Positions 1 to 64,000 of a stretch of 64,000 nt of DNA are shown one piece after another. The notes beneath the pieces are model-generated. The model was not told the DNA's origin. It was given only the letters and a program-made list of their open reading frames with translations, and made no database searches. Origin of the DNA: Bacillus sp. AFS037270. Lineage in GTDB: Bacteria > Bacillota > Bacilli > Bacillales_B > DSM-18226. Location: positions 12,545 to 76,544 of the forward strand of contig NZ_NUNF01000005.1 in the NCBI RefSeq assembly GCF_002585305.1, written 5' to 3'. The translations under genes were made by a program, and so were the position numbers. Positions within the stretch are counted from its first letter, which is position 1. Every line of letters begins with the position of its first letter.

Positions 1-22
1 GGGGCTAGGCGCTGAAGCTGAG
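1..22. repeat. Tail of a dispersed intergenic repeat
   Basis: The first bases contain CTAGGCGCTGAAGCTG. This nearly matches the end of the larger repeat at 44424-44636 (CTAGGCGCTGGAGCTG at 44619-44634), so the window probably opens inside another copy of that element. Only the tail is visible. Confidence 0.5.
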
Positions 23-28
23 AAAACG

Positions 29-64
29 AAAAAGAGTTCATGCCTGGGTGGCTGAACTCTTTTT
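29..64 (-). terminator. Rho-independent terminator of lipA
   Basis: A 12-bp perfect inverted repeat (AAAAAGAGTTCA at 29-40 pairs with TGAACTCTTTTT at 53-64) lies just after the lipA stop. On the minus strand it is followed by a T-rich tract. Its A/T flanks could let it work in both directions. Confidence 0.85.
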
Positions 65-67
65 ATT

Positions 68-985
68 TTAAGCTTCTTTAGCCTCTTTTTCACCGAGCAT
101 TTGCTTATGTTTGGCTGCTGCATTAACTTGCTCATCGGCATGGTATGAGGAGCGAACAAGAGGACCAGCTTCACAATGGCTAAAACCTTTACTTAGCGCA
201 ATTTGCTGGAATTCCTTAAATTCATCAGGAGTATAATACTTCTCAACCTTTAAATGACTTTTGGTCGGCTGCAGATATTGTCCAATTGTCATGATGTCAA
301 CGTTGTTAGCTCTTAGGTCATCCATAACTTCCAATATCTCTTCTTTTGTTTCTCCAAGACCAATCATTAAGCTGGATTTAGTTGGAATGCTTGGCTGCAT
401 TTCTTTGGCACGGCGGAGGAACTCCAGTGAACGGTCATATTTAGCGCGTGCACGTACTCTTGGAGTTAATCGTCTAACAGTTTCAATATTATGGTTAAGA
501 ATATCCGGCTTGGCATCCATTAAGATTTTTAAGTTCTCTTCCTTTCCACCCATATCCGATGGAAGAACTTCAATACTTGTAAATGGATTTTTACGGCGAA
601 TAGCTCGTACCGTTTCAGCAAATACAGCTGCTCCGCCATCTTTTAAGTCATCCCGAGCAACAGCCGTTACAACGACATGTTTTAGGTTCATTAATTGAAC
701 AGAATCGGCAACTCTTTCTGGCTCTTGCCAATCGAGTTCTGTTGGAAGACCTGTTTTTACCGCACAGAAACGGCAGGCACGTGTACAGGTATCCCCAAGG
801 ATCATAAAGGTTGCCGTACGTCTTACGGCCCAGCATTCATGAATATTAGGGCATCTAGCTTCTTCACAAACGGTATGAAGATTTTTTTCCCGCATCATTT
901 TTTTTAAGCCTGTATATGACTCATTGGTATTTAATTTTATTTTTAGCCATTCCGGCTTACGTAAAATTTCTTCTTTCTTGCTCAT
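68..985 (-). CDS. lipA: Lipoyl synthase LipA
   Basis: Radical-SAM enzyme that inserts two sulfur atoms into protein-bound octanoyl groups to make lipoyl cofactor, for example on GcvH (encoded at 37729) and 2-oxoacid dehydrogenases. Both cluster motifs are visible: the N-terminal auxiliary-cluster cysteines ([12 protein letters not shown]) and the radical-SAM CxxxCxxC (CTRACRFC). I start at the ATG at 985, giving 305 aa, because GAGGAGTG lies just upstream; the longer frame begins at a TTG without such a site. Monocistronic with its own terminator. Directly upstream and divergent is lytH, as in B. subtilis. Confidence 0.96.
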
Positions 986-1160
986 TTTTACACTCCTCAA
1001 AATAACTTATATGGTTCAATTTGAGCTCTTCTTCTGTCACTTTATCATACTAGAGGATGAACAACAAGCAATTAAAATTGGATTACCAATTATTAACCAT
1101 AATGAAATATCAGAAGTATCACACACTAATCTTGTACATTAATTGGAAGGAGGATTCCTG

Positions 1161-2165
1161 TTGCGGGCTGTTCTAATTATTGGAACCATCCTTATACTTT
1201 TTATTTCTACTTTGTCTGTCAGGGATGCTCATGCACAAGAAACCGATCCCTATCAGGAAAGAATGAAGCTTTATAAAAAAGTGGAAACCATTACTCAAAT
1301 CCCTTGGTATTACTTAGCAGCCATTGATCAATACGAGAGAAGTGTCCGCCTAGCTCGCAGAGATTTACCAAAAGCTGATGGTGTCATTGGTATTTATTTT
1401 CGTCCTGAGGTGTGGGCAGGTTTGACCAATCCTAATCCAAACGAAAAGAATCCGGCTGTCATTCAGCTTTTTAATGGTATGGGCGTTGATGGAGACGGAG
1501 ATGGCAAAGCGAGTTTAAAGAGCGATGAGGATGTTTTATATGCATTCGCAAATTATCTCCTTTCATACGGTGTTGATCCTGATAATCTTAAAATTGGGTT
1601 ATGGAACTACTATCATCGCGATCGAACAGTTGGCATTATTGCTGGGAAGGCTAAAATTTACCGCCAACTTGGGCGCTTGGATTTAGATAAACGTGTTTTT
1701 CCTGTTCCTTTATACAGCAATCACAGTTACCGTAGTACCTGGGGCGACGCGCGCGGCTGGGGCGGCAGAAGAATTCATGAAGGAACTGATATTTTTGCTA
1801 ATTATGGTGTTCCCGTCCGAGCTACGGCCTATGGGATTGTTGAGATGAAAGGCTGGAATAAGTTCGGCGGCTGGAGAATCGGCATCCGTGATATTAATAA
1901 CACTTATCATTATTTCGCCCATCTTAGCGGCTTTGCTAAAAATCTTCAAGTCGGACAAGTGGTTGAACCCGGTATGGTCATTGGCGGTGTAGGCAGCACC
2001 GGATACGGTCCTCCGGGAACTTCCGGAAAATTCCCACCTCATTTACATTACGGAATGTACAAAGATAACGGGATTACCGAATGGTCATTTGATCCCTATC
2101 CACACTTAGCACAGTGGAAACGGTTGGAACGGATAGAGCTTCGAAAAACGAAAAGTTCCCGTTGA
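1161..2165 (+). CDS. lytH: Sporulation L-Ala-D-Glu endopeptidase LytH (YunA), M23 family
   Basis: Zinc metallopeptidase of the LytM/M23 type. The B. subtilis ortholog trims spore-cortex stem peptides to single L-alanine. The chosen start is TTG 1161 (334 aa), seven bases after GGAAGGAGG; an earlier in-frame TTG at 1143 precedes that site. An N-terminal hydrophobic signal segment ends near AHA. The zinc ligands are visible as HEGTD (about residues 206-210) and HLH (about 294-296). A DGDGDGK stretch (about 110-115) resembles a calcium loop. The divergent lipA and the neighbouring yunB match the conserved Bacillus order. Confidence 0.9.
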   Translation: MRAVLIIGTILILFISTLSVRDAHAQETDPYQERMKLYKKVETITQIPWYYLAAIDQYERSVRLARRDLPKADGVIGIYFRPEVWAGLTNPNPNEKNPAVIQLFNGMGVDGDGDGKASLKSDEDVLYAFANYLLSYGVDPDNLKIGLWNYYHRDRTVGIIAGKAKIYRQLGRLDLDKRVFPVPLYSNHSYRSTWGDARGWGGRRIHEGTDIFANYGVPVRATAYGIVEMKGWNKFGGWRIGIRDINNTYHYFAHLSGFAKNLQVGQVVEPGMVIGGVGSTGYGPPGTSGKFPPHLHYGMYKDNGITEWSFDPYPHLAQWKRLERIELRKTKSSR

Positions 2166-2197
2166 GAGAGTTTCCCCTTGAAACATAGCATACAAAA

Positions 2198-2225
2198 AAG
2201 GACTATCCTGATTTGGATAGTCCTT
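2198..2225. terminator. Bidirectional terminator between lytH and yunB
   Basis: An 11-bp inverted repeat (AAGGACTATCC / GGATAGTCCTT) with a 6-base loop lies between the convergent genes lytH and yunB. A-rich and T-rich flanks suit both directions. Confidence 0.85.
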
Positions 2226-2236
2226 ACTAATTGTTC

Positions 2237-3028
2237 TTAGTTAGTTTTTTTAGTTTCACTCTTGCTTGTGTCCGTCTTTTTTTCCGGTATCTGTATGGAA
2301 GGTGTTAGGCTCCCTCCATGATTATAAAATTGCGGTACTTCCCCTTCCACAAGGGTTCCACCAACCGGTATGCTTTGTTTTAGCTTCGTCACTTTAGTTG
2401 CAAATGGAGTAATAATTTGCACCGAAACCTCTATATCTACAGAAACCTCCATCCACGTGTTGTTGATTCCCATTTCTTTTGTGGCAATATGCACATCCGG
2501 TTCTACTTCACCGATGGCATGAAATTTTACTGGTATTTTCGGGCCAATATTTCCCAATAAAGTGATATTCGTTGCCTGCCCTAAAGGAATATACCAGACA
2601 ATTCCGTCCTCTTTTTCGGTATTTTCTGTTTCGATTTCCACATCATTTTCCAATAGTGCAATATCACCTTTTTTAGCTGTTTTTAAATTCTTTTGAATCT
2701 GAGCTGTGGTTTCTGCCAGTACTCGATTGATTAAATCTGTATTTAATTGAGCATTTTGCCCTTTGCCGTTACTGCCTGGTACTATTTTAATCACATCATT
2801 ATTATCACCAACATTGGTGGTACGTTTGGTAATGGCTCTGTTGATGACAAGTGAGGCGATATTCCGTGTTTCAGATGTAGCAATTCTCATTAAAGTCGGC
2901 TCAATCCCCTTATTCACGAGCCATAATCCTGAAGCAGTAGAGAACAAGAAAAGGATAAAGGATAACAACAGGACGTAGCGGAAAGGCAGAGGCCCCCGTT
3001 TGCGAAGCCGTCTAGAAAACTTAGCCAA
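2237..3028 (-). CDS. yunB: Sporulation protein YunB
   Basis: Membrane-anchored protein of the YunB family, which in B. subtilis is a sigma-E-dependent sporulation gene of unknown biochemical role. A basic N-terminus (KRGPLPFRY) is followed by one transmembrane segment and a soluble domain. The frame is open from a GTG at 3037, but AAGGGG is well spaced only for the TTG at 3028, which I choose (263 aa). It stands apart from yunC upstream (gap about 120 bp), so it probably has its own promoter. Confidence 0.85.
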   Translation of the reverse strand: MAKFSRRLRKRGPLPFRYVLLLSFILFLFSTASGLWLVNKGIEPTLMRIATSETRNIASLVINRAITKRTTNVGDNNDVIKIVPGSNGKGQNAQLNTDLINRVLAETTAQIQKNLKTAKKGDIALLENDVEIETENTEKEDGIVWYIPLGQATNITLLGNIGPKIPVKFHAIGEVEPDVHIATKEMGINNTWMEVSVDIEVSVQIITPFATKVTKLKQSIPVGGTLVEGEVPQFYNHGGSLTPSIQIPEKKTDTSKSETKKTN

Positions 3029-3123
3029 GTAAATCACCCCTTCTTGTTATATGTATGCACAAGAAAGATGAACTAGCCCATAAAAAAGGAGCAGCTGAAG
3101 CTAGCACTATTGCAAACCAAAGA

Positions 3124-3153
3124 AAAATGCCTGCTAAATATAGCAAGCATTTA
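3124..3153 (-). terminator. Terminator downstream of yunC
   Basis: An imperfect hairpin, ATGCTTGCTA pairing with TAGCAGGCAT on the minus strand, overlaps the yunC stop and is followed by TTTTTC. Confidence 0.75.
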
Positions 3154-3453
3154 AATCATTTTAAGCAAAGCCTCTTTACCGATCATTCCCTTATGAATTC
3201 CAAGTTCCTCTGCTTCCCATGTGACCGACTCTAAAGGGGCGTTTAGAAGCTGCTCAATCGTCCGGACGCCGACAGCCCGGCCAGCAATGATTTTTCGATC
3301 TCTTAGTTTATCATTTAATAGGCCTACGTCTAATGCACCACACATGATATAGCCCTTATCATTTGAAACGGTTAGCAAGGTGGTTTTAGGGAGTAAAACA
3401 GTAACAGCCAAGAAGGTATGGCCATTAATTTCAATTGGTGAAAGCTCAACCAA
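3151..3453 (-). CDS. yunC: YunC family protein (DUF1805)
   Basis: A 100-aa protein of the DUF1805 family; its function is unknown. It is compact, has no signal or membrane segment, and contains the family-like stretch GYIMCGALDVGLLN. The start is a TTG at 3453, supported by AAGGGGTGAGG five bases upstream; no ATG is better placed. It lies between yunB and yunD in the usual Bacillus order, with 67 bp separating it from yunD. Confidence 0.85.
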   Translation of the reverse strand: MVELSPIEINGHTFLAVTVLLPKTTLLTVSNDKGYIMCGALDVGLLNDKLRDRKIIAGRAVGVRTIEQLLNAPLESVTWEAEELGIHKGMIGKEALLKMI

Positions 3454-3520
3454 AGGTTCCTCACCCCTTTCCTTACTATCACTGTATGATTAGAAGGATT
3501 AAAGGGTGACAGGCTATGGT

Positions 3521-4873
3521 CTATTCGTGTTTTTCCAACTCCCATTTTAATAAGTCCCGTAAGAATTCCGGGAGAAGATAGTTCTTGTGTTTATGCGGTA
3601 AAACCTCTTTGAAAAAATGACCAAAGGTAAACATATCGGGAAGCGCCAAAGTATAGGTTTTATCTTGTTCCAAGGACGTATCATTGATGAAAATTTGATC
3701 ATCTGCAAAGTGGATTCCCTCATAAACAAAAATCCCCAAGACGGTCCCTCTAAAACCTAGGCCTTTTATTTCTCTGCGAGCTAATTCAGCACCATTTGTT
3801 TCCGTAAGTATTTTTTCCAGCTCCTCCCCAGTCAGTTCAATGATGCATGGATTAATGGGATGAGGACAAATTTTAAGCAAATCATAGGTCGTTACCTCAC
3901 CAGATAATGAGCCCAAGAAAAGACCAGCGTTTATCATCGCACAATCGGTTTGGCACCACTCTCGTAAAGCTTTGCACAGTAATTGCGAAAGATTTGTTTC
4001 ATGAAAAGAATCATGAAGTAATGGGTCCTTAAGAATGGTTATTTGTTGATTGAGAAGCTCTTTCCCCTTTTCAAAAAGGTCCGCAATTTGCTCCTGTTCG
4101 TTTTTGGACTCGGGGATCTCCTCAAAGTCGTAAAGAATGGCTTTTTTATTTTCAACATCCTTATCCTCATTGACGGTGAGTGTCATATGACCGACATAAT
4201 GACCAAATTTCCCCGCGGCTCCAATTAGTGTCTGCCCGACGACCTCCCCTTGTTCGAGGAAATGATGGGTATGTGCCCCTAAAATCACGTCGATTTCTGG
4301 AAAATTGGCAGCTATGTTTTCATCATCTTGAATTCCAAGGTGGGAAAGTAAGATGATTATATCAGCCTCTTTCCTTAAAGGCTTCAGCCATTTTTTTAGC
4401 TCTGAAATTGGATCGGTGATTTCCCATCCCAGCAGATTGTATAGATGGCTAAAGCAGGCAGTGAGGCCAATGACCCCAATTCTAGTTCCTGTTTTTGTGT
4501 CATAGATTTTATAAGGTTTGACCCAATTAGGATAGCCACCATTGATTTTAAAAAGGTTTGCGTTAAGTACATCGAAGTCTGCATCATCATATAGATGATC
4601 CAAATCTTCATGGGGAAGATTAACTCCCTCATTATTACCAATCGTAACAGCTGTATAGCCGCAACTATTTAGCAGTTCAATATTCCCTCTTCCCTTCGTT
4701 GCTTCCGTATAAGGATGCCAGCGGTCAATGAAATCACCAATATCAAATAAAAAAAGCTCTTCTTCCCTGGTGTGGTAATACTCCTTTTTTTCCATAAGGA
4801 AACTGTGGATTCGGGGCCAATGCTCCAAGTGGCTGTGAAAATCATTTGTATGAAAGATATGTATTGTTTCCAT
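3521..4873 (-). CDS. yunD: Metallophosphoesterase / 5'-nucleotidase-like protein YunD
   Basis: A two-domain 5'-nucleotidase-type protein of 450 aa. The N-terminal calcineurin-like phosphoesterase motifs are visible: HTNDFHSH (about residues 8-15), DIGDFID (44-50), LSHLG and GAHTHHF. The C-terminal half resembles the 5'-nucleotidase substrate-binding domain. The usual GNHE motif reads GNNEG (residues 79-83), so the common histidine is an asparagine; I cannot tell whether this is family-specific. There is no signal peptide, so it probably acts in the cytoplasm. It starts 7 bp after the yunE stop, implying co-transcription. Confidence 0.88.
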   Translation of the reverse strand: METIHIFHTNDFHSHLEHWPRIHSFLMEKKEYYHTREEELFLFDIGDFIDRWHPYTEATKGRGNIELLNSCGYTAVTIGNNEGVNLPHEDLDHLYDDADFDVLNANLFKINGGYPNWVKPYKIYDTKTGTRIGVIGLTACFSHLYNLLGWEITDPISELKKWLKPLRKEADIIILLSHLGIQDDENIAANFPEIDVILGAHTHHFLEQGEVVGQTLIGAAGKFGHYVGHMTLTVNEDKDVENKKAILYDFEEIPESKNEQEQIADLFEKGKELLNQQITILKDPLLHDSFHETNLSQLLCKALREWCQTDCAMINAGLFLGSLSGEVTTYDLLKICPHPINPCIIELTGEELEKILTETNGAELARREIKGLGFRGTVLGIFVYEGIHFADDQIFINDTSLEQDKTYTLALPDMFTFGHFFKEVLPHKHKNYLLPEFLRDLLKWELEKHE

Positions 4874-4880
4874 GTTTGTC

Positions 4881-5702
4881 CTACCCTGTTATCCCTTGAT
4901 AGATTAAGCGCACCCCAACAATGATGAGGGTGGCCCTGATAATGATGACAATCGTTTTACTCTTAAACCTCGTATTTAAATAGACACCAACCTTTGCACC
5001 AATCCATGCTCCCGGCACTAAGGCCAAGGCATAAAGCCAATTCACGTTCCCTAACGAGATATGTGTGATGGAACTAAGGATTGAAGTTGGTAAAATCATG
5101 AACATCGATGTAGCTGTCGCCACATGCGGCGGGAAGAAAAATAGCAAGATCATCGTTGGTACCATGAGTGAGCCGCCGCCGATTCCAAAAATTCCTGATA
5201 GGAACCCGACGACAAATGCAATCACGACTCCTAAAATAGGGTTAAAACCATATTCAAAGGAGCGGCCGCTATTATCGGTAAAAGTACGGACAATTCCTTT
5301 ATTCTTGGAAAACGGAAGCGGCTTTAATTTGTCCTTAACGATTAGGACGAACGAGACAAAAAGAATAAATGTACCAAAATAGATGTTAAAAGAATGTAAG
5401 CCCATTTTTTCCGTTACCCATGCACCCAAAATACTTCCTGGTCCGCTGCCGATTAGAAAAATGAGTCCGCTTTTATAATCGACCGTTTTATGCTTCATAT
5501 AAGCAAGTGTCGATGATAAGCCGGTAAAAATCATCGTAAACAGCGAGGTACCTACTACCACTTGTGGTGTCAAGTGATGGAAGGACGGGAGGGTTGCCAG
5601 GTAAAGCAAGGCAGGAACGACAATAATTCCTCCTCCCATGCCAATCAGGGAGCCGAGTGAACTAGCTGCAATTCCTATTAATATTAAGAGTATCCACTCC
5701 AT
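4881..5702 (-). CDS. yunE: TSUP/TauE-SafE family membrane transporter YunE
   Basis: A 273-aa integral membrane protein of the TauE/SafE (TSUP) family, which moves sulfite, sulfonate or related organosulfur anions. It shows the two family repeats with glycine-rich motifs: GSLIGMGGGIIVVP near the N-terminus and GIFGIGGGSLMVPT around residue 170. About eight hydrophobic segments are visible. The substrate cannot be read from the sequence. Operon with yunF (19 bp upstream) and yunD (7 bp downstream). Confidence 0.88.
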   Translation of the reverse strand: MEWILLILIGIAASSLGSLIGMGGGIIVVPALLYLATLPSFHHLTPQVVVGTSLFTMIFTGLSSTLAYMKHKTVDYKSGLIFLIGSGPGSILGAWVTEKMGLHSFNIYFGTFILFVSFVLIVKDKLKPLPFSKNKGIVRTFTDNSGRSFEYGFNPILGVVIAFVVGFLSGIFGIGGGSLMVPTMILLFFFPPHVATATSMFMILPTSILSSITHISLGNVNWLYALALVPGAWIGAKVGVYLNTRFKSKTIVIIIRATLIIVGVRLIYQGITG

Positions 5703-5721
5703 TTGTGTTCACCTTCTAAGT

Positions 5722-6576
5722 CTATAGTTCATTAAATAAATCGAGCTGCTTGGGTGCGAGCCCTTCATATGTGAGCTGTAGGAGTTTCATCATTTCTTTT
5801 GCATTATCGGCGGCATCCCCGCCGGAGTTATTGTTAAACAGAAGGTATACATGCTTACATTCCGCTGCCAAATTTTCGATATGAGCCTTCCATTCCTGCA
5901 GTTCCTGTTGATTATAGCGATAGAGATATCGGACCTCCCGCCAGTTATCCGCATTCCGCTTCTGCCAGCCGTAAACATTGCGGCCATGAAATCTTACGAG
6001 GACTTGGTCTTTTGTGGTAGGCTGCAGAACAGTGGGAATAGATCCTTCCCCTGATTGCGGCTCGTCGCAAATACTATGAATCCATTTTTCTGATTTCATA
6101 AATTCTAGTGTTTTTTGCCGATAAGCAGCGGCAAACCAGGATTGGTGCCGGAATTCTAGGGCGCAAGGGATGTCCCCCATTTCTTGTCTGCACCATCTTA
6201 GATAATCGACATTTTCTCTTTTACAATCAAACCAGGGCGGAAATTGAAATAGGACCATAGCTAATTTGTTTTTTTCAATGTAGGGTTCTAATGACTCTTT
6301 AAAGGCTTTGAACATGGTATGTATGTTGTCAAACGGAAGTTCTCCCCGCTGATGGCCGGTCATCCCTTGATAGGCTTTGACAATAAATTGAAAATTATCC
6401 GGGGTGTCATTGACCCACTTTTCAGCATTTCGTTTAGGCTGGATGGCATAGAAGGCGGAGTCCACTTCCACGGTTGGAAAGTGTCCGGCATATACCTTTA
6501 GTTTATCTCTTGAGGTTATTTTATCTGGATAAAGGCTATCATGGTCGCCCCAACCGGTTACACCAATGTAGATCAT
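5722..6576 (-). CDS. yunF: YunF, DUF72 family protein
   Basis: A DUF72 protein with a predicted TIM-barrel fold; its enzymatic role is not established. Typical features are the N-terminal IGVTGWGDHDSLYP, FQFPPWF and LEFRHQSW around the middle, and VRFHGRN. I choose the ATG at 6576 (284 aa), eight bases after AGGGG, rather than the GTG at 6585 that abuts that site. It is the first gene of the yunFED operon and the last conserved core gene before the island. Confidence 0.88.
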   Translation of the reverse strand: MIYIGVTGWGDHDSLYPDKITSRDKLKVYAGHFPTVEVDSAFYAIQPKRNAEKWVNDTPDNFQFIVKAYQGMTGHQRGELPFDNIHTMFKAFKESLEPYIEKNKLAMVLFQFPPWFDCKRENVDYLRWCRQEMGDIPCALEFRHQSWFAAAYRQKTLEFMKSEKWIHSICDEPQSGEGSIPTVLQPTTKDQVLVRFHGRNVYGWQKRNADNWREVRYLYRYNQQELQEWKAHIENLAAECKHVYLLFNNNSGGDAADNAKEMMKLLQLTYEGLAPKQLDLFNEL

Positions 6577-6649
6577 GTCTGTCACCCCTATCTTATAATA
6601 GCATAACCATTTTTTGTTCTGCCAAAATAACGGCAGCTAGTGTTGGTTT

Positions 6650-6780
6650 TTTGCGATCGGAATTGTTGGTAGATTAATTCCGCGAGATTTGTGAGTTTTT
6701 CCGCCGGTTTTTGGTTTTTTTCCGTCGGTTTTCTAATTAATTCCGCCGAATATCAATTTATTTCCTCAATATAGCAGCGG
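6650..6780. repeat. Degenerate ~21-bp intergenic repeat array (copy 1)
   Basis: Successive units start with TTCCGC/TTCCGT followed by a T-rich spacer, spaced about 20-22 bp (for example TTCCGCGAG, TTCCGCCGG, TTCCGTCGG, TTCCGCCGA). The same kind of array occurs at 50290-50450. No coding sense is visible. Confidence 0.6.
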
Positions 6781-6810
6781 AGCCATTAGTATCACAACAC
6801 ACTTGATATA

Positions 6811-6845
6811 AAAAATACCCGCCTGCCATAAATGGCAACCGGGTA
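6811..6845 (-). terminator. Orphan terminator, probably the ancestral sufB operon terminator
   Basis: A hairpin with arms TACCCG-CCTGCCAT and ATGGCAA-CCGGGTA is followed on the minus strand by TTTTTTAT. No gene now ends just upstream except the 13-codon sufB-like remnant at 6859-6900. Its place after that remnant suggests it once ended the suf operon before the island inserted. Confidence 0.75.
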
Positions 6846-6858
6846 AATTTATAATATA

Positions 6859-6900
6859 TTATCCAATAGAGCCTTCCATCTCAAACTTGATTAATTTTGC
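6859..6900 (-). pseudogene. Duplicated sufB 3' end (13 codons plus stop); candidate attL
   Basis: Read on the minus strand, this encodes [17 protein letters not shown]. The intact sufB at 24547 ends [17 protein letters not shown]. Over the shared [11 protein letters not shown] codons and stop the DNA differs at six third positions or synonymous sites (Leu, Ile, Phe, Glu, and two Gly codons), with no amino-acid change. Longest identical runs are CCAATAGA and CCTTCCAT. This is the pattern left when an element integrates into a gene's 3' end and supplies its own version of that end. It lies on the far side of the island from sufB. Confidence 0.75.
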
Positions 6901-6994
6901 TTAAAACAGCGTGAAATGATATATATATATAAGCGGCTGAAGCTTAATATAAAGCAAATTTTTTAAATAACTTAAAATACAAAATAAATTCATT

Positions 6995-7012
6995 TCGGCA
7001 CAAAATCGGCAC
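6995..7012. repeat. TCGGCAC direct repeats (candidate integrase arm sites, left)
   Basis: Two copies of TCGGCAC at 6995-7001 and 7006-7012, with starts 11 bp apart. The heptamer recurs at 24477-24483 next to the integrase end, and AAATCGGCAC is shared by both borders. Tyrosine recombinases of integrative elements use such short arm-type repeats flanking the core. Confidence 0.45.
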
Positions 7013-7128
7013 GGTTCGAGCAAGTACTGATGCCACATAAACAAGGATTTTCCAGGGTTTCAAATGCAAATATCATCCCTTATGTAAGGATGAATAATGG
7101 TATTTCTTTCGGATAATGTAAGTAATGT

Positions 7129-8541
7129 TTATTCCAAAGTAAAAGAAGCGAGACTCGCGTTACCGATCCCCGTATAAGTAAAATACAATACCTGTATGCC
7201 GTCCGGAATGGTAATATCAGCGGAATATTCTGTCCATATGTTCGTAAACCCAACAGGTATTTTTCCGAGGGCCGGCCCGTTCCATGATGTTTTGACTTCA
7301 AAAGTTCCATTGGCATACCCACGCACCTTGATTTTGACTTTTCGAATACCGTCGCATTGGAAATATTTAAAACCGGCTGTAGCAGAATCCCTCATATTAG
7401 CAATGTATCCGATTTCTTCATCCCCATCTTTTCCATCCTGTGTAATCTTCGGAAATCGTCCGTCCATCCATGCCCCGAGAGAACCCGAATACAATTCCTC
7501 ATCCTTACAGAATAGATTGCATGCCACATAAGCTGGATATTCTCCGCGACCCGCTAGTGGTCCTCCATTGGACCCGCAGGATGTCATCTCTACTTGGGGT
7601 ATTGTGCCATCTTCCCTAAATTCAATCGGTTCAACACAGCCCTGTCGGCTGAAAACTGTTCCGTTGGTATGCCTGTGATAAAAGATGTACCATTTCCCAT
7701 TAATTTCAACAATACTGCCGTGGTTATTGTAACCATAATACATAGGCTTGTCCGCTGGTTTGTAAGTATCGATATGAAGATCGGCATTGCTTACGATGAC
7801 TCCCTGGTAGACAAAGCCTTCTGTCGGATGTTTGCTAGTCGCATAGCAAAGCTCATGCATGACGATAGAGGAGTAGATAAAATAATAAGTATCTCCTTTT
7901 TTCCTAATGGACGGCGCTTCAAAAAACTCATGTCCTTCGTACCCGCTGCCTTTGCTGTAGGGCTCACTTGGTGCAATAAAAACTGGTTCTTCCATAATTG
8001 TAAGCATATCCGGACCAATTACCGTCGCCATGGCACCCTTTCTTGATTTGTCACCAGCTGCACAAAAGCCAGTGTACAAATAGGTTGTGTCGCCTTCGGT
8101 CAAGACCCCTGGGTCGAATTGAGGCTGGTCGCCCTCTTTTTCCCCCAAGCGTGTTCCATCTGAATAATGCACATAACCGTAAAATTCGTAACGGCCCGCC
8201 GGCGAATCACAGACGGCTACCGACACAACGGGGACTTTGTCAAGCACATAATAGAGATAATACCGACCATCTGAACCTACTGTGACATCTGGTGCATAAA
8301 GACACATTCTGCCATCAGGATTGAGTGGATCATCTGTTTTTTTGTAAATGACACCTTCATACCGCCAATCACCTAAATTATCCACTGGTGCAGACCAGCA
8401 CACATAATCGTTTATGCAAAAGACATGCCCGTTAAAACGATCATGAGAGCCATACACATACACTCTATCATTAAAAACATATGGTTCTCCATCAGGAATA
8501 TATTCCCACGATGGAAGATACGGATTGAATCCTTGCTTCAT
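7129..8541 (-). CDS. Glycoside hydrolase family 43 (arabinofuranosidase / beta-xylosidase type)
   Basis: A 470-aa intracellular GH43 enzyme (no signal peptide). The N-terminal five-bladed propeller shows NPYLPSWEYIPDGEPYVF, with the likely catalytic-base Asp in IPDGEP, then YAPDVTVG and GHEFFEAPS with a likely acid Glu. The last ~110 residues look like a CBM6-type beta-sandwich. It probably trims arabinose or xylose from imported oligosaccharides; exact specificity is not readable. I start at the ATG at 8541, preferred over the GTG at 8547 on spacing to AAGGAG. It follows abfA by 75 bp and is likely co-transcribed. Confidence 0.85.
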   Translation of the reverse strand: MKQGFNPYLPSWEYIPDGEPYVFNDRVYVYGSHDRFNGHVFCINDYVCWSAPVDNLGDWRYEGVIYKKTDDPLNPDGRMCLYAPDVTVGSDGRYYLYYVLDKVPVVSVAVCDSPAGRYEFYGYVHYSDGTRLGEKEGDQPQFDPGVLTEGDTTYLYTGFCAAGDKSRKGAMATVIGPDMLTIMEEPVFIAPSEPYSKGSGYEGHEFFEAPSIRKKGDTYYFIYSSIVMHELCYATSKHPTEGFVYQGVIVSNADLHIDTYKPADKPMYYGYNNHGSIVEINGKWYIFYHRHTNGTVFSRQGCVEPIEFREDGTIPQVEMTSCGSNGGPLAGRGEYPAYVACNLFCKDEELYSGSLGAWMDGRFPKITQDGKDGDEEIGYIANMRDSATAGFKYFQCDGIRKVKIKVRGYANGTFEVKTSWNGPALGKIPVGFTNIWTEYSADITIPDGIQVLYFTYTGIGNASLASFTLE

Positions 8542-8616
8542 CCTCACTCCACTCCTTGTATCTTAATAAATAGGTTACTTTAACAGCAAATAAAAAATAT
8601 GGAAATTGATTCAAAA

Positions 8617-10457
<1,841 letters not shown>

Positions 10458-11252
10458 ATGACAAATATTTACTATGTAGAAACTGAGGCTACACACACAA
10501 ATAGTTTTGTTTTTGATATTCCTAAAGGTCATGACTGCTGGCTTCTTGTCGTTACTCACACTCCTGCTCTTTTCTGGGTCAATGGAAAAATAAAGGAATA
10601 TCCTAAGCACAGTGCGATATTATATCAACCACATCAGAAAATTTACTATCGGGCTTGTGCTGAAAAGTATGTAAATGATTGGATACGTTTTGATACAAAT
10701 GAACCTTTTGTTACCGAATCAGTGCTTCCACGTGGTTTACCTTTTTCAATAGCCGATCCGGAATATTGCCACAAGTTATTTCAGTTACTTGTTACAGAGC
10801 ACTCTTTTAATAAAGATTTTAGAGAATGCTCAACGGACTATTTGTTAAGAATTCTATTTAATAAACTTTTGGAATCCTACTTCCAGACTGAGATTACCCC
10901 ACAATATTACAACCTTATAAATCTTCGTACAGAAATTTACCATAACCCTGGTAATAATTGGACGGTTTCTAAAATGTCAGAATATTTGCACCTTAGTCCC
11001 GGCTATTTGCAGGCACTCTATAAAAATACCTTTGGTATCTCCTGCATGGATGACGTAATTATCAGCCGAATTCGGCTAGCCAAAGAATATCTGATGCATG
11101 GTTCCTATACAATTGCTGAAGTCGCATTTCGCTGTGGTTATAACAATGTAGAGCACTTTTGCCGACAATTCAAACAAAAGACAGGATATACTCCGGGTAG
11201 CTATCGGAACAATGTTGTCAATTCATACAGTGAAAAGGAGTCAATCCTTTGA
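10458..11252 (+). CDS. AraC/XylS family transcriptional regulator
   Basis: A 264-aa one-component regulator. The N-terminal half is a cupin-like sugar-sensing domain (FDIPKGHDCWLLVVTHTPA). The C-terminal ~100 residues carry two helix-turn-helix motifs: WTVSKMSEYLHLSPGYLQALYK and YTIAEVAFRCGYNNVEHFCR. It is flanked by arabinose- and xylose-releasing enzymes and probably activates them in response to an imported sugar. Start at the ATG at 10458, preceded by AAGGAGGG. A strong terminator follows. Confidence 0.9.
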   Translation: MTNIYYVETEATHTNSFVFDIPKGHDCWLLVVTHTPALFWVNGKIKEYPKHSAILYQPHQKIYYRACAEKYVNDWIRFDTNEPFVTESVLPRGLPFSIADPEYCHKLFQLLVTEHSFNKDFRECSTDYLLRILFNKLLESYFQTEITPQYYNLINLRTEIYHNPGNNWTVSKMSEYLHLSPGYLQALYKNTFGISCMDDVIISRIRLAKEYLMHGSYTIAEVAFRCGYNNVEHFCRQFKQKTGYTPGSYRNNVVNSYSEKESIL

Positions 11253-11276
11253 TATTGTAGAAAGAATCAAACAACT

Positions 11277-11307
11277 TGATTGATCCAAGGTTTACTTGGA
11301 TCAATCA
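11277..11307. terminator. Bidirectional terminator, AraC-type gene / GH43 pseudogene
   Basis: A 13-bp perfect stem (TGATTGATCCAAG / CTTGGATCAATCA) with a 5-base loop sits between convergent genes. The T-tracts are weak on both strands, so efficiency is uncertain. Confidence 0.7.
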
Positions 11308-11315
11308 GTTATATA

Positions 11316-12844
<1,529 letters not shown>

Positions 12845-12869
12845 CTAGTAACCACCATATATGAATCGA

Positions 12870-13754
12870 TCATCCCTTAAGTCCTGACATCGTAATCCCT
12901 TGAACAAAGTATCTTTGTCCTATGAAGAAAAGTATGAGTAAGGGAATTACCGTTATTAAAGAAACGGCCATAAGCATCTGAACTTGTGAAGAACCGTATG
13001 AATTCTGAAAAAACTGTAAACCAAGTGCGAGCGTAAAATGTTTGTCACTATTTAAATAAATTAGTGGTGTCATAAAGTCATTCCAATGAAAAGCAACTGA
13101 CATAACTGCAACTGACATCAAAGCTGGTTTTATTATAGGTAACAGAATTTTATAGTAAATTTGAAATGTATTTGCACCATCGATTTTAGCAGCCTGATCT
13201 AGCTCTGCTGGTATTGTCTTAAAAAATTGTCTCAGAAGAAAAATATTAAACGCCCCGCCGCCAAAAAATGAGGGTACTATAAGAGGCTTTAATGTATCTA
13301 GCCAACCTAGTTTTGAAAATAAAATATATGTTGGAATTAAAAGAACCTGATTAGGCAGCATCATTGTTCCAAGCACGATTGCAAAAAGGATGTTACTGTA
13401 GCGTGATTTGAACCTTGCAAAGCCATATGCAACTAAAGATGCTGAGAATACTGCTCCTAAAGTTGCTAAAACAGTTACTATAATCGTATTCCATGTGTAC
13501 CTTGTAAAATCGGCATACTGCCATCCCTGAATAAAATTATCCAATGTGAATGTTTTTGGTATTAATTTCGGAGGTATTGTATATGCCTCAGAAGGTACTT
13601 TAAAAGCAGTAGAAATCATCCATAAAAATGGAAAAATAAATACTAAAGCTAATATGATCAAAATAATATAACTTATAGTAAGATTAATTGTTTCAACCTT
13701 TCTTTTATTCTTATAATTCAATGTCGTTTCTTTTATTGCCACATTTGCCTGCAT
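12870..13754 (-). CDS. Sugar ABC transporter permease (MalG/AraQ type)
   Basis: A 294-aa inner component of a CUT1-type sugar importer. Six membrane helices are visible. The cytoplasmic EAA loop that contacts the ATPase reads AAKIDGANTFQIYYKILLPI (about residues 195-214). A GGAGG site precedes the ATG. It lies 17 bp after its partner permease and is followed by the GH43 pseudogene. Context suggests xylo- or arabino-oligosaccharides as substrate; that is inference. Confidence 0.92.
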   Translation of the reverse strand: MQANVAIKETTLNYKNKRKVETINLTISYIILIILALVFIFPFLWMISTAFKVPSEAYTIPPKLIPKTFTLDNFIQGWQYADFTRYTWNTIIVTVLATLGAVFSASLVAYGFARFKSRYSNILFAIVLGTMMLPNQVLLIPTYILFSKLGWLDTLKPLIVPSFFGGGAFNIFLLRQFFKTIPAELDQAAKIDGANTFQIYYKILLPIIKPALMSVAVMSVAFHWNDFMTPLIYLNSDKHFTLALGLQFFQNSYGSSQVQMLMAVSLITVIPLLILFFIGQRYFVQGITMSGLKG

Positions 13755-13771
13755 TTTTCCGCCTCCAAAAA

Positions 13772-14668
13772 TTAATTCTCGTAGTATACCCAGTATTTAG
13801 AAGTACGGTTTACAATTAAAGTTATAATCAGGATTATAATAAATAAGATCCACGCTAATGTTGAAGCATACCCCATCTCACCATATTTGAATGCACTGTT
13901 ATATATATGCATCATATAGGTATAGGTAGCATAGTTAGGGCCACCTTCTGTTAAAACAAAAGGCTGCATGAAAACTTGAAAGCCACCTATTATTCCCATT
14001 ACTAGATTAAAAAATAATGTTGGTGTTGACAGAGGAAGAGTAATATGAGTGATCATTATAAGGCGACTCGCACCATCTATTGAAGCACTTTCATATAATT
14101 GTTCCGGTATATCCTGTAACCCAGCAAGTGTTATGATAATAGAGTTGCCAATCGTCCATAACCCCATAATGATAATCGCCGGCATCGCCCATTTACCATC
14201 ACTTAGCCAATTCGGACCATTTATTCCAAAAAATGAAAGAACATAGTTTATGAGACCGAATTGTGCGTTAAAAATCCATCCCCACAATAATGTAACAGCA
14301 ACACCTGCAGTTATATACGGTATATAAAAAGTGGTTCTGAATATTCCCATTCCTTTTATTTTTTTGTGATTTAGTAAGAGAGCAACCAAAAATGAAAGTA
14401 TTAAACTTAATGGGACAGAAACTATTACAAAATATAAGGTATTGCATAGAGATTTATAGAAAAGAGGATCTTGGGTAAAAGCTTTTTTTATATTGGCTAA
14501 GCCTATAAAATCACCTGTTCCAGTCATATCAGCATTTGTAAAGATCAGCATAATGGAATAAACTACTGGATATAATGTAAATATTATAAAACCCAAAATA
14601 AATGGTGATGTATACAAATAAAATTGCCTAGCTTCCCTTTTTTCACTGCTAATATACTTCTTTTTCAT
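13772..14668 (-). CDS. Sugar ABC transporter permease (MalF/AraP type)
   Basis: A 298-aa partner permease. Six hydrophobic helices are visible, with an EAA-type loop ESASIDGASRLIMITHITLP around residue 200. The frame is open from a TTG at 14683, but GAGGGGTG sits correctly for the ATG at 14668, which I choose. It lies between the binding protein and the MalG-type gene. No ATPase gene is present in the cluster, so a shared ATPase such as MsmX elsewhere is probably used. Confidence 0.92.
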   Translation of the reverse strand: MKKKYISSEKREARQFYLYTSPFILGFIIFTLYPVVYSIMLIFTNADMTGTGDFIGLANIKKAFTQDPLFYKSLCNTLYFVIVSVPLSLILSFLVALLLNHKKIKGMGIFRTTFYIPYITAGVAVTLLWGWIFNAQFGLINYVLSFFGINGPNWLSDGKWAMPAIIIMGLWTIGNSIIITLAGLQDIPEQLYESASIDGASRLIMITHITLPLSTPTLFFNLVMGIIGGFQVFMQPFVLTEGGPNYATYTYMMHIYNSAFKYGEMGYASTLAWILFIIILIITLIVNRTSKYWVYYEN

Positions 14669-14749
14669 TTTTTCACCCCTCAAGAGAAGAATTTACAAAG
14701 GGAGGATCTGTCCTTTATGTCTTCCTCCCATTGATTTAAATTACTTACA

Positions 14750-16051
14750 CTATTTACTTTGCTTTTGATGAACTTCGTCAAGTGCAGCTTGTATTTGTGG
14801 AGCATATTTTTTCACAGCGTCTTTAGCCGAACTTTGCTGAGTTGTAATTTGTTGATATATTTGTTCGAATAAGTCTGCAGCTTTATTAAGGGATCCACCC
14901 CAAGGATTCGTAGTTGCATCCGCCAATCCAGTAAGATAGTCAGTCTGTTTTAAATCCGTGTTTGGAATAGTCAGTTTACTGAAAGTGGTGTCAGCAGATT
15001 CCTTCAATGCTGGAATTCCTACTTTGGCGTAGATATCATTTACTTCTTTATTCATAGAAATTGTCTTTATGTACGCCCATGCAGCCTTCTTGTTCTTTGA
15101 TGCCTTATTCATACCAAAACCTGTTTGAAATTTAATATTCGTATTTTTTCCATTTGGATCATTAGGAGGCAAAACTATACCCCATTTAAAGTTATTCCCT
15201 ATTTTTTGGGCTATGTCTTTAGCCTCAAACAATCCTAATGGGTACATGGCCGCTTTTCCTGATACAAACATCTGGTCCATAGGTATACTTTTAGAAGCAG
15301 AATCATCAGGTAACGCTTTTGATTTTATGAGGTCACTAAACAACTCTAACCCTTTTATTGTTTTTGGATCATCTACGGTCTGTTTGGTCCAATCACTGTT
15401 ATATGGACTGCCGCCATATGGGAAAGATGCAAAACTATGATTAATCCAATGTGAAACAATAGCATAGTTCCTTTTAGCTCCAGAACCTGAAGAAACTTTC
15501 TTTGAAATATTCTTAAAATCATCCCAAGTCCAATCATTCGTAGGATATGGAACTCCGGCTTTGTCGAAAATTTCTTTATTGTAAGCAAACATGAAATCTG
15601 ATTGAGTTGTTGGCATTCCTTCCCGTTTTCCATCCGGATCTACATACCCATCATCTGCCCCCGGGGTAAAATCTGCAACATCGATTTTATCCTTTTCTAA
15701 ATATGGATTCAAATCTTCTAACCATTTTGAACGAAGACCTTTCCAGTCAGGAGACATCATAATAACATCAGCAGCATTCCCTGCTGCCAGTGCCGCATCA
15801 AGCTTCTGATCAACACTATCTGCTGGAAGCCATATTTCATTAACTTTCACATCAGGATACAATTTTTCAAATACTTTTGTAGCTTGTTTTCTGGCCTGGA
15901 GTTCTTCTCCGCCACCCCACCCCATAATAGTGAGTTCGCCAGAAATCGTTTTCCCATCGCTTTTGCTGCTAGACTGACTACTATTGCTTCCACAAGCAGT
16001 GAGAGACAGTGCTAATGCCCCAGCTAACACTGATGTTAAAAGTTTTTTCAT
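14750..16051 (-). CDS. Sugar ABC transporter solute-binding lipoprotein
   Basis: A 433-aa extracellular binding protein of the CUT1 class. The signal peptide ends in the lipobox LSLTAC, so it is lipid-anchored to the outer face of the membrane. The early ITIMGWGG-like strand (LTIMGWGGGEELQARK) is typical. I choose the ATG at 16051, after GGGGAG, over an in-frame ATG at 16081. It is first gene of the importer operon, with a likely CcpA site about 70 bp upstream. Confidence 0.92.
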   Translation of the reverse strand: MKKLLTSVLAGALALSLTACGSNSSQSSSKSDGKTISGELTIMGWGGGEELQARKQATKVFEKLYPDVKVNEIWLPADSVDQKLDAALAAGNAADVIMMSPDWKGLRSKWLEDLNPYLEKDKIDVADFTPGADDGYVDPDGKREGMPTTQSDFMFAYNKEIFDKAGVPYPTNDWTWDDFKNISKKVSSGSGAKRNYAIVSHWINHSFASFPYGGSPYNSDWTKQTVDDPKTIKGLELFSDLIKSKALPDDSASKSIPMDQMFVSGKAAMYPLGLFEAKDIAQKIGNNFKWGIVLPPNDPNGKNTNIKFQTGFGMNKASKNKKAAWAYIKTISMNKEVNDIYAKVGIPALKESADTTFSKLTIPNTDLKQTDYLTGLADATTNPWGGSLNKAADLFEQIYQQITTQQSSAKDAVKKYAPQIQAALDEVHQKQSK

Positions 16052-16120
16052 ACATTTTTCTCCCCTTTTTATTTTTTTCAAAAAATCTAAGACTTACAAT
16101 TCTCATATCACCCCTTTTAT

Positions 16121-16134
16121 TGAAATCGTTTTCA
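16121..16134. promoter_or_regulatory. Catabolite-responsive element (cre)
   Basis: TGAAATCGTTTTCA fits the Bacillus CcpA consensus TGWAANCGNTNWCA on both strands. It lies 70 bp upstream of the sugar-binding-protein start, where CcpA could repress the importer when glucose is present. Confidence 0.65.
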
Positions 16135-16429
16135 ACTTTCCCCTGCTTTTTTGTTACAACTGTTCAATGGAAACTATTTCTTTTGATCAACTCTGATGTC
16201 TGCAAAAGTTTTTGTAACTAAAGCGTTTCCAACTTATTTAATAGAATAATAATATAATTATTCCCTCCATGCATTGACATTTTCATATAAATAATTGATA
16301 TATTCTAAGGTTCTGCTGTTAAAGAAAGATTAAAAGGGAAATTACTTCCTCAACCCTTGCATTGATTAGACTTTGTGTTGCATCCTCTAAATGTTATTAG
16401 AATAAAAATAATATTTTTTAAAAAAATAA

Positions 16430-16452
16430 ACCCAAAGAACAGATCTTTGGGT
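16430..16452 (-). terminator. Terminator of the DUF624 gene
   Basis: The stem ACCCAAAGA / TCTTTGGGT with a 5-base loop is followed on the minus strand by TTTATTTTTTT. It separates the DUF624 gene from the importer operon. Confidence 0.85.
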
Positions 16453-16477
16453 CAGTTTCTAACTATATTTCAAATTA

Positions 16478-17110
16478 TTAAGCACTAAACTTCTTTTGTT
16501 TTTTTTCAATACGCTTAAAAGCTATTGTCGAACCAAACATCATCACAATGGACATAAGACTCACCGAAAAAAATGGAATAAATCCTGGGAAAACGGATAA
16601 CGGAAAACTTAATAATAGAAGCACTGCTACCATCAAAATAGTAATGTGTATATTAAGAGTCCCGATATAAAACGCGTATTTGAAATATTGAAAAAACCTT
16701 AATTCAAAATGTACGTAAACAGGAAAAAGATATAGCAGGGTGATCAAATACAAACCAATAAGGATTAATAAAAGAATGGACAGAATGTATTGAACGGTTC
16801 CCCCTATTGCCATAACGAGCCTATAATCAATAAATAGGAAAAAGCCGATTGCTCCCATTAGTAGTCCCACTAAATTTGCATGAAGGAACTCCTTTTTATA
16901 GGTATTAAAAAAGATTCGAGAAATGGGGATATCCGTTTCTTTCATGTTCCACTTTCTTACCACTGTAAATAACGCCACAGTTGCGGGGATTATCCCAAGA
17001 ACTATGAATCCGGTTAATGTAAAAAGAATCCATAAGATATTTACCAAAGCCATCTTCCAAATCCAATCACATACAGTGAAGAGTCCCCCCATCACTCTGC
17101 CCATTGGCAT
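16478..17110 (-). CDS. DUF624 (YesL-like) membrane protein
   Basis: A 210-aa protein with about five hydrophobic helices. Members of this family are commonly found beside sugar ABC importers in Firmicutes; their role is unknown. The N-terminal CDWIWKMALVNILWI is family-like. The ATG at 17110 follows AGAGGTGAT. Its own terminator and a 426-bp gap to the binding-protein gene suggest independent transcription. Confidence 0.82.
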   Translation of the reverse strand: MPMGRVMGGLFTVCDWIWKMALVNILWILFTLTGFIVLGIIPATVALFTVVRKWNMKETDIPISRIFFNTYKKEFLHANLVGLLMGAIGFFLFIDYRLVMAIGGTVQYILSILLLILIGLYLITLLYLFPVYVHFELRFFQYFKYAFYIGTLNIHITILMVAVLLLLSFPLSVFPGFIPFFSVSLMSIVMMFGSTIAFKRIEKKQKKFSA

Positions 17111-17761
17111 ATGGTATCACCTCTTTAACAATTTTTTATTTATATGTTTGAAATAATCAGCTATTCAATAGAAACCTGACAGCTATTCTTACTATTCATT
17201 CAGTTAGTCTGAAACTACCGGGACTGATTTCTTACTTTCTTCTACCACAAAATACAGGGAAAATTTTAGAATCGTTTTCACTTTAGTGACTACTGGTCTA
17301 TAAACGCATTTCGTCAAAAATACTCTTAGAAGAATTCCAGATTTTTCAATGTAAACAATTTCTATCCTCTTATCTTAATAAATTCCGCAGCTATCGTAAT
17401 TGCAGTGTATCGAAATCTTTAATCAATTTCCTTCGCTTTGAGGCTTTTGCTTACAATTCTTTTTAATTCCGTTATTTCCGAACGAAGTATTGACGGAACT
17501 ACCTAATCTTTAACAATACCTGCCGTACCAATACCCTTCAGAAAATCTTTTTCACCCAAAAACCTCCTTCTAACCGAATGATAAAACTTGTAGATTATTA
17601 TAGCATTACATTTAATGTTTGTATAACCAACAAACTAAGTTTCTTATGATTCTATTCTCTCTGATGTCCCCTTATTTCCGTTAATCAGAAAAATATCATA
17701 CCCATCTCTGGATTTAGTGGATACTGGTTTTTGAGACATTTTTATTTTGGAGGATTTGACA
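17111..17761. other. Long AT-rich intergenic region with remnants
   Basis: No intact gene is visible. It holds a xylO-like operator (17614-17638). On the minus strand there is a strong ribosome site (AAGGAGG, about 17560-17566) followed by a TTG-initiated 18-codon frame (LGEKDFLKGIGTAGIVKD, stop near 17500). After two further stops, in-frame text continues (VVPSILRSEITELKRIV). I read the latter as a decayed gene start that I cannot identify. Confidence 0.5.
17614..17638. promoter_or_regulatory. XylR-type operator (xylO-like)
   Basis: The right half AACAAACTAA is identical to the Bacillus xylO half-site. The left half keeps GTTTGT at the expected spacing (5-base centre). A TATAAT-like box lies just downstream on the minus strand. 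No xylR or xylAB is nearby, so it may be a relic of a lost xylose operon or serve a regulator elsewhere. Confidence 0.45.
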
Positions 17762-17860
17762 ATGAAATTAGGATATGCACGAGTTTCCAAGTTGGAGCAA
17801 AATTTGAACCTTCAATTAGATGCCTTGAATAAAGCTGGTGTTGAGGAGATTTTCCGATGA
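17762..17860 (+). pseudogene. Serine resolvase/invertase, 5' fragment
   Basis: Translates to MKLGYARVSKLEQNLNLQLD then ALNKAGVEEIFR-stop: the N-terminal start of a Tn3-type resolvase/DNA invertase, including the catalytic serine in ARVS. TTGGAGG precedes the ATG. Only 32 of about 185-200 residues remain; the following bases show no continuation in another frame. Confidence 0.8.
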
Positions 17861-17937
17861 CCAGTATTATATTTATCTTGCTGAAAATGTAAGCGAATTT
17901 GATACTGAAACCAACATTTTTGACTAAATAAACAGAT

Positions 17938-17981
17938 AAAGGTGCTCTCGTTGTTTATATACAAACAACGAGAGCACCTTT
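17938..17981. terminator. Perfect 19-bp hairpin
   Basis: AAAGGTGCTCTCGTTGTTT and its exact complement flank a 6-base loop. This is the longest perfect stem noted in the window. It could be a bidirectional terminator or part of a lost mobile element, as it sits between resolvase and IS3 fragments. Confidence 0.7.
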
Positions 17982-18118
17982 GGCATAATTATGAACTGAT
18001 TTTTTAATTTTAGATAACATCCGCAATCCTTCCTGAACTCAAATGACAATACTTAAGAAGACCCTGGCTCAATCGTTAAAAAAGAAGAGGGCGTTAATTA
18101 ATAAGTCTATGAATTGGT

Positions 18119-18152
18119 TGACTGGATTAAGGTCATTATCAGTATTGACAAT
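18119..18152. repeat. Short repeat shared with 23187
   Basis: TGACTGGATTAAGGTCA (18119-18135) is identical to 23187-23203, and similarity continues for about 15 more bases. Both copies lie in decayed mobile-element surroundings on either side of the germinant-receptor operon. Confidence 0.6.
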
Positions 18153-18175
18153 TCCAATTGAGGAAACTTATTTTC

Positions 18176-18345
18176 ATGGTAGAGTATCTTACAAATCCTA
18201 TTGTAGTGGAAAAAGTAAATAATTTCATCAATTATTACAATCAAGTTCGACTTCAGGCAAAATTAAACTACCTGTCCCCTATTGAATATAGGGAACAGGT
18301 AGCTTAGGTGTTTTTTCTGTTGTCTCAAGTGAGTAGGTCAGTTCA
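18176..18345 (+). pseudogene. IS3-family transposase 3' remnant with IS end
   Basis: The in-frame text ends FINYYNQVRLQAKLNYLSPI-EYREQVA-stop (stop at 18305-18307), the standard C-terminus of IS3-family OrfB integrases. It is followed by TGTTGTCTCAAGTGAGT and GGTCAGTTCA, which resembles the usual right end of such elements. Upstream the frame is broken and the DDE core is absent, so the copy is dead. Confidence 0.8.
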
Positions 18346-18499
18346 CCAAAACCTAATTAGTTTTTTTATTTTATGAAAATACTAACAACTATGGATTGAA
18401 ACTTCATACGTTGGCAAAATAAGTCTTATGGTGATTACACTGCTTACGCTAAATAAATAAACTAAGGTTAATTCTTAAAAAAACAGTTGGTGAGAAGAT

Positions 18500-20011
18500 A
18501 TGCCTTTTAAGAACTCAAAACGGATAGATATTAATAAAAATAAAACTGAGATTAAGTCTATTCAAGACGTTTATCAGCAGGCAAAAAAGTCAAGTGATTT
18601 TTTTCAATTTTCCCCCCTTAAGCGGGAGGATTACCTACTTATCAGTTATTACAAGTCTATGGTAGATGCAAAAGCGATAAATGAGCTTTTGCTTCCAGTA
18701 ATAAAGGAGAACTGTAAAAAAGTTAAGTCACTCCAAGAATTGGAACAATTAATCCCCTTTGAAGAGGTTAATCTTTCAGAAGACCCCAACGACATTGAAA
18801 ACAAGCTAATTAAAGGCTTTGTCACTGTTCAATTTAGAGATCTTAAAGAGTTACTTGTTATAAATATTCAAAATGAGGAACTTGGATATAGAAAAAATAA
18901 TGAAACCGAGAATGAATTTAGTGTTATAGGCCCCAAAGTTGGGTTTATAGAAAACATCAATGTTAATATCCATTTATTAAGGAAAAAAATTGCTGTTCCG
19001 GAATTAGTTTTTGAAGAAATGAAACTGGGCTCTCTATCTAAAACAGAAATAGCGATTGCCTATATCGAGGGGGTAACAAACCCGCAGTATATCCAAACGG
19101 TCAGACAACGATTAAAGGATATTGACTTTGATGTCATCTTTGACAGTTCACAAATTGAACAGATTTTTTCGGATAACTCTAACACTCCATTTCCGATATT
19201 TTTATCAACTGAGAGAATGGATCGAGTCGTTTATGCCATGATATCAGGGCAAGTTGCTATATTTGCTAACGGTTCACCCTATATCGTGACAGGACCGTCT
19301 ACTTTATTGGATTTTTTTATCTCTCCAGAAGATTATTTTCTGTCTTGGATATTAGGTTCATTTTTTAGGATTATAAGAATTTTTGGGGTTATTTTTTCCA
19401 TGTTTTCTACTTCGTTATATATAGCCATACTGACCTTTCACTATGAGGTAATACCAGAAGATTTACTTCAACCTTTAATAAGCTCGAGGGCACATGTTCC
19501 GTTTCCTCCTGTATTGGAAGCCATATTCCTGGAAATAACCATTGAGCTATTACGTGAGGCAGGAGCCAGGCTTCCAACGAAGATTGGACAGACGTTAGGG
19601 ATAGTAGGGGGAATTGTGATTGGACAAGCTTCTGTTGAAGCAGCTTTAACCAGTAATATCTTGCTGATTATTGTCTCTTTATCTGCCCTTGCTTCCTTTA
19701 CCACTCCCATTTTTAAGATGTCTAATGCTATCCGTCTTCTGAGGTTCCCATTTATTATTTTAGCTGCTTTATTAGGCGGATTTGGTATAGCGATTGGATT
19801 TGTTCTTCTTCTTAGTCACCTATTAAAATTAACGTCATTAGGGAACCCCTATATGGTTCCTCTTTATCCTTTTAGAATAAATAGCTTTAGAGATAGTTTT
19901 ATTCGATCATCATACAAGTACACAACAAAACGAAGCCGGTTTTTAAGACCGCTTTCTCTTATCAGATATAAACCTCAAGAAAATAAGGATGATTCTAATG
20001 AATGGGCCTAA
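18500..20011 (+). CDS. Spore germinant receptor subunit A (GerAA/GerKA family)
   Basis: A 503-aa GerA-family A subunit. It has a large N-terminal soluble region and about five membrane helices from about residue 290, followed by a basic C-terminal tail (about residues 455-503). Recognisable text includes AIAYIEGVTNPQYI, SGQVAIFANGSPY, EDYFLSW and the conserved REAGARLPTKIGQTLGIVGG. It resides in the spore inner membrane and helps sense nutrient germinants; the germinant is not predictable. It overlaps the C-subunit gene by 14 bp, starting the A-C-B operon. Confidence 0.93.
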   Translation: MPFKNSKRIDINKNKTEIKSIQDVYQQAKKSSDFFQFSPLKREDYLLISYYKSMVDAKAINELLLPVIKENCKKVKSLQELEQLIPFEEVNLSEDPNDIENKLIKGFVTVQFRDLKELLVINIQNEELGYRKNNETENEFSVIGPKVGFIENINVNIHLLRKKIAVPELVFEEMKLGSLSKTEIAIAYIEGVTNPQYIQTVRQRLKDIDFDVIFDSSQIEQIFSDNSNTPFPIFLSTERMDRVVYAMISGQVAIFANGSPYIVTGPSTLLDFFISPEDYFLSWILGSFFRIIRIFGVIFSMFSTSLYIAILTFHYEVIPEDLLQPLISSRAHVPFPPVLEAIFLEITIELLREAGARLPTKIGQTLGIVGGIVIGQASVEAALTSNILLIIVSLSALASFTTPIFKMSNAIRLLRFPFIILAALLGGFGIAIGFVLLLSHLLKLTSLGNPYMVPLYPFRINSFRDSFIRSSYKYTTKRSRFLRPLSLIRYKPQENKDDSNEWA

Positions 20012-21098
20012 GTTGAAATTTAGCATTACTTTCTTAGCTGTTTTATTAACTTTGACTGCCTGTAATAATCCTAATAATAAGACAATTAATGATATCCAAA
20101 TTCCTTCCGTTTTAGGATTAGATAAAGGAAAGGATAAGTATATTGGAACCATTCTTTATACTGACTATACAAAAGAAGAGGAGAAGGGAGAAACTACAAT
20201 CTTAAAGGGGAAGGGATTGAATACAAGGACAATCCTGCAAGAGATGGATGAGCAGTCTTCAAAGCCAGTTGAACTTGGAAAGTTGAGTTTATTGTTATTT
20301 GGCAAAGAATTAGCCGAAGACGGGATCGCTTATTTTGTAAAGACTATTTGTAGAGACCCTTTAGTAGGAAGCAATATGTATTTGGCTGTCTCCGAGGGAC
20401 AATCAGGTGAGTTATTAAAGAACAATAAAAGTAACAGTAGTGACCATATCGTCCGCTTAATTGAGCATCGATATGAGAAGGATGATTTACCTCTTCCGAA
20501 TATGCATAGTTTTTTATTTGATTATTATGGTGAAGGAAGAGATAATGCCATACCACTCTTAAAAGTAAACTCCGCGGGTAAAATAACCATTGGAGGATTA
20601 GCGGTATTTAAAAACGATAAACTAATAACAACACTCGATGAAAAAGAGACGTTCTTATATAAATTACTAAGAGGAGAAACGATAAGAGGAGATAGTGTAT
20701 TTAACGTTAAGAATGAAGATAGAAAAGGAACAGCTGTCTTTACAGTTTTATATGGGGAAAATAGAAAAAGATTCATAAAAAATCATTCGGTACCAAAGAT
20801 TCACTTTTATATGGAGTTACAAGGTATGGTGAAGGATTATCCTACTTGGTTGGACCTAAGGGAAGTTTCCCCAAAATATATGTTAAAAAAACAACTAGAA
20901 GAACAAGTAGAAAAAGAATGTAAAAAGCTTCTTCATAAACTGACTGCCAATAAAGTAGATCCACTTGGTATAGGTGATTTGGTAAGAGCAAAATCTAGAG
21001 ATTGGGATGAAAAAGAATTTTATGAAAATATCTATCCGAATGTTCAATATGATATGGACCTAAATATCGAATTAACACGGGCAGGTATTGGGGAGTAA
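19998..21098 (+). CDS. Spore germinant receptor subunit C lipoprotein (GerAC family)
   Basis: A Ger(x)C-family lipoprotein of 366 aa, exported and anchored through the lipobox LTAC near residue 20. It contributes to the receptor on the outer face of the spore inner membrane. The frame is open from an ATG at 19989, but AAGGATG is better spaced for the ATG at 19998. It overlaps the A-subunit gene by 14 bp, and the B-subunit gene follows 11 bp later. Family-like segments include GLNTRTILQEM and LLLFGKELAEDGI. Confidence 0.9.
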   Translation: MNGPKLKFSITFLAVLLTLTACNNPNNKTINDIQIPSVLGLDKGKDKYIGTILYTDYTKEEEKGETTILKGKGLNTRTILQEMDEQSSKPVELGKLSLLLFGKELAEDGIAYFVKTICRDPLVGSNMYLAVSEGQSGELLKNNKSNSSDHIVRLIEHRYEKDDLPLPNMHSFLFDYYGEGRDNAIPLLKVNSAGKITIGGLAVFKNDKLITTLDEKETFLYKLLRGETIRGDSVFNVKNEDRKGTAVFTVLYGENRKRFIKNHSVPKIHFYMELQGMVKDYPTWLDLREVSPKYMLKKQLEEQVEKECKKLLHKLTANKVDPLGIGDLVRAKSRDWDEKEFYENIYPNVQYDMDLNIELTRAGIGE

Positions 21099-21109
21099 GG
21101 TGGAGGATT

Positions 21110-22219
21110 ATGGGCAAAGAATTAAAGGAAAGTTTAACGGTCTCTCCCTTTTTTTTATTTTTTCTTATCCATGGGGCACAAACGGGTGTAGGTTTACTTG
21201 GATTTCAAAAAGAGATATTCAAGGGTGCGGAACAAGATGCATGGGTCTCTATCCTTTTGGTGGGAGCGGCCTTTCATATAATTGGAGTGTTAATGTATTT
21301 TTTATTAAAGCATGCCAGAAACGGGGATATCATGTCGCTGCACAAGGAATTGTTCGGCAGATGGATGGGGAATATTTTAAATCTTCTTCTATATAGTTAC
21401 TGTATATTAATCGTATCGATTGTGATCAGGTCTTATTTAGAAGTGTTAATGACATGGGTATTTCCAAGTACTCCTTTATGGATTTTTTCTTTCATTCTCT
21501 TAATTGTCATTGTCAATATTGTTAAAGGTGGTTTTCGCGTAATTACAGGAATTTGCTTTTGGGGAGTCATCCTACCAAGTTTTTTATTCTTTTCAGTGTA
21601 TTATCTTATTAAGTACGCTCATTGGTCAAACTTATTACCGCTGTTCAATCATGGGATCCATGATTATTTTGTTTCCGCTAAAGGTAGTATGCTAAGTTTT
21701 GTTGGACCGGAATTCCTGCTTATTTACTATCCTTATATTAAAAATAACTTACATTCTCAAAAGTGGTTTCACTTTGGAATGGGCTACACTACCTTGTTAT
21801 ATTTTCTAGTAGCCATTTTTACATTTGTTTACTTTAGCCATGGGCAGCTTTTACATACGGTGTGGCCAACGTTAATTATGTCCAAAATTATTCGTTTCCC
21901 GTTTATTGAAAGGTTTGAATATGTGTATATTTTTACTTGGGTTTTGGTCTTTTTACCTACATGCTGTATAGCCGTTTGGGGGGGAGTACGCATACTAAAA
22001 GAATCGATTGGAATGAAGCCGGATATAACCTTGTGGGTTTCAGTCATCCTTATTCAAATGATTGTTACACTCTGCAAGGATACGATCGATGTCAACAAAG
22101 TGGAGTCCATAACCATTTTATTTAGTTCTATTTTTCTTTTTACCTATTTACCTGTATTAAGTATTTGGGTTTTTATAAAGAACAAAATGAAAAATACTAA
22201 TAAAGAGATCGTTAAATAA
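21110..22219 (+). CDS. Spore germinant receptor subunit B (GerAB family)
   Basis: A 369-aa integral membrane protein of the GerAB group, related to amino-acid permeases, with about ten helices. In the GerA system the B subunit forms the germinant-binding site. The N-terminal FFLFFLIHGAQTGVGLLGFQ matches the family pattern. GGTGGAGGATT precedes the ATG. It completes a self-contained A-C-B operon. No terminator is obvious before the truncated SDR at 22278. Confidence 0.9.
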   Translation: MGKELKESLTVSPFFLFFLIHGAQTGVGLLGFQKEIFKGAEQDAWVSILLVGAAFHIIGVLMYFLLKHARNGDIMSLHKELFGRWMGNILNLLLYSYCILIVSIVIRSYLEVLMTWVFPSTPLWIFSFILLIVIVNIVKGGFRVITGICFWGVILPSFLFFSVYYLIKYAHWSNLLPLFNHGIHDYFVSAKGSMLSFVGPEFLLIYYPYIKNNLHSQKWFHFGMGYTTLLYFLVAIFTFVYFSHGQLLHTVWPTLIMSKIIRFPFIERFEYVYIFTWVLVFLPTCCIAVWGGVRILKESIGMKPDITLWVSVILIQMIVTLCKDTIDVNKVESITILFSSIFLFTYLPVLSIWVFIKNKMKNTNKEIVK

Positions 22220-22277
22220 ATTTCGAAATAAACGTTCCGAAATTCTCGTATTATCCTTCAGTTTATTTGAATCAAAG

Positions 22278-22724
22278 ATGTATGACGAATTTACAATGGA
22301 AGAGTTTGACAGAATGGTGGCTGTAAATGTACGTTCCGTTTTTGAGGGTGTTCAAGCAGCTGCACCACGAATGAGTGAGGGTGACAGAATAATTACAATC
22401 GGAAGTGCTAATGCCAATGTAACAGGTTTTCCAGGCTTGAGTCTTTATGCCATGTCGAAAGCAGCTGTAGCAGGTATGACTAGAGGATTAGCAAGGGACC
22501 TTGCCTTAAAAAGAATAACTGTTAACAATATACAGCCTGGACCTGTTGACACTGATATGAATCCAGCAGATGGTTCTAATGCAAAATTACTAAGAGAAAT
22601 TATCGCTATAGGAAGATACGGTAAAGCTACTGAAATAGCAGATCTAGTTGCCTTTTTATCTTCAGAACAAGCAAGTTATATAACTGGTGCTTCCATCGAT
22701 ATAAATGGCGGTTTTATGATATGA
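22278..22724 (+). pseudogene. Short-chain dehydrogenase, 5'-truncated
   Basis: 148 residues of an SDR (usual length about 245). The C-terminal two thirds are present: NVRSVFEG, catalytic Ser in IITIGSANANVTG, YAMSK (Tyr and Lys), QPGPVDTDMNP and the terminal ITGASIDINGGF. The N-terminal nucleotide-binding GxxxGIG segment is absent and not found upstream in other frames. No ribosome site precedes it. Probably a non-functional remnant; I cannot name a substrate. Confidence 0.75.
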
Positions 22725-23368
22725 TTTCTTAAATATCTATTTCGGAAGGTGTTTTTTCAAAATCTTTAACATTTTATTTTAAATAGTAACTATTGATGTT
22801 ATTACAATTCTTCCTATATCTCAATAACTTAAAAATGAGGATTTTGGAAGAAATAGCGATTGTTAATAGAATAATTATAGATTATCAACCATATGAAGAG
22901 GAGTTTCTTGAACTGCTTTCAAAGATAGAATATTTAATCAAAAGGGCTATTACGATAATTAAAAACAAACCAACTTTCGTTTACGTTTAGGAACAAAAGT
23001 GTGGAAACAGAAAATGAGCGTAAAGCAATAAAGTATTACGAGGTTTCTGATACCGAGTTAATGGGGGACACTACTTATAAACCCTTAGCGATTGGACAGA
23101 ATATATCTAATACTAAAAAACTTGCTGAGAATTACCTCTGTGGTAGAGAAAATTTTTGAGATGAATTGAAGAAGCATCCAAAGGCATGACTGGATTAAGG
23201 TCAGTATTAGTATTGTCGTTCTTACCCATTTTCATTCTTTGTGGTGCAGCTCTGCTGCATGAGTGGCTAAAGGGATCGTTACTTGACGTTCCCTTTTTTT
23301 GTACCAAAAAGCAAAAATAAAAAGCGTTATCGAAATCGTTTTAAAGGATTGAAAGGAGATAAGGGAAG
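22725..23368. other. Decayed AT-rich region without a supported gene
   Basis: Short open frames exist (for example a 65-aa frame at 22793 without a ribosome site). A + strand stretch ending at about 23160 reads like protein (RKAIKYYEVSDTELMGDTTY) but has no start. The repeat TGACTGGATTAAGGTCA is at 23187-23203. I recognise none of it; the region looks like debris next to the integrase. Confidence 0.45.
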
Positions 23369-24470
23369 ATGGCAACATTTAGAAAGTTACCAAGTGGAAA
23401 TGGCAGGCACGTGTTTCATATGATGGTAAAGAAAGCAGCATTGGAACATTTCGCACGAAAAAGGAAGCTGAAATTGAAGCTGCTAAAGTTGAAGAACGGA
23501 TTTACTATGGTCAAACATTAAATGATAGAAACATGCTGTTTGATGATGCAGTGAAGGATTGGCTTGAACATAAGAAAGCAAATGTAAAGGAATCAACATT
23601 TGTGCAGCTTGAAGTAATTATTAGAAATCACGTTTTACCCACATTTGGGCATAAAAAAATCATGACAATTCATAGACCTGAAATAAAAAGATGGATTGCT
23701 AAATTTGGTTCAAGGTTAAAATATCTTTCAGTAATAAAAAGCATTTTTCATTATGCTGTTCATGAACTTGAAGTACTTGAAAAAAATCCGGCTGATAAAT
23801 TAAAGGTTCCTGTTCAAGATAGTGTTGCTATTAAAAAGGAAAAAGTAAAATATTTCAGCCTTCAGGAATTAAATCAATTATTGGATTTCATGAAAACATA
23901 TAAGCATCAACGCTTTCCTGAATATCAGCTTTATTACATGTTAATGTCCTTTTTAAGCAAAACCGGTTTAAGAATATCTGAAGCTTTAGCTTTAAGATGG
24001 GAAGATATTGATAGAGATAAGATAACCATCGATAAACAAACTAGCCGTGATGATAACAATAAAGTGAAATTAACAACATTAAAAAATACTGCTTCTTATC
24101 GTACAATAAAAATTGAACAAGAATTAGTACGTGAATTAAAGAAATTCAAGCTAAAGCAAAATGAATTAATTTTAGGAAATCCAAGATTTCGCCAAAATGA
24201 AGATGGTATTATTTTTCAAAATTATAACGGTCATTATCTCACACCTTCTATTATTCGTGAAACAATGCAGCCATATCATAAACAAGCCAGTGTTGAATAT
24301 AAAGGCACACACACGCTGTCCTGCTACTTGAATCAGGTACAAGTCTGAAATGTGTATCTAATCGTTTAGGACATAAAACCATCAAAACAACGGCTGATAC
24401 TTATCTTGATATCACCGAAAAAATAGAAGAAGACGAACTTCAAAAGTTCGCCTCCTACACTCAAAGATAA
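23369..24470 (+). pseudogene. Tyrosine site-specific integrase, disrupted twice
   Basis: The ATG at 23369 follows AAGGAG. The first codons read MATFRKLPSG, then the frame is lost around 23398-23401 (one base short). The next frame gives WQARVSYDGKESSIGTFRTK and continues through the SAM-like and catalytic domains (SKTGLRISEALALRWEDI, first catalytic Arg). At 24303-24314 the expected THTFRHTHA collapses to THT within ACACACAC, shifting frame and deleting the HxxR box. The last part (HAVLLLESG, SNRLGHKTIKTTADTYLDI with the catalytic Tyr) is in another frame to the stop at 24470. It ends 76 bp from sufB and is the likely recombinase of this island. Confidence 0.9.
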
Positions 24471-24476
24471 ATCAAA

Positions 24477-24483
24477 TCGGCAC
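24477..24483. repeat. TCGGCAC repeat (candidate integrase arm site, right)
   Basis: A single TCGGCAC just after the integrase stop, within AAATCGGCAC, shared with the left border at 6995-7012. A weaker CCGGCA follows. Confidence 0.4.
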
Positions 24484-24514
24484 GCCGGCAATTTTACCTT
24501 TTATAAAAATCGTC

Positions 24515-24541
24515 AAAACCCTTGCCCCACAAGGGTTTTTT
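24515..24541. terminator. Bidirectional terminator between integrase and sufB
   Basis: The stem AAAACCCTTG / CAAGGGTTTT with a 5-base loop has T-tracts on both sides. It is the present terminator of the suf operon and lies on the island side of the inferred crossover, so it was probably supplied by the element. Confidence 0.85.
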
Positions 24542-24546
24542 CAATA

Positions 24547-25944
24547 TTAACCAATAGAACCTTCCATTTCGAACTTAATCAGACGGTTCATCTCAACGGC
24601 ATATTCCATTGGTAATTCTTTTGTAAACGGCTCAATAAAGCCCATTACGATCATTTCAGTTGCTTCTTGCTGAGAAATTCCGCGGCTCATCAAGTAGAAT
24701 AACTGCTCTTCAGAAACCTTCGAAACCTTCGCTTCGTGCTCAAGAGATATATTGTCGTTTAGAATTTCATTGTATGGGATCGTATCAGATGTTGATTGAT
24801 TATCCATAATCAATGTATCACACTCAATATTCGCACGAGCTCCATCTGCTTTGCGTCCAAAATGAACAACACCACGATATGTTACTTTACCACCATGTTT
24901 AGAAATGGATTTAGATACAATCGTTGAGGAAGTATTTGGTGCTAAATGGATCATTTTTGCACCCGCATCCTGGTGCTGACCTTTACCTGCAATCGCAATC
25001 GATAATGTCATACCACGTGCGCCTTCACCTTTTAAAATAACCGCAGGATATTTCATGGTTAACTTAGAACCGATATTACCATCAATCCATTCCATTGTTG
25101 CGTTCGCTTCACAAACCGCACGCTTGGTAACAAGGTTAAACACATTGTTTGCCCAGTTTTGGATCGTTGTATAACGGCAATAAGCATCCTTTTTAATGAT
25201 GATTTCTACAACCGCACTGTGAAGAGAGTTAGTTGTATAAACTGGTGCTGTACATCCTTCTACATAGTGTACAGATGAACCTTCATCAACAATAATAAGA
25301 GTACGTTCAAATTGACCCATGTTCTCAGAGTTGATTCGGAAGTATGCCTGTAATGGCGTATCTACCTTAATACCTGGTGGTACATAGATGAATGAACCGC
25401 CAGACCAAACCGCTGAGTTTAACGCTGCGAATTTATTATCCGTTGGCGGAATTACTTTTGCCCAGTGTTCACGGAAAATGTCTTCGTTTTCTCTTAAGGC
25501 AGAGTCTGTATCCTTAAAGACTATTCCTAGCTCTTCAAGGTCTTCCTTCATGTTATGATAAACAACCTCTGATTCGTACTGCGCAGATACACCAGCAAGG
25601 TATTTTTGCTCTGCTTCAGGGATACCAAGCTTATCGAAAGTAGCTTTAATTTCCTCTGGTACTTCATCCCAAGACTTCTCGGATTTTTCAGATGGTTTTA
25701 CATAGTACGTAATTTCATCAAAGCTTAAAGAATTCAAATCTCCGCCCCACTGTGGCATAGGCATATTGTAGAAATGCTCAAGAGACTTTAAACGGAAGTC
25801 AAGCATCCACTGTGGTTCATTTTTCATTTTTGAAATTTCTTCAACAATCTCACGTGTTAACCCACGTTTCGATCGGAAAATGGAAACGTCTTTATCGGCA
25901 AAACCGTATTTATAATCCCCGATTTCAGGCATCTTTTTTGCCAT
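24547..25944 (-). CDS. sufB: Fe-S cluster scaffold protein SufB
   Basis: A 465-aa core subunit of the SufBCD scaffold on which [4Fe-4S] clusters are built in the cytoplasm. The length and the C-terminal [20 protein letters not shown] are standard. It is the last gene of sufCDSUB, as in other Bacillus. Its 3' end serves as the inferred island insertion site: the final 13 codons have a diverged duplicate at 6859. The protein end is intact, so the function should be preserved. Confidence 0.97.
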
Positions 25945-25991
25945 CGTCGTATTCCTCCTTCATAAACGATTGAAGCCTTAGCCCAATCGTT

Positions 25992-28967
<2,976 letters not shown>

Positions 28968-28988
28968 TGTAATCCTCCTAACACTCTG

Positions 28989-29774
28989 TTACGCTTCTTG
29001 CCCAACTGTTTCATCTTCAATGCCAAGCTCTTGTTTGATCCAGTCATATCCTTCTGCTTCTAAGCGTTGTGCCAGCTCAGGTCCGCCTGATTTAACAATA
29101 CGGCCTTGCATCATAATATGCACATGGTCAGGAGTGATATAGTTTAAAAGACGTTGATAGTGCGTGATAATTAGGCAGCCGAAATCTTCTCCGCGCATTT
29201 CATTAACACCCTTTGAAACAACCTTTAGGGCATCGATATCTAGTCCAGAGTCAATTTCATCCAAGATCGCGATCTTTGGTTCGATCATCATTAATTGAAG
29301 AATCTCGTTACGCTTTTTCTCACCGCCGGAGAATCCTTCATTTAGATAACGCTGTGCCATATCCAGGTCCATTTCAAGGAATTCCATTTGCTTATCCATC
29401 TTACGGATAAATTTCATAAGCGAAATTTCGTTTCCTTCACCTAAACGGCTGTTAATAGCCGAACGTAAAAAATCGGCATTTGTGACACCGTTAATTTCGC
29501 TTGGATATTGCATTGCTAAAAATAGTCCTGCACGTGCGCGCTCATCTACTTCCATTTCAAGAACATCTTGTCCGTCTAGAGTAATTGAACCGCTAGTTAC
29601 TTCATATTTTGGATGTCCCATGATGGCAGATGATAAAGTGGACTTACCAGTACCGTTTGGTCCCATGATAGCGTGAATTTCTCCACCCTTTATTTCAAGG
29701 TTAACACCTTTTAATATCTCTTTCCCATCAATTGCTACATGTAAATCTTTGATCGTTAAAGTTGATCCAGCCAT
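28989..29774 (-). CDS. sufC: Fe-S assembly ATPase SufC
   Basis: A 261-aa ABC-type ATPase that drives conformational change of the SufBD scaffold. Walker A GPNGTGKST, signature FSGGEKKR and Walker B AILDEIDSGLD are all present. CGGAGG precedes the ATG. First gene of the suf operon. Confidence 0.97.
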   Translation of the reverse strand: MAGSTLTIKDLHVAIDGKEILKGVNLEIKGGEIHAIMGPNGTGKSTLSSAIMGHPKYEVTSGSITLDGQDVLEMEVDERARAGLFLAMQYPSEINGVTNADFLRSAINSRLGEGNEISLMKFIRKMDKQMEFLEMDLDMAQRYLNEGFSGGEKKRNEILQLMMIEPKIAILDEIDSGLDIDALKVVSKGVNEMRGEDFGCLIITHYQRLLNYITPDHVHIMMQGRIVKSGGPELAQRLEAEGYDWIKQELGIEDETVGQEA

Positions 29775-30149
29775 ATTTATACCTCCGAAAAGAAAGTGTT
29801 GTTAGCTTGCAAAGCAAGTTTGTTTTGTAGTTCTATTCTCATTTTATTCTCATTACAATCTTATAACAAATGAAATGTATTAGCAACTCTTAAACAGTAG
29901 AAACAGTGCAAGATTTTCATTAAGCGATTACTAATTGAGAATACAAAAATAGGTATGATCGAAAATTCAGACATTAACCCCTTATGTAAGATAGACCCGA
30001 ATAAAATCATACCTTATTTTTTAAAAATAACCAAGGAATGAATTCATCTTCATCCAAACTACTTTTTACCATAAAATGAAATAAATAATAAAAACTTTTC
30101 CGTTACCTATAGGTTGCTTAAACTATATATTCTTCATTCGTGAAAACAA
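29775..30149. promoter_or_regulatory. suf operon upstream region
   Basis: About 375 bp between sufC and the metQ terminator. It must hold the suf promoter. ATTCTCATT occurs twice with 11-bp spacing (29835-29843, 29846-29854). A loose inverted repeat (arms AAAATAGGTATGAT at about 29946-29959 and ATCATACCTTATTTT at 30007-30021) encloses about 47 bp. I recognise no known operator. Confidence 0.35.
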
Positions 30150-30177
30150 AGAACCAGTGCTATTTCGCACTGGTTCC
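30150..30177 (-). terminator. Terminator of metNPQ
   Basis: The stem GAACCAGTGC / GCACTGGTTC with a 6-base loop is followed on the minus strand by TTTGTTTTC. Confidence 0.85.
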
Positions 30178-30213
30178 ATCACTTTATTAAAGCGGTCAAA
30201 TTATTAAAGATTA

Positions 30214-31047
30214 TTATTCTGCAGCTAGAACCGCACCTTGATATTTATCTTTAATGAATTTTTGAATTTCTTTTGATTTTAAAACCTCTACAAGTGTTTT
30301 AATTTCTGGGCGGTTTTTGTCCTCAGAGCGAACCACTACAAGATTAGCCGGTACAACATCACTGCCTTCAAAGGCAATTCCATACTTACCGATGTCAATT
30401 CCACCTTCTAATGCGTAGTTGGTATTAATAACAACTGCATCACCTTCGCCGCTTTCGAAAGAAGATGCTAATAATTTAGCTTCAATTAAAGTAGAGAAAT
30501 CAAGTTTCTTTGGATTTTCAACAATATCCTCTACCCTTGCATTAGCGCCAACGCCTTTTTTTAGCTTAATTAAACCTGCTTTTTCAAAAATAGGTAAAAT
30601 TCGTCCATGATCACTAAATGAGTCACTCATAATAATTTTGGCACCAGTTGGAAGATCTTTTAGACTTTTATACTTTTTAGAATAAATACCGATCGGTTCC
30701 TTATGAATTTCACCAACACTAACAAAATCATAATCCTTGTTTTCCTTCATTTGAAGATCTAAATAACCTGGTGTTTGGAAATAGTTTGCATCAATTTCTT
30801 TATCCCTTAAGGCTACATTTGGAAGAACATAATCTTGGAAAACTTGCACTTCTAGATCGATTCCTTTTTTCTTTAACAAAGGTTTTGCAGCTTCAAGTAC
30901 TTCAGCATGAGGTACGGCAGATGCACCGACGATTAATTTTTTGTTGCCATCTTTTCCTTCCTTTGCCGCATCATCTTTAGCAGCGCCACAAGCTGACAGA
31001 GCAAATGCTAATAAGGCAATTACAATAAGACTAAATACTTTTTTCAT
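30214..31047 (-). CDS. metQ: Methionine ABC transporter binding lipoprotein MetQ
   Basis: A 277-aa NlpA/MetQ-family binding protein for methionine at the outer membrane face. Signal peptide and lipobox (ALSAC, Cys about 20) are clear. The family text VGASAVPHAEVLEAAKP and NYFQTPGYLD is visible. Third gene of the S-box-controlled metNPQ operon, 15 bp after metP. Confidence 0.95.
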   Translation of the reverse strand: MKKVFSLIVIALLAFALSACGAAKDDAAKEGKDGNKKLIVGASAVPHAEVLEAAKPLLKKKGIDLEVQVFQDYVLPNVALRDKEIDANYFQTPGYLDLQMKENKDYDFVSVGEIHKEPIGIYSKKYKSLKDLPTGAKIIMSDSFSDHGRILPIFEKAGLIKLKKGVGANARVEDIVENPKKLDFSTLIEAKLLASSFESGEGDAVVINTNYALEGGIDIGKYGIAFEGSDVVPANLVVVRSEDKNRPEIKTLVEVLKSKEIQKFIKDKYQGAVLAAE

Positions 31048-31062
31048 TCTTTTCTCCCCCTG

Positions 31063-31728
31063 TTATCGTTTGTCAGTTTTCTTTGTAAAATAATCTCCAA
31101 TAAATTGGATGATAAAAACTAAAATTAATATCGCAACTGTTGCAATTAAGGTGATGATTGGTCTATTGCGCTGAAAGCCTTCCAAGTATGCAAAATGTCC
31201 AAGCCCTCCAGCTCCAATTACACCCGCCATTGCGGTGAAGCTGACTAAAGAAATGGCTGTGACGGTAATACCTGAAATTAATGCCGGCAATGATTCGGGT
31301 ATTAGCACCTTAAATATAATATGTCCATGTGTGGCTCCCATCGATTGAGATGCCTCAATCACACCCTTGTCAATTTCCCTGAGTGCAATTTCCACCATAC
31401 GTGCGTAGAAAGGCGCCGCCCCAATGATTAAGGCTGGTAAGGCTGCGTTCGCACCGAGCATAGACCCAACTAGTAATTTCGTAAAAGGAATTAACAATAC
31501 AATTAAGATAATAAATGGGATGGATCTAAAAATATTAACAAATCCAGCAATAACAATATTTATCGGTTTATTTTGCCAAATATTTCCTTTTTCCGTTAAA
31601 AACAATAAAAGACCGAGCAACAAGCCCAGAATAAATGTAGCAAGCACCGATATGAAAGTCATATAGATGGTTTCTTGGGTTGCAGCATAAAGTTGATCCC
31701 AGTTTAATGTTTCCATTATGTTAGTCAT
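31063..31728 (-). CDS. metP: Methionine ABC transporter permease MetP
   Basis: A 221-aa permease with five helices and the EAA loop EASQSMGATHGHIIFKVLIP. The ATG at 31728 follows GGAGGTG and overlaps the end of metN by 8 bp, so the two are coupled. Confidence 0.95.
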   Translation of the reverse strand: MTNIMETLNWDQLYAATQETIYMTFISVLATFILGLLLGLLLFLTEKGNIWQNKPINIVIAGFVNIFRSIPFIILIVLLIPFTKLLVGSMLGANAALPALIIGAAPFYARMVEIALREIDKGVIEASQSMGATHGHIIFKVLIPESLPALISGITVTAISLVSFTAMAGVIGAGGLGHFAYLEGFQRNRPIITLIATVAILILVFIIQFIGDYFTKKTDKR

Positions 31729-32746
31729 TGCTTAACACCTCCACACCGATTTGCTGTGAATGGAGATAATCGACCGCTTTTTTAATTTCAGTCGTCTGTC
31801 CATCAAGGTGAATAAATAAGGAACCATACGATCCATTTTGTGTATGCGATATTTTACCTTGGAGAATATTTACGATCACATTGTAATCCCTAATAAGGTT
31901 TGTAATTAATGGTTGTTCTGCCGACTCACCAACGAACGAAAGCTGAATAACCTGTCCCTGTGGATAACGTTCGAGTAAATGGTCTATTGTTTCCTTCGTT
32001 TCTTCTGGTTCCGTAACCTGTTGGACAAATCGTTTTGTAATTGGCTGCCTTGGATGTTTAAATACTTCTAAAACGGGACCCAGTTCAACCATTTTCCCGC
32101 CTTCCATTACGGCAACGCGATGACAGATTTTTCGAATGACATGCATTTCATGTGTAATTAACACAATTGTTAATCCAAGTCGTTTATTAATATCGACAAG
32201 CAGATCAAGAATCGAATCCGTTGTTTGCGGGTCAAGTGCCGATGTTGCTTCATCACATAATAATACTTTCGGATTATTCGCAAGTGCCCTTGCAATTCCA
32301 ACCCGTTGCTTTTGACCACCGCTAAGCTCTGATGGATAGGCATTTTCCCGGCCTTCTAAACCAACTAGCTTAATTAGCTCAGCCACCCTCTTCTTTCTTT
32401 GCGGCCCTTTGACACCAGCAATTTCTAGAGGGAAGGCAATATTTTCACTAACTGTTCTCGACCACAGTAAGTTAAAATGCTGGAAGATCATGCTGATTTC
32501 CTGACGGGCCTTACGAAGTTCCGACCCCTTAATTTTGGATATGACACGCCCTGCAACCGTAACGCTGCCCTCGGTTGGGATCTCTAACCCGTTTAACATG
32601 CGGATTAATGTACTTTTTCCGGCACCACTATAGCCAATCACGCCGAAAATTTCTCCATCTTTTATTTCAAGATTTACATCGTCGACTGCCTTAAGGTCAC
32701 CTTTTTTGCTAGGGAAGATTTTCCGGACATTCTGAATTGAAATCAT
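31721..32746 (-). CDS. metN: Methionine ABC transporter ATPase MetN
   Basis: A 341-aa ATPase that powers D- and L-methionine uptake. Walker A GYSGAGKST, signature LSGGQKQR and Walker B VLLCDEATSALDP are present. The last ~90 residues form the ACT-like NIL domain that senses methionine in this family (IQLSFVGESAEQPLI). It is preceded by an S-box riboswitch. Confidence 0.96.
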   Translation of the reverse strand: MISIQNVRKIFPSKKGDLKAVDDVNLEIKDGEIFGVIGYSGAGKSTLIRMLNGLEIPTEGSVTVAGRVISKIKGSELRKARQEISMIFQHFNLLWSRTVSENIAFPLEIAGVKGPQRKKRVAELIKLVGLEGRENAYPSELSGGQKQRVGIARALANNPKVLLCDEATSALDPQTTDSILDLLVDINKRLGLTIVLITHEMHVIRKICHRVAVMEGGKMVELGPVLEVFKHPRQPITKRFVQQVTEPEETKETIDHLLERYPQGQVIQLSFVGESAEQPLITNLIRDYNVIVNILQGKISHTQNGSYGSLFIHLDGQTTEIKKAVDYLHSQQIGVEVLSND

Positions 32747-32825
32747 TTGATCACCTACTTTTTATAGAAATCATGAATATAGGGTTCACTGTATAAATAA
32801 AAAGGATTCTATTATTTCAGAAAAA

Positions 32826-32988
32826 TAAAAATGCCTTTCTGCACGGGCAGAAAGGCATTATCAAAAATAAACCTTTCTCCCATCTCCCAAAGCAAACGCT
32901 TTGTGTGAATTGGCACCATTTCAATAAAAACATTGACGGTTGCCGGGCTTCATCGGGCACATCCCTCCACCTCTCTTGATAAGAGCTT
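32826..32988 (-). promoter_or_regulatory. S-box (SAM-I) riboswitch upstream of metNPQ
   Basis: On the minus strand the hallmark order is visible: CTTATCAAGAGAGGTGGAGG, then GATGAAGCCCGGCAACC, then GGTGCCAATTC, followed by a terminator hairpin (AATGCCTTTCTGC / GCAGAAAGGCATT, 32830-32859) and T-rich tract. When SAM is plentiful, transcription should stop before metN. Confidence 0.95.
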
Positions 32989-33113
32989 ACAGCTTCTATA
33001 TTCAATTAAAACATTATATTGTTTAAGTAAATTTATTATATTAACAAAAGTTATCGTATCACGGATAAAATGGGGTGTCAACGATTTTTTCTGAATATAA
33101 TAATAGGTAAAAT

Positions 33114-34430
33114 TTAGACATTTTCCTTTAGTGAGGTTAACCCTGTCGCAGATTCTATCGCTGACTCAAGGTCATCCATTAAATCCTCGACATTCTCAAT
33201 TCCAATGGAAAGCCTGATTAAATCTTCTGATACACCGGCTGCCTTAAGTCCTTCGGCATCGAGCTGCTGATGGGTGGTGCTGGCAGGATGAATAATTAAG
33301 CTCTTTGCGTCACCGACGTTGGCAACATGCGCCCAGAGTGTTAAGGAATTGATCAATTTTGCTCCCGCTTCTTTTCCCCCTTTAATACCAAAGACCACCA
33401 TTGATCCTGCACCTTTAGGCAGATACCTTTTCGCTAATTCATAATCTGGATGTGAACTATGACCAGGATAGGATACCCACTCCACCGCCGGATGAGCTAA
33501 TAAATAATTAACCATCTGCTTGGTATTGGCTACATGCTCCTTCATCCGCACATGAAGCGTTTCTAGCCCTAATGTAAACAGAAAGGCATTTTGCGGACTT
33601 AGTGCAGGTCCGAGATCGCGTAATAATTGGACGCGGGCTTTTATGATATAGGCAATTGCCCCTAAGGCTTCTGCATAGATAAGGCCATGATAGCTGTCAT
33701 CTGGGGTGGTGAAGCCTGGGAATCTTGGAGAATTCCAATCAAACTTGCCGCCATCGACAATAATGCCGCCAGTTGTGGTTCCGTTCCCTAATAACCATTT
33801 GGTTGCCGAATGAACGACAATATCAGCACCATGTTCGATTGGCCGGCAGAGATATGGTGTGGCAAAGGTATTATCAATAATTAAGGGGACCCCAGCTGCA
33901 TGGGCAATGTCGGCCACTTTTTCAATATCAAGTACTCGTAAACTTGGATTACCAATCGTTTCGGCAAAGACTGCTTTTGTTTTTTCAGTAATCGCTTGGC
34001 GGAAGTTTTCCGGATTCTCGGCATCAACAAACTTTACGTTGATTCCGTATTTAGGCAGGGTAACCGCTAATAGATTATAGGTTCCGCCGTAAAGATTGGA
34101 AGCAGCGACAATTTCATCGCCAGCTTCGGCGATATTTAAGATGGCTAGTGTAATAGCAGCCATGCCGCTGGCAACGGCGAGTGCTCCTACTCCTCCTTCT
34201 AATAGTGCGACGCGGTCTTCAAAAACAGTTGTCGTTGGATTGTGAATTCTTGTGTATATGTAACCTGGTTCCGCTAGACTAAAAAGGTTGGCTGCATGTT
34301 CTGTATTTTTGAATTGATAGGCATTGTTTTGATAGATTGGAACAGCGCGAGCTCCTGTTACAGGATCTGGTGACAAGCCTCCATGAACACTTAGTGTTTC
34401 AAAACGGTACTTTTTTTGATTTTCCGCCAT
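33114..34430 (-). CDS. metY: O-acetylhomoserine sulfhydrylase MetY
   Basis: A 438-aa PLP enzyme of the Cys/Met metabolism family that makes homocysteine from O-acetylhomoserine and sulfide. The PLP lysine is in [17 protein letters not shown] (about residue 205). The N-terminal [10 protein letters not shown] and the extra-long length fit MetY rather than MetB/MetC. An AAAGGAGG site lies ahead of the ATG, and its own S-box is upstream. Confidence 0.92.
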
Positions 34431-34462
34431 TTTTCCTGTTCCTCCTTTTTATCAAAAAAATG

Positions 34463-34602
34463 AAAAAACCCCGCTTCCTAAGAAGAGGGGGTTAACTCTT
34501 CTCATCTTTCGAGCAGGCTGCTCTGCTGGAATTGGCACCGTGTTTTATAACCGGTTGCCGGGCTTCAAAGGGCCAGTCCCTCCACCACTCTAGATAAGAT
34601 TC
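34463..34602 (-). promoter_or_regulatory. S-box (SAM-I) riboswitch upstream of metY
   Basis: The minus strand shows CTTATCTAGAGTGGTGGAGG, TTGAAGCCCGGCAACC and GGTGCCAATTCCAGCAG, then a GC-rich hairpin ending in TTTTTT (about 34463-34500). A separate copy from the metNPQ S-box, so methionine synthesis and import respond to SAM independently. Confidence 0.95.
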
Positions 34603-34665
34603 TGAAAATTCAATTGTTGTTAACTATAGATTACTAGAAATTTAATTCCGAGTCAACATATAGGA

Positions 34666-35013
34666 TTATATGACTTTAGCAAGATTTTCATTTGCTTTTG
34701 TTAAAAAGAAGATGGATTCTAGGAGCAGCGTGGTTCTTAGGGGGGCGGATACGGTTAGCCGTCCTTTCTTTTCGAGTGTTCGCAGTGTTTCGGTTCCTTC
34801 GAAAAGCTGCTGTATGGTGTTCGAGTCCCCTTTTACTTCGTAACAAATGGATTCTTGGTCATTTAGTAACGACATTTTGCCATTTTTTATTTCGATGATA
34901 ACGGTATCCTCTTCACAACAGAATTTTACTTTTATATCGGTATGTTTAATTAAGCTTAGGATATGCCCCTGTAAGGTGAATTTTTCTAAAAATTTTTCTG
35001 CCAGTTCGTTCAT
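34666..35013 (-). CDS. yusD: YusD-like small protein (SCP2-like)
   Basis: A 115-aa soluble protein. Position between metN/metY and the yusEFG genes matches B. subtilis yusD. The pattern VKFCCEEDTVIIEIKNGKM and YEVKGDSNTIQQLFEG resembles the SCP2 sterol-carrier fold; ligand and function are unknown. I start at the ATG at 35013, eight bases after GGAG; a GTG at 35022 is possible. Confidence 0.65.
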   Translation of the reverse strand: MNELAEKFLEKFTLQGHILSLIKHTDIKVKFCCEEDTVIIEIKNGKMSLLNDQESICYEVKGDSNTIQQLFEGTETLRTLEKKGRLTVSAPLRTTLLLESIFFLTKANENLAKVI

Positions 35014-35229
35014 TTCTACCACTCCGGTCTTTGCGCACGTATTAGATTACTTATTCAGCATGGAAGACGGGATTCCTTTGATTATCGCTCGACAATTCTC
35101 TGATGAAATGGGCTATTAAAGACGATTTCCCGAGAAATATGTCGAGTCTTCGAAAGTGTTAGAAAATAGTCAAATCTTTGCACCCGGATTCTGGTTAAAA
35201 TGAAGGAGATACTAGAAAGGATGTGGAGT

Positions 35230-36138
35230 ATGATTTTAAAGGATCGCCCTGAACCACTTGAATTAAGAATATTAAAGCTATTAGACGCTAGAACAGAGTT
35301 AGAAGAAAAGGAAAAAAAATATCTTCATAATAAAGCTAAAGGTTATGAGGGTGAAAAAATGTTTGATTTGTTAACGGGGAAGCTCAACCCTCCAAGTTAC
35401 CTCTTACATGACTTGTTGCTGGAGTCAAACAATAGCAAGTTTCAAATTGATACGTTGATGATTAGACAGGACCCCATTTACCTATTCGAGGTAAAAAATT
35501 ATGAAGGTGATTTTAATTATGAAAATGGAAGGTTTTATTCTCTCGCTATCAAAAAGGAAATTAAGAATCCTTTGCTACAATTAGAACGGTGTGAATCTCT
35601 GCTTCGACAGCTTCTTCAAAGTCTTGGGTATCACCTGACTATTGAGGCCTATGTTATTTTTATTAACCCTAAATTCCACTTATATCAATCCCCTATGAAT
35701 AAACCCATTATCTATCCAAATCAGCTGCCCGATTTTATGTGTAAATTAAATAGAAAATCTTCCACTTTGAATGGACGCCATAAAAGTTTAGCTGAGCAAT
35801 TAGTATCTATGCACCAGACGGAGTCCCCCTATGAAAAGTACTCAAAGTATTCAATTGATATGTTAAAGAAAGGGATTATTTGTGCTGTTTGTCATTCTTT
35901 TGATGTTTCTAGTTTTGATAAACATGTGCAATGTCAGGTATGTGGTCATTGTGAGGGGCTTGACTCTGCGGTCTTAAGAGCTGTAGGGGAAATAAAGTTG
36001 CTTTATCCTAATGAGAAAATTACAACTAACTTAGTTTTTGAATGGTGTGAGAGTATTGATTCAAAAAAAACTATTCGGAGGGTTCTAAAACAAAACTTGA
36101 TCTGTAATGGTAAGACAAAGGGACTCTTTTACGAATAG
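35230..36138 (+). CDS. NERD domain protein with zinc-ribbon tail
   Basis: About 302 aa. The N-terminal half carries a nuclease-related (NERD) domain: GYEGEKMFD, then QIDTLMIRQ, then FEVKNYEG, which is the restriction-endonuclease-like core. Near residues 220-250 two CxxC pairs (CAVC and CQVCGHC) form a probable zinc ribbon. The biological role is unknown. Start is ambiguous: in-frame ATGs at 35200, 35221 and 35230. I choose 35230 because MILKDRPEPL fits the usual NERD N-terminus and GGAG lies just upstream. Confidence 0.8.
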   Translation: MILKDRPEPLELRILKLLDARTELEEKEKKYLHNKAKGYEGEKMFDLLTGKLNPPSYLLHDLLLESNNSKFQIDTLMIRQDPIYLFEVKNYEGDFNYENGRFYSLAIKKEIKNPLLQLERCESLLRQLLQSLGYHLTIEAYVIFINPKFHLYQSPMNKPIIYPNQLPDFMCKLNRKSSTLNGRHKSLAEQLVSMHQTESPYEKYSKYSIDMLKKGIICAVCHSFDVSSFDKHVQCQVCGHCEGLDSAVLRAVGEIKLLYPNEKITTNLVFEWCESIDSKKTIRRVLKQNLICNGKTKGLFYE

Positions 36139-36250
36139 CCAGAGGTATGTATGTATACTGTCGCGAGCTTTTGTTACCAATATAGCTCTTAATTCATTTT
36201 AATGGGACAATTATTTTTTATTTGGACGGCTGCCTTTTTCTATTTCCCCG

Positions 36251-36493
36251 TGACAGTCACAATCCCTTTTTATTTTGACCGTTACGGCTTCCACTTTACC
36301 TTGATGGGCACAATTCCTTTTTATTTTGACCGTTACCGCTTCCGATTTACCATGATTGGCACAATTCCTTTTTATTTTGACCATTACGGCTTCCGCTTTA
36401 CCGTGATGGGCACAATTCCTTTTTATTTCGACCGCTCCGGCTTCCGCTTTACCGTGATGGGCACAATTCCTTTTTATTTCGACCGTGGCCAAC
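36251..36493. repeat. 51-bp tandem repeat array, five units
   Basis: CACAAT recurs at 36258, 36309, 36360, 36411 and 36462: a period of exactly 51 bp. Each unit contains the same TTTTTATTT-GACCG and GGCTTCCGCTTTACC-like text. As 51 is a multiple of three, both strands stay open: plus gives units of TIPFYFDRYGFRFTVMG, minus gives VKIKRNCAHHGKAEAV. Neither frame has a convincing ribosome site at its first ATG, so I treat it as a repeat, not a gene. Confidence 0.85.
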
Positions 36494-36551
36494 CCTTTGT
36501 TACCAGTTGGGGAAAATTACGTTCCTTCTTCGCCCACACCCTCATAGAAAA

Positions 36552-36576
36552 AGCAGATGCGCTCCACGCATCTGCT
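36552..36576 (-). terminator. Terminator of the yusE/yusF genes
   Basis: The stem GCAGATGCG / CGCATCTGC (36553-36575) overlaps the yusE stop codon and is followed on the minus strand by TTTTTC. Confidence 0.9.
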
Positions 36577-36887
36577 CACCCAAAATAAAATTTAATTTTT
36601 TCTAGCAAAAATGGAACAGAATGAAACGCATAAATCGTTTCCTGGACCTCACCATTACGAATAATCAACAGGCTTGGTACACTCTCAATTGCAAAATTCT
36701 TAGCCAAATCCGGATAAAAATTCAGGTTCATTTTTCCCATCGTAACCTCTACAAGCTCCCCGACGATTTGAAGCATCCGAGACGCAACCTGACAGGTGCC
36801 GCATAGAGGGGTATAGAAATATAACAGACCGATTCCCTCACGGTCGAGGAAATCAGCCAATTCAGTTCGATTCCATTCATTCATCAC
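36576..36887 (-). CDS. yusE: Thioredoxin-like protein YusE
   Basis: A 103-aa thioredoxin-fold protein with active site CGTC in YTPLCGTCQVASRM (about residue 29) and a cis-Pro-like segment SVPSLLII. It probably acts as a thiol-disulfide or chaperone-like reductase; the substrate is unknown. It starts 3 bp after the yusF stop, so the two are co-transcribed. Confidence 0.88.
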   Translation of the reverse strand: MMNEWNRTELADFLDREGIGLLYFYTPLCGTCQVASRMLQIVGELVEVTMGKMNLNFYPDLAKNFAIESVPSLLIIRNGEVQETIYAFHSVPFLLEKIKFYFG

Positions 36888-36890
36888 ACA

Positions 36891-37247
36891 TTAACTCATT
36901 TCTAAATACTCAGCATGTACATCAATATTTGCCCCTAATAGGACCATTGCCAGGTGGTGTTCAGGCGCCGTCGCTACCTCCCGATACATCCGGTCAATAT
37001 ACAAATGCTCCGCATGGGGAAATTCACGTTTAAATCGTTTACGAAGCTTTTCACCTGAATCATCTGCATCGACAAGGATATAGACATCCTTATCCTCAAG
37101 AAACTCAATCAACTCCTCTAGCTTTGAATGACTGATGGTTCCATTTGTACAGATAATCTCCACAGGTTCCTTCACAATATGCTTAACCTTATTTTTATCG
37201 GATTTTCCTTCGACAATAAGAACTTTGTCAACATACGAATCATTCAT
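36891..37247 (-). CDS. yusF: Toprim-domain protein YusF
   Basis: A 118-aa single Toprim domain, related to RNase M5 and DnaG catalytic folds. The Toprim motifs are VLIVEGKSDKN (Glu) and YILVDADDSGEKLR (DxD). The nucleic-acid substrate is unknown. Operon with yusE. Confidence 0.87.
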   Translation of the reverse strand: MNDSYVDKVLIVEGKSDKNKVKHIVKEPVEIICTNGTISHSKLEELIEFLEDKDVYILVDADDSGEKLRKRFKREFPHAEHLYIDRMYREVATAPEHHLAMVLLGANIDVHAEYLEMS

Positions 37248-37378
37248 ATCCCATCACCTGTAATATAAAGTTGTTTATGTTAACATATTCTAAAATACTG
37301 ATTTCGTGTACCATCTTGTTAGTAAGTTAACTATAACATGATTGTCCGCTAAGAAATAGGTATTTGCTTGAAATTATG

Positions 37379-37618
37379 TTAACACCATCCACCATCATCA
37401 CAGTCGGTATACTTGGCATTCGGCTGTTCAGTTACGGTTACATGCTGATAAATTTTTTGTTGTTCTGCCTCAAAATGATGATCTAATTCCACTTGCATCT
37501 GATCAGAAAGTTTTATTTTACCTATTGATGTATTTTCAAGAAACAGTTCAATTTCGCCATTTTTTAATTTTCCAACCACTCGATCGGTCACATCAATCTT
37601 TTGTTGGTTTAATGTCAT
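37379..37618 (-). CDS. yusG: YusG-like small protein
   Basis: A 79-aa protein of unknown function, similar in size and position to B. subtilis YusG, upstream of yusF and next to gcvH. GGGTGGAG lies before the ATG at 37618, so I reject the longer frame from 37636. Its C-terminus ends DCDDGGWC, with two cysteines that could bind metal. Confidence 0.75.
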   Translation of the reverse strand: MTLNQQKIDVTDRVVGKLKNGEIELFLENTSIGKIKLSDQMQVELDHHFEAEQQKIYQHVTVTEQPNAKYTDCDDGGWC

Positions 37619-37728
37619 TTGCTCCACCCTCTTCAATATGGTTTAGGAATAGTCTGTCCCTGCCCGATAATAAAAGGAGTGGAAATTTAAGAGAAAAAGC
37701 ACCCATAAAATAGGTGCTTTGAAACGGA

Positions 37729-38112
37729 TTAATCTTCTTTAATCATTTCTTCATATTGCTCAGCAGTCATTAATTTGTCTACTTCGCCTACATTGGAAGG
37801 CTCGATGACAATCATCCATGCTTTTTCATATGGAGATTCGTTGACAAACTCAGGGCTGTCACTTAATTCTTCGTTTACTTCCACAACTTTACCGCTGACA
37901 GGGGCATAAAGCTCAGAAACGGTTTTGACTGATTCAACACTTCCAAATGGTTCGTCAGCTGTTATTTCAGTACCAACTTCTGGAAGTTCTACGAAAACGA
38001 TATCTCCTAATTCATGCTGTGCAAAGGCAGTAATCCCGACGCGTACTTTTTCTCCTTCTACCTTTACCCATTCATGTTCTTCAGAATAACGTAATTCTTT
38101 TGGTGTACTCAT
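37729..38112 (-). CDS. gcvH: Glycine cleavage system H protein GcvH
   Basis: A 127-aa lipoyl carrier. The modified lysine lies in [11 protein letters not shown]. In Bacillus GcvH also serves as the hub from which octanoyl/lipoyl groups are relayed to other enzymes, which ties it to lipA at 68. The ATG at 38112 follows AGGAGGG; the upstream in-frame extension is not needed. A stop 8 bp upstream ends yusI at 38518-38162 nearby (gap about 50 bp). Confidence 0.96.
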
Positions 38113-38161
38113 ATGCAAAATCCCTCCTGTTTTTATAAGAAAATTCACCTTCATTTAGAAG

Positions 38162-38518
38162 CTAGAGCCAATTTTTTTCAAACTCTTCTTCTTTAAAACC
38201 AACGGTAACGCGTTCGCCATCCGTCAATATCGGCCTTTTGATTAACATCCCATCAGATGCAAGCAAATCGAGCAATTCGCCCTCAGTTGCCGTCTTCATT
38301 TTATCTTTAATCCCTAATTCACGATATTTTAAACCACTTGTATTAAAAAATTTCTTTAGTTCCAATCCGCTTTTTTGATAAAGCTCCTGCAACTGATCTC
38401 GTGACGGGGGATGCTCGACGATATGTACTTCTTCATAGGAAAGATGATGTGCATCCAGCCATTTCTTCGCGTTATGGCATGTACCGCATTTTGGATACCA
38501 GTAAAAAGTTAAAGCCAA
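38162..38518 (-). CDS. yusI: ArsC/Spx-family protein YusI
   Basis: A 118-aa thioredoxin-fold protein of the ArsC/Spx group. CGTC is in YPKCGTCHNAKKWL at residues 11-14. The later text LIKRPILTDGERVTVGFKEEEF matches the family. Role unknown: it lacks evidence for arsenate reduction. Lies just ahead of gcvH. Confidence 0.88.
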   Translation of the reverse strand: MALTFYWYPKCGTCHNAKKWLDAHHLSYEEVHIVEHPPSRDQLQELYQKSGLELKKFFNTSGLKYRELGIKDKMKTATEGELLDLLASDGMLIKRPILTDGERVTVGFKEEEFEKNWL

Positions 38519-38654
38519 TGGTTTTCACCACCCTATACTTTTTATTCATAAAAATTTTATCATATGGTCCTCTAAACTCCTAATGGACCGCACTCCAATA
38601 GGTAAAATTCGACACCTTTTGTATAATTTCCTTCTTTCTTTAAAAATATAATAA

Positions 38655-38678
38655 AGCCCCATCAAAATGAAGGGGCTC
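38655..38678 (-). terminator. Terminator of the fad operon
   Basis: A short stem, AGCCCC / GGGGCT, is followed on the minus strand by TTTATTATATTTTT, after the fadE stop. Confidence 0.7.
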
Positions 38679-38685
38679 CACAATA

Positions 38686-40467
38686 TTAGACTGTATAGCG
38701 CTCAGCTTCGATAATGACGTCGGCAGCTTCGCGTTTTTTGGCAATTACATTGATTGGCTGGTGGCGTGTAAACTTGCGCAGTGATGTTAGCATCATTCGA
38801 AGCGTATCGCCTTGTTCAATCGCTACAAGCGATTCTTTTGCGGTTGCTTCTATTTCATTAAAGGCTTCTTGACAGAAGATTTGAGTATAGAGAAGCTTCT
38901 GCTTGCTCTTTTCTAAGCCGTCTTGCGCAATGGCCTTTTCGGTACGCAGCACAACCGATTCCATCGCATATACGTTTGAAACGATATCCGCAATATTAGC
39001 TAAAATTTCTTGCTCTCTTTCTAATGCCTTACCAAATTTCTGAGCAGCCAAACCGGAAGCCAATAAGGCAATCTTTTTGGCATTTCTCACTAGGTATTTT
39101 TCTTGAGCTAATGGCTCATCGCCAGGCTCTTCTGGCATTAACATCATTAATTCCTCTTGCAGTGCTAAAGCTTTTTGGAATAGCGGCAGTTCGCCTTTTA
39201 ATGCTTTTTTCACGAGTGTTCCTGGCACAAGCAGGCGGTTAATCTCATTGGTTCCTTCAAAAATCCGGTTAATCCGGGCATCACGATAGGCTCTTTCAAT
39301 CGGATATTCCTGCATAAAGCCATAACCGCCATGGATTTGGACACCTTCATCGACTACATAGGATAATACTTCACTTGCGAAGAATTTGTTCACCGAGCAT
39401 TCGATGGCATACTCTGCAATCGCATTTGCCACCTTTTTAAGATCTTTCGCATCCTCGGTGGAAAGCTTTCCTTGGTTTTCTTCATATAAACCAATCGTGC
39501 GGTAAACAGAGCTTTCAGCCGCATAAATTTTCGATGCCATTGTCCCAAACTTCTCTTTTGTTAAATTGAACTGAGAAATGGCTGTTTTAAACTGTTTACG
39601 GCCATTTGCATATTTGACTGTCATCTCAAATGCCTTTTTAGAACCGCCGACACCGCCGACTGCCAACTTATAACGGCCGATGTTTAAGATGTTAAAGGCG
39701 ATCACATGGCCCTTACCGTACTCACCTAACAGATTTTCAACAGGAACAGCTACATCCTCTAAAATCAATGTACGAGTTGAAGAGCTCTTGATGCCCATTT
39801 TCTTTTCTTCCGCACCCGTTGAAACGCCAGGGAAATCTCTTTCTACAATGAATGCAGTGAAGTGCTCACCATCGATTTTTGCATAAACCACAAATACATC
39901 CGCAAAACCAGCATTGGTGATCCATTGCTTTTCGCCATTCAAAATATAGTGAGTACCTGCGGCATTTAATTTCGCTGTGGTTCTAGCGCCTAGAGCATCA
40001 GAACCGGAACCAGGCTCTGTTAAGGCATAAGCGGCAATTTTTCCACCTGATGCAAGTTCAGGTAAATATTTTTTCTTTTGCTCATCATTACCGAACAAAA
40101 CGATTGGCAGGGATCCGATCCCGACATGCGCACCATAAGAAAGGGAGAATCCACCGGCTCCCGCCATTTTTTCCGTAATTAGGGATGAAGTGATTTTATC
40201 TAAGCCTAACCCTTCAAACTCTTCGGGAACGTCAACAGCTAATAGGCCGAGCTCACCCATTTTCTTTAATAGCTTAACCGTGCGATCAAATTCGTGATTT
40301 TCTAAGTGCTCAAGTTGTGGGACAACTTCTTTTTCTACAAAATCTGAAGCGGTCTGTGCAATCATTAAGTGCTCTTCATTAAAATCTTCTGGTGTAAATA
40401 TATCTTGATAGGATAGATCCTCAACTAAAAAGCTTCCGCCTTTGACAACCTTTTTTGTTTCAGTCAT
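38686..40467 (-). CDS. fadE: Acyl-CoA dehydrogenase FadE (YusJ)
   Basis: A 593-aa flavoenzyme for the first oxidation step of beta-oxidation. It is longer than the usual ~380 aa, as in the VLCAD-like bacterial type with an extra C-terminal domain. The motifs YALTEPGSGSDA, GEKQWITNAGFADV and IHGGYGFMQEYPIERAYRDA are clear. AGGAGG precedes the ATG at 40467; the 12 further upstream codons overlap fadA and are not used. Third gene of fadN-fadA-fadE. Confidence 0.94.
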   Translation of the reverse strand: MTETKKVVKGGSFLVEDLSYQDIFTPEDFNEEHLMIAQTASDFVEKEVVPQLEHLENHEFDRTVKLLKKMGELGLLAVDVPEEFEGLGLDKITSSLITEKMAGAGGFSLSYGAHVGIGSLPIVLFGNDEQKKKYLPELASGGKIAAYALTEPGSGSDALGARTTAKLNAAGTHYILNGEKQWITNAGFADVFVVYAKIDGEHFTAFIVERDFPGVSTGAEEKKMGIKSSSTRTLILEDVAVPVENLLGEYGKGHVIAFNILNIGRYKLAVGGVGGSKKAFEMTVKYANGRKQFKTAISQFNLTKEKFGTMASKIYAAESSVYRTIGLYEENQGKLSTEDAKDLKKVANAIAEYAIECSVNKFFASEVLSYVVDEGVQIHGGYGFMQEYPIERAYRDARINRIFEGTNEINRLLVPGTLVKKALKGELPLFQKALALQEELMMLMPEEPGDEPLAQEKYLVRNAKKIALLASGLAAQKFGKALEREQEILANIADIVSNVYAMESVVLRTEKAIAQDGLEKSKQKLLYTQIFCQEAFNEIEATAKESLVAIEQGDTLRMMLTSLRKFTRHQPINVIAKKREAADVIIEAERYTV

Positions 40468-40489
40468 TAAAATTCCTCCTATTCTTTTA

Positions 40490-41665
40490 TTACAGTAGTT
40501 CAAATACCCCGGCTGCTCCCATTCCGCCGCCGATACACATCGTCACGACACCAAATTGTTCGTTACGGCGTTTTAACTCGTGGATTAAGGAGAGAGTCAG
40601 TTTCGCGCCTGTACAGCCAAGTGGATGTCCAAGGGCAATTGCACCGCCATTTACGTTAACAATTTCTTCATTTAACCCAAGCTCCCGAATGACTTGCAAT
40701 GATTGGGAAGCAAAAGCCTCATTTAATTCAAATAAGTTGATATCCGATAATTCCAAACCTGCGAGCTTAACTGCTTTTGGAATGGCGACAACTGGCCCGA
40801 CACCCATTATTTCAGGCGGGACGCCTCCGACCGCAAACGAGCGAAATTTAGCTAGCGGCTTTAGGCCAAGTTCTTCTGCCTTCTCACGATCCATTAACAT
40901 CAAGGCTGCTGCTCCGTCACTCGTTTGCGAAGCATTACCAGCGGTTACAGATCCCGTGACGGAAAAGGCTGGACGAAGTTTAGCTAGTGTCTCTAAATTG
41001 GTCTCCGGGCGAACCCCTTCGTCCATAGAAAATTGGACGGTTTTTTCAACAATCTTATTGTCATTCCCTACCGTGCGAATCGTTACTTCAACAGGTACTA
41101 TTTCATCAACGAACTTTCCTTCTGCAATCGCTTTTGCTGCACGTTGATGGCTGCGAACCGCAAATGCATCTTGATCTTCACGGGAAATGCCATACTTTTG
41201 GGCAACCTGCTCCGCCGTATGGCCCATTCCCATGTAGTACTGCGGTGCCGTTTCCGCGAGTTTAATGTTCGGACGTACGACATGCCCCATCATTGGAATC
41301 ATGCTCATCGATTCGGCTCCGCCGGCAATAGCGGTATCGGTATGTCCCAGCATTATTCCTTGTGCCGCATAGGCGATGGCCTGCAAGCCGGAAGAACAGA
41401 AACGATTAATCGTGATCGCAGGAACTGTATACGGTAGTCCTGCCAATGCTCCAATATTGCGGGCCATATTGTTTCCTTGTTCCGCTTCTGGCATCGCACA
41501 GCCGATAATTAAATCATCTATATTTCCTTCGTAGTTTCCGGCACGCTTTAAGGTTTCTTTTACTACTAAAGCTCCTAAGTCATCAGGACGAACAGTTGCG
41601 AGCGTTCCCTTCTTTGCCTTACCGACCGGTGTCCGGGCCCCGGCCACAATCACTGCTTCTCTCAT
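40490..41665 (-). CDS. fadA: Acetyl-CoA acyltransferase (thiolase) FadA
   Basis: A 391-aa thiolase that cleaves 3-ketoacyl-CoA. The nucleophilic Cys is in [12 protein letters not shown] (about residue 90), and the C-terminal [18 protein letters not shown] and [10 protein letters not shown] hold the second Cys and His. Lies between fadN and fadE, 31 bp after fadN. Confidence 0.96.
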
Positions 41666-41696
41666 GCCATCTCCCTCACTTTCTCTTAATCTAGTA

Positions 41697-44084
41697 TTAG
41701 TTTCTTAACGGTTTCCCTTTTACCAGCATGTGCTGCATGCGCTGCTGTGATTTTGGCTCGGCAATCAGACTTAAGAAAGCCTCTTTTTCTAAATCTAAGA
41801 GGTATTGCTCATCGACTTCTGTTCCGAATGGAACGCGGCCGCCAGCAATGACATAAGCAATCTTCTTGGCAATTTTCAAATCATGCTCCGAAATATAACC
41901 GGATAAACGCATCGCTTCTGCCCCAAGCAATAGGGTTGCATAACCTGTTTCGCCCACGACTGGGACCTTCCGGCGAACTCTTGGTTTATATCCTTTATCA
42001 TGTAAGGCAAGCACAGCCTGTTTGGCATCATAAATAAGATGATCACTGTTAAAACTAATGCCGTCAGCAGAGCTTAAGAAGTTATTTTCTCTTGCTTCTG
42101 CTGCAGATGTTGAAACTTTTGCGGTGGCAATCGTTTCAAACACTTTATTAGCGACATTTTGCAAATCAAATGGTACTCCGTTTGGCAGGTTCTCTAAGTG
42201 CTTCATGTAAAGCTCTTTGTTTCCGCCTCCGCCTGGAAGCAGGCCGACACCCACCTCGACAAGACCCATATAAGTTTCGGATGAAGCTTGAATATGGGCT
42301 GCAGGCAGACAAACCTCGGCACCGCCGCCAAGTGTCATTCCAAATGGAGCAGCCACTACCGGCTTGGAGCTGTATTTCATTTTTAACAGGGCACTATGAA
42401 GGTGGCGGACTATCAGATCTAACTCATAAATATTGTCATCCTGCACTTCCATTAACATCATCGCGAGATTGGCTCCGACGCAGAAGTTTTTCCCTTGGTT
42501 TCCGATGACAAGACCTTTATAATTTTTCTCAACCTCATCCACTGCGTAATTGATCATTTGGACGATATCGAGACCAATCGCATTGTTAGGCGAGTGGAAC
42601 TCCAACAGGGCCACTTCATCACCGATATCAATTAAACTTGCGCCACTGTTCTTTTTAATAACACCTTTCTGTTTCTTAATTTTCTTAAGGTCAATCGCCT
42701 TTGGATTGGTTTCCACGAGTCGATATTGACCGTTATCATAATAGAACTGTTCACCATTTTCTTCTAAGTAGAAAGAGGTATGCCCTTTTCCAAGCATATC
42801 AGTAATCCAAGCTGGTACTTCCACTCCGCAACTTTTCAGCTTTTGCACGGACTTTTCCACACCGATCGCATCCCAGGCTTCAAATGGCCCCATATCCCAG
42901 CCAAAGCCCCATTTCATTGCCTGGTCGATGGCGACAATATCATCGGCAATCACACCTAAGAGCTGTGCGGAGTATAAAAAGGATTCTGTGAATGTATTCC
43001 ATAAAAATTGACCAGCCTTGTCATTTGCGTATACAAGCGCTTTCAATTTATTCGCTGTTCCTTTTTCCTGCTTCGCTAATTCAACCGCTGGCGTTGATAT
43101 TTTTTTACGCGGTCCGTATTCCAATGTATTGGGATCTAGCTCAAGTATTTCTTTCCCTTTTTTCAAAAAGAACCCTTGACCCGACTTACTGCCAAGCCAG
43201 CCCTTCTCGACCATTGATTTAAGGAACACAGGGATTTCAAAGACTTCTTTTTCTTTACCTTCGACTTGTTCATATACATTGGCGGCCACATGATAAAAAG
43301 TGTCCAATCCGACGACATCAAGTGTACGGAAGGTGGCACTTTTAGCTCGGCCGATTAATGGACCAGTGATCGAATCTACTTCGCTGACACTTAGTCCAGC
43401 CTTTAACATTTCCCTAACGGTGACAAGGAGCCCATAAGTGCCAATACGGTTGGCAATAAAGTTTGGGGTATCCTTAGCGATTACAACACCTTTCCCTAAT
43501 ACATCCTCACCAAATGTTTTTATGAATGAAAGTACTTCTGGCGACGTATATTGAGTTGGGATGACTTCGAGTAATTTTAAATAACGCGGCGGATTAAAGA
43601 AGTGTGTTCCTAGAAAATGCTTTTTAAAATCATCGGAACGTCCTTCCACCATCGCTTCGACAGAAATTCCAGAGGTATTCGAGCTGACAATGCTGCCAGG
43701 TTTGCGGTATTGGTCGACTTGTTCAAAAACCTGCTTCTTTACGTTGAGGTTTTCGACGACAACTTCGATGACCCAGTCAACGTCTTTCAGTTTCATTAGA
43801 TCGTCTTCGAGGTTACCTGCTTCAATGAGGGCGAGATTCTTTTTAGAGGTAAGTGGTGCAGGCTTTTGCTTTAATAGTTTTTGGATATTTTGTGTGCTGA
43901 TGCGATTTCGAACCGGTTTATCAGCTAATGTAAGTCCCTTGGCTTCTTCTTCTTTCGTTAAATCCCTTGGCACAATATCCAGTAACAGTGTTGGGATCCC
44001 GATATTTGCTAAGTGGGCAGCGATTCCCGAGCCCATAACTCCCGATCCAAGGACAGCTGCTTTTTTAATCAATTGGTTCAACAT
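41697..44084 (-). CDS. fadN: 3-hydroxyacyl-CoA dehydrogenase / enoyl-CoA hydratase FadN
   Basis: A 795-aa bifunctional beta-oxidation protein. The N-terminal NAD-binding [15 protein letters not shown] and [15 protein letters not shown] mark the dehydrogenase; a central second helical domain follows; from about residue 480 the crotonase fold shows [15 protein letters not shown] and [18 protein letters not shown] precedes the ATG at 44084. First gene of the operon, with a FadR operator immediately upstream. Confidence 0.95.
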
Positions 44085-44102
44085 TGTCTCCCCCTTCAAC
44101 TT

Positions 44103-44120
44103 TGAATGAATACTCATTCA
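44103..44120. promoter_or_regulatory. FadR operator
   Basis: TGAATGAATACTCATTCA fits the Bacillus FadR box TGAATGAnTAnTCATTCA perfectly and is palindromic. It lies 19 bp upstream of the fadN start, where FadR would block transcription until long-chain acyl-CoA is present. Confidence 0.9.
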
Positions 44121-44290
44121 TTTTTATAGCAAAAAAAATTCATTTAGGAATGAGTCCTGCTACTATTTAATATAAAATATTTCGAAAATTTGTGCAATCA
44201 ATAAACGCGGAATTTTAAAATTTTTTTGAGCACAAAATTTTAGCATCATATTTTGGCTCCGATGGGCATCCTATTCATGAGGTGATATTT

Positions 44291-44422
44291 ATGGCGAGAG
44301 TGAAAAAGAATCCTTCCAAAGCGGCTGTAAGTGCTGCCAGTGTAAAAGGCAATGCCGGCCCAGGGAATGAAGAACAAAACACTGACAAACAAAACAGCCA
44401 GAATAGTCAATTTAAAAGATAA
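44291..44422 (+). CDS. YuzL-like small protein
   Basis: A 43-aa basic, glutamine/asparagine-rich protein beginning MARVKKNPSKAAVSAASVKG. It has a GAGGTGAT ribosome site seven bases before the ATG. The size, sequence style and place beside fadN recall the YuzL family of Bacillus; function is unknown, possibly spore-related. It was too short for ordinary ORF finding. Confidence 0.65.
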   Translation: MARVKKNPSKAAVSAASVKGNAGPGNEEQNTDKQNSQNSQFKR

Positions 44423-44423
44423 G

Positions 44424-44636
44424 CGGAAGCGCCTTGAACAGGGGCGACAGGCTTAAGACGAGCCTTCTTGACGGATTGACTTAAATGTGAAGGCGACTGT
44501 CATGGGACGAAGGCATAAGACGCACCCTGTAAGAAGGCGCTTTTTGCCTTCTTCAGGGGGTGGCTTATGGCTCGAGTCCCAAGGAACCGCAACTGGATAA
44601 GCTTATGACCCCGAGCCCCTAGGCGCTGGAGCTGGA
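44424..44636. repeat. Dispersed MITE/REP-like intergenic repeat
   Basis: A ~213-bp GC-richer element. Its ends are imperfect inverted repeats: it starts GCGGAAGCGCCTTG and ends CCTAGGCGCTGGAGCTGGA. The core (44511-44572) forms a long imperfect hairpin around GAAGGCGCTTTTTGCCTTC. Tail fragments occur at 1-22 and near 61146-61162. No coding frame is evident. Confidence 0.7.
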
Positions 44637-44786
44637 CCATTTTCAAAGTTTATTATTTAATCTTTGTTGTCTTTTTATAACGGGCTGAGTTTTCAGCCTG
44701 TTTTTCGTTTTTTGATTGTATGATTACAGCGGAATTTACACATGCTAGAAGCGATAACTTCAGCTTAATTCAGGAGGTGAGAAAGC

Positions 44787-45152
44787 ATGAAAACTTTATC
44801 AAGAATTGCCTTGCTTTTGGTCATTATTGGGGCGATTAACTGGGGACTAATTGGTTTTTTTCAATTTGATTTAGTAGCGGCCCTTTTTGGCGGACAAGAT
44901 TCAGCTTTATCAAGAATTATTTATAGCCTTGTTGGGTTGAGTGGACTTGTCTGCATCCCATTATTATTTGCTCGTATCGGCGAGTCTGCGGAAAATACGA
45001 CACGTCAAAACGTTGGTCAGCCTAATTATGCAACAGAGTTTGGCTCAGAAAATGATATGACAGATATTAATAACAGAGCTAAACAATCCGATAATCAAAC
45101 AACTCAGACTTACAAACCTAGTCAGAACAACCAATCTGACGATCAAATGTAA
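44787..45152 (+). CDS. DUF378 membrane protein (YuzA-like)
   Basis: A 121-aa protein. The first ~70 residues are a DUF378 domain with two helices (ALLLVIIGAINWGLIGFFQF and IIYSLVGLSGLVCIPLLF). The rest is a polar, Asn/Gln-rich tail (NNRAKQSDNQTTQTYK) that is probably disordered and absent from shorter homologues. GGAGGTGAG precedes the ATG. Function unknown. Confidence 0.85.
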   Translation: MKTLSRIALLLVIIGAINWGLIGFFQFDLVAALFGGQDSALSRIIYSLVGLSGLVCIPLLFARIGESAENTTRQNVGQPNYATEFGSENDMTDINNRAKQSDNQTTQTYKPSQNNQSDDQM

Positions 45153-45158
45153 GAAAAC

Positions 45159-45182
45159 GGCCATGTCTCAAAAGACATGGCC
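45159..45182. terminator. Bidirectional terminator
   Basis: The stem GGCCATGTCT / AGACATGGCC with a 4-base loop is flanked by A and T runs between the convergent DUF378 gene and yusU. Confidence 0.9.
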
Positions 45183-45192
45183 ATTTTTATTT

Positions 45193-45441
45193 CTATTTCT
45201 TTGTATTTCGATGCTGCTCATTTAGCTCTTTAATCTCATTAATAATTAGTTTCATTTCCTCTTTTGCATCGGGATACATTCCATTCCAGTGCTTAGCTAA
45301 GGCGGGCATGGACTTGGCGATGTGGGTGTATAACGCCCAAGCCTTTACCTTTTCTTTTGTATCTTCACTGCTTTCTCCAACAAGGAGCTCACTATATTTA
45401 TCGAGCAGTGCTTCGAACTGGGCAGTAAATTCCTTCTCCAT
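45193..45441 (-). CDS. yusU: YusU-like protein (DUF2573)
   Basis: An 82-aa, charged, mostly helical protein that matches YusU by position beside the iron-siderophore ATPase gene. Function unknown. AAGGTG precedes the ATG at 45441; the first residues MEKEFTAQFEALLDKYSELL are family-like. It overlaps the end of the FhuF-like gene by 44 bp. Confidence 0.75.
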   Translation of the reverse strand: MEKEFTAQFEALLDKYSELLVGESSEDTKEKVKAWALYTHIAKSMPALAKHWNGMYPDAKEEMKLIINEIKELNEQHRNTKK

Positions 45442-46195
45442 TTTGACACCTTCTATCCATGGCAATTTGCGTACATGGGCAGGTTTTGCAGCGTTTGCCT
45501 GCCTGTAACTGATAAGAAAAACAACACGTATTTCTTATTCGTACCTCATTGTCCCATTCTACCATATTTGGTTTATTCCCATAGTATTTTTGCAATGGAT
45601 TTAGGTTGCAGGCGCCAAATAAGGATCCTTCCCCTTCAAAGAGTAAAAAAGTAAAGTCGTCAAAAACATTAGAACTCTTATGTGCTTTTAGCTCCGTTTC
45701 ATACAGCCAAAATAGGTAAACGGCGATATTTTCCCACAGGATTAACCTCGAAATACCAGCTATGTTTGCTAATTTATTAATCAGTATATCAATGTTTGTT
45801 GCAAAGAGATTGCTTACAATTTCTTCACGCCACTTATGTCGATTTTCCCCATTCCAATCTTGAAGGGTATCATCCACTAATGAAAAAGAAGGAAGCCAAG
45901 TTTTCCCCGGTTCAGGAGATTCCATTTTTAAATTTTCAAGTGACACATCCATCTTTTTATTCCATGCCGTCATCGTATAGAGTGACATGACAGCAACAAA
46001 GGCATAACGTTTGATAAACATTGAGGCTGCTGTTTTTTCATTTGGTGCTCCAATTATATTAGTCAATTTTTTTAAAAAGTCCTTCAGAAATACATCGTCC
46101 AGTAGCTCTAAAACATTCATGCTATTCGTCAATTCTGGCTTAAATCTGTATTTTTGCAGGTGGGCAAGTTCCTCAACTCTCACTTTGTTAACCAT
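45398..46195 (-). CDS. FhuF-like ferric siderophore reductase
   Basis: A 265-aa protein of the IucA/FhuF reductase type that releases iron from imported ferric siderophores. The C-terminal [2Fe-2S] motif C-C-x10-C-x2-C is present (TCCFSYQLQAGKRCKTC). About 22 residues follow the motif, inside yusU; this tail may be an extension of low importance. The start overlaps the ATPase gene by 8 bp. Confidence 0.82.
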   Translation of the reverse strand: MVNKVRVEELAHLQKYRFKPELTNSMNVLELLDDVFLKDFLKKLTNIIGAPNEKTAASMFIKRYAFVAVMSLYTMTAWNKKMDVSLENLKMESPEPGKTWLPSFSLVDDTLQDWNGENRHKWREEIVSNLFATNIDILINKLANIAGISRLILWENIAVYLFWLYETELKAHKSSNVFDDFTFLLFEGEGSLFGACNLNPLQKYYGNKPNMVEWDNEVRIRNTCCFSYQLQAGKRCKTCPCTQIAMDRRCQNGEGIYCPVRSTAR

Positions 46196-47009
46196 TCATT
46201 GCAACCGCCTTATTAAGGATCCGTCTCCCTTTTCCATATGGAATACATAGTGGTGTGCCGAATAATGGATCAATGGTTACTTCGCAGTCCATATCAAATA
46301 CATGTTTTACTAGACTGCCGGTAATCACATGCTCTGGTGCACCTTGGGCGTAAACCGTTTGGTCCTTCATTGCGACAATATGATGAGCATATCGGCAGGC
46401 TAGATTTAAATCGTGAAGGACCATAATAACCGTTCTATTTTTGAATTCGTTTAACTCAAATAACAAATCGAGGATTTCAATTTGATGAGTCATATCTAAA
46501 TAGGTGGTCGGTTCATCCAATAAAATGATGTCTGTATCCTGCGCTAAGGTCATCGCAATCCAGGCCCGCTGTCTCTGTCCGCCTGATAGAGAATCTACTG
46601 TTCTTTCTTTTAAATGCTCGAGACGTGTCGCCTTTAGGGCATCATTTACCTTTTTTTCATCTTCCTCTGACCACTGTTTTAACCAGGATTGATGCGGATA
46701 CCGGCCTTGTTTAACAAGCTGAAGGACGGTTAGTCCTTCTGGTGCTGCCGGTGATTGCGGGAGGATGGCCATTTTTTTAGCAATTTCTTTTGTAGAAAGC
46801 TTCGCGATGGTCTTACCTTCAAGTAAAATACTGCCGGATTTCGGCTTTAAGAGGCGGGCAATTGAACGTAGAAGCGTGGATTTTCCGCAGCCGTTCCCTC
46901 CGATAAATACGGTTATCTCGCCCTTCCGAATCTCTAAATCCAGTTCTTTAATAATAAGATTTTCACCGTATGAAAGAGATAAATTTTTCGTTTCAATTGC
47001 GTTCTTCAT
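46188..47009 (-). CDS. Iron-siderophore ABC transporter ATPase (FecE/YusV-like)
   Basis: A 273-aa ATPase with Walker A GGNGCGKST, signature LSGGQRQR and Walker B IILLDEPTTYLD. It drives uptake through the two FecCD permeases upstream in the operon. AAAGGAG precedes the ATG at 47009; the longer frame overlaps the permease gene and is not needed. Confidence 0.93.
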   Translation of the reverse strand: MKNAIETKNLSLSYGENLIIKELDLEIRKGEITVFIGGNGCGKSTLLRSIARLLKPKSGSILLEGKTIAKLSTKEIAKKMAILPQSPAAPEGLTVLQLVKQGRYPHQSWLKQWSEEDEKKVNDALKATRLEHLKERTVDSLSGGQRQRAWIAMTLAQDTDIILLDEPTTYLDMTHQIEILDLLFELNEFKNRTVIMVLHDLNLACRYAHHIVAMKDQTVYAQGAPEHVITGSLVKHVFDMDCEVTIDPLFGTPLCIPYGKGRRILNKAVAMNG

Positions 47010-47043
47010 TTTTCCAACTCCTTTATTTAGCGAAGCAGATATT

Positions 47044-48099
47044 TTAAGCATTTCTTGTTTTAAAAAGCAGGTAAATAAAATACGGTGCACCTATTCCCGC
47101 AGTAAATACCCCTGCAGGCACCTCTAATGGCAAAAACAGCGTTCGGCCGATTAAATCAGCAATCATTACCAGTATCCCGCCCAATAAAGCAGCCGTCGGA
47201 AGTAATGCACCAAACGAGGAGCCGACTAATCTCCTGGCCATATGCGGTGCCATTAAGCCGACAAACCCAATGCCTCCAGCAAAAGCTACCGAGCTGCCAA
47301 TCAAGGCTGTACTAATCATCAATAGCAGGAACCGTTGTTTTTGGACCTTGCCGCCGAGTCCGGCAGCCACCTCATCGCCCAACTCTTGGATATTGATGGT
47401 TCGTGCCGCAATAAAAGCTATAAGGAGGAAAATAACAGTCCATGGCACTAAGGTGGCAACATTCTTCCAATTGGATCCATAGACGGTACCCGTAATCCAG
47501 ATATTTGCTTGAGCTGCTTGATAGATGGGACCCATGATCATCATTAAGGTGGTTAAAGCCTGCATTAAGGTAGAAATCCCAATGCCAATTAACACTAATC
47601 TTATCGGTGACACACCATTCTTCCAGGCTAGGAAATAAACTAAAAAGGCAACGATCCCCGCCCCTAAAAAGGCGGCTAGTGGTAACCAAGCAATGCTGAC
47701 GGTTAAAGCATTATTTTTATCGCTAAAAACGGCTAAAAAGGCAACAACGGCAACCGCGGCTCCCCCTGTTATGCCGAGGACATCCGGCGAGGCAAGTGGG
47801 TTGCGAATCATTCCTTGTAAAATGCCCCCCGCTACAGCTAATGACATTCCAACCGCTAAGGCAACTATGATTCTTGGTAGGCGAAATGAAGTAATAATCA
47901 GCTTCTCCATTTCCGGCCCCCCGCCAAATAATACTTTTACTACAGTTAACGGGTTAATTTTCATATCCCCAATCCCTGTACTGATCACCAACACCATAAA
48001 TGTGCCAATCAGCAGGATTAGAAGTAATAAAGCAGCCTTTCGATCAATCAAAAAAGACATTTTTCCCTTGAGCGGGCGGAAATTTTTATATTTGCTCAT
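47044..48099 (-). CDS. Iron-siderophore ABC permease (FecCD family, second)
   Basis: A 351-aa permease with about nine helices and the family motifs SFRLPRIIVALAVG, GMIRNPLASPDVLG and GGIGFVGLMAPHMARRLVG. It overlaps the other permease gene by 4 bp (ATGA). Confidence 0.94.
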   Translation of the reverse strand: MSKYKNFRPLKGKMSFLIDRKAALLLLILLIGTFMVLVISTGIGDMKINPLTVVKVLFGGGPEMEKLIITSFRLPRIIVALAVGMSLAVAGGILQGMIRNPLASPDVLGITGGAAVAVVAFLAVFSDKNNALTVSIAWLPLAAFLGAGIVAFLVYFLAWKNGVSPIRLVLIGIGISTLMQALTTLMMIMGPIYQAAQANIWITGTVYGSNWKNVATLVPWTVIFLLIAFIAARTINIQELGDEVAAGLGGKVQKQRFLLLMISTALIGSSVAFAGGIGFVGLMAPHMARRLVGSSFGALLPTAALLGGILVMIADLIGRTLFLPLEVPAGVFTAGIGAPYFIYLLFKTRNA

Positions 48100-49100
48100 C
48101 TACCATTGAACCCCCTTCTCGCGATATAAATAAAGAATGGAGTTCCAATGATGGCGGTCATGACCCCGACAGGTACTTCTGACGGCATCAGGATATATCT
48201 AGCCGCTATATCGGCAGTAAGTAACAGAATGGCACCAAGGATTCCGGATAAGGGGATCACCCAGCGATGATCGATTCCGAAGATGGCCCGGGTAACATGC
48301 GGGATGACAATCCCCACAAAGCCGATTGGTCCGGCAACTGCTACGGAACCTCCTGCCAAGAGGATGACCAATACCCCGATGGTGATTTTAACAAGTCCTG
48401 TATGCAGGCCAAGCCCTTTTGCAACTTCTTCTCCCATAGACAGGATATTCATTTTTCCGGCAATCATAAATGCTCCGACCCAGCCAATTGCGATATATGG
48501 TAACACTGCTTCAAGTGTTTCAAGCTTTCTACCCTGAACAGAACCCGCCAGCCAAAACAAAACCTGCTCTAGTGCGGCTTCATCCATTACCAATAATCCT
48601 TGCGTGATGGAGGAAAACATCGCTGAAATCGCAGCTCCGGCAAGGGTAAGCTTCATAGGAGTTAACCCTTCTCGTCCAAAGGATCCAATCCCATAAACAC
48701 TGATCGCTGCAATTGCAGCACCAAGGAAAGCTAGGCCGTTGTATGCTTGTAAATCTTTTACGGTAAACAAGCTAACTGCGGCTACCACGAAAAAGCCAGC
48801 CCCCGCATTGATTCCAAATATTCCCGGCGAGGCCAGTGGATTTTTCGTTAAGGTTTGCATGAGTGTCCCGGCAATCGCCAGACTTGCCCCTACTGCGGCT
48901 GCTATGAATGCTCTCGGAACTCTGACCGTTTGGATAATAATATGTTCGTTGGAACCATTGTAATTTCTATAAGCATCGATAGCTGTCTGCACACTTGTAT
49001 CTGTGTAACCAAAGATTACACTTGCGCCCAGTAACAGAAGCATGACAAGAGCCGCGCTTATGCATCCAGCCCATTTTAATGTAGTACTTTTTAGAAGCAT
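48096..49100 (-). CDS. Iron-siderophore ABC permease (FecCD family, first)
   Basis: A 334-aa permease with VRVPRAFIAAAVG, TLTKNPLASPGIFG and GPIGFVGIVIPHVTRA. First gene of the leftward operon, under the Fur boxes at 49148-49184, divergent from the binding-protein gene. Confidence 0.94.
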   Translation of the reverse strand: MLLKSTTLKWAGCISAALVMLLLLGASVIFGYTDTSVQTAIDAYRNYNGSNEHIIIQTVRVPRAFIAAAVGASLAIAGTLMQTLTKNPLASPGIFGINAGAGFFVVAAVSLFTVKDLQAYNGLAFLGAAIAAISVYGIGSFGREGLTPMKLTLAGAAISAMFSSITQGLLVMDEAALEQVLFWLAGSVQGRKLETLEAVLPYIAIGWVGAFMIAGKMNILSMGEEVAKGLGLHTGLVKITIGVLVILLAGGSVAVAGPIGFVGIVIPHVTRAIFGIDHRWVIPLSGILGAILLLTADIAARYILMPSEVPVGVMTAIIGTPFFIYIARRGFNGR

Positions 49101-49147
49101 TGATTTGAAACCCTTTCCACCTCTTTTACTTTTAGTTTATCTGTTAA

Positions 49148-49242
49148 TGATAATGATTGTCAATGATTTTGATAATCATTTTCAATTAGCTATTGACATG
49201 GGTGCTGCAGGCATTTTATGATGTAAATGAAAATCATTATCA
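49148..49242. promoter_or_regulatory. Three Fur boxes in the divergent siderophore promoter region
   Basis: Three 7-1-7 Fur boxes: TGATAATGATTGTCA (49148-49162), TGATAATCATTTTCA (49170-49184) and TGAAAATCATTATCA (49228-49242). The first two flank the permease operon start and the third the binding-protein start. Iron-loaded Fur should repress both directions. Confidence 0.92.
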
Positions 49243-49272
49243 ATTATTTTTCCAAGGGGGATACATACACAA

Positions 49273-50232
49273 ATGAAAGCAATTAAAAGGATTTTCTCGC
49301 TCTTCTCGATCATGGCTATTTTCTTATTAGCTGCCTGTGGCGGTACCGAGGAGAAAACAAATACAGAACCAAAGACAGCTGAGGAAAAAAGCTATACGGT
49401 TGAGCATGCAATGGGGTCTACGACCATTAAAGGTAATCCAAAACGCGTGGTCATTCTCACAAACGAAGGAACAGAAGCTCTATTAGCATTAGGCGTTACA
49501 CCGGTTGGGGCCGTTCAATCGTTTACTGGGAACCCTTGGTATGAGCATATTGCCGATCAAATGAAAAATGTCAAAGTGGTCGGTACGGAAAGTGAAGTAA
49601 ATGTAGAAGCCATTGCTGCATTGAAGCCTGATCTGATTATTGGTAATAAAATGCGTCAGGAAAAGATTTATCAGCAGCTAAGCGCGATTGCTCCTACTGT
49701 TTTCGCGGAGACTCTTCGTGGCGACTGGAAGGAAAACTTTCAATTATATGCTAAAGCGCTGAATAAAGTAGATAAAGGTAACGAGGTTATCCAAAACTAT
49801 GATTCTCGTATTGCTGGTTTAAAGGAAAAGCTTGGCGATCAATTACAGATGAAGGTCTCTATGGTTCGTTTTATGGCTGGAGAGGTCCGGATTTATCATA
49901 AGGATACTTTTTCAGGGGTCATTTTAAGTGATCTTGGTTTCGCCCGTCCAGACAGCCAAAATGTGGATGATTTTGCTGAGAGAAATGTAACGAAGGAAAG
50001 AGTTCCGGCAATGGAGGGAGATATCCTCTTCTATTTCACGTATGAAACGGGTGATGGAAAAGGCTCAGAACTGGAGAAAGAGTGGATTGCTGATCCATTA
50101 TTCAGGAACTTAGAGGTCGCTAAGAAGGGTGAGGTTCACAAGGTAAGTGACACGATTTGGAATACAGCCGGCGGGGTCCTTGCTGCCAACCTGATGTTGG
50201 ATGATATTGAAAAGATCTTTTTGAAAAAATAA
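49273..50232 (+). CDS. Ferric siderophore-binding lipoprotein
   Basis: A 319-aa FhuD/FepB-type binding protein. Lipobox LLAAC after a basic signal peptide anchors it outside the membrane. VVILTNEGTEALLALGV, VEAIAALKPDLIIG and the helical-backbone linker are typical. The siderophore is not predictable by eye; divergent permease genes and a Fur box tie it to iron uptake. Confidence 0.92.
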   Translation: MKAIKRIFSLFSIMAIFLLAACGGTEEKTNTEPKTAEEKSYTVEHAMGSTTIKGNPKRVVILTNEGTEALLALGVTPVGAVQSFTGNPWYEHIADQMKNVKVVGTESEVNVEAIAALKPDLIIGNKMRQEKIYQQLSAIAPTVFAETLRGDWKENFQLYAKALNKVDKGNEVIQNYDSRIAGLKEKLGDQLQMKVSMVRFMAGEVRIYHKDTFSGVILSDLGFARPDSQNVDDFAERNVTKERVPAMEGDILFYFTYETGDGKGSELEKEWIADPLFRNLEVAKKGEVHKVSDTIWNTAGGVLAANLMLDDIEKIFLKK

Positions 50233-50239
50233 TATGATT

Positions 50240-50275
50240 GGACCGCCTTCCTGAGGATGAAGGTGGTCCTTTTTG
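50240..50275 (+). terminator. Terminator of the siderophore-binding gene
   Basis: The stem GGACCGCCTTC / GAAGGTGGTCC (one G-T type mismatch) with an 8-base loop is followed by TTTTTGTT. Confidence 0.88.
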
Positions 50276-50289
50276 TTATTTGAAAATAT

Positions 50290-50450
50290 TTTAGCGCGGA
50301 CATTGGTGGGTTGATTCTGATAATTGGGTTGATTCCGCGGACTTGGGTGATAATTCCGCGCTTTTTTGTGTTTTTCCCGCCAACTTCTGGATTATTTCCG
50401 CGCACTTTTCCTTTTTTCCCGCGGACTTCTGCATTATTTCCGCAACTCGG
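50290..50450. repeat. Degenerate ~21-bp intergenic repeat array (copy 2)
   Basis: At least seven units of the form TTCCGCG-GACTT-(spacer) spaced about 20-22 bp. On the minus strand it reads as VRGNNPEVGGKNTKKRG, which is low-complexity text and unlikely to be a gene. Related to the array at 6650-6780. Confidence 0.65.
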
Positions 50451-50465
50451 TATTGCAAAAAAGAA

Positions 50466-50494
50466 AAAAAGAGCGAACAAATGTCGCTCTTTTT
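50466..50494 (-). terminator. Terminator of rodA
   Basis: The stem AAAAAGAGCGA / TCGCTCTTTTT overlaps the rodA stop and is followed by a T-rich run on the minus strand. Confidence 0.88.
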
Positions 50495-51662
50495 ATGCCG
50501 TAGTAGAAAACATATATTTTTTATAATGATAGCGAATCGAAAAGATTAATCCCAATCCCATCATGTTCCCCATTAAGGAACTTCCCCCGTAGCTGATAAA
50601 TGGCAGCGGGATTCCGGTAATCGGCAGTACGCCAATGGTCATGCCAATGTTTTGGAACACGTGGAATGTAATCATACTGATCACACCAACACAAATATAC
50701 GTATAAAAATTATTCTTTGTTTCCATACCAACCTTCGTAATATGGTAGATCAATAAGAAAAACAAACTTATTAACACACTTGAACCAATAAAACCATACT
50801 CCTCACCAACGACACTAAAGATAAAGTCCGTTTGGCTTTCAGGCAGATAAACTTCCCGATTACCGAAGCCCTTACCGCCAGTTTGACCTGAGCCGATTGC
50901 AAGCAAGGATTTCGTCAGCTGGTACGCATCCGTACCCTCGTAGCTATAAGGATCAAGCCAAGAGTAAATACGGCGAAGCTGATATTCACCAACCCCCAGA
51001 TACTTTTCCAAAACATCCGGGCTCCAAAGAACAAAATAAAATATCGTACCAATTAAGATAATTCCGATCGAAAATATCGGCACTAACAGTTTCCACGAAA
51101 TCCCGGAAATAAAAATCATTCCAAGTAAAATGGCCAAGAAAACAAGCGAAGTTCCCAAGTCTTGCTTGATGATCATGCCCAACGGAACCATCGTGACAAT
51201 GCCCATTTTAATTAAAAGCCACAAATCCGTTTGCAGTGTTTTGACCGAATTTTTTAAATGGTGCTGATCAACCACACGTGAAAGACCCAGAATAATAAAA
51301 ATTTTAACAAATTCAGAAGGCTGGATCGAGCCAATCCCTGGGAGCACAAACCAGTTTTTTGCTCCATTAATGACCGGAGCAATACTTGCTGGTGCAACAA
51401 TTAAAAAACCTAGTAAAAAGACGCCAAACCCGTATGCGTACCAGGTTAATTTTTTCAATTGATCTGAATCCAGGGTCATAACCATTGTAATAATACCGGC
51501 CCCGACAACATACCAGACAATTTGCTTGATTAAGAAGTTCTCCTTATATTGTCCGCTAGCTTGCGCACTATAAATCGCGAAACAGCTCGCTAGAAAAAGT
51601 AAGATTAATATAAACACAAGGCTGTAATCAAGCTTTGAAGTTGTATTGCTATTTGAAGTCAT
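50493..51662 (-). CDS. rodA: SEDS peptidoglycan polymerase, RodA type
   Basis: A 389-aa polytopic SEDS protein (about ten helices) that polymerises lipid II in rod elongation. Family motifs include NGAKNWFVLPGIGSIQPSEFV and the C-terminal GITGIPLPFISYGGSSLM-like text. FtsW/SpoVE are close relatives; the length and the ending favour RodA. Single gene with its own terminator. Confidence 0.85.
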   Translation of the reverse strand: MTSNSNTTSKLDYSLVFILILLFLASCFAIYSAQASGQYKENFLIKQIVWYVVGAGIITMVMTLDSDQLKKLTWYAYGFGVFLLGFLIVAPASIAPVINGAKNWFVLPGIGSIQPSEFVKIFIILGLSRVVDQHHLKNSVKTLQTDLWLLIKMGIVTMVPLGMIIKQDLGTSLVFLAILLGMIFISGISWKLLVPIFSIGIILIGTIFYFVLWSPDVLEKYLGVGEYQLRRIYSWLDPYSYEGTDAYQLTKSLLAIGSGQTGGKGFGNREVYLPESQTDFIFSVVGEEYGFIGSSVLISLFFLLIYHITKVGMETKNNFYTYICVGVISMITFHVFQNIGMTIGVLPITGIPLPFISYGGSSLMGNMMGLGLIFSIRYHYKKYMFSTTA

Positions 51663-51752
51663 ATTCGTTCCACCTTACCAAAAACTTGTCCATTCCTCCA
51701 TTATATTTTGAAAAACAACAAATCTCAACTTATAACCGGCTGCTGGTTTTAT

Positions 51753-52520
51753 TTACATGATGGAAAAATAAATCCTTCTTACCTCTTCTGCCATCCATTC
51801 CAGATTATTCGGGACCTGAGGAATTCCGTAGCCAATATAAAGGGGAGTGGTTACAAAACGGGAGACGATTTTTGCATAAATCTTATTATCTACATGATTA
51901 AAAAAGACATTATAGCTTGTGGCCTTAAAAGGAAAATGATTCAGGATATAGTGGACGGCATTTTGAATATACTCCGCAAACTCTTGCCTGTAACCGGTAT
52001 CCTCCATTTCGACATTAAATTCATAAAAGCCCACGCGCGGCTTCGTTGACAAAGTAAAACGGACACCATTTTGCTCGGCAATAACGAGACCCTCGAACAT
52101 GTCATGTGATGCCTTTTCTCGATAATCAATATCATGTAAACCGACAATCTGCATATGTGGGTGAGCAATCGTCCCTCCCGACAGCGGGCCATGATTTTTG
52201 AAAAAAATAACCGAACGGTACTGACCCGTTTCCTCCATTTCAAACCAATGTTCAAGTCCGAAACGAATCAAGCGATGGAGATGCTCTTTTGAATAGGTCG
52301 ATAGATCACCATGGCAATCATCTGTTTCAATTAATACGGTTTGATAAGCATTTTCTAGGACTGGATATTTATTTTTCAAAAGAATGATCGGACCATCCAC
52401 CGCAATGAGGTCTGTCAACTGGTCTCTTTCGCAAAAAGGACAAGCCTGTTCTTTGTTTCGAATATTTTCTGGCTTCTTGACTCCGATAGACGTATTAAAA
52501 TGAAGATGAGAATTTTCCAA
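51753..52520 (-). CDS. DUF4931 / GalT-like HIT-superfamily protein
   Basis: A 255-aa protein with CPFCERD (zinc-like Cys pair, about residue 28) and the histidine-triad core HPHMQIVG (about 130), as in galactose-1-phosphate uridylyltransferase relatives. The nucleotide-sugar substrate is unknown. I choose the TTG at 52520 after AGGAGAAC; the frame is open to 52538. Confidence 0.78.
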   Translation of the reverse strand: MENSHLHFNTSIGVKKPENIRNKEQACPFCERDQLTDLIAVDGPIILLKNKYPVLENAYQTVLIETDDCHGDLSTYSKEHLHRLIRFGLEHWFEMEETGQYRSVIFFKNHGPLSGGTIAHPHMQIVGLHDIDYREKASHDMFEGLVIAEQNGVRFTLSTKPRVGFYEFNVEMEDTGYRQEFAEYIQNAVHYILNHFPFKATSYNVFFNHVDNKIYAKIVSRFVTTPLYIGYGIPQVPNNLEWMAEEVRRIYFSIM

Positions 52521-52725
52521 GACGCGTTCTCCTCTCAAGGAAGGTATATTCCTATTTTATGGGAGAAGACTGTTGGTTTGCACTTATTTTGATTCCATCC
52601 ACAGATTTTTTCATTGACCAGTTATCCCATATCCGCCTAAATCAGATAAGGATTTCATGAAATAGAATTTTCTGCATATCTTTTAAATGTACAGGCTTAG
52701 AATATTTTAGAATGAGAGGGAGCGT

Positions 52726-53508
52726 ATGTTAACGAAACTCGAAGCATTAATCCTCGGGATTATTCAAGGTTTAACGGAATTTTTGCCTATCAGCAGTACC
52801 GGTCATCTTTACTTAGGGAGAAACTTATTTGGCCTTCAAGAAGCGGGACTTTTGCTTGATACCATGCTGCATGTCGGGACATTATTAGCTGTTTTTGTTT
52901 TTTATAAGGACCAATTTATAAAAATACTCAAGAAGCCGTTTAGCAAACTAACCTTTCTATTAATCGTCGGGACTATTCCTGCTGTCGTATTTGGTCTTGC
53001 GTTTAAAGATTATATTGATGACATTTCGAAAACAGGTGTGACGATTGGCTGGGAGTTTTTAATTACGGGGTTATTCCTGTGGCTTGCCGACTCAGCGAAA
53101 AATGGTTATAAGAAAATGGACGATATCAGTTATAAGGATGCATTCATCATTGGGACCTTTCAGGCGGTTGCGATCATGCCAGCGATTTCTCGTTCCGGCA
53201 TGACAATTGTAGCAGCACTATGGCGAAAATTAGACCGAGAAACAGCTGCTTACTTTTCATTTCTATTATCGACTCCAGCGATTGCTGGTGCGATTGTTTT
53301 GCAGACAAAGGATTTACTAGAAGGACAAGGCGAAGCGATTTCTTTATCTGCCTTACTTGTTGGTATTGCCGCCTCTGCCCTTTTCGGTTATGTAGCGGTA
53401 CGATGGATGATCGGCTATTTAAAAAATCATTCCTTAAAGCCATTTGCGATATATGTTTGGGCATTGGGAATCCTTGTTCTATTCTTTCAATTCACGGGTA
53501 GATTCTAA
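52726..53508 (+). CDS. uppP: Undecaprenyl-diphosphatase UppP (BacA)
   Basis: A 260-aa membrane enzyme that recycles the C55 lipid carrier by dephosphorylation at the outer leaflet; also gives bacitracin resistance. The catalytic signatures GLTEFLPISSTGHLYLG and PAISRSGMTI are clear. Shares a terminator with the convergent azoR. Confidence 0.95.
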   Translation: MLTKLEALILGIIQGLTEFLPISSTGHLYLGRNLFGLQEAGLLLDTMLHVGTLLAVFVFYKDQFIKILKKPFSKLTFLLIVGTIPAVVFGLAFKDYIDDISKTGVTIGWEFLITGLFLWLADSAKNGYKKMDDISYKDAFIIGTFQAVAIMPAISRSGMTIVAALWRKLDRETAAYFSFLLSTPAIAGAIVLQTKDLLEGQGEAISLSALLVGIAASALFGYVAVRWMIGYLKNHSLKPFAIYVWALGILVLFFQFTGRF

Positions 53509-53509
53509 A

Positions 53510-53539
53510 AAAATGCGACTCATCAGTGAGTCGCATTTT
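53510..53539. terminator. Bidirectional terminator uppP/azoR
   Basis: A 13-bp perfect stem (AAAATGCGACTCA / TGAGTCGCATTTT) with a 4-base loop between convergent genes. Confidence 0.92.
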
Positions 53540-54205
53540 CTAATATATAGTAACCGATTCTTTTGCCATTTCTCTTGCTGCTTCGGCTGCCTGCTCTTTT
53601 GCTTTGGCCATAATTTCTGGAATTTGTTTAGGAAAATGATCCATACCTTCCGCAACCACGGTTTCCAAGCTCTCGAAACCAAGAAAATCAAATACCTTGC
53701 GTAAATAGCGGTCGCCAAACTCAAAGTCAACCATTGGTCCTGAAGAATAGATACCTCCGCGAGTTTGGATATGAATCGCTTTTCTGTCAGTTAACAGTCC
53801 TTTAGGACCTTCTGGGGTATTCGTAAAGGTCTTTTCCACAATAAATAAATTATCAATAAATTTTTTCAAAATGGACGGAGCGCCAAGATTCCAAATCGGA
53901 GTCACAAATACATAATAATCAGCGGCAATGAAACGGTCGGCAAGCTCGTGCATTTTTTCAAGTTTGGTCCGCTCTGCTTCTGATAATTGCTCTTTTGTAT
54001 AGCCCATGAATGATAGTTTAGCCCGTGCGTATAAAAGATCCATGTCAATATCAGGGATGTCCATATCATATAAGTGCCAGCGTTCAATTTCCACATCCGG
54101 CTGCGCAGCCCTAATCTCCTCTAAAAATACTTCCCCGATTTGCATCCCCTTTGATAGTTTAATATCATTTTTAGGGTTTGCTGTAATATATAAAAGTTTC
54201 GACAT
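53540..54205 (-). CDS. azoR: FMN-dependent NADH-azoreductase
   Basis: A 221-aa flavodoxin-fold quinone/azo reductase. Typical segments are LLYITANPKNDIKLSK (FMN phosphate loop), FVTPIWNLGAPSILKKFIDN and the GGIYSSGP loop. It likely protects against quinone stress. GGGAAGGG precedes the ATG. Single gene. Confidence 0.92.
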   Translation of the reverse strand: MSKLLYITANPKNDIKLSKGMQIGEVFLEEIRAAQPDVEIERWHLYDMDIPDIDMDLLYARAKLSFMGYTKEQLSEAERTKLEKMHELADRFIAADYYVFVTPIWNLGAPSILKKFIDNLFIVEKTFTNTPEGPKGLLTDRKAIHIQTRGGIYSSGPMVDFEFGDRYLRKVFDFLGFESLETVVAEGMDHFPKQIPEIMAKAKEQAAEAAREMAKESVTIY

Positions 54206-54350
54206 TTACATCCCTTCCCTTAACCCAGAAATTTTCCTACTATGACAATACTACATCAAATCATCTTGCTCACGAATGAACAAAAAGTGAAGTTTGTGAC
54301 GAAAAGATGAATTCTTAACTTCCCCTTGAACTATTCATGACAATTCCAAA

Positions 54351-54380
54351 CAAAACTTAACGAAACTTAACAAAACTTAA
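54351..54380. repeat. Three 10-bp direct repeats upstream of the tungstate regulator
   Basis: CAAAACTTAA, CGAAACTTAA and CAAAACTTAA stand head to tail with a 10-bp period, followed by CAAAAGTCAC. A TATAAA box begins at about 54411. One-turn phasing just upstream of a promoter suggests an operator, perhaps for the regulator encoded next. Confidence 0.55.
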
Positions 54381-54442
54381 CAAAAGTCACAGGTAATATG
54401 CTATTCTTTGTATAAAATGAACTGGAAAAAGGAGGGGAAATA

Positions 54443-55381
54443 ATGGACGAACGGGCTTATACTCCCGATGAAGTTGCACAAATCTTTCAAATCTCTAAGC
54501 ATACGGTTTATGAACTGATTAAAAGAGGGGAACTTCAAGCTTTTAAAATAGGAAATAAAATGAGAATCGAGTATATAGAACTCGAACGCTATAAAGAAAG
54601 CATGAAGGCGCCAGCTAAAAAAAGTGCTGATGCTCCCAACATAATCAGCATGCCAGCAGTACCAATTCGCCTCTTCGGCAGCCATGATTTTCTTGTAGAA
54701 CATTTTGCTAAACAAGCTGGAAGCGCTTTAAACTTACAAATTCAACCTTCTTTCATCGGCAGTTTAGAGGGATTAATGATGCTCTACCGCGGCCAATGCG
54801 ATATTGCGGCGATTCATCTATTAGATCCGGCCTCACAAGAGTATAATCTGCCTTTTATCCATCAGCTTTTTGTCTATGAAAATATTACTGTCATGAGATT
54901 TGCTGCAAGGCAACAAGGCTTCATTGTCGCAAAGGGTAATCCGAAAAATATCCATCATTTCACGGACTTGACTAGAAAAGATGTTCAGTTCGTGAACCGT
55001 CAAAAAGGGTCAGGAACAAGATTTTTACTCGAATCAATGCTTTCGAGCCACGGGATTAATCCAAGTCAGATTAGCGGCTACGCAAATGAAGAATGGAACC
55101 ATTTATCTGCTGCTTCCTACATAAATCGCGGCATGGCTGATGTAGCGTTCGGCATTCAATCTGCCGCCAGTCACTTAGGTCTGGACTTTGTACCAGTAGC
55201 GCAAGAAAAGTTTGATCTTGTTTTCCGTTTTACCACAGAAAATAAGGCGCATTTAATGGCTATAATTCATTATTTACAGTCTGCTAGCTTCAAAGATAGT
55301 CTGAAAGATTTAGACGGTTATTCGGTTCAGGATTTAGGAAAAATCATCTATCAAACTAGTCAAACGGAGGAACTTGTATGA
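54443..55381 (+). CDS. HTH/PBP-like one-component regulator of tungstate uptake
   Basis: A 312-aa protein. Residues about 4-55 form an excisionase/MerR-like helix-turn-helix (YTPDEVAQIFQISKHTVYEL). From about 70 on, a periplasmic-binding-protein-like domain (PBP_like, PF12727 type) appears, with RQKGSGTRFLLES. This pairing is typical of cytosolic oxyanion-sensing regulators. It overlaps the tupA start by 4 bp (ATGA), so the sensor is co-expressed with the transporter. Confidence 0.88.
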   Translation: MDERAYTPDEVAQIFQISKHTVYELIKRGELQAFKIGNKMRIEYIELERYKESMKAPAKKSADAPNIISMPAVPIRLFGSHDFLVEHFAKQAGSALNLQIQPSFIGSLEGLMMLYRGQCDIAAIHLLDPASQEYNLPFIHQLFVYENITVMRFAARQQGFIVAKGNPKNIHHFTDLTRKDVQFVNRQKGSGTRFLLESMLSSHGINPSQISGYANEEWNHLSAASYINRGMADVAFGIQSAASHLGLDFVPVAQEKFDLVFRFTTENKAHLMAIIHYLQSASFKDSLKDLDGYSVQDLGKIIYQTSQTEELV

Positions 55382-56244
55382 AGAAACATCGTTTAATTAT
55401 CGCCTTATTTGCTTTGATGCTTCTAGTTTTATCAGCCTGCGGAAACACCAATACAAAGGAAACAGCTACTAAAGAGAAAAAGACAGCTGCTAAACCGGCA
55501 CCCACCGAAATGATTCTTGCCACTACAACAAGTACGCAGGATAGCGGCTTATTAGATGTGATTATCCCTATGTTTGAAAAACAAAATAATGTCAAAGTAA
55601 AGGTAATTGCTGTCGGTACAGGCGAAGCCTTAGCTATGGGTACGAAAGGCGAAGCAGATGCTCTGCTTGTTCACGCTCCAGCGGCAGAGAAGGCTGTCGT
55701 GGATGCAGGTGATGCGATTAACTATAAGCGTGTAATGTACAATGATTTTGTCTTAGTAGGTCCAAAGGAAAACCCTGCTGGTGTTAGCGGCGATGATATT
55801 GTCGCTGCGTTTAAAAAATTAGCGGAAACCAAAGCTACTTTCGTTTCACGCGGAGATGACTCAGGTACCAATAAAAAAGAACTTGCGATCTGGACAACTG
55901 CAAATATTAAACCGGCAGGCAATTGGTATGTTTCAACCGGACAAGGGATGGGACAAACCTTACAAGTGGCCGCAGAAAAAAAAGGATATGTATTAACGGA
56001 CCGAGCCACATGGCTTGCCCAATCAAAAAATTTAGATACGCTTAAAATTGTCGTTGAAGGCGGCAAAGATTTAATGAATATTTATCATGTAATGGAAGTA
56101 AATCCAGAAAAACATGATAAAGTGAATAGTACCGATGCTAAAAAGTTTGTAGAATTTATGGTAGATCCAAAAACACAAGATGTGATTGAGAACTTTGGTA
56201 AAAAGGAATTTGGTAGATCCTTATTCATTAAATATACCGAATAA
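55378..56244 (+). CDS. tupA: Tungstate-binding lipoprotein TupA
   Basis: A 288-aa binding protein. The lipobox LSAC (Cys about 21) anchors it. The TTTSTQDSGLLD motif and VGTGEALAMGTKGEADALLVHAP are characteristic of TupA, which binds tungstate with high affinity, rather than ModA. Confidence 0.92.
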   Translation: MKKHRLIIALFALMLLVLSACGNTNTKETATKEKKTAAKPAPTEMILATTTSTQDSGLLDVIIPMFEKQNNVKVKVIAVGTGEALAMGTKGEADALLVHAPAAEKAVVDAGDAINYKRVMYNDFVLVGPKENPAGVSGDDIVAAFKKLAETKATFVSRGDDSGTNKKELAIWTTANIKPAGNWYVSTGQGMGQTLQVAAEKKGYVLTDRATWLAQSKNLDTLKIVVEGGKDLMNIYHVMEVNPEKHDKVNSTDAKKFVEFMVDPKTQDVIENFGKKEFGRSLFIKYTE

Positions 56245-56320
56245 AATAACTGCAGGGCGGCCTCTTATATGAGTCCGCCTCTTGTCAAACTTTGAATGAA
56301 ACTCCTGGAGGCATGACGTT

Positions 56321-57019
56321 ATGGAATTACTGCTAGATGGACTGAAAAAGGCAATAGAGTTGATTCTTTCCGGTGATCAGGAAGTGTTAGCTATTACCGG
56401 GCTGACACTAAAAGTCTGTCTCATTTCCATTCTAATTAGTACCATCATCGGACTGCCTCTTGGTATGTTACTAGGATTAACTAGATTTAAAGGCCGCAAA
56501 GCTCTATTAATTTTCATTAATATTGGTTTAGGACTGCCTCCAGTTGTGGCCGGCCTCTGGATTACGATGCTCCTATGGCGCTCCGGTCCATTAGGAGATT
56601 TCTCCTTGCTCTATTCGCCGACAGCCATTGTCATGGCCCAAGTTTTAGTAAGCCTGCCTATCGTCACGAGCCTTACCTGTACAGCTTTTCAGCAGATCAG
56701 TGACAAGATGCTGCTGCAAATTAAGGCACTCGGGGCAACAAGAATGCAGACATTGTTCATTCTGATCAAACAATTAAAGATGGCGATATTGGCAGCCATC
56801 ATGGCCGGTTTTGGCCGAGTGATTGCTGAAGTAGGTGCTGCAATGATGGTTGGCGGCAATATTCAAGGTGATACCCGAATATTAACCACTACCATCGTAA
56901 TGGAAGTTTCGAAGGGAAACTTTGACATTGCCTTAGCCCTTTCCTTTATTTTGTTGTCCGTTGCACTATTAATCACCGCAGCATTAACATTTTTACAGCA
57001 AAGGAAGCGAATATCATGA
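56321..57019 (+). CDS. tupB: Tungstate ABC permease TupB
   Basis: A 232-aa permease with five to six helices and an EAA loop LLQIKALGATRMQTLFILIK. It lies 76 bp after tupA and overlaps tupC by 4 bp. Confidence 0.9.
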   Translation: MELLLDGLKKAIELILSGDQEVLAITGLTLKVCLISILISTIIGLPLGMLLGLTRFKGRKALLIFINIGLGLPPVVAGLWITMLLWRSGPLGDFSLLYSPTAIVMAQVLVSLPIVTSLTCTAFQQISDKMLLQIKALGATRMQTLFILIKQLKMAILAAIMAGFGRVIAEVGAAMMVGGNIQGDTRILTTTIVMEVSKGNFDIALALSFILLSVALLITAALTFLQQRKRIS

Positions 57020-57795
57020 ACCCGTTAATTGAGCTAAAGAATATGGCCTATAGTGCTCAGCAGAAAACAATTCTTGATATCCCTTCATTCAAGATATACG
57101 ATGGAGAAATTCTCGGGTTGATGGGGCCGAACGGAGCTGGGAAAAGTACATTACTTAAAGTTCTTTCGTTCTTGGAAAAGCAGTCCAGCGGGGAGATTGT
57201 GTACCGAGGGCAAACCATTCCGTCTGGACAGGTGCCTTTGGAATTACGGAGAAGGTTTTCAGTTGCCCTGCAGCAATCCCTTCTATTAGATGGAACGGTC
57301 TTTCAGAATATCGCGTTAGGTTTAAAATTACGGAAAGTTCCCAAAGCAATGATCAAGGAAAAAGTAACTCATTGGCTGGAGTTGTTTGGGATTTGTCATT
57401 TAGCCAAAACGAATGCCCTCTATCTATCTGGCGGTGAGGCACAGAGGGTCAACCTTGCCCGAGCGATGATCGTGGAGCCGGAAATTCTATTTCTCGATGA
57501 ACCGTTTTCAGCACTAGACTTTCCTACGAAGATCCGCTTAATGGAAGATTTTAAAAGGATTATGGAAGACACCAGAACAACCGCTGTGTTTGTCAGCCAT
57601 GATTTGATGGAGATTCATTATCTTACCAACCGTCTAGCAATTATCGTCAATGGTCAAGTGAAGCAGTCAGGACCAACCACTTTGGTCCTTGAACATCCTA
57701 ATACTTCCACGCAATCCTTTCTAAATGAGTGGAAGAAATTCTTTCCAGCATTAACGGACAATTCTTTTAGACAAGAAAAATTTTTAAAGCTTTAA
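57016..57795 (+). CDS. tupC: Tungstate ABC ATPase TupC
   Basis: A 259-aa ATPase with Walker A GPNGAGKST, signature LSGGEAQRV and Walker B ILFLDEPFSALDF. Completes the regulator-tupABC operon. Tungstate uptake implies a W- or Mo-cofactor enzyme elsewhere in the genome; none is in this window. Confidence 0.91.
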   Translation: MNPLIELKNMAYSAQQKTILDIPSFKIYDGEILGLMGPNGAGKSTLLKVLSFLEKQSSGEIVYRGQTIPSGQVPLELRRRFSVALQQSLLLDGTVFQNIALGLKLRKVPKAMIKEKVTHWLELFGICHLAKTNALYLSGGEAQRVNLARAMIVEPEILFLDEPFSALDFPTKIRLMEDFKRIMEDTRTTAVFVSHDLMEIHYLTNRLAIIVNGQVKQSGPTTLVLEHPNTSTQSFLNEWKKFFPALTDNSFRQEKFLKL

Positions 57796-57802
57796 TGATT
57801 AA

Positions 57803-57840
57803 AAGAGCGGCCCAGTTCCTTTTTGGAGCTGCTTTTTTTA
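57803..57840 (+). terminator. Probable terminator of the tup operon
   Basis: An imperfect hairpin (AGCGGCCCAGTTCC against GGAGCTGCT) is followed by TTTTTTT. Confidence 0.6.
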
Positions 57841-57935
57841 TATTAAAATATAGTTGCCAAGATTTGCTTAATATTTTTTAGAAGAATAAAATAGTATTAT
57901 ACATAATTACACTGGCTTTCAGGGGGGAGTTTTCC

Positions 57936-58697
57936 ATGAAATATGCAATCATAACCGGGGCTTCGAAGGGCTTGGGAGAAAGTATTGCGAAACGCCTTTT
58001 ACAGGAGCAAATTGCAGTCGTTTCTGTTTCCCGGACAAAAAATGAGGAGTTAAAAAACTTTGCACTCGAAAACGGGATTGAATATAAACACGTTTCTTGC
58101 AATCTCTCATTAGAAAAAGAAATACAAGAGGTCTTTATGGAGATTTCCCACTGTATTTTTGAAAAAAACCCAACAGATATTCTTCTATTTAATAATGCAG
58201 GCATGATCGAACCGATTCAAAAAGTAGGTAACTTAGACCAAACTCCGATCATTCGAAATATAAAAGTAAATCTGATTGCACCCATTCTAATTACTAATTT
58301 ATTTTTAAGTAAGGCGCAATTAACGAATACAAAAGTAACCGTTATCAATGTTACGTCCGGTGCGGCTGTCCGCTCGATTGAAGGCTGGAGTGTTTATTGC
58401 AGCTCAAAGGCCGGATTAAACATGTTCACCCAAACAGCGGCAATTGAACAGGCAGAATTGAAAACGAAAAATACCATTATTGGCTTTAGCCCGGGGGTCA
58501 TGGATACTAGCATGCAGGAAACGATCCGTTCTTCCTCCGAGAATGCCTTTAAGGAACTTGAAAAATTTAAGGAATATAAAGAAAAGAATTTGTTATTGGA
58601 AACTGACGCCGTTGCTAACGCCTTAGTTGACCTAGTTTTTAGAGGAAACCCTGAAAGCGGAAGGGTTTACCATATTAAAGAATTAATAAATTCATAG
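57936..58697 (+). CDS. yueD: YueD-like benzil/carbonyl reductase (SDR)
   Basis: A 253-aa classical SDR. The TGASKGLGES NADPH loop, LLFNNAG, catalytic Ser in VTSGAAV and YCSSK (Tyr-Lys) are complete. Closest by eye to the (S)-benzoin-forming benzil reductase YueD; the natural substrate is unknown. GGGGGGAG precedes the ATG. Confidence 0.82.
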   Translation: MKYAIITGASKGLGESIAKRLLQEQIAVVSVSRTKNEELKNFALENGIEYKHVSCNLSLEKEIQEVFMEISHCIFEKNPTDILLFNNAGMIEPIQKVGNLDQTPIIRNIKVNLIAPILITNLFLSKAQLTNTKVTVINVTSGAAVRSIEGWSVYCSSKAGLNMFTQTAAIEQAELKTKNTIIGFSPGVMDTSMQETIRSSSENAFKELEKFKEYKEKNLLLETDAVANALVDLVFRGNPESGRVYHIKELINS

Positions 58698-58700
58698 AAA

Positions 58701-58728
58701 AAAGGCCGTTCACAACATTGCGGCCTTT
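58701..58728. terminator. Bidirectional terminator
   Basis: The stem AAAGGCCG / CGGCCTTT with a 12-base loop between the convergent yueD-like gene and the sensor kinase gene. Confidence 0.8.
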
Positions 58729-60100
58729 ACTCTTCCTGCGGAAACCATAAGGTAATGCTTGTTCCCTTATTGACCCTGCTTTTTACTTTAATTAATCCTT
58801 TATGGGCATCCATTAAGGCCTTCACAATGGAGAGGCCGATTCCTACTCCGCCTGTTTTTCTGTCACGGGATTTGTCACCTCGATAGAATCGTTCAAAAAT
58901 ATGGGGGATATCCTCTTCCGCCATACCGGAGCCTTCATCTTGAATCTTAAAACCAACGTACCCTTCTTTGTCGGTCACAACCGAAATCGTTACATTTTTC
59001 CCTTCCGGTGTGTATTTCAAAGCATTATTAAGTACATTTGATAAAATTTGCATCAGCCGGTCTTTATCTGCCTCAAATATTTCTTCCTGAAGGGGTTCTT
59101 CAATTTGCAGACCGACACCCTTTTCTTTAAAAATAGGTAAAAACATTTCCCATAAGGCCGCTAATACACTACCTGCCTCAAGTTCCATTTTATCTAGTCT
59201 TATTTGCGGATTCTCCGCTGCAAGCAGCTTTTCTAATTCGTTTACAAGTCTTACTAAACGCATCAGCTCTTCATGACTTACCTGCAAACGCTGTGCTGTT
59301 GGCTCCCAAATCCCATCCTGGAAAGCTTCAATTTGACTTCTTAATGTGGCAAGCGGCGTCCGCAGCTCATGAGCGAGGTCGCCTGTAAATTGCTTTCTAA
59401 GGATTTCTTCTTTTGCTAATGACTCAGCCAAATTATTAAAGGAAACGGCAATCTGCTTGACCTCCGTCGGCAGACCTTTTAAAGGTATGCGGATATCAAG
59501 ATTATGGTGCTGCAGCTCACCTGCTGCAAACGAGAGCTTCTTGAGACCAGAAGTTAGTTTTTTAGAAAAGATCATACTAAAGACGATCGCTAAAACAATC
59601 GTTAAGCAAACTGCCGCTAATATATACAATTGAATGGTTTGAATAAAGGTGTATTCATCATCAATTAAGCCTTCTGGGTAAATCGCTACCAGCTTGCCGA
59701 TAATAGCATTGTCAACTTTCAAAGTATAGGTTTTACTATGCCAGTTTTCTCCATCTGGCTCCGGTTCCGTTAATCCAAAGCTATTTAGCATGCCGCGGAT
59801 ACTGGACGTATCCATCTGCATTTTCCCAAATCGGTCATATAATTGGAAATAAAGCTGGTCTGTCATCGCATTTTCATGGAGCAGTCCATACACCGGGTCA
59901 CTCGTGAAATGGCCATTTTTTCGATAGTCCTTCTCAATCTCGGTGATAATTCTATCAATCTTTTTTTCACGGTTCCGATCCAAATAGCTATTAAAGCTTT
60001 CTTCAAAACCATATTGGATAAAAAAACTGACAATTAGAATTCCAATCATCGAGATGAGTACTAGATAAAAAAGGATTTTAGACCGTAGCGTTTGCAGCAT
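58727..60100 (-). CDS. Sensor histidine kinase (HAMP, HisKA, HATPase)
   Basis: A 457-aa membrane kinase. Two helices (N-terminal and about residues 155-178) flank an extracellular sensor of about 130 residues; HAMP follows; the phospho-acceptor His is in DLAHELRTPLAT (about 245); N, G1 and G2 boxes are NVLNNALKYT, IQDEGSGMAEED and GGVGIGLSIVKALMD. The signal is unknown. It overlaps the response-regulator gene by 23 bp. Confidence 0.92.
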   Translation of the reverse strand: MLQTLRSKILFYLVLISMIGILIVSFFIQYGFEESFNSYLDRNREKKIDRIITEIEKDYRKNGHFTSDPVYGLLHENAMTDQLYFQLYDRFGKMQMDTSSIRGMLNSFGLTEPEPDGENWHSKTYTLKVDNAIIGKLVAIYPEGLIDDEYTFIQTIQLYILAAVCLTIVLAIVFSMIFSKKLTSGLKKLSFAAGELQHHNLDIRIPLKGLPTEVKQIAVSFNNLAESLAKEEILRKQFTGDLAHELRTPLATLRSQIEAFQDGIWEPTAQRLQVSHEELMRLVRLVNELEKLLAAENPQIRLDKMELEAGSVLAALWEMFLPIFKEKGVGLQIEEPLQEEIFEADKDRLMQILSNVLNNALKYTPEGKNVTISVVTDKEGYVGFKIQDEGSGMAEEDIPHIFERFYRGDKSRDRKTGGVGIGLSIVKALMDAHKGLIKVKSRVNKGTSITLWFPQEE

Positions 60101-60791
60101 CTAGTACCCCTCCAAATTTATAGCCCATCCCAAAAACGGTGACGATAAAGTCCGGCTGCCGTGAATCTAATTCTATTTTTTTACGGAGATTTTTGATATG
60201 AGTATCGACACTCCGTTCATAGCCTTCATAATACATGCCTTCATCCTGAATTTTTTCAAGCAAATCCATTCGACTGTAAACACGACCAGGATTAACAGCC
60301 ATATTGGTTAATAATTTATATTCAATCGGTGTTAACGTCACATCTTCACCGTTTACTGTTACTTCTTTTTTGACTAAATCAATGGACAGTTTTTTACCGT
60401 TAAATTCAAGGCGTTCTTCAACTTTATCTGCCTTTTTGACGCGTCTAAGGATGGCTTGAACCCGAACAACAACTTCCCTTGGACTAAAGGGTTTGGTTAA
60501 ATAGTCATCAGCACCCATAACGATTCCGTTGATACGGTCATCCTCTGCCGATTTCGCTGTCAACATAAGGATGGGAACATCAGACTCTTTTCTCACCAGC
60601 CGGCAAACCTCTTCACCAGATATATCAGGCAGCATAAGGTCAAGTATCATTAGATCCGGTTCGATTGTTTTTGCCTTTTTCAAAGCATCTATCCCATTAT
60701 CTGCGCTATGGATTTCATAGCCTTCTCTCTCTAAATATGCTTCGAGGACTTCTACTATTCTTCGTTCATCGTCCACTAAAAGAATCTTCAT
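60078..60791 (-). CDS. OmpR-family response regulator
   Basis: A 237-aa regulator with receiver Asp51 (MILDLMLPD), Lys in LTKPF and a C-terminal winged helix (YKLLTNMAVNPGRVYSR). First gene of the two-gene operon. Upstream are three 11-bp direct repeats typical of binding sites of this family. Confidence 0.94.
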   Translation of the reverse strand: MKILLVDDERRIVEVLEAYLEREGYEIHSADNGIDALKKAKTIEPDLMILDLMLPDISGEEVCRLVRKESDVPILMLTAKSAEDDRINGIVMGADDYLTKPFSPREVVVRVQAILRRVKKADKVEERLEFNGKKLSIDLVKKEVTVNGEDVTLTPIEYKLLTNMAVNPGRVYSRMDLLEKIQDEGMYYEGYERSVDTHIKNLRKKIELDSRQPDFIVTVFGMGYKFGGVLDAANATV

Positions 60792-60843
60792 GAATCATCA
60801 CTCCTCATACCCTTACTATACCACCAGCGGTCTGTGATGTTCG

Positions 60844-60876
60844 TAACTTCACAAATTCACCACAACTTCTTCATAA
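60844..60876 (-). promoter_or_regulatory. Three 11-bp direct repeats, likely response-regulator binding site
   Basis: On the minus strand TTATGAAGAAG, TTGTGGTGAAT and TTGTGAAGTTA are contiguous: a TTRTGR-N5 pattern at 11-bp period. They lie about 25-55 bp upstream of a TATAGT box (60815-60820) that has no good -35. This geometry suits an activator of the OmpR family acting on its own operon. Confidence 0.6.
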
Positions 60877-60919
60877 CATCTTCAATCTTTTTCGCTAAGA
60901 TAATCGTGTAAAGAGAAGA

Positions 60920-61060
60920 TGACACTTCGAACTCCCCAAAGTTTCGGTGATCGGCTCTTTATCGATCGAGTACATTGGTTTTCAGCCATCTTACTCATCC
61001 CAAAATTAACCTCTCTACTATATAAAGGGTGTCCCGGTCGTTGGGACACCCACTTTTTTG
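60920..61060 (+). ncRNA. Possible structured RNA ending in a strong terminator
   Basis: No gene ends here, yet on the plus strand a perfect GGGTGTCCC / GGGACACCC hairpin (61027-61051) is followed by ACTTTTTTG. Upstream, CGAACT-CCCCAA-AGTTTCG can also fold. I find no clear promoter, so this may instead be a stray terminator. Confidence 0.3.
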
Positions 61061-61225
61061 ATTGGCTGTATTTTGGCTGAACTTAAGCATTTTGATTGGA
61101 ATGGAGATCAACCGTTTGAGATTTTCATTATAAGTAAGGAACATAAGTGCTGGAGCTAGACGTCGACAGTCCTTTTATTTACAGTTATCCACAAGCGAAA
61201 TTTTATAATTTCCTTTAATAATGAA

Positions 61226-61255
61226 AAGAGACACTGGGAAATCCCACTGTCTCTT
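61226..61255 (-). terminator. Terminator of inhA
   Basis: The stem AAGAGACA-C-TGGGA / TCCCA-C-TGTCTCTT (one C-C mismatch) is followed on the minus strand by a T-rich tract. Confidence 0.82.
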
Positions 61256-61263
61256 TCTTTTTC

Positions 61264-63654
61264 TTATTTGTGGATCCAAACGGCACCAGCAGAGTTGTCT
61301 TTTGCTTCGCCAATGACTTGGACCTTAATAGGATACTGTGCTGGAACCTTAACTCCGGCATCTGGAATAACATTATTGATATAAGACTTTGTAGAATCAA
61401 ATTCCATTATACCTGGAAGTCCATTGTAATCATAGATTCCACGTGTAGGTGAATTAACATCCCATGCAGGTGACTTGTCTAATGAGAAGGCAGCATCTGC
61501 AACTTGGTAGCGAGTAGTTTGAGCAATGGAGTTAACACCATTTAGTTTAAATACAAGCGCTTCTGGATGAGAGTCCACTACGCTTAGGAAGCCTTCACCT
61601 GGGTGAACGCCGCCCCAGTTATCAGTAAATGTATCATCAGCATACCAAACTACTAAACCTGTATTATATTTTGCGTCACGAGAGTATTGAAGAGCTGTAT
61701 CTGAACCAGCGTAGTTTCTCCACTCTAGGTAATAGTAATGAGGTTTTTTGATCCAGCCATCAGATACTTCAAAGCCATTTAATGTAACTTGTGGTGTTCC
61801 TTCTGCATCATCTGAGAATTTCACCTGTCCATCTACTGTTAATTGTAGGTTGTCAATAGCATAACCGTTTGGTGCAAGACCGCCGTCAGTTACATAATTA
61901 AATACTAGTTTAACTTTTTTTCCTGAAAATTGGCTTAAATCAAGGGATTTGTCTACCCACTGACCTTTTGAGGAATCTAAACCGTCTGCAGTGTTTTCAT
62001 CTCCTAGAATATCAAGACGTGTGCTCGTACCATCTTCTGTTACAGCATCCACATACAGATAATCATAGTCGTACTCTACTTCAAACCACTGCTTATAATT
62101 AAATGTAGCACTTGATGCATTTGTTAAATCAAATACTGGAGTTTCAAGTACTGTATTTAGGTCATCACCTTTTGTACTGTAATAGTACTTTGCACCAAAC
62201 TCAGGTGTAATTCCAGGAACCTTCTTTTCAGGTAAGTTCACCTTCACGATACCAGGATTCTTAGATTTTGTAACACTTTGATCGATAATTGTGGCTAAAC
62301 CATTGTTATCAATATCTTGATAGTTTACTTCTGAAATATTAGCCCAGTTGCCGCCGATTGTTTTTTGATAAAATTCTTTCACTTGCGGGGAGAAGCTTGG
62401 CGGTTGCGTACCAGCAATATGACCACTCCAGCTGCCGCCGCTCATGATGGACCATTGTGCAACTGTATCGCCATTGCCAGTATATTGAGTATCATACTCA
62501 TCCGGAGCCCCTAAATCATGCCCATATTCGTGCGCAAATACACCAACTGCTCCGTCTTCTGGCTCAATTGTGTAATCATAAGCACCCATTTTCCCGCCCC
62601 AGTAATTTACTTTCGCAGTCGTATTAGGTACTGCATAAACACCGTTTAATGTCCATCGGTGTGACCAGATCGCATCGTCACCAAGTGCTCCGCCGCCAGC
62701 TTCCTGTCCGACACCTGCATGAAGAACCATTAAGTGGTCAACTAAACCGTCCGGCTCGCTTCGATTGCCATCACCATCAAGATCATATTGATCGAATTGA
62801 TCATAATCGGCTAAATTAATACCTTTGTTAACTGCAGCGACTAATGCATCCTTTACAAGATCACGTGGTCCCTTTGGATTAAGGTTGTCATGCCCTCCTG
62901 CAGGGTTATCATCACCATATTCCTTTGCAGTTCCAGGAACAGTTAACCAATCGGATACAGTTCCGTCAACGGTGTAGCTGCCACCAGACTGTTCTTCATA
63001 ATATTGTTTGAAGGTTTTTACCTTATCTCCATTGAATAGAGTGAAATCTTGATCACCAAAAAGCATTTTTTCATAATGTTCTTTACTGAAGTCCTTAGCA
63101 TACATATAGCCTGGCTCTTGCTCGATGTTGTTATGTTTAAAGTCTGAGTATTCTACTAAAAGTACAAGCACTTTATCTTTTCGAACAGAACCATCATAAG
63201 CTGCTTGCTTAGCAGAATCCACTTTTACAGCGCCAGTCGGCTTGCCTTTTTTAAAATTCTCGTGACCTTTGGCAAGCTGCTTTGCTAGCTTGTCCTTTTG
63301 TTTTGTCACGAAGTCCTTTGCTTTTTTATCAAACTCTTGCTGCTCTTTTGTTAAATTTTTGTCCGCTTTACCTGGTTTTTGACCCTGTTTTTTCTCTATG
63401 TAGGTCTTTACCGCTTTCGTAATTTCTGCTTTTGAGGCGTTCTTTGCAATAAGTCCTCTTTTTTGCAAGGCAGCACCCAAACGATCAAAATCTACTACAT
63501 TTAGATCCATTGGAGCTGATACAGCAGTGGTGGCAGCTGCTGCTGGTTTTGGTGCGACCGTACTTCCAGCAAACGCGCCTGCGAACATGGTCGTAGCTAC
63601 CATTGTACTAGCTGCAAGGCTGGATAAGACCTTTAAGGTATTTTTCTTCTTCAC
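61264..63654 (-). CDS. inhA: Secreted M6 metalloprotease, immune inhibitor A family
   Basis: A 796-aa secreted protease. A signal peptide of about 40 residues is followed by a propeptide, then the M6 catalytic domain with HEYGH (375-379) in [18 protein letters not shown], and later beta-rich/VEG-like and MAM-like domains. A calcium-binding-like DLDGDG occurs near 291. In the B. cereus group such proteases degrade host antibacterial peptides; in saprophytes they are nutritional. The start is GTG 63654 after GGGGGG. Confidence 0.93.
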
Positions 63655-64000
63655 CTGTTTATTCCCCCCAATTTATATATTACAAAGTTCTTCTATAAGA
63701 ACAGTGCTCTCCTATTTTATCAGACTAATACAAAAATTGTAAATAATCAAAATTTAGTGATAAATTACTATAAAATAACAGGTATTTAATCCCAAAATAC
63801 TCAAATGAAAGCGAAATCATAGGTGTTAATTCATGTAAAAACGCCTTTAAAAGAAGCCTTTTTACCCATTTTCTTCCTTTGCATCTCTTTTTCTACTAAA
63901 TACTAATATTCCGAAACTCGAAATTTGAGTCATTTGAACTATTAATTCACACCGAGCAAGCATTCCATAGAATACGCAAATATTTTGTGCTAATAAGAGA
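63655..64000. other. AT-rich region upstream of inhA
   Basis: 346 bp to the window end. It should contain the inhA promoter. I see no open frame with a ribosome site and no recognised operator. Confidence 0.4.

Follow-up and report, generated by a model that had tools for sequence, protein, structure and literature searches.

Evidence for a decayed integrative island at the 3′ end of sufB and for a sufB-specific integrase clade in Bacillaceae

Positions 6859–24590 of the window (the whole 64,000-nt stretch of Bacillus sp. AFS037270 DNA analysed here) are very probably an integrative genomic island that a tyrosine integrase inserted at the 3′ end of sufB and that is now immobile. The island spans the 17.7 kb between a displaced copy of the sufB end and the intact sufB end, and has a sufB-end repeat at both ends, a rebuilt target gene and an integrase gene adjoining one att end. 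Two frameshifts interrupt that integrase, leaving the island's own enzyme no longer able to move it. The following features delimit the island:

6811–6858, minus strand: original downstream terminator of sufB, now adjoining yunF; homologous to the post-stop DNA of N. drentensis JC05 sufB
6859–6900, minus strand: displaced copy of the sufB end with its stop codon (last 36 bases, 6859–6894), from direct reading and a 36-base comparison
6872–6879, minus strand: putative crossover block ATGGAAGG, displaced side, from comparison of identical blocks in paired ends
6892–6915, minus strand: element arm on the far side, matching the same arm of other displaced ends
6995–7012, plus strand: pair of TCGGCAC direct repeats, lying 104 and 115 bases inward of the displaced end
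23369–24470, plus strand: tyrosine integrase pseudogene with two frameshifts (Pfam Phage_integrase and Phage_int_SAM_3; tblastn)
24471–24546, no strand assigned: element arm between integrase and sufB, with TCGGCAC at 24477 and a repeat resembling a terminator
24547–25944, minus strand: intact sufB (Pfam SUFBD_core)
24560–24567, minus strand: putative crossover block ATGGAAGG, integrase side, the longest block identical between the ends

First, the second copy of the sufB end that the first-pass annotation had reported at 6859–6900, with synonymous differences only, is borne out by comparison with a random control. Over the last 36 bases, the displaced copy and intact sufB are identical at 29, and all 7 differences are synonymous; 100 random 64-kb sequences drawn from a first-order Markov model of the window gave 25/36 at best, and the second-best place in the window itself reaches 22/36. 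The copy is short and diverged, as would be expected of a chance match or of a plain duplication of the sufB end without integration, but this origin is so improbable that we rejected it: the random control excludes chance, and one flank of the copy passes into the native sufB terminator while the opposite flank passes into an arm that further elements also have. The boundary found in N. cucumis and the sufB-end copies of sister elements, both described below, also refute it.

Second, the DNA around both ends divides into host and element parts. The displaced copy is a mosaic, in which the 5′ side (about 6880–6915) is element DNA common to other elements and the 3′ side with the terminator (6811–6871) is the old host sufB end. 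The arm at 6892–6915 agrees with 11 of 12 other displaced ends at 15–22 of 24 bases, with the remaining one (L149) at 9/24 and with native sufB at 4/24. At the other end, the 24515–24546 part of the arm aligns with three occupied sites (L005, L079 and L080) and not with an empty one (L001), and the entire 24471–24546 stretch lies inside longer alignments with two further loci (L083 and L084). The last codons of intact sufB, from about 24567 downward, were probably supplied by the element too. Base composition is less uniform: GC is 0.32–0.37 at 10 to 24 kb, compared with 0.36–0.42 in the flanks, and is flank-like at about 7 to 10 kb of the window, which counts against the island reading.

Third, the integrase pseudogene that had been noticed abutting the intact sufB end is confirmed. 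It is convergent with sufB, and 76 bases separate its end, at about 24470, from the sufB stop codon. One frameshift lies near the N-terminus and the second in the C-terminal part, just before the RHTHA segment; in a tblastn comparison, the main piece of the pseudogene is 67% identical to the intact integrase of ISL-18.

The paired ends also indicate where recombination took place. ATGGAAGG is identical within all seven pairs of intact and displaced ends compared (the window, ISL-18, USDA818B3_A, 7884-1, B. dakarensis, the N. cucumis tandem and Pseudalkalibacillus decolorationis), and no other such block exceeds 3 bases; the crossover most likely falls within this block, which covers Met-Glu-Gly codons. 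The paired window ends have just two 8-base stretches in common, which is short for an att core and counts against the island reading; we explain the shortness by wobble differences and decay. All three copies of TCGGCAC inside the island lie 102–115 bases from an end, occur at both ends and have the same orientation. The motif is found near an end in 5 of 13 loci tested (the window, L082, L083, L084 and L149) and is missing there in the other eight, and its repeats are possible integrase arm sites.

In the mechanism we propose, the integrase would recombine the attP of the element with the last sufB codons, most likely within ATGGAAGG. The attP would carry a synonymous imitation of the sufB end together with a terminator, such that after integration the integrase side would complete a working sufB. 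The old host sufB end and its own terminator would be displaced by 17.7 kb, to where they adjoin yunF.

An empty site of the kind that the first-pass annotation had suggested looking for is present in N. drentensis JC05 (L001), where sufB is followed by yunF after 333 bases, without an island. The post-stop DNA of its sufB matches the window DNA beyond the displaced copy and not that beyond intact sufB, which identifies the copy at 6859 as the one with the host's original sufB end and terminator. More broadly, a yunF search gave 48 loci, for 45 of which sufB could be placed (37 within the locus and 8 by whole-genome search, with distances taken from coordinates); L012, L044 and L046 were left out of the count. 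The sufB end is less than 1 kb from yunF in 28 of these 45 assessable loci and farther off in 17. Eight of the distant loci hold a second sufB-end copy (L002, L004, L005, L018, L023, L026, L031 and L043), although in L004 it occurs only between two elements and in L026 and L031 it lacks the stop codon. In the other nine occupied loci (L003, L019, L021, L039, L041, L042, L045, L047 and L048), we found no second copy and did not count them as support. A second sufB-end copy between sufB and yunF offers a simple marker for islands in Bacillaceae.

Integrases of this type are consistently found at sufB. The intact integrase of ISL-18 served as the query for searching 193 genomes of the family and 397 of the order at E up to 1e-60; we scored at most the best 9 (family) or 4 (order) candidates per genome, a scheme in which weaker integrases could be missed. 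Among these best candidates, 11 family genomes had a match, and in all 11 the gene is convergent beside sufB. Matches were likewise obtained in 11 order genomes, one of them ISL-18 again, and sufB lies in the locus for nine of the ten others, again among the best candidates per genome. The tenth has an integrase split by about 2.8 kb; its partial locus, L119, was considered as an exception to sufB tropism and rejected, as the larger stretch (L140) puts the C-terminal integrase piece beside sufB. Other integrases, which the first-pass annotation had suggested looking for, therefore lie beside sufB in 21 of 21 genomes with a match, judged by the best candidates per genome. More distant integrases, with 24–37% identity, are mostly located elsewhere than sufB. 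The integrases of G223 and ISL-18 are 98% identical although G223 SufB is only 92% identical to window SufB, a sign of recent movement.

We examined 13 of the 21 sister loci at length (ten, plus L079, L083 and L084), and ten of these have two sufB-end copies 4–17 kb apart. The integrase frames of ISL-18 and B. dakarensis are intact and are accompanied by HTH regulators and a primase. At least 7 of the 13 loci encode a primase (one fragmented, and L145 included; the large open reading frame of L144 lay outside the scan), three a small terminase, TerS (L079, L141 and L143), and three a ClpP-like head protease (L084, L144 and L145). Defence genes form part of the cargo: a type III restriction-modification system in ISL-18, whose restriction subunit is the weaker match, a type I restriction-modification system in L145, and an MrcB_N/HNH protein with a Schlafen-type helicase in L143. 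Several sister elements thereby resemble satellites. Phage-inducible chromosomal islands (PICIs) use the ends of housekeeping genes such as fis and have been reported in tandem copies, according to the portion of PMC10111431 available to us, and the sister elements (4–17 kb) have in common with them an integrase, HTH regulators, a D5- or VapE-type primase, a small terminase or head protease, and restriction-modification cargo. Of the PICI set, the window has only the dead integrase, and its cargo consists instead of catabolic and germination genes. Pfam scanning of 15 island open reading frames found no phage structural genes and no primase or replication module, and among the window open reading frames scanned there was no packaging-related gene and no satellite gene other than the integrase. 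The window shares the integrase and both arms with the satellite-like elements, and with the other modules not found among its scanned open reading frames it is better described as a decayed relative of these elements than as a member. Its ancestor may have been phage-satellite-like, having lost replication and packaging genes and gained or kept genes for arabinan use and germination.

The ancestor could instead have been a phage of about 40 kb that integrated at sufB and lost its phage genes, leaving the cargo, an origin that we regard as possible but somewhat doubtful. Six of ten IMG/VR contigs with integrases 62–67% identical are 36–45 kb long, including L049, in which sufB lies beside the integrase; 3 of the 13 sister loci (L146, L148 and L150) have no second sufB-end copy found within 20 kb; and a 37-kb Sporosarcina prophage near suf is described, in the part of PMC11919988 available, as having TCGGCAC-containing terminal repeats. 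Against a full phage, the more similar integrases of ISL-18 (72%) and B. dakarensis (71%) reside in 15–16-kb elements with satellite-type genes, and the Pfam scan gave no structural gene. Only 2 of the 10 viral contigs carry a sufB-end copy (L049 and L052), and in seven of the eight contigs lacking one the reason is that the stretch goes no further than the integrase gene. In L052, the copy sits beside the integrase with no sufB coding sequence before it, the arrangement expected of a free attP. Of 2035 phage records with a match, none holds a relative of the ISL-18 integrase at 60% identity or more.

The first-pass annotation had read the region as an island inserted by a site-specific mechanism that rebuilt the sufB end, and those parts are strongly supported. 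Its further statement that sufB was undescribed as an attachment gene is wrong: the site has been published in Staphylococcus, Latilactobacillus and Lactococcus, and near suf in Sporosarcina, as far as the consulted portions of these papers go. In the sections available, the sufB 3′ end is the main integration site of S. aureus Sa1int prophages (PMC11217367; sufB is also given as the Sa1int site in PMC6036120 and PMC11769447), prophages occur in sufB of S. argenteus (PMC11117363), and S. pseudintermedius prophages with SpT152-like integrases adjoin sufB (PMC8297860). Similarly partial sources report prophages in sufB of L. sakei (PMC9641780; the group is named again in PMC10688831), prophages beside sufB in Lactococcus (PMC3757294; also PMC6365430), an Enterococcus cecorum island between dnaX and sufB (PMC10117131) and an island region in Staphylococcus chromogenes with a TauE/SafE exporter and SufB among its listed neighbours (PMC12724294). 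Of these hosts, Sporosarcina sp. ANT_H38 is the nearest; its 37-kb prophage phiA38H3 is placed near or within the suf cluster in the accessible text of PMC11919988.

Sa1int and SpT152 use the same sufB-end site as the window island, although they are full phages. SpT152 carries an imitation of the end, IEMEGSIG*, about 67 bases past its integrase gene, like the element-borne sufB end here, but its integrase shares no more than 25% identity with the ISL-18 enzyme, indicating that distant integrases have adopted the same site. The L. sakei prophages TMW 1.1290 P1 and TMW 1.46 P2, compared by their att sites as given in the available part of PMC9641780, have attL and attR at the same codons, share TGGAAGG and show few differences per pair; they differ from the window island in host and in being phages. 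On its published description, seen in part, phiA38H3 has two TCGGCAC units in its terminal direct repeat, a motif that the window also has, about 100–115 bases inside both ends; it differs in being a 37-kb prophage. The E. cecorum and S. chromogenes islands, likened by location as partially described, are near sufB as in the window and differ in cargo. A partial literature search found no report of Neobacillus or Bacillus sufB islands, which the TIGER/Islander database may already hold. New here are the sufB-specific integrase clade and the island family in Bacillaceae, of which the window holds a decayed copy. We lean slightly towards a broader reading, in which the sufB end would be a Bacillaceae-wide hotspot for one integrase clade of small satellite-like islands exchanging defence systems and, in this lineage, also genes for plant-sugar use and spore germination; phage integrases from other Firmicutes, only distantly related, would have converged on the same Met-Glu-Gly block because it leaves little codon freedom.

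The cargo of the window island comprises an arabinan half and a germination half:

7129–8547, minus strand: GH43 family glycosidase (Pfam; 97% amino-acid identity in N. cucumis DSM 101566, at the same site)
8617–10134, minus strand: alpha-L-arabinofuranosidase (Pfam)
10359–11252, plus strand: AraC-type regulator (Pfam)
11316–12584, minus strand: GH43 protein with a GH43_C2 domain (Pfam)
12870–16081, minus strand: sugar ABC transporter, two permeases and a binding protein (Pfam)
16478–17110, minus strand: DUF624 protein (Pfam)
18500–22219, plus strand: three-gene operon for a GerA-type spore germination receptor (Pfam GerA, Spore_GerAC and Spore_permease)
22278–22724, plus strand: short-chain dehydrogenase, N-terminally truncated (the Pfam match starts at profile position 91 of 236)

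The arabinan part aligns at 91–93% with N. cucumis DSM 101566, in which we did not find the GH43/GH43_C2 gene of 11316–12584. The alignment begins inside the displaced sufB end, at a point two bases beyond the stop codon, making this boundary common to a second species. To its left lies the tail of another element's integrase rather than native flank, which indicates two elements in tandem. The sufB end provides a clear, well-delimited case of elements inserting at the end of an important housekeeping gene, in which empty, occupied, tandem and decayed states can be compared.

Divergence at fourfold sites between the window and N. cucumis DSM 101566 is 0.09–0.22 across the seven island genes compared, lower than in flanking yunD–F (0.50–0.56), sufB (0.36) and sufS (0.49, from 328 residues); sufC and sufD fell outside the stretches compared. 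The exception is sufU, at 0.17 (58 sites), as low as the island genes. Horizontal transfer best explains the low values in the island. Close copies of the arabinan genes also lie away from sufB in four genomes, at a fourfold divergence of 0.14–0.38 from the window, and these values, together with that of sufU, mean that low divergence alone is no proof of transfer by this element. The arabinan cluster has other genomic homes besides sufB: the four genomes hold close GH43 homologues in 18–19-kb stretches without a sufB end, and one of the four, ISL-18, has the complete cluster there with its genes arranged differently. An ancestral location of the arabinan genes at sufB is accordingly unsupported.

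The two halves may have arrived separately, with the integrase element bringing the arabinan genes first and transposition or a resolvase adding the germination operon later, a history compatible with the island explanation and to which we give an even chance. In N. cucumis DSM 101566 the arabinan part is present and the germination part missing, and between the halves in the window (17763–18346) lie a resolvase-like fragment and an IS3-type remnant, both named by eye, where the GC skew changes sign. However, N. cucumis retains only the tail of the integrase, and a deletion there would explain the missing germination part equally well. The germination half was not seen at sufB in other genomes. 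A match to window positions 18181–18346 in L048 was rejected as island cargo, being a transposase-like remnant by eye. The gene content of the window island suggests that such elements may move genes for carbohydrate use and germination from one soil species to another.

Immediately inside the two ends of the island, at 6995-7012 and 24477-24483, lie direct repeats of TCGGCAC, which are also present in some of the sister elements, the integrase-bearing elements found at sufB in relatives. The terminal repeat published for the Sporosarcina prophage phiA38H3 includes the same heptamer (PMC11919988).

Insertions at sufB can be stacked. In Neobacillus cucumis DSM 101566 a tandem array of elements is found (8170-8373 of its locus, L082), with the arabinan island directly following the integrase tail and sufB-end copy of a second element. 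By eye, an apparent further integrase tail follows the displaced copy of the sufB end in a relative's locus, L141, from 17753 onward, which suggests another tandem. Other sites are degraded or interrupted: three Peribacillus relatives (L025, L026 and L031) carry, near 9795, a relic sufB-end copy that reads [12 protein letters not shown] or [12 protein letters not shown] and has lost its stop codon, probably the trace of an old insertion, and at locus L140 (2739-6830) the integrase on the sufB side is interrupted by around 2.8 kb of other DNA.

The sister elements carry the following, the two restriction-modification systems as cargo:
L145 8187-14499, type I restriction-modification system
L079 (Bacillus sp. 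ISL-18) 11739-16732, type III restriction-modification system
L083 (7884-1) 6988-10788, large subtilase/IetS-like protein (PADLOC, E = 6e-39)

The germination half of the window island contains:
18500-22219, GerA-type germination operon

The closest relatives of the first gene of this operon, found in 3 of the 193 family genomes, are only 74-75% identical. Between the arabinan and germination halves, at 17763-18346, lie two pieces, both named by eye: one looks like the beginning of a serine resolvase, and the other appears to be an IS3-type transposase remnant, 83.5% identical to its counterpart at locus L048.
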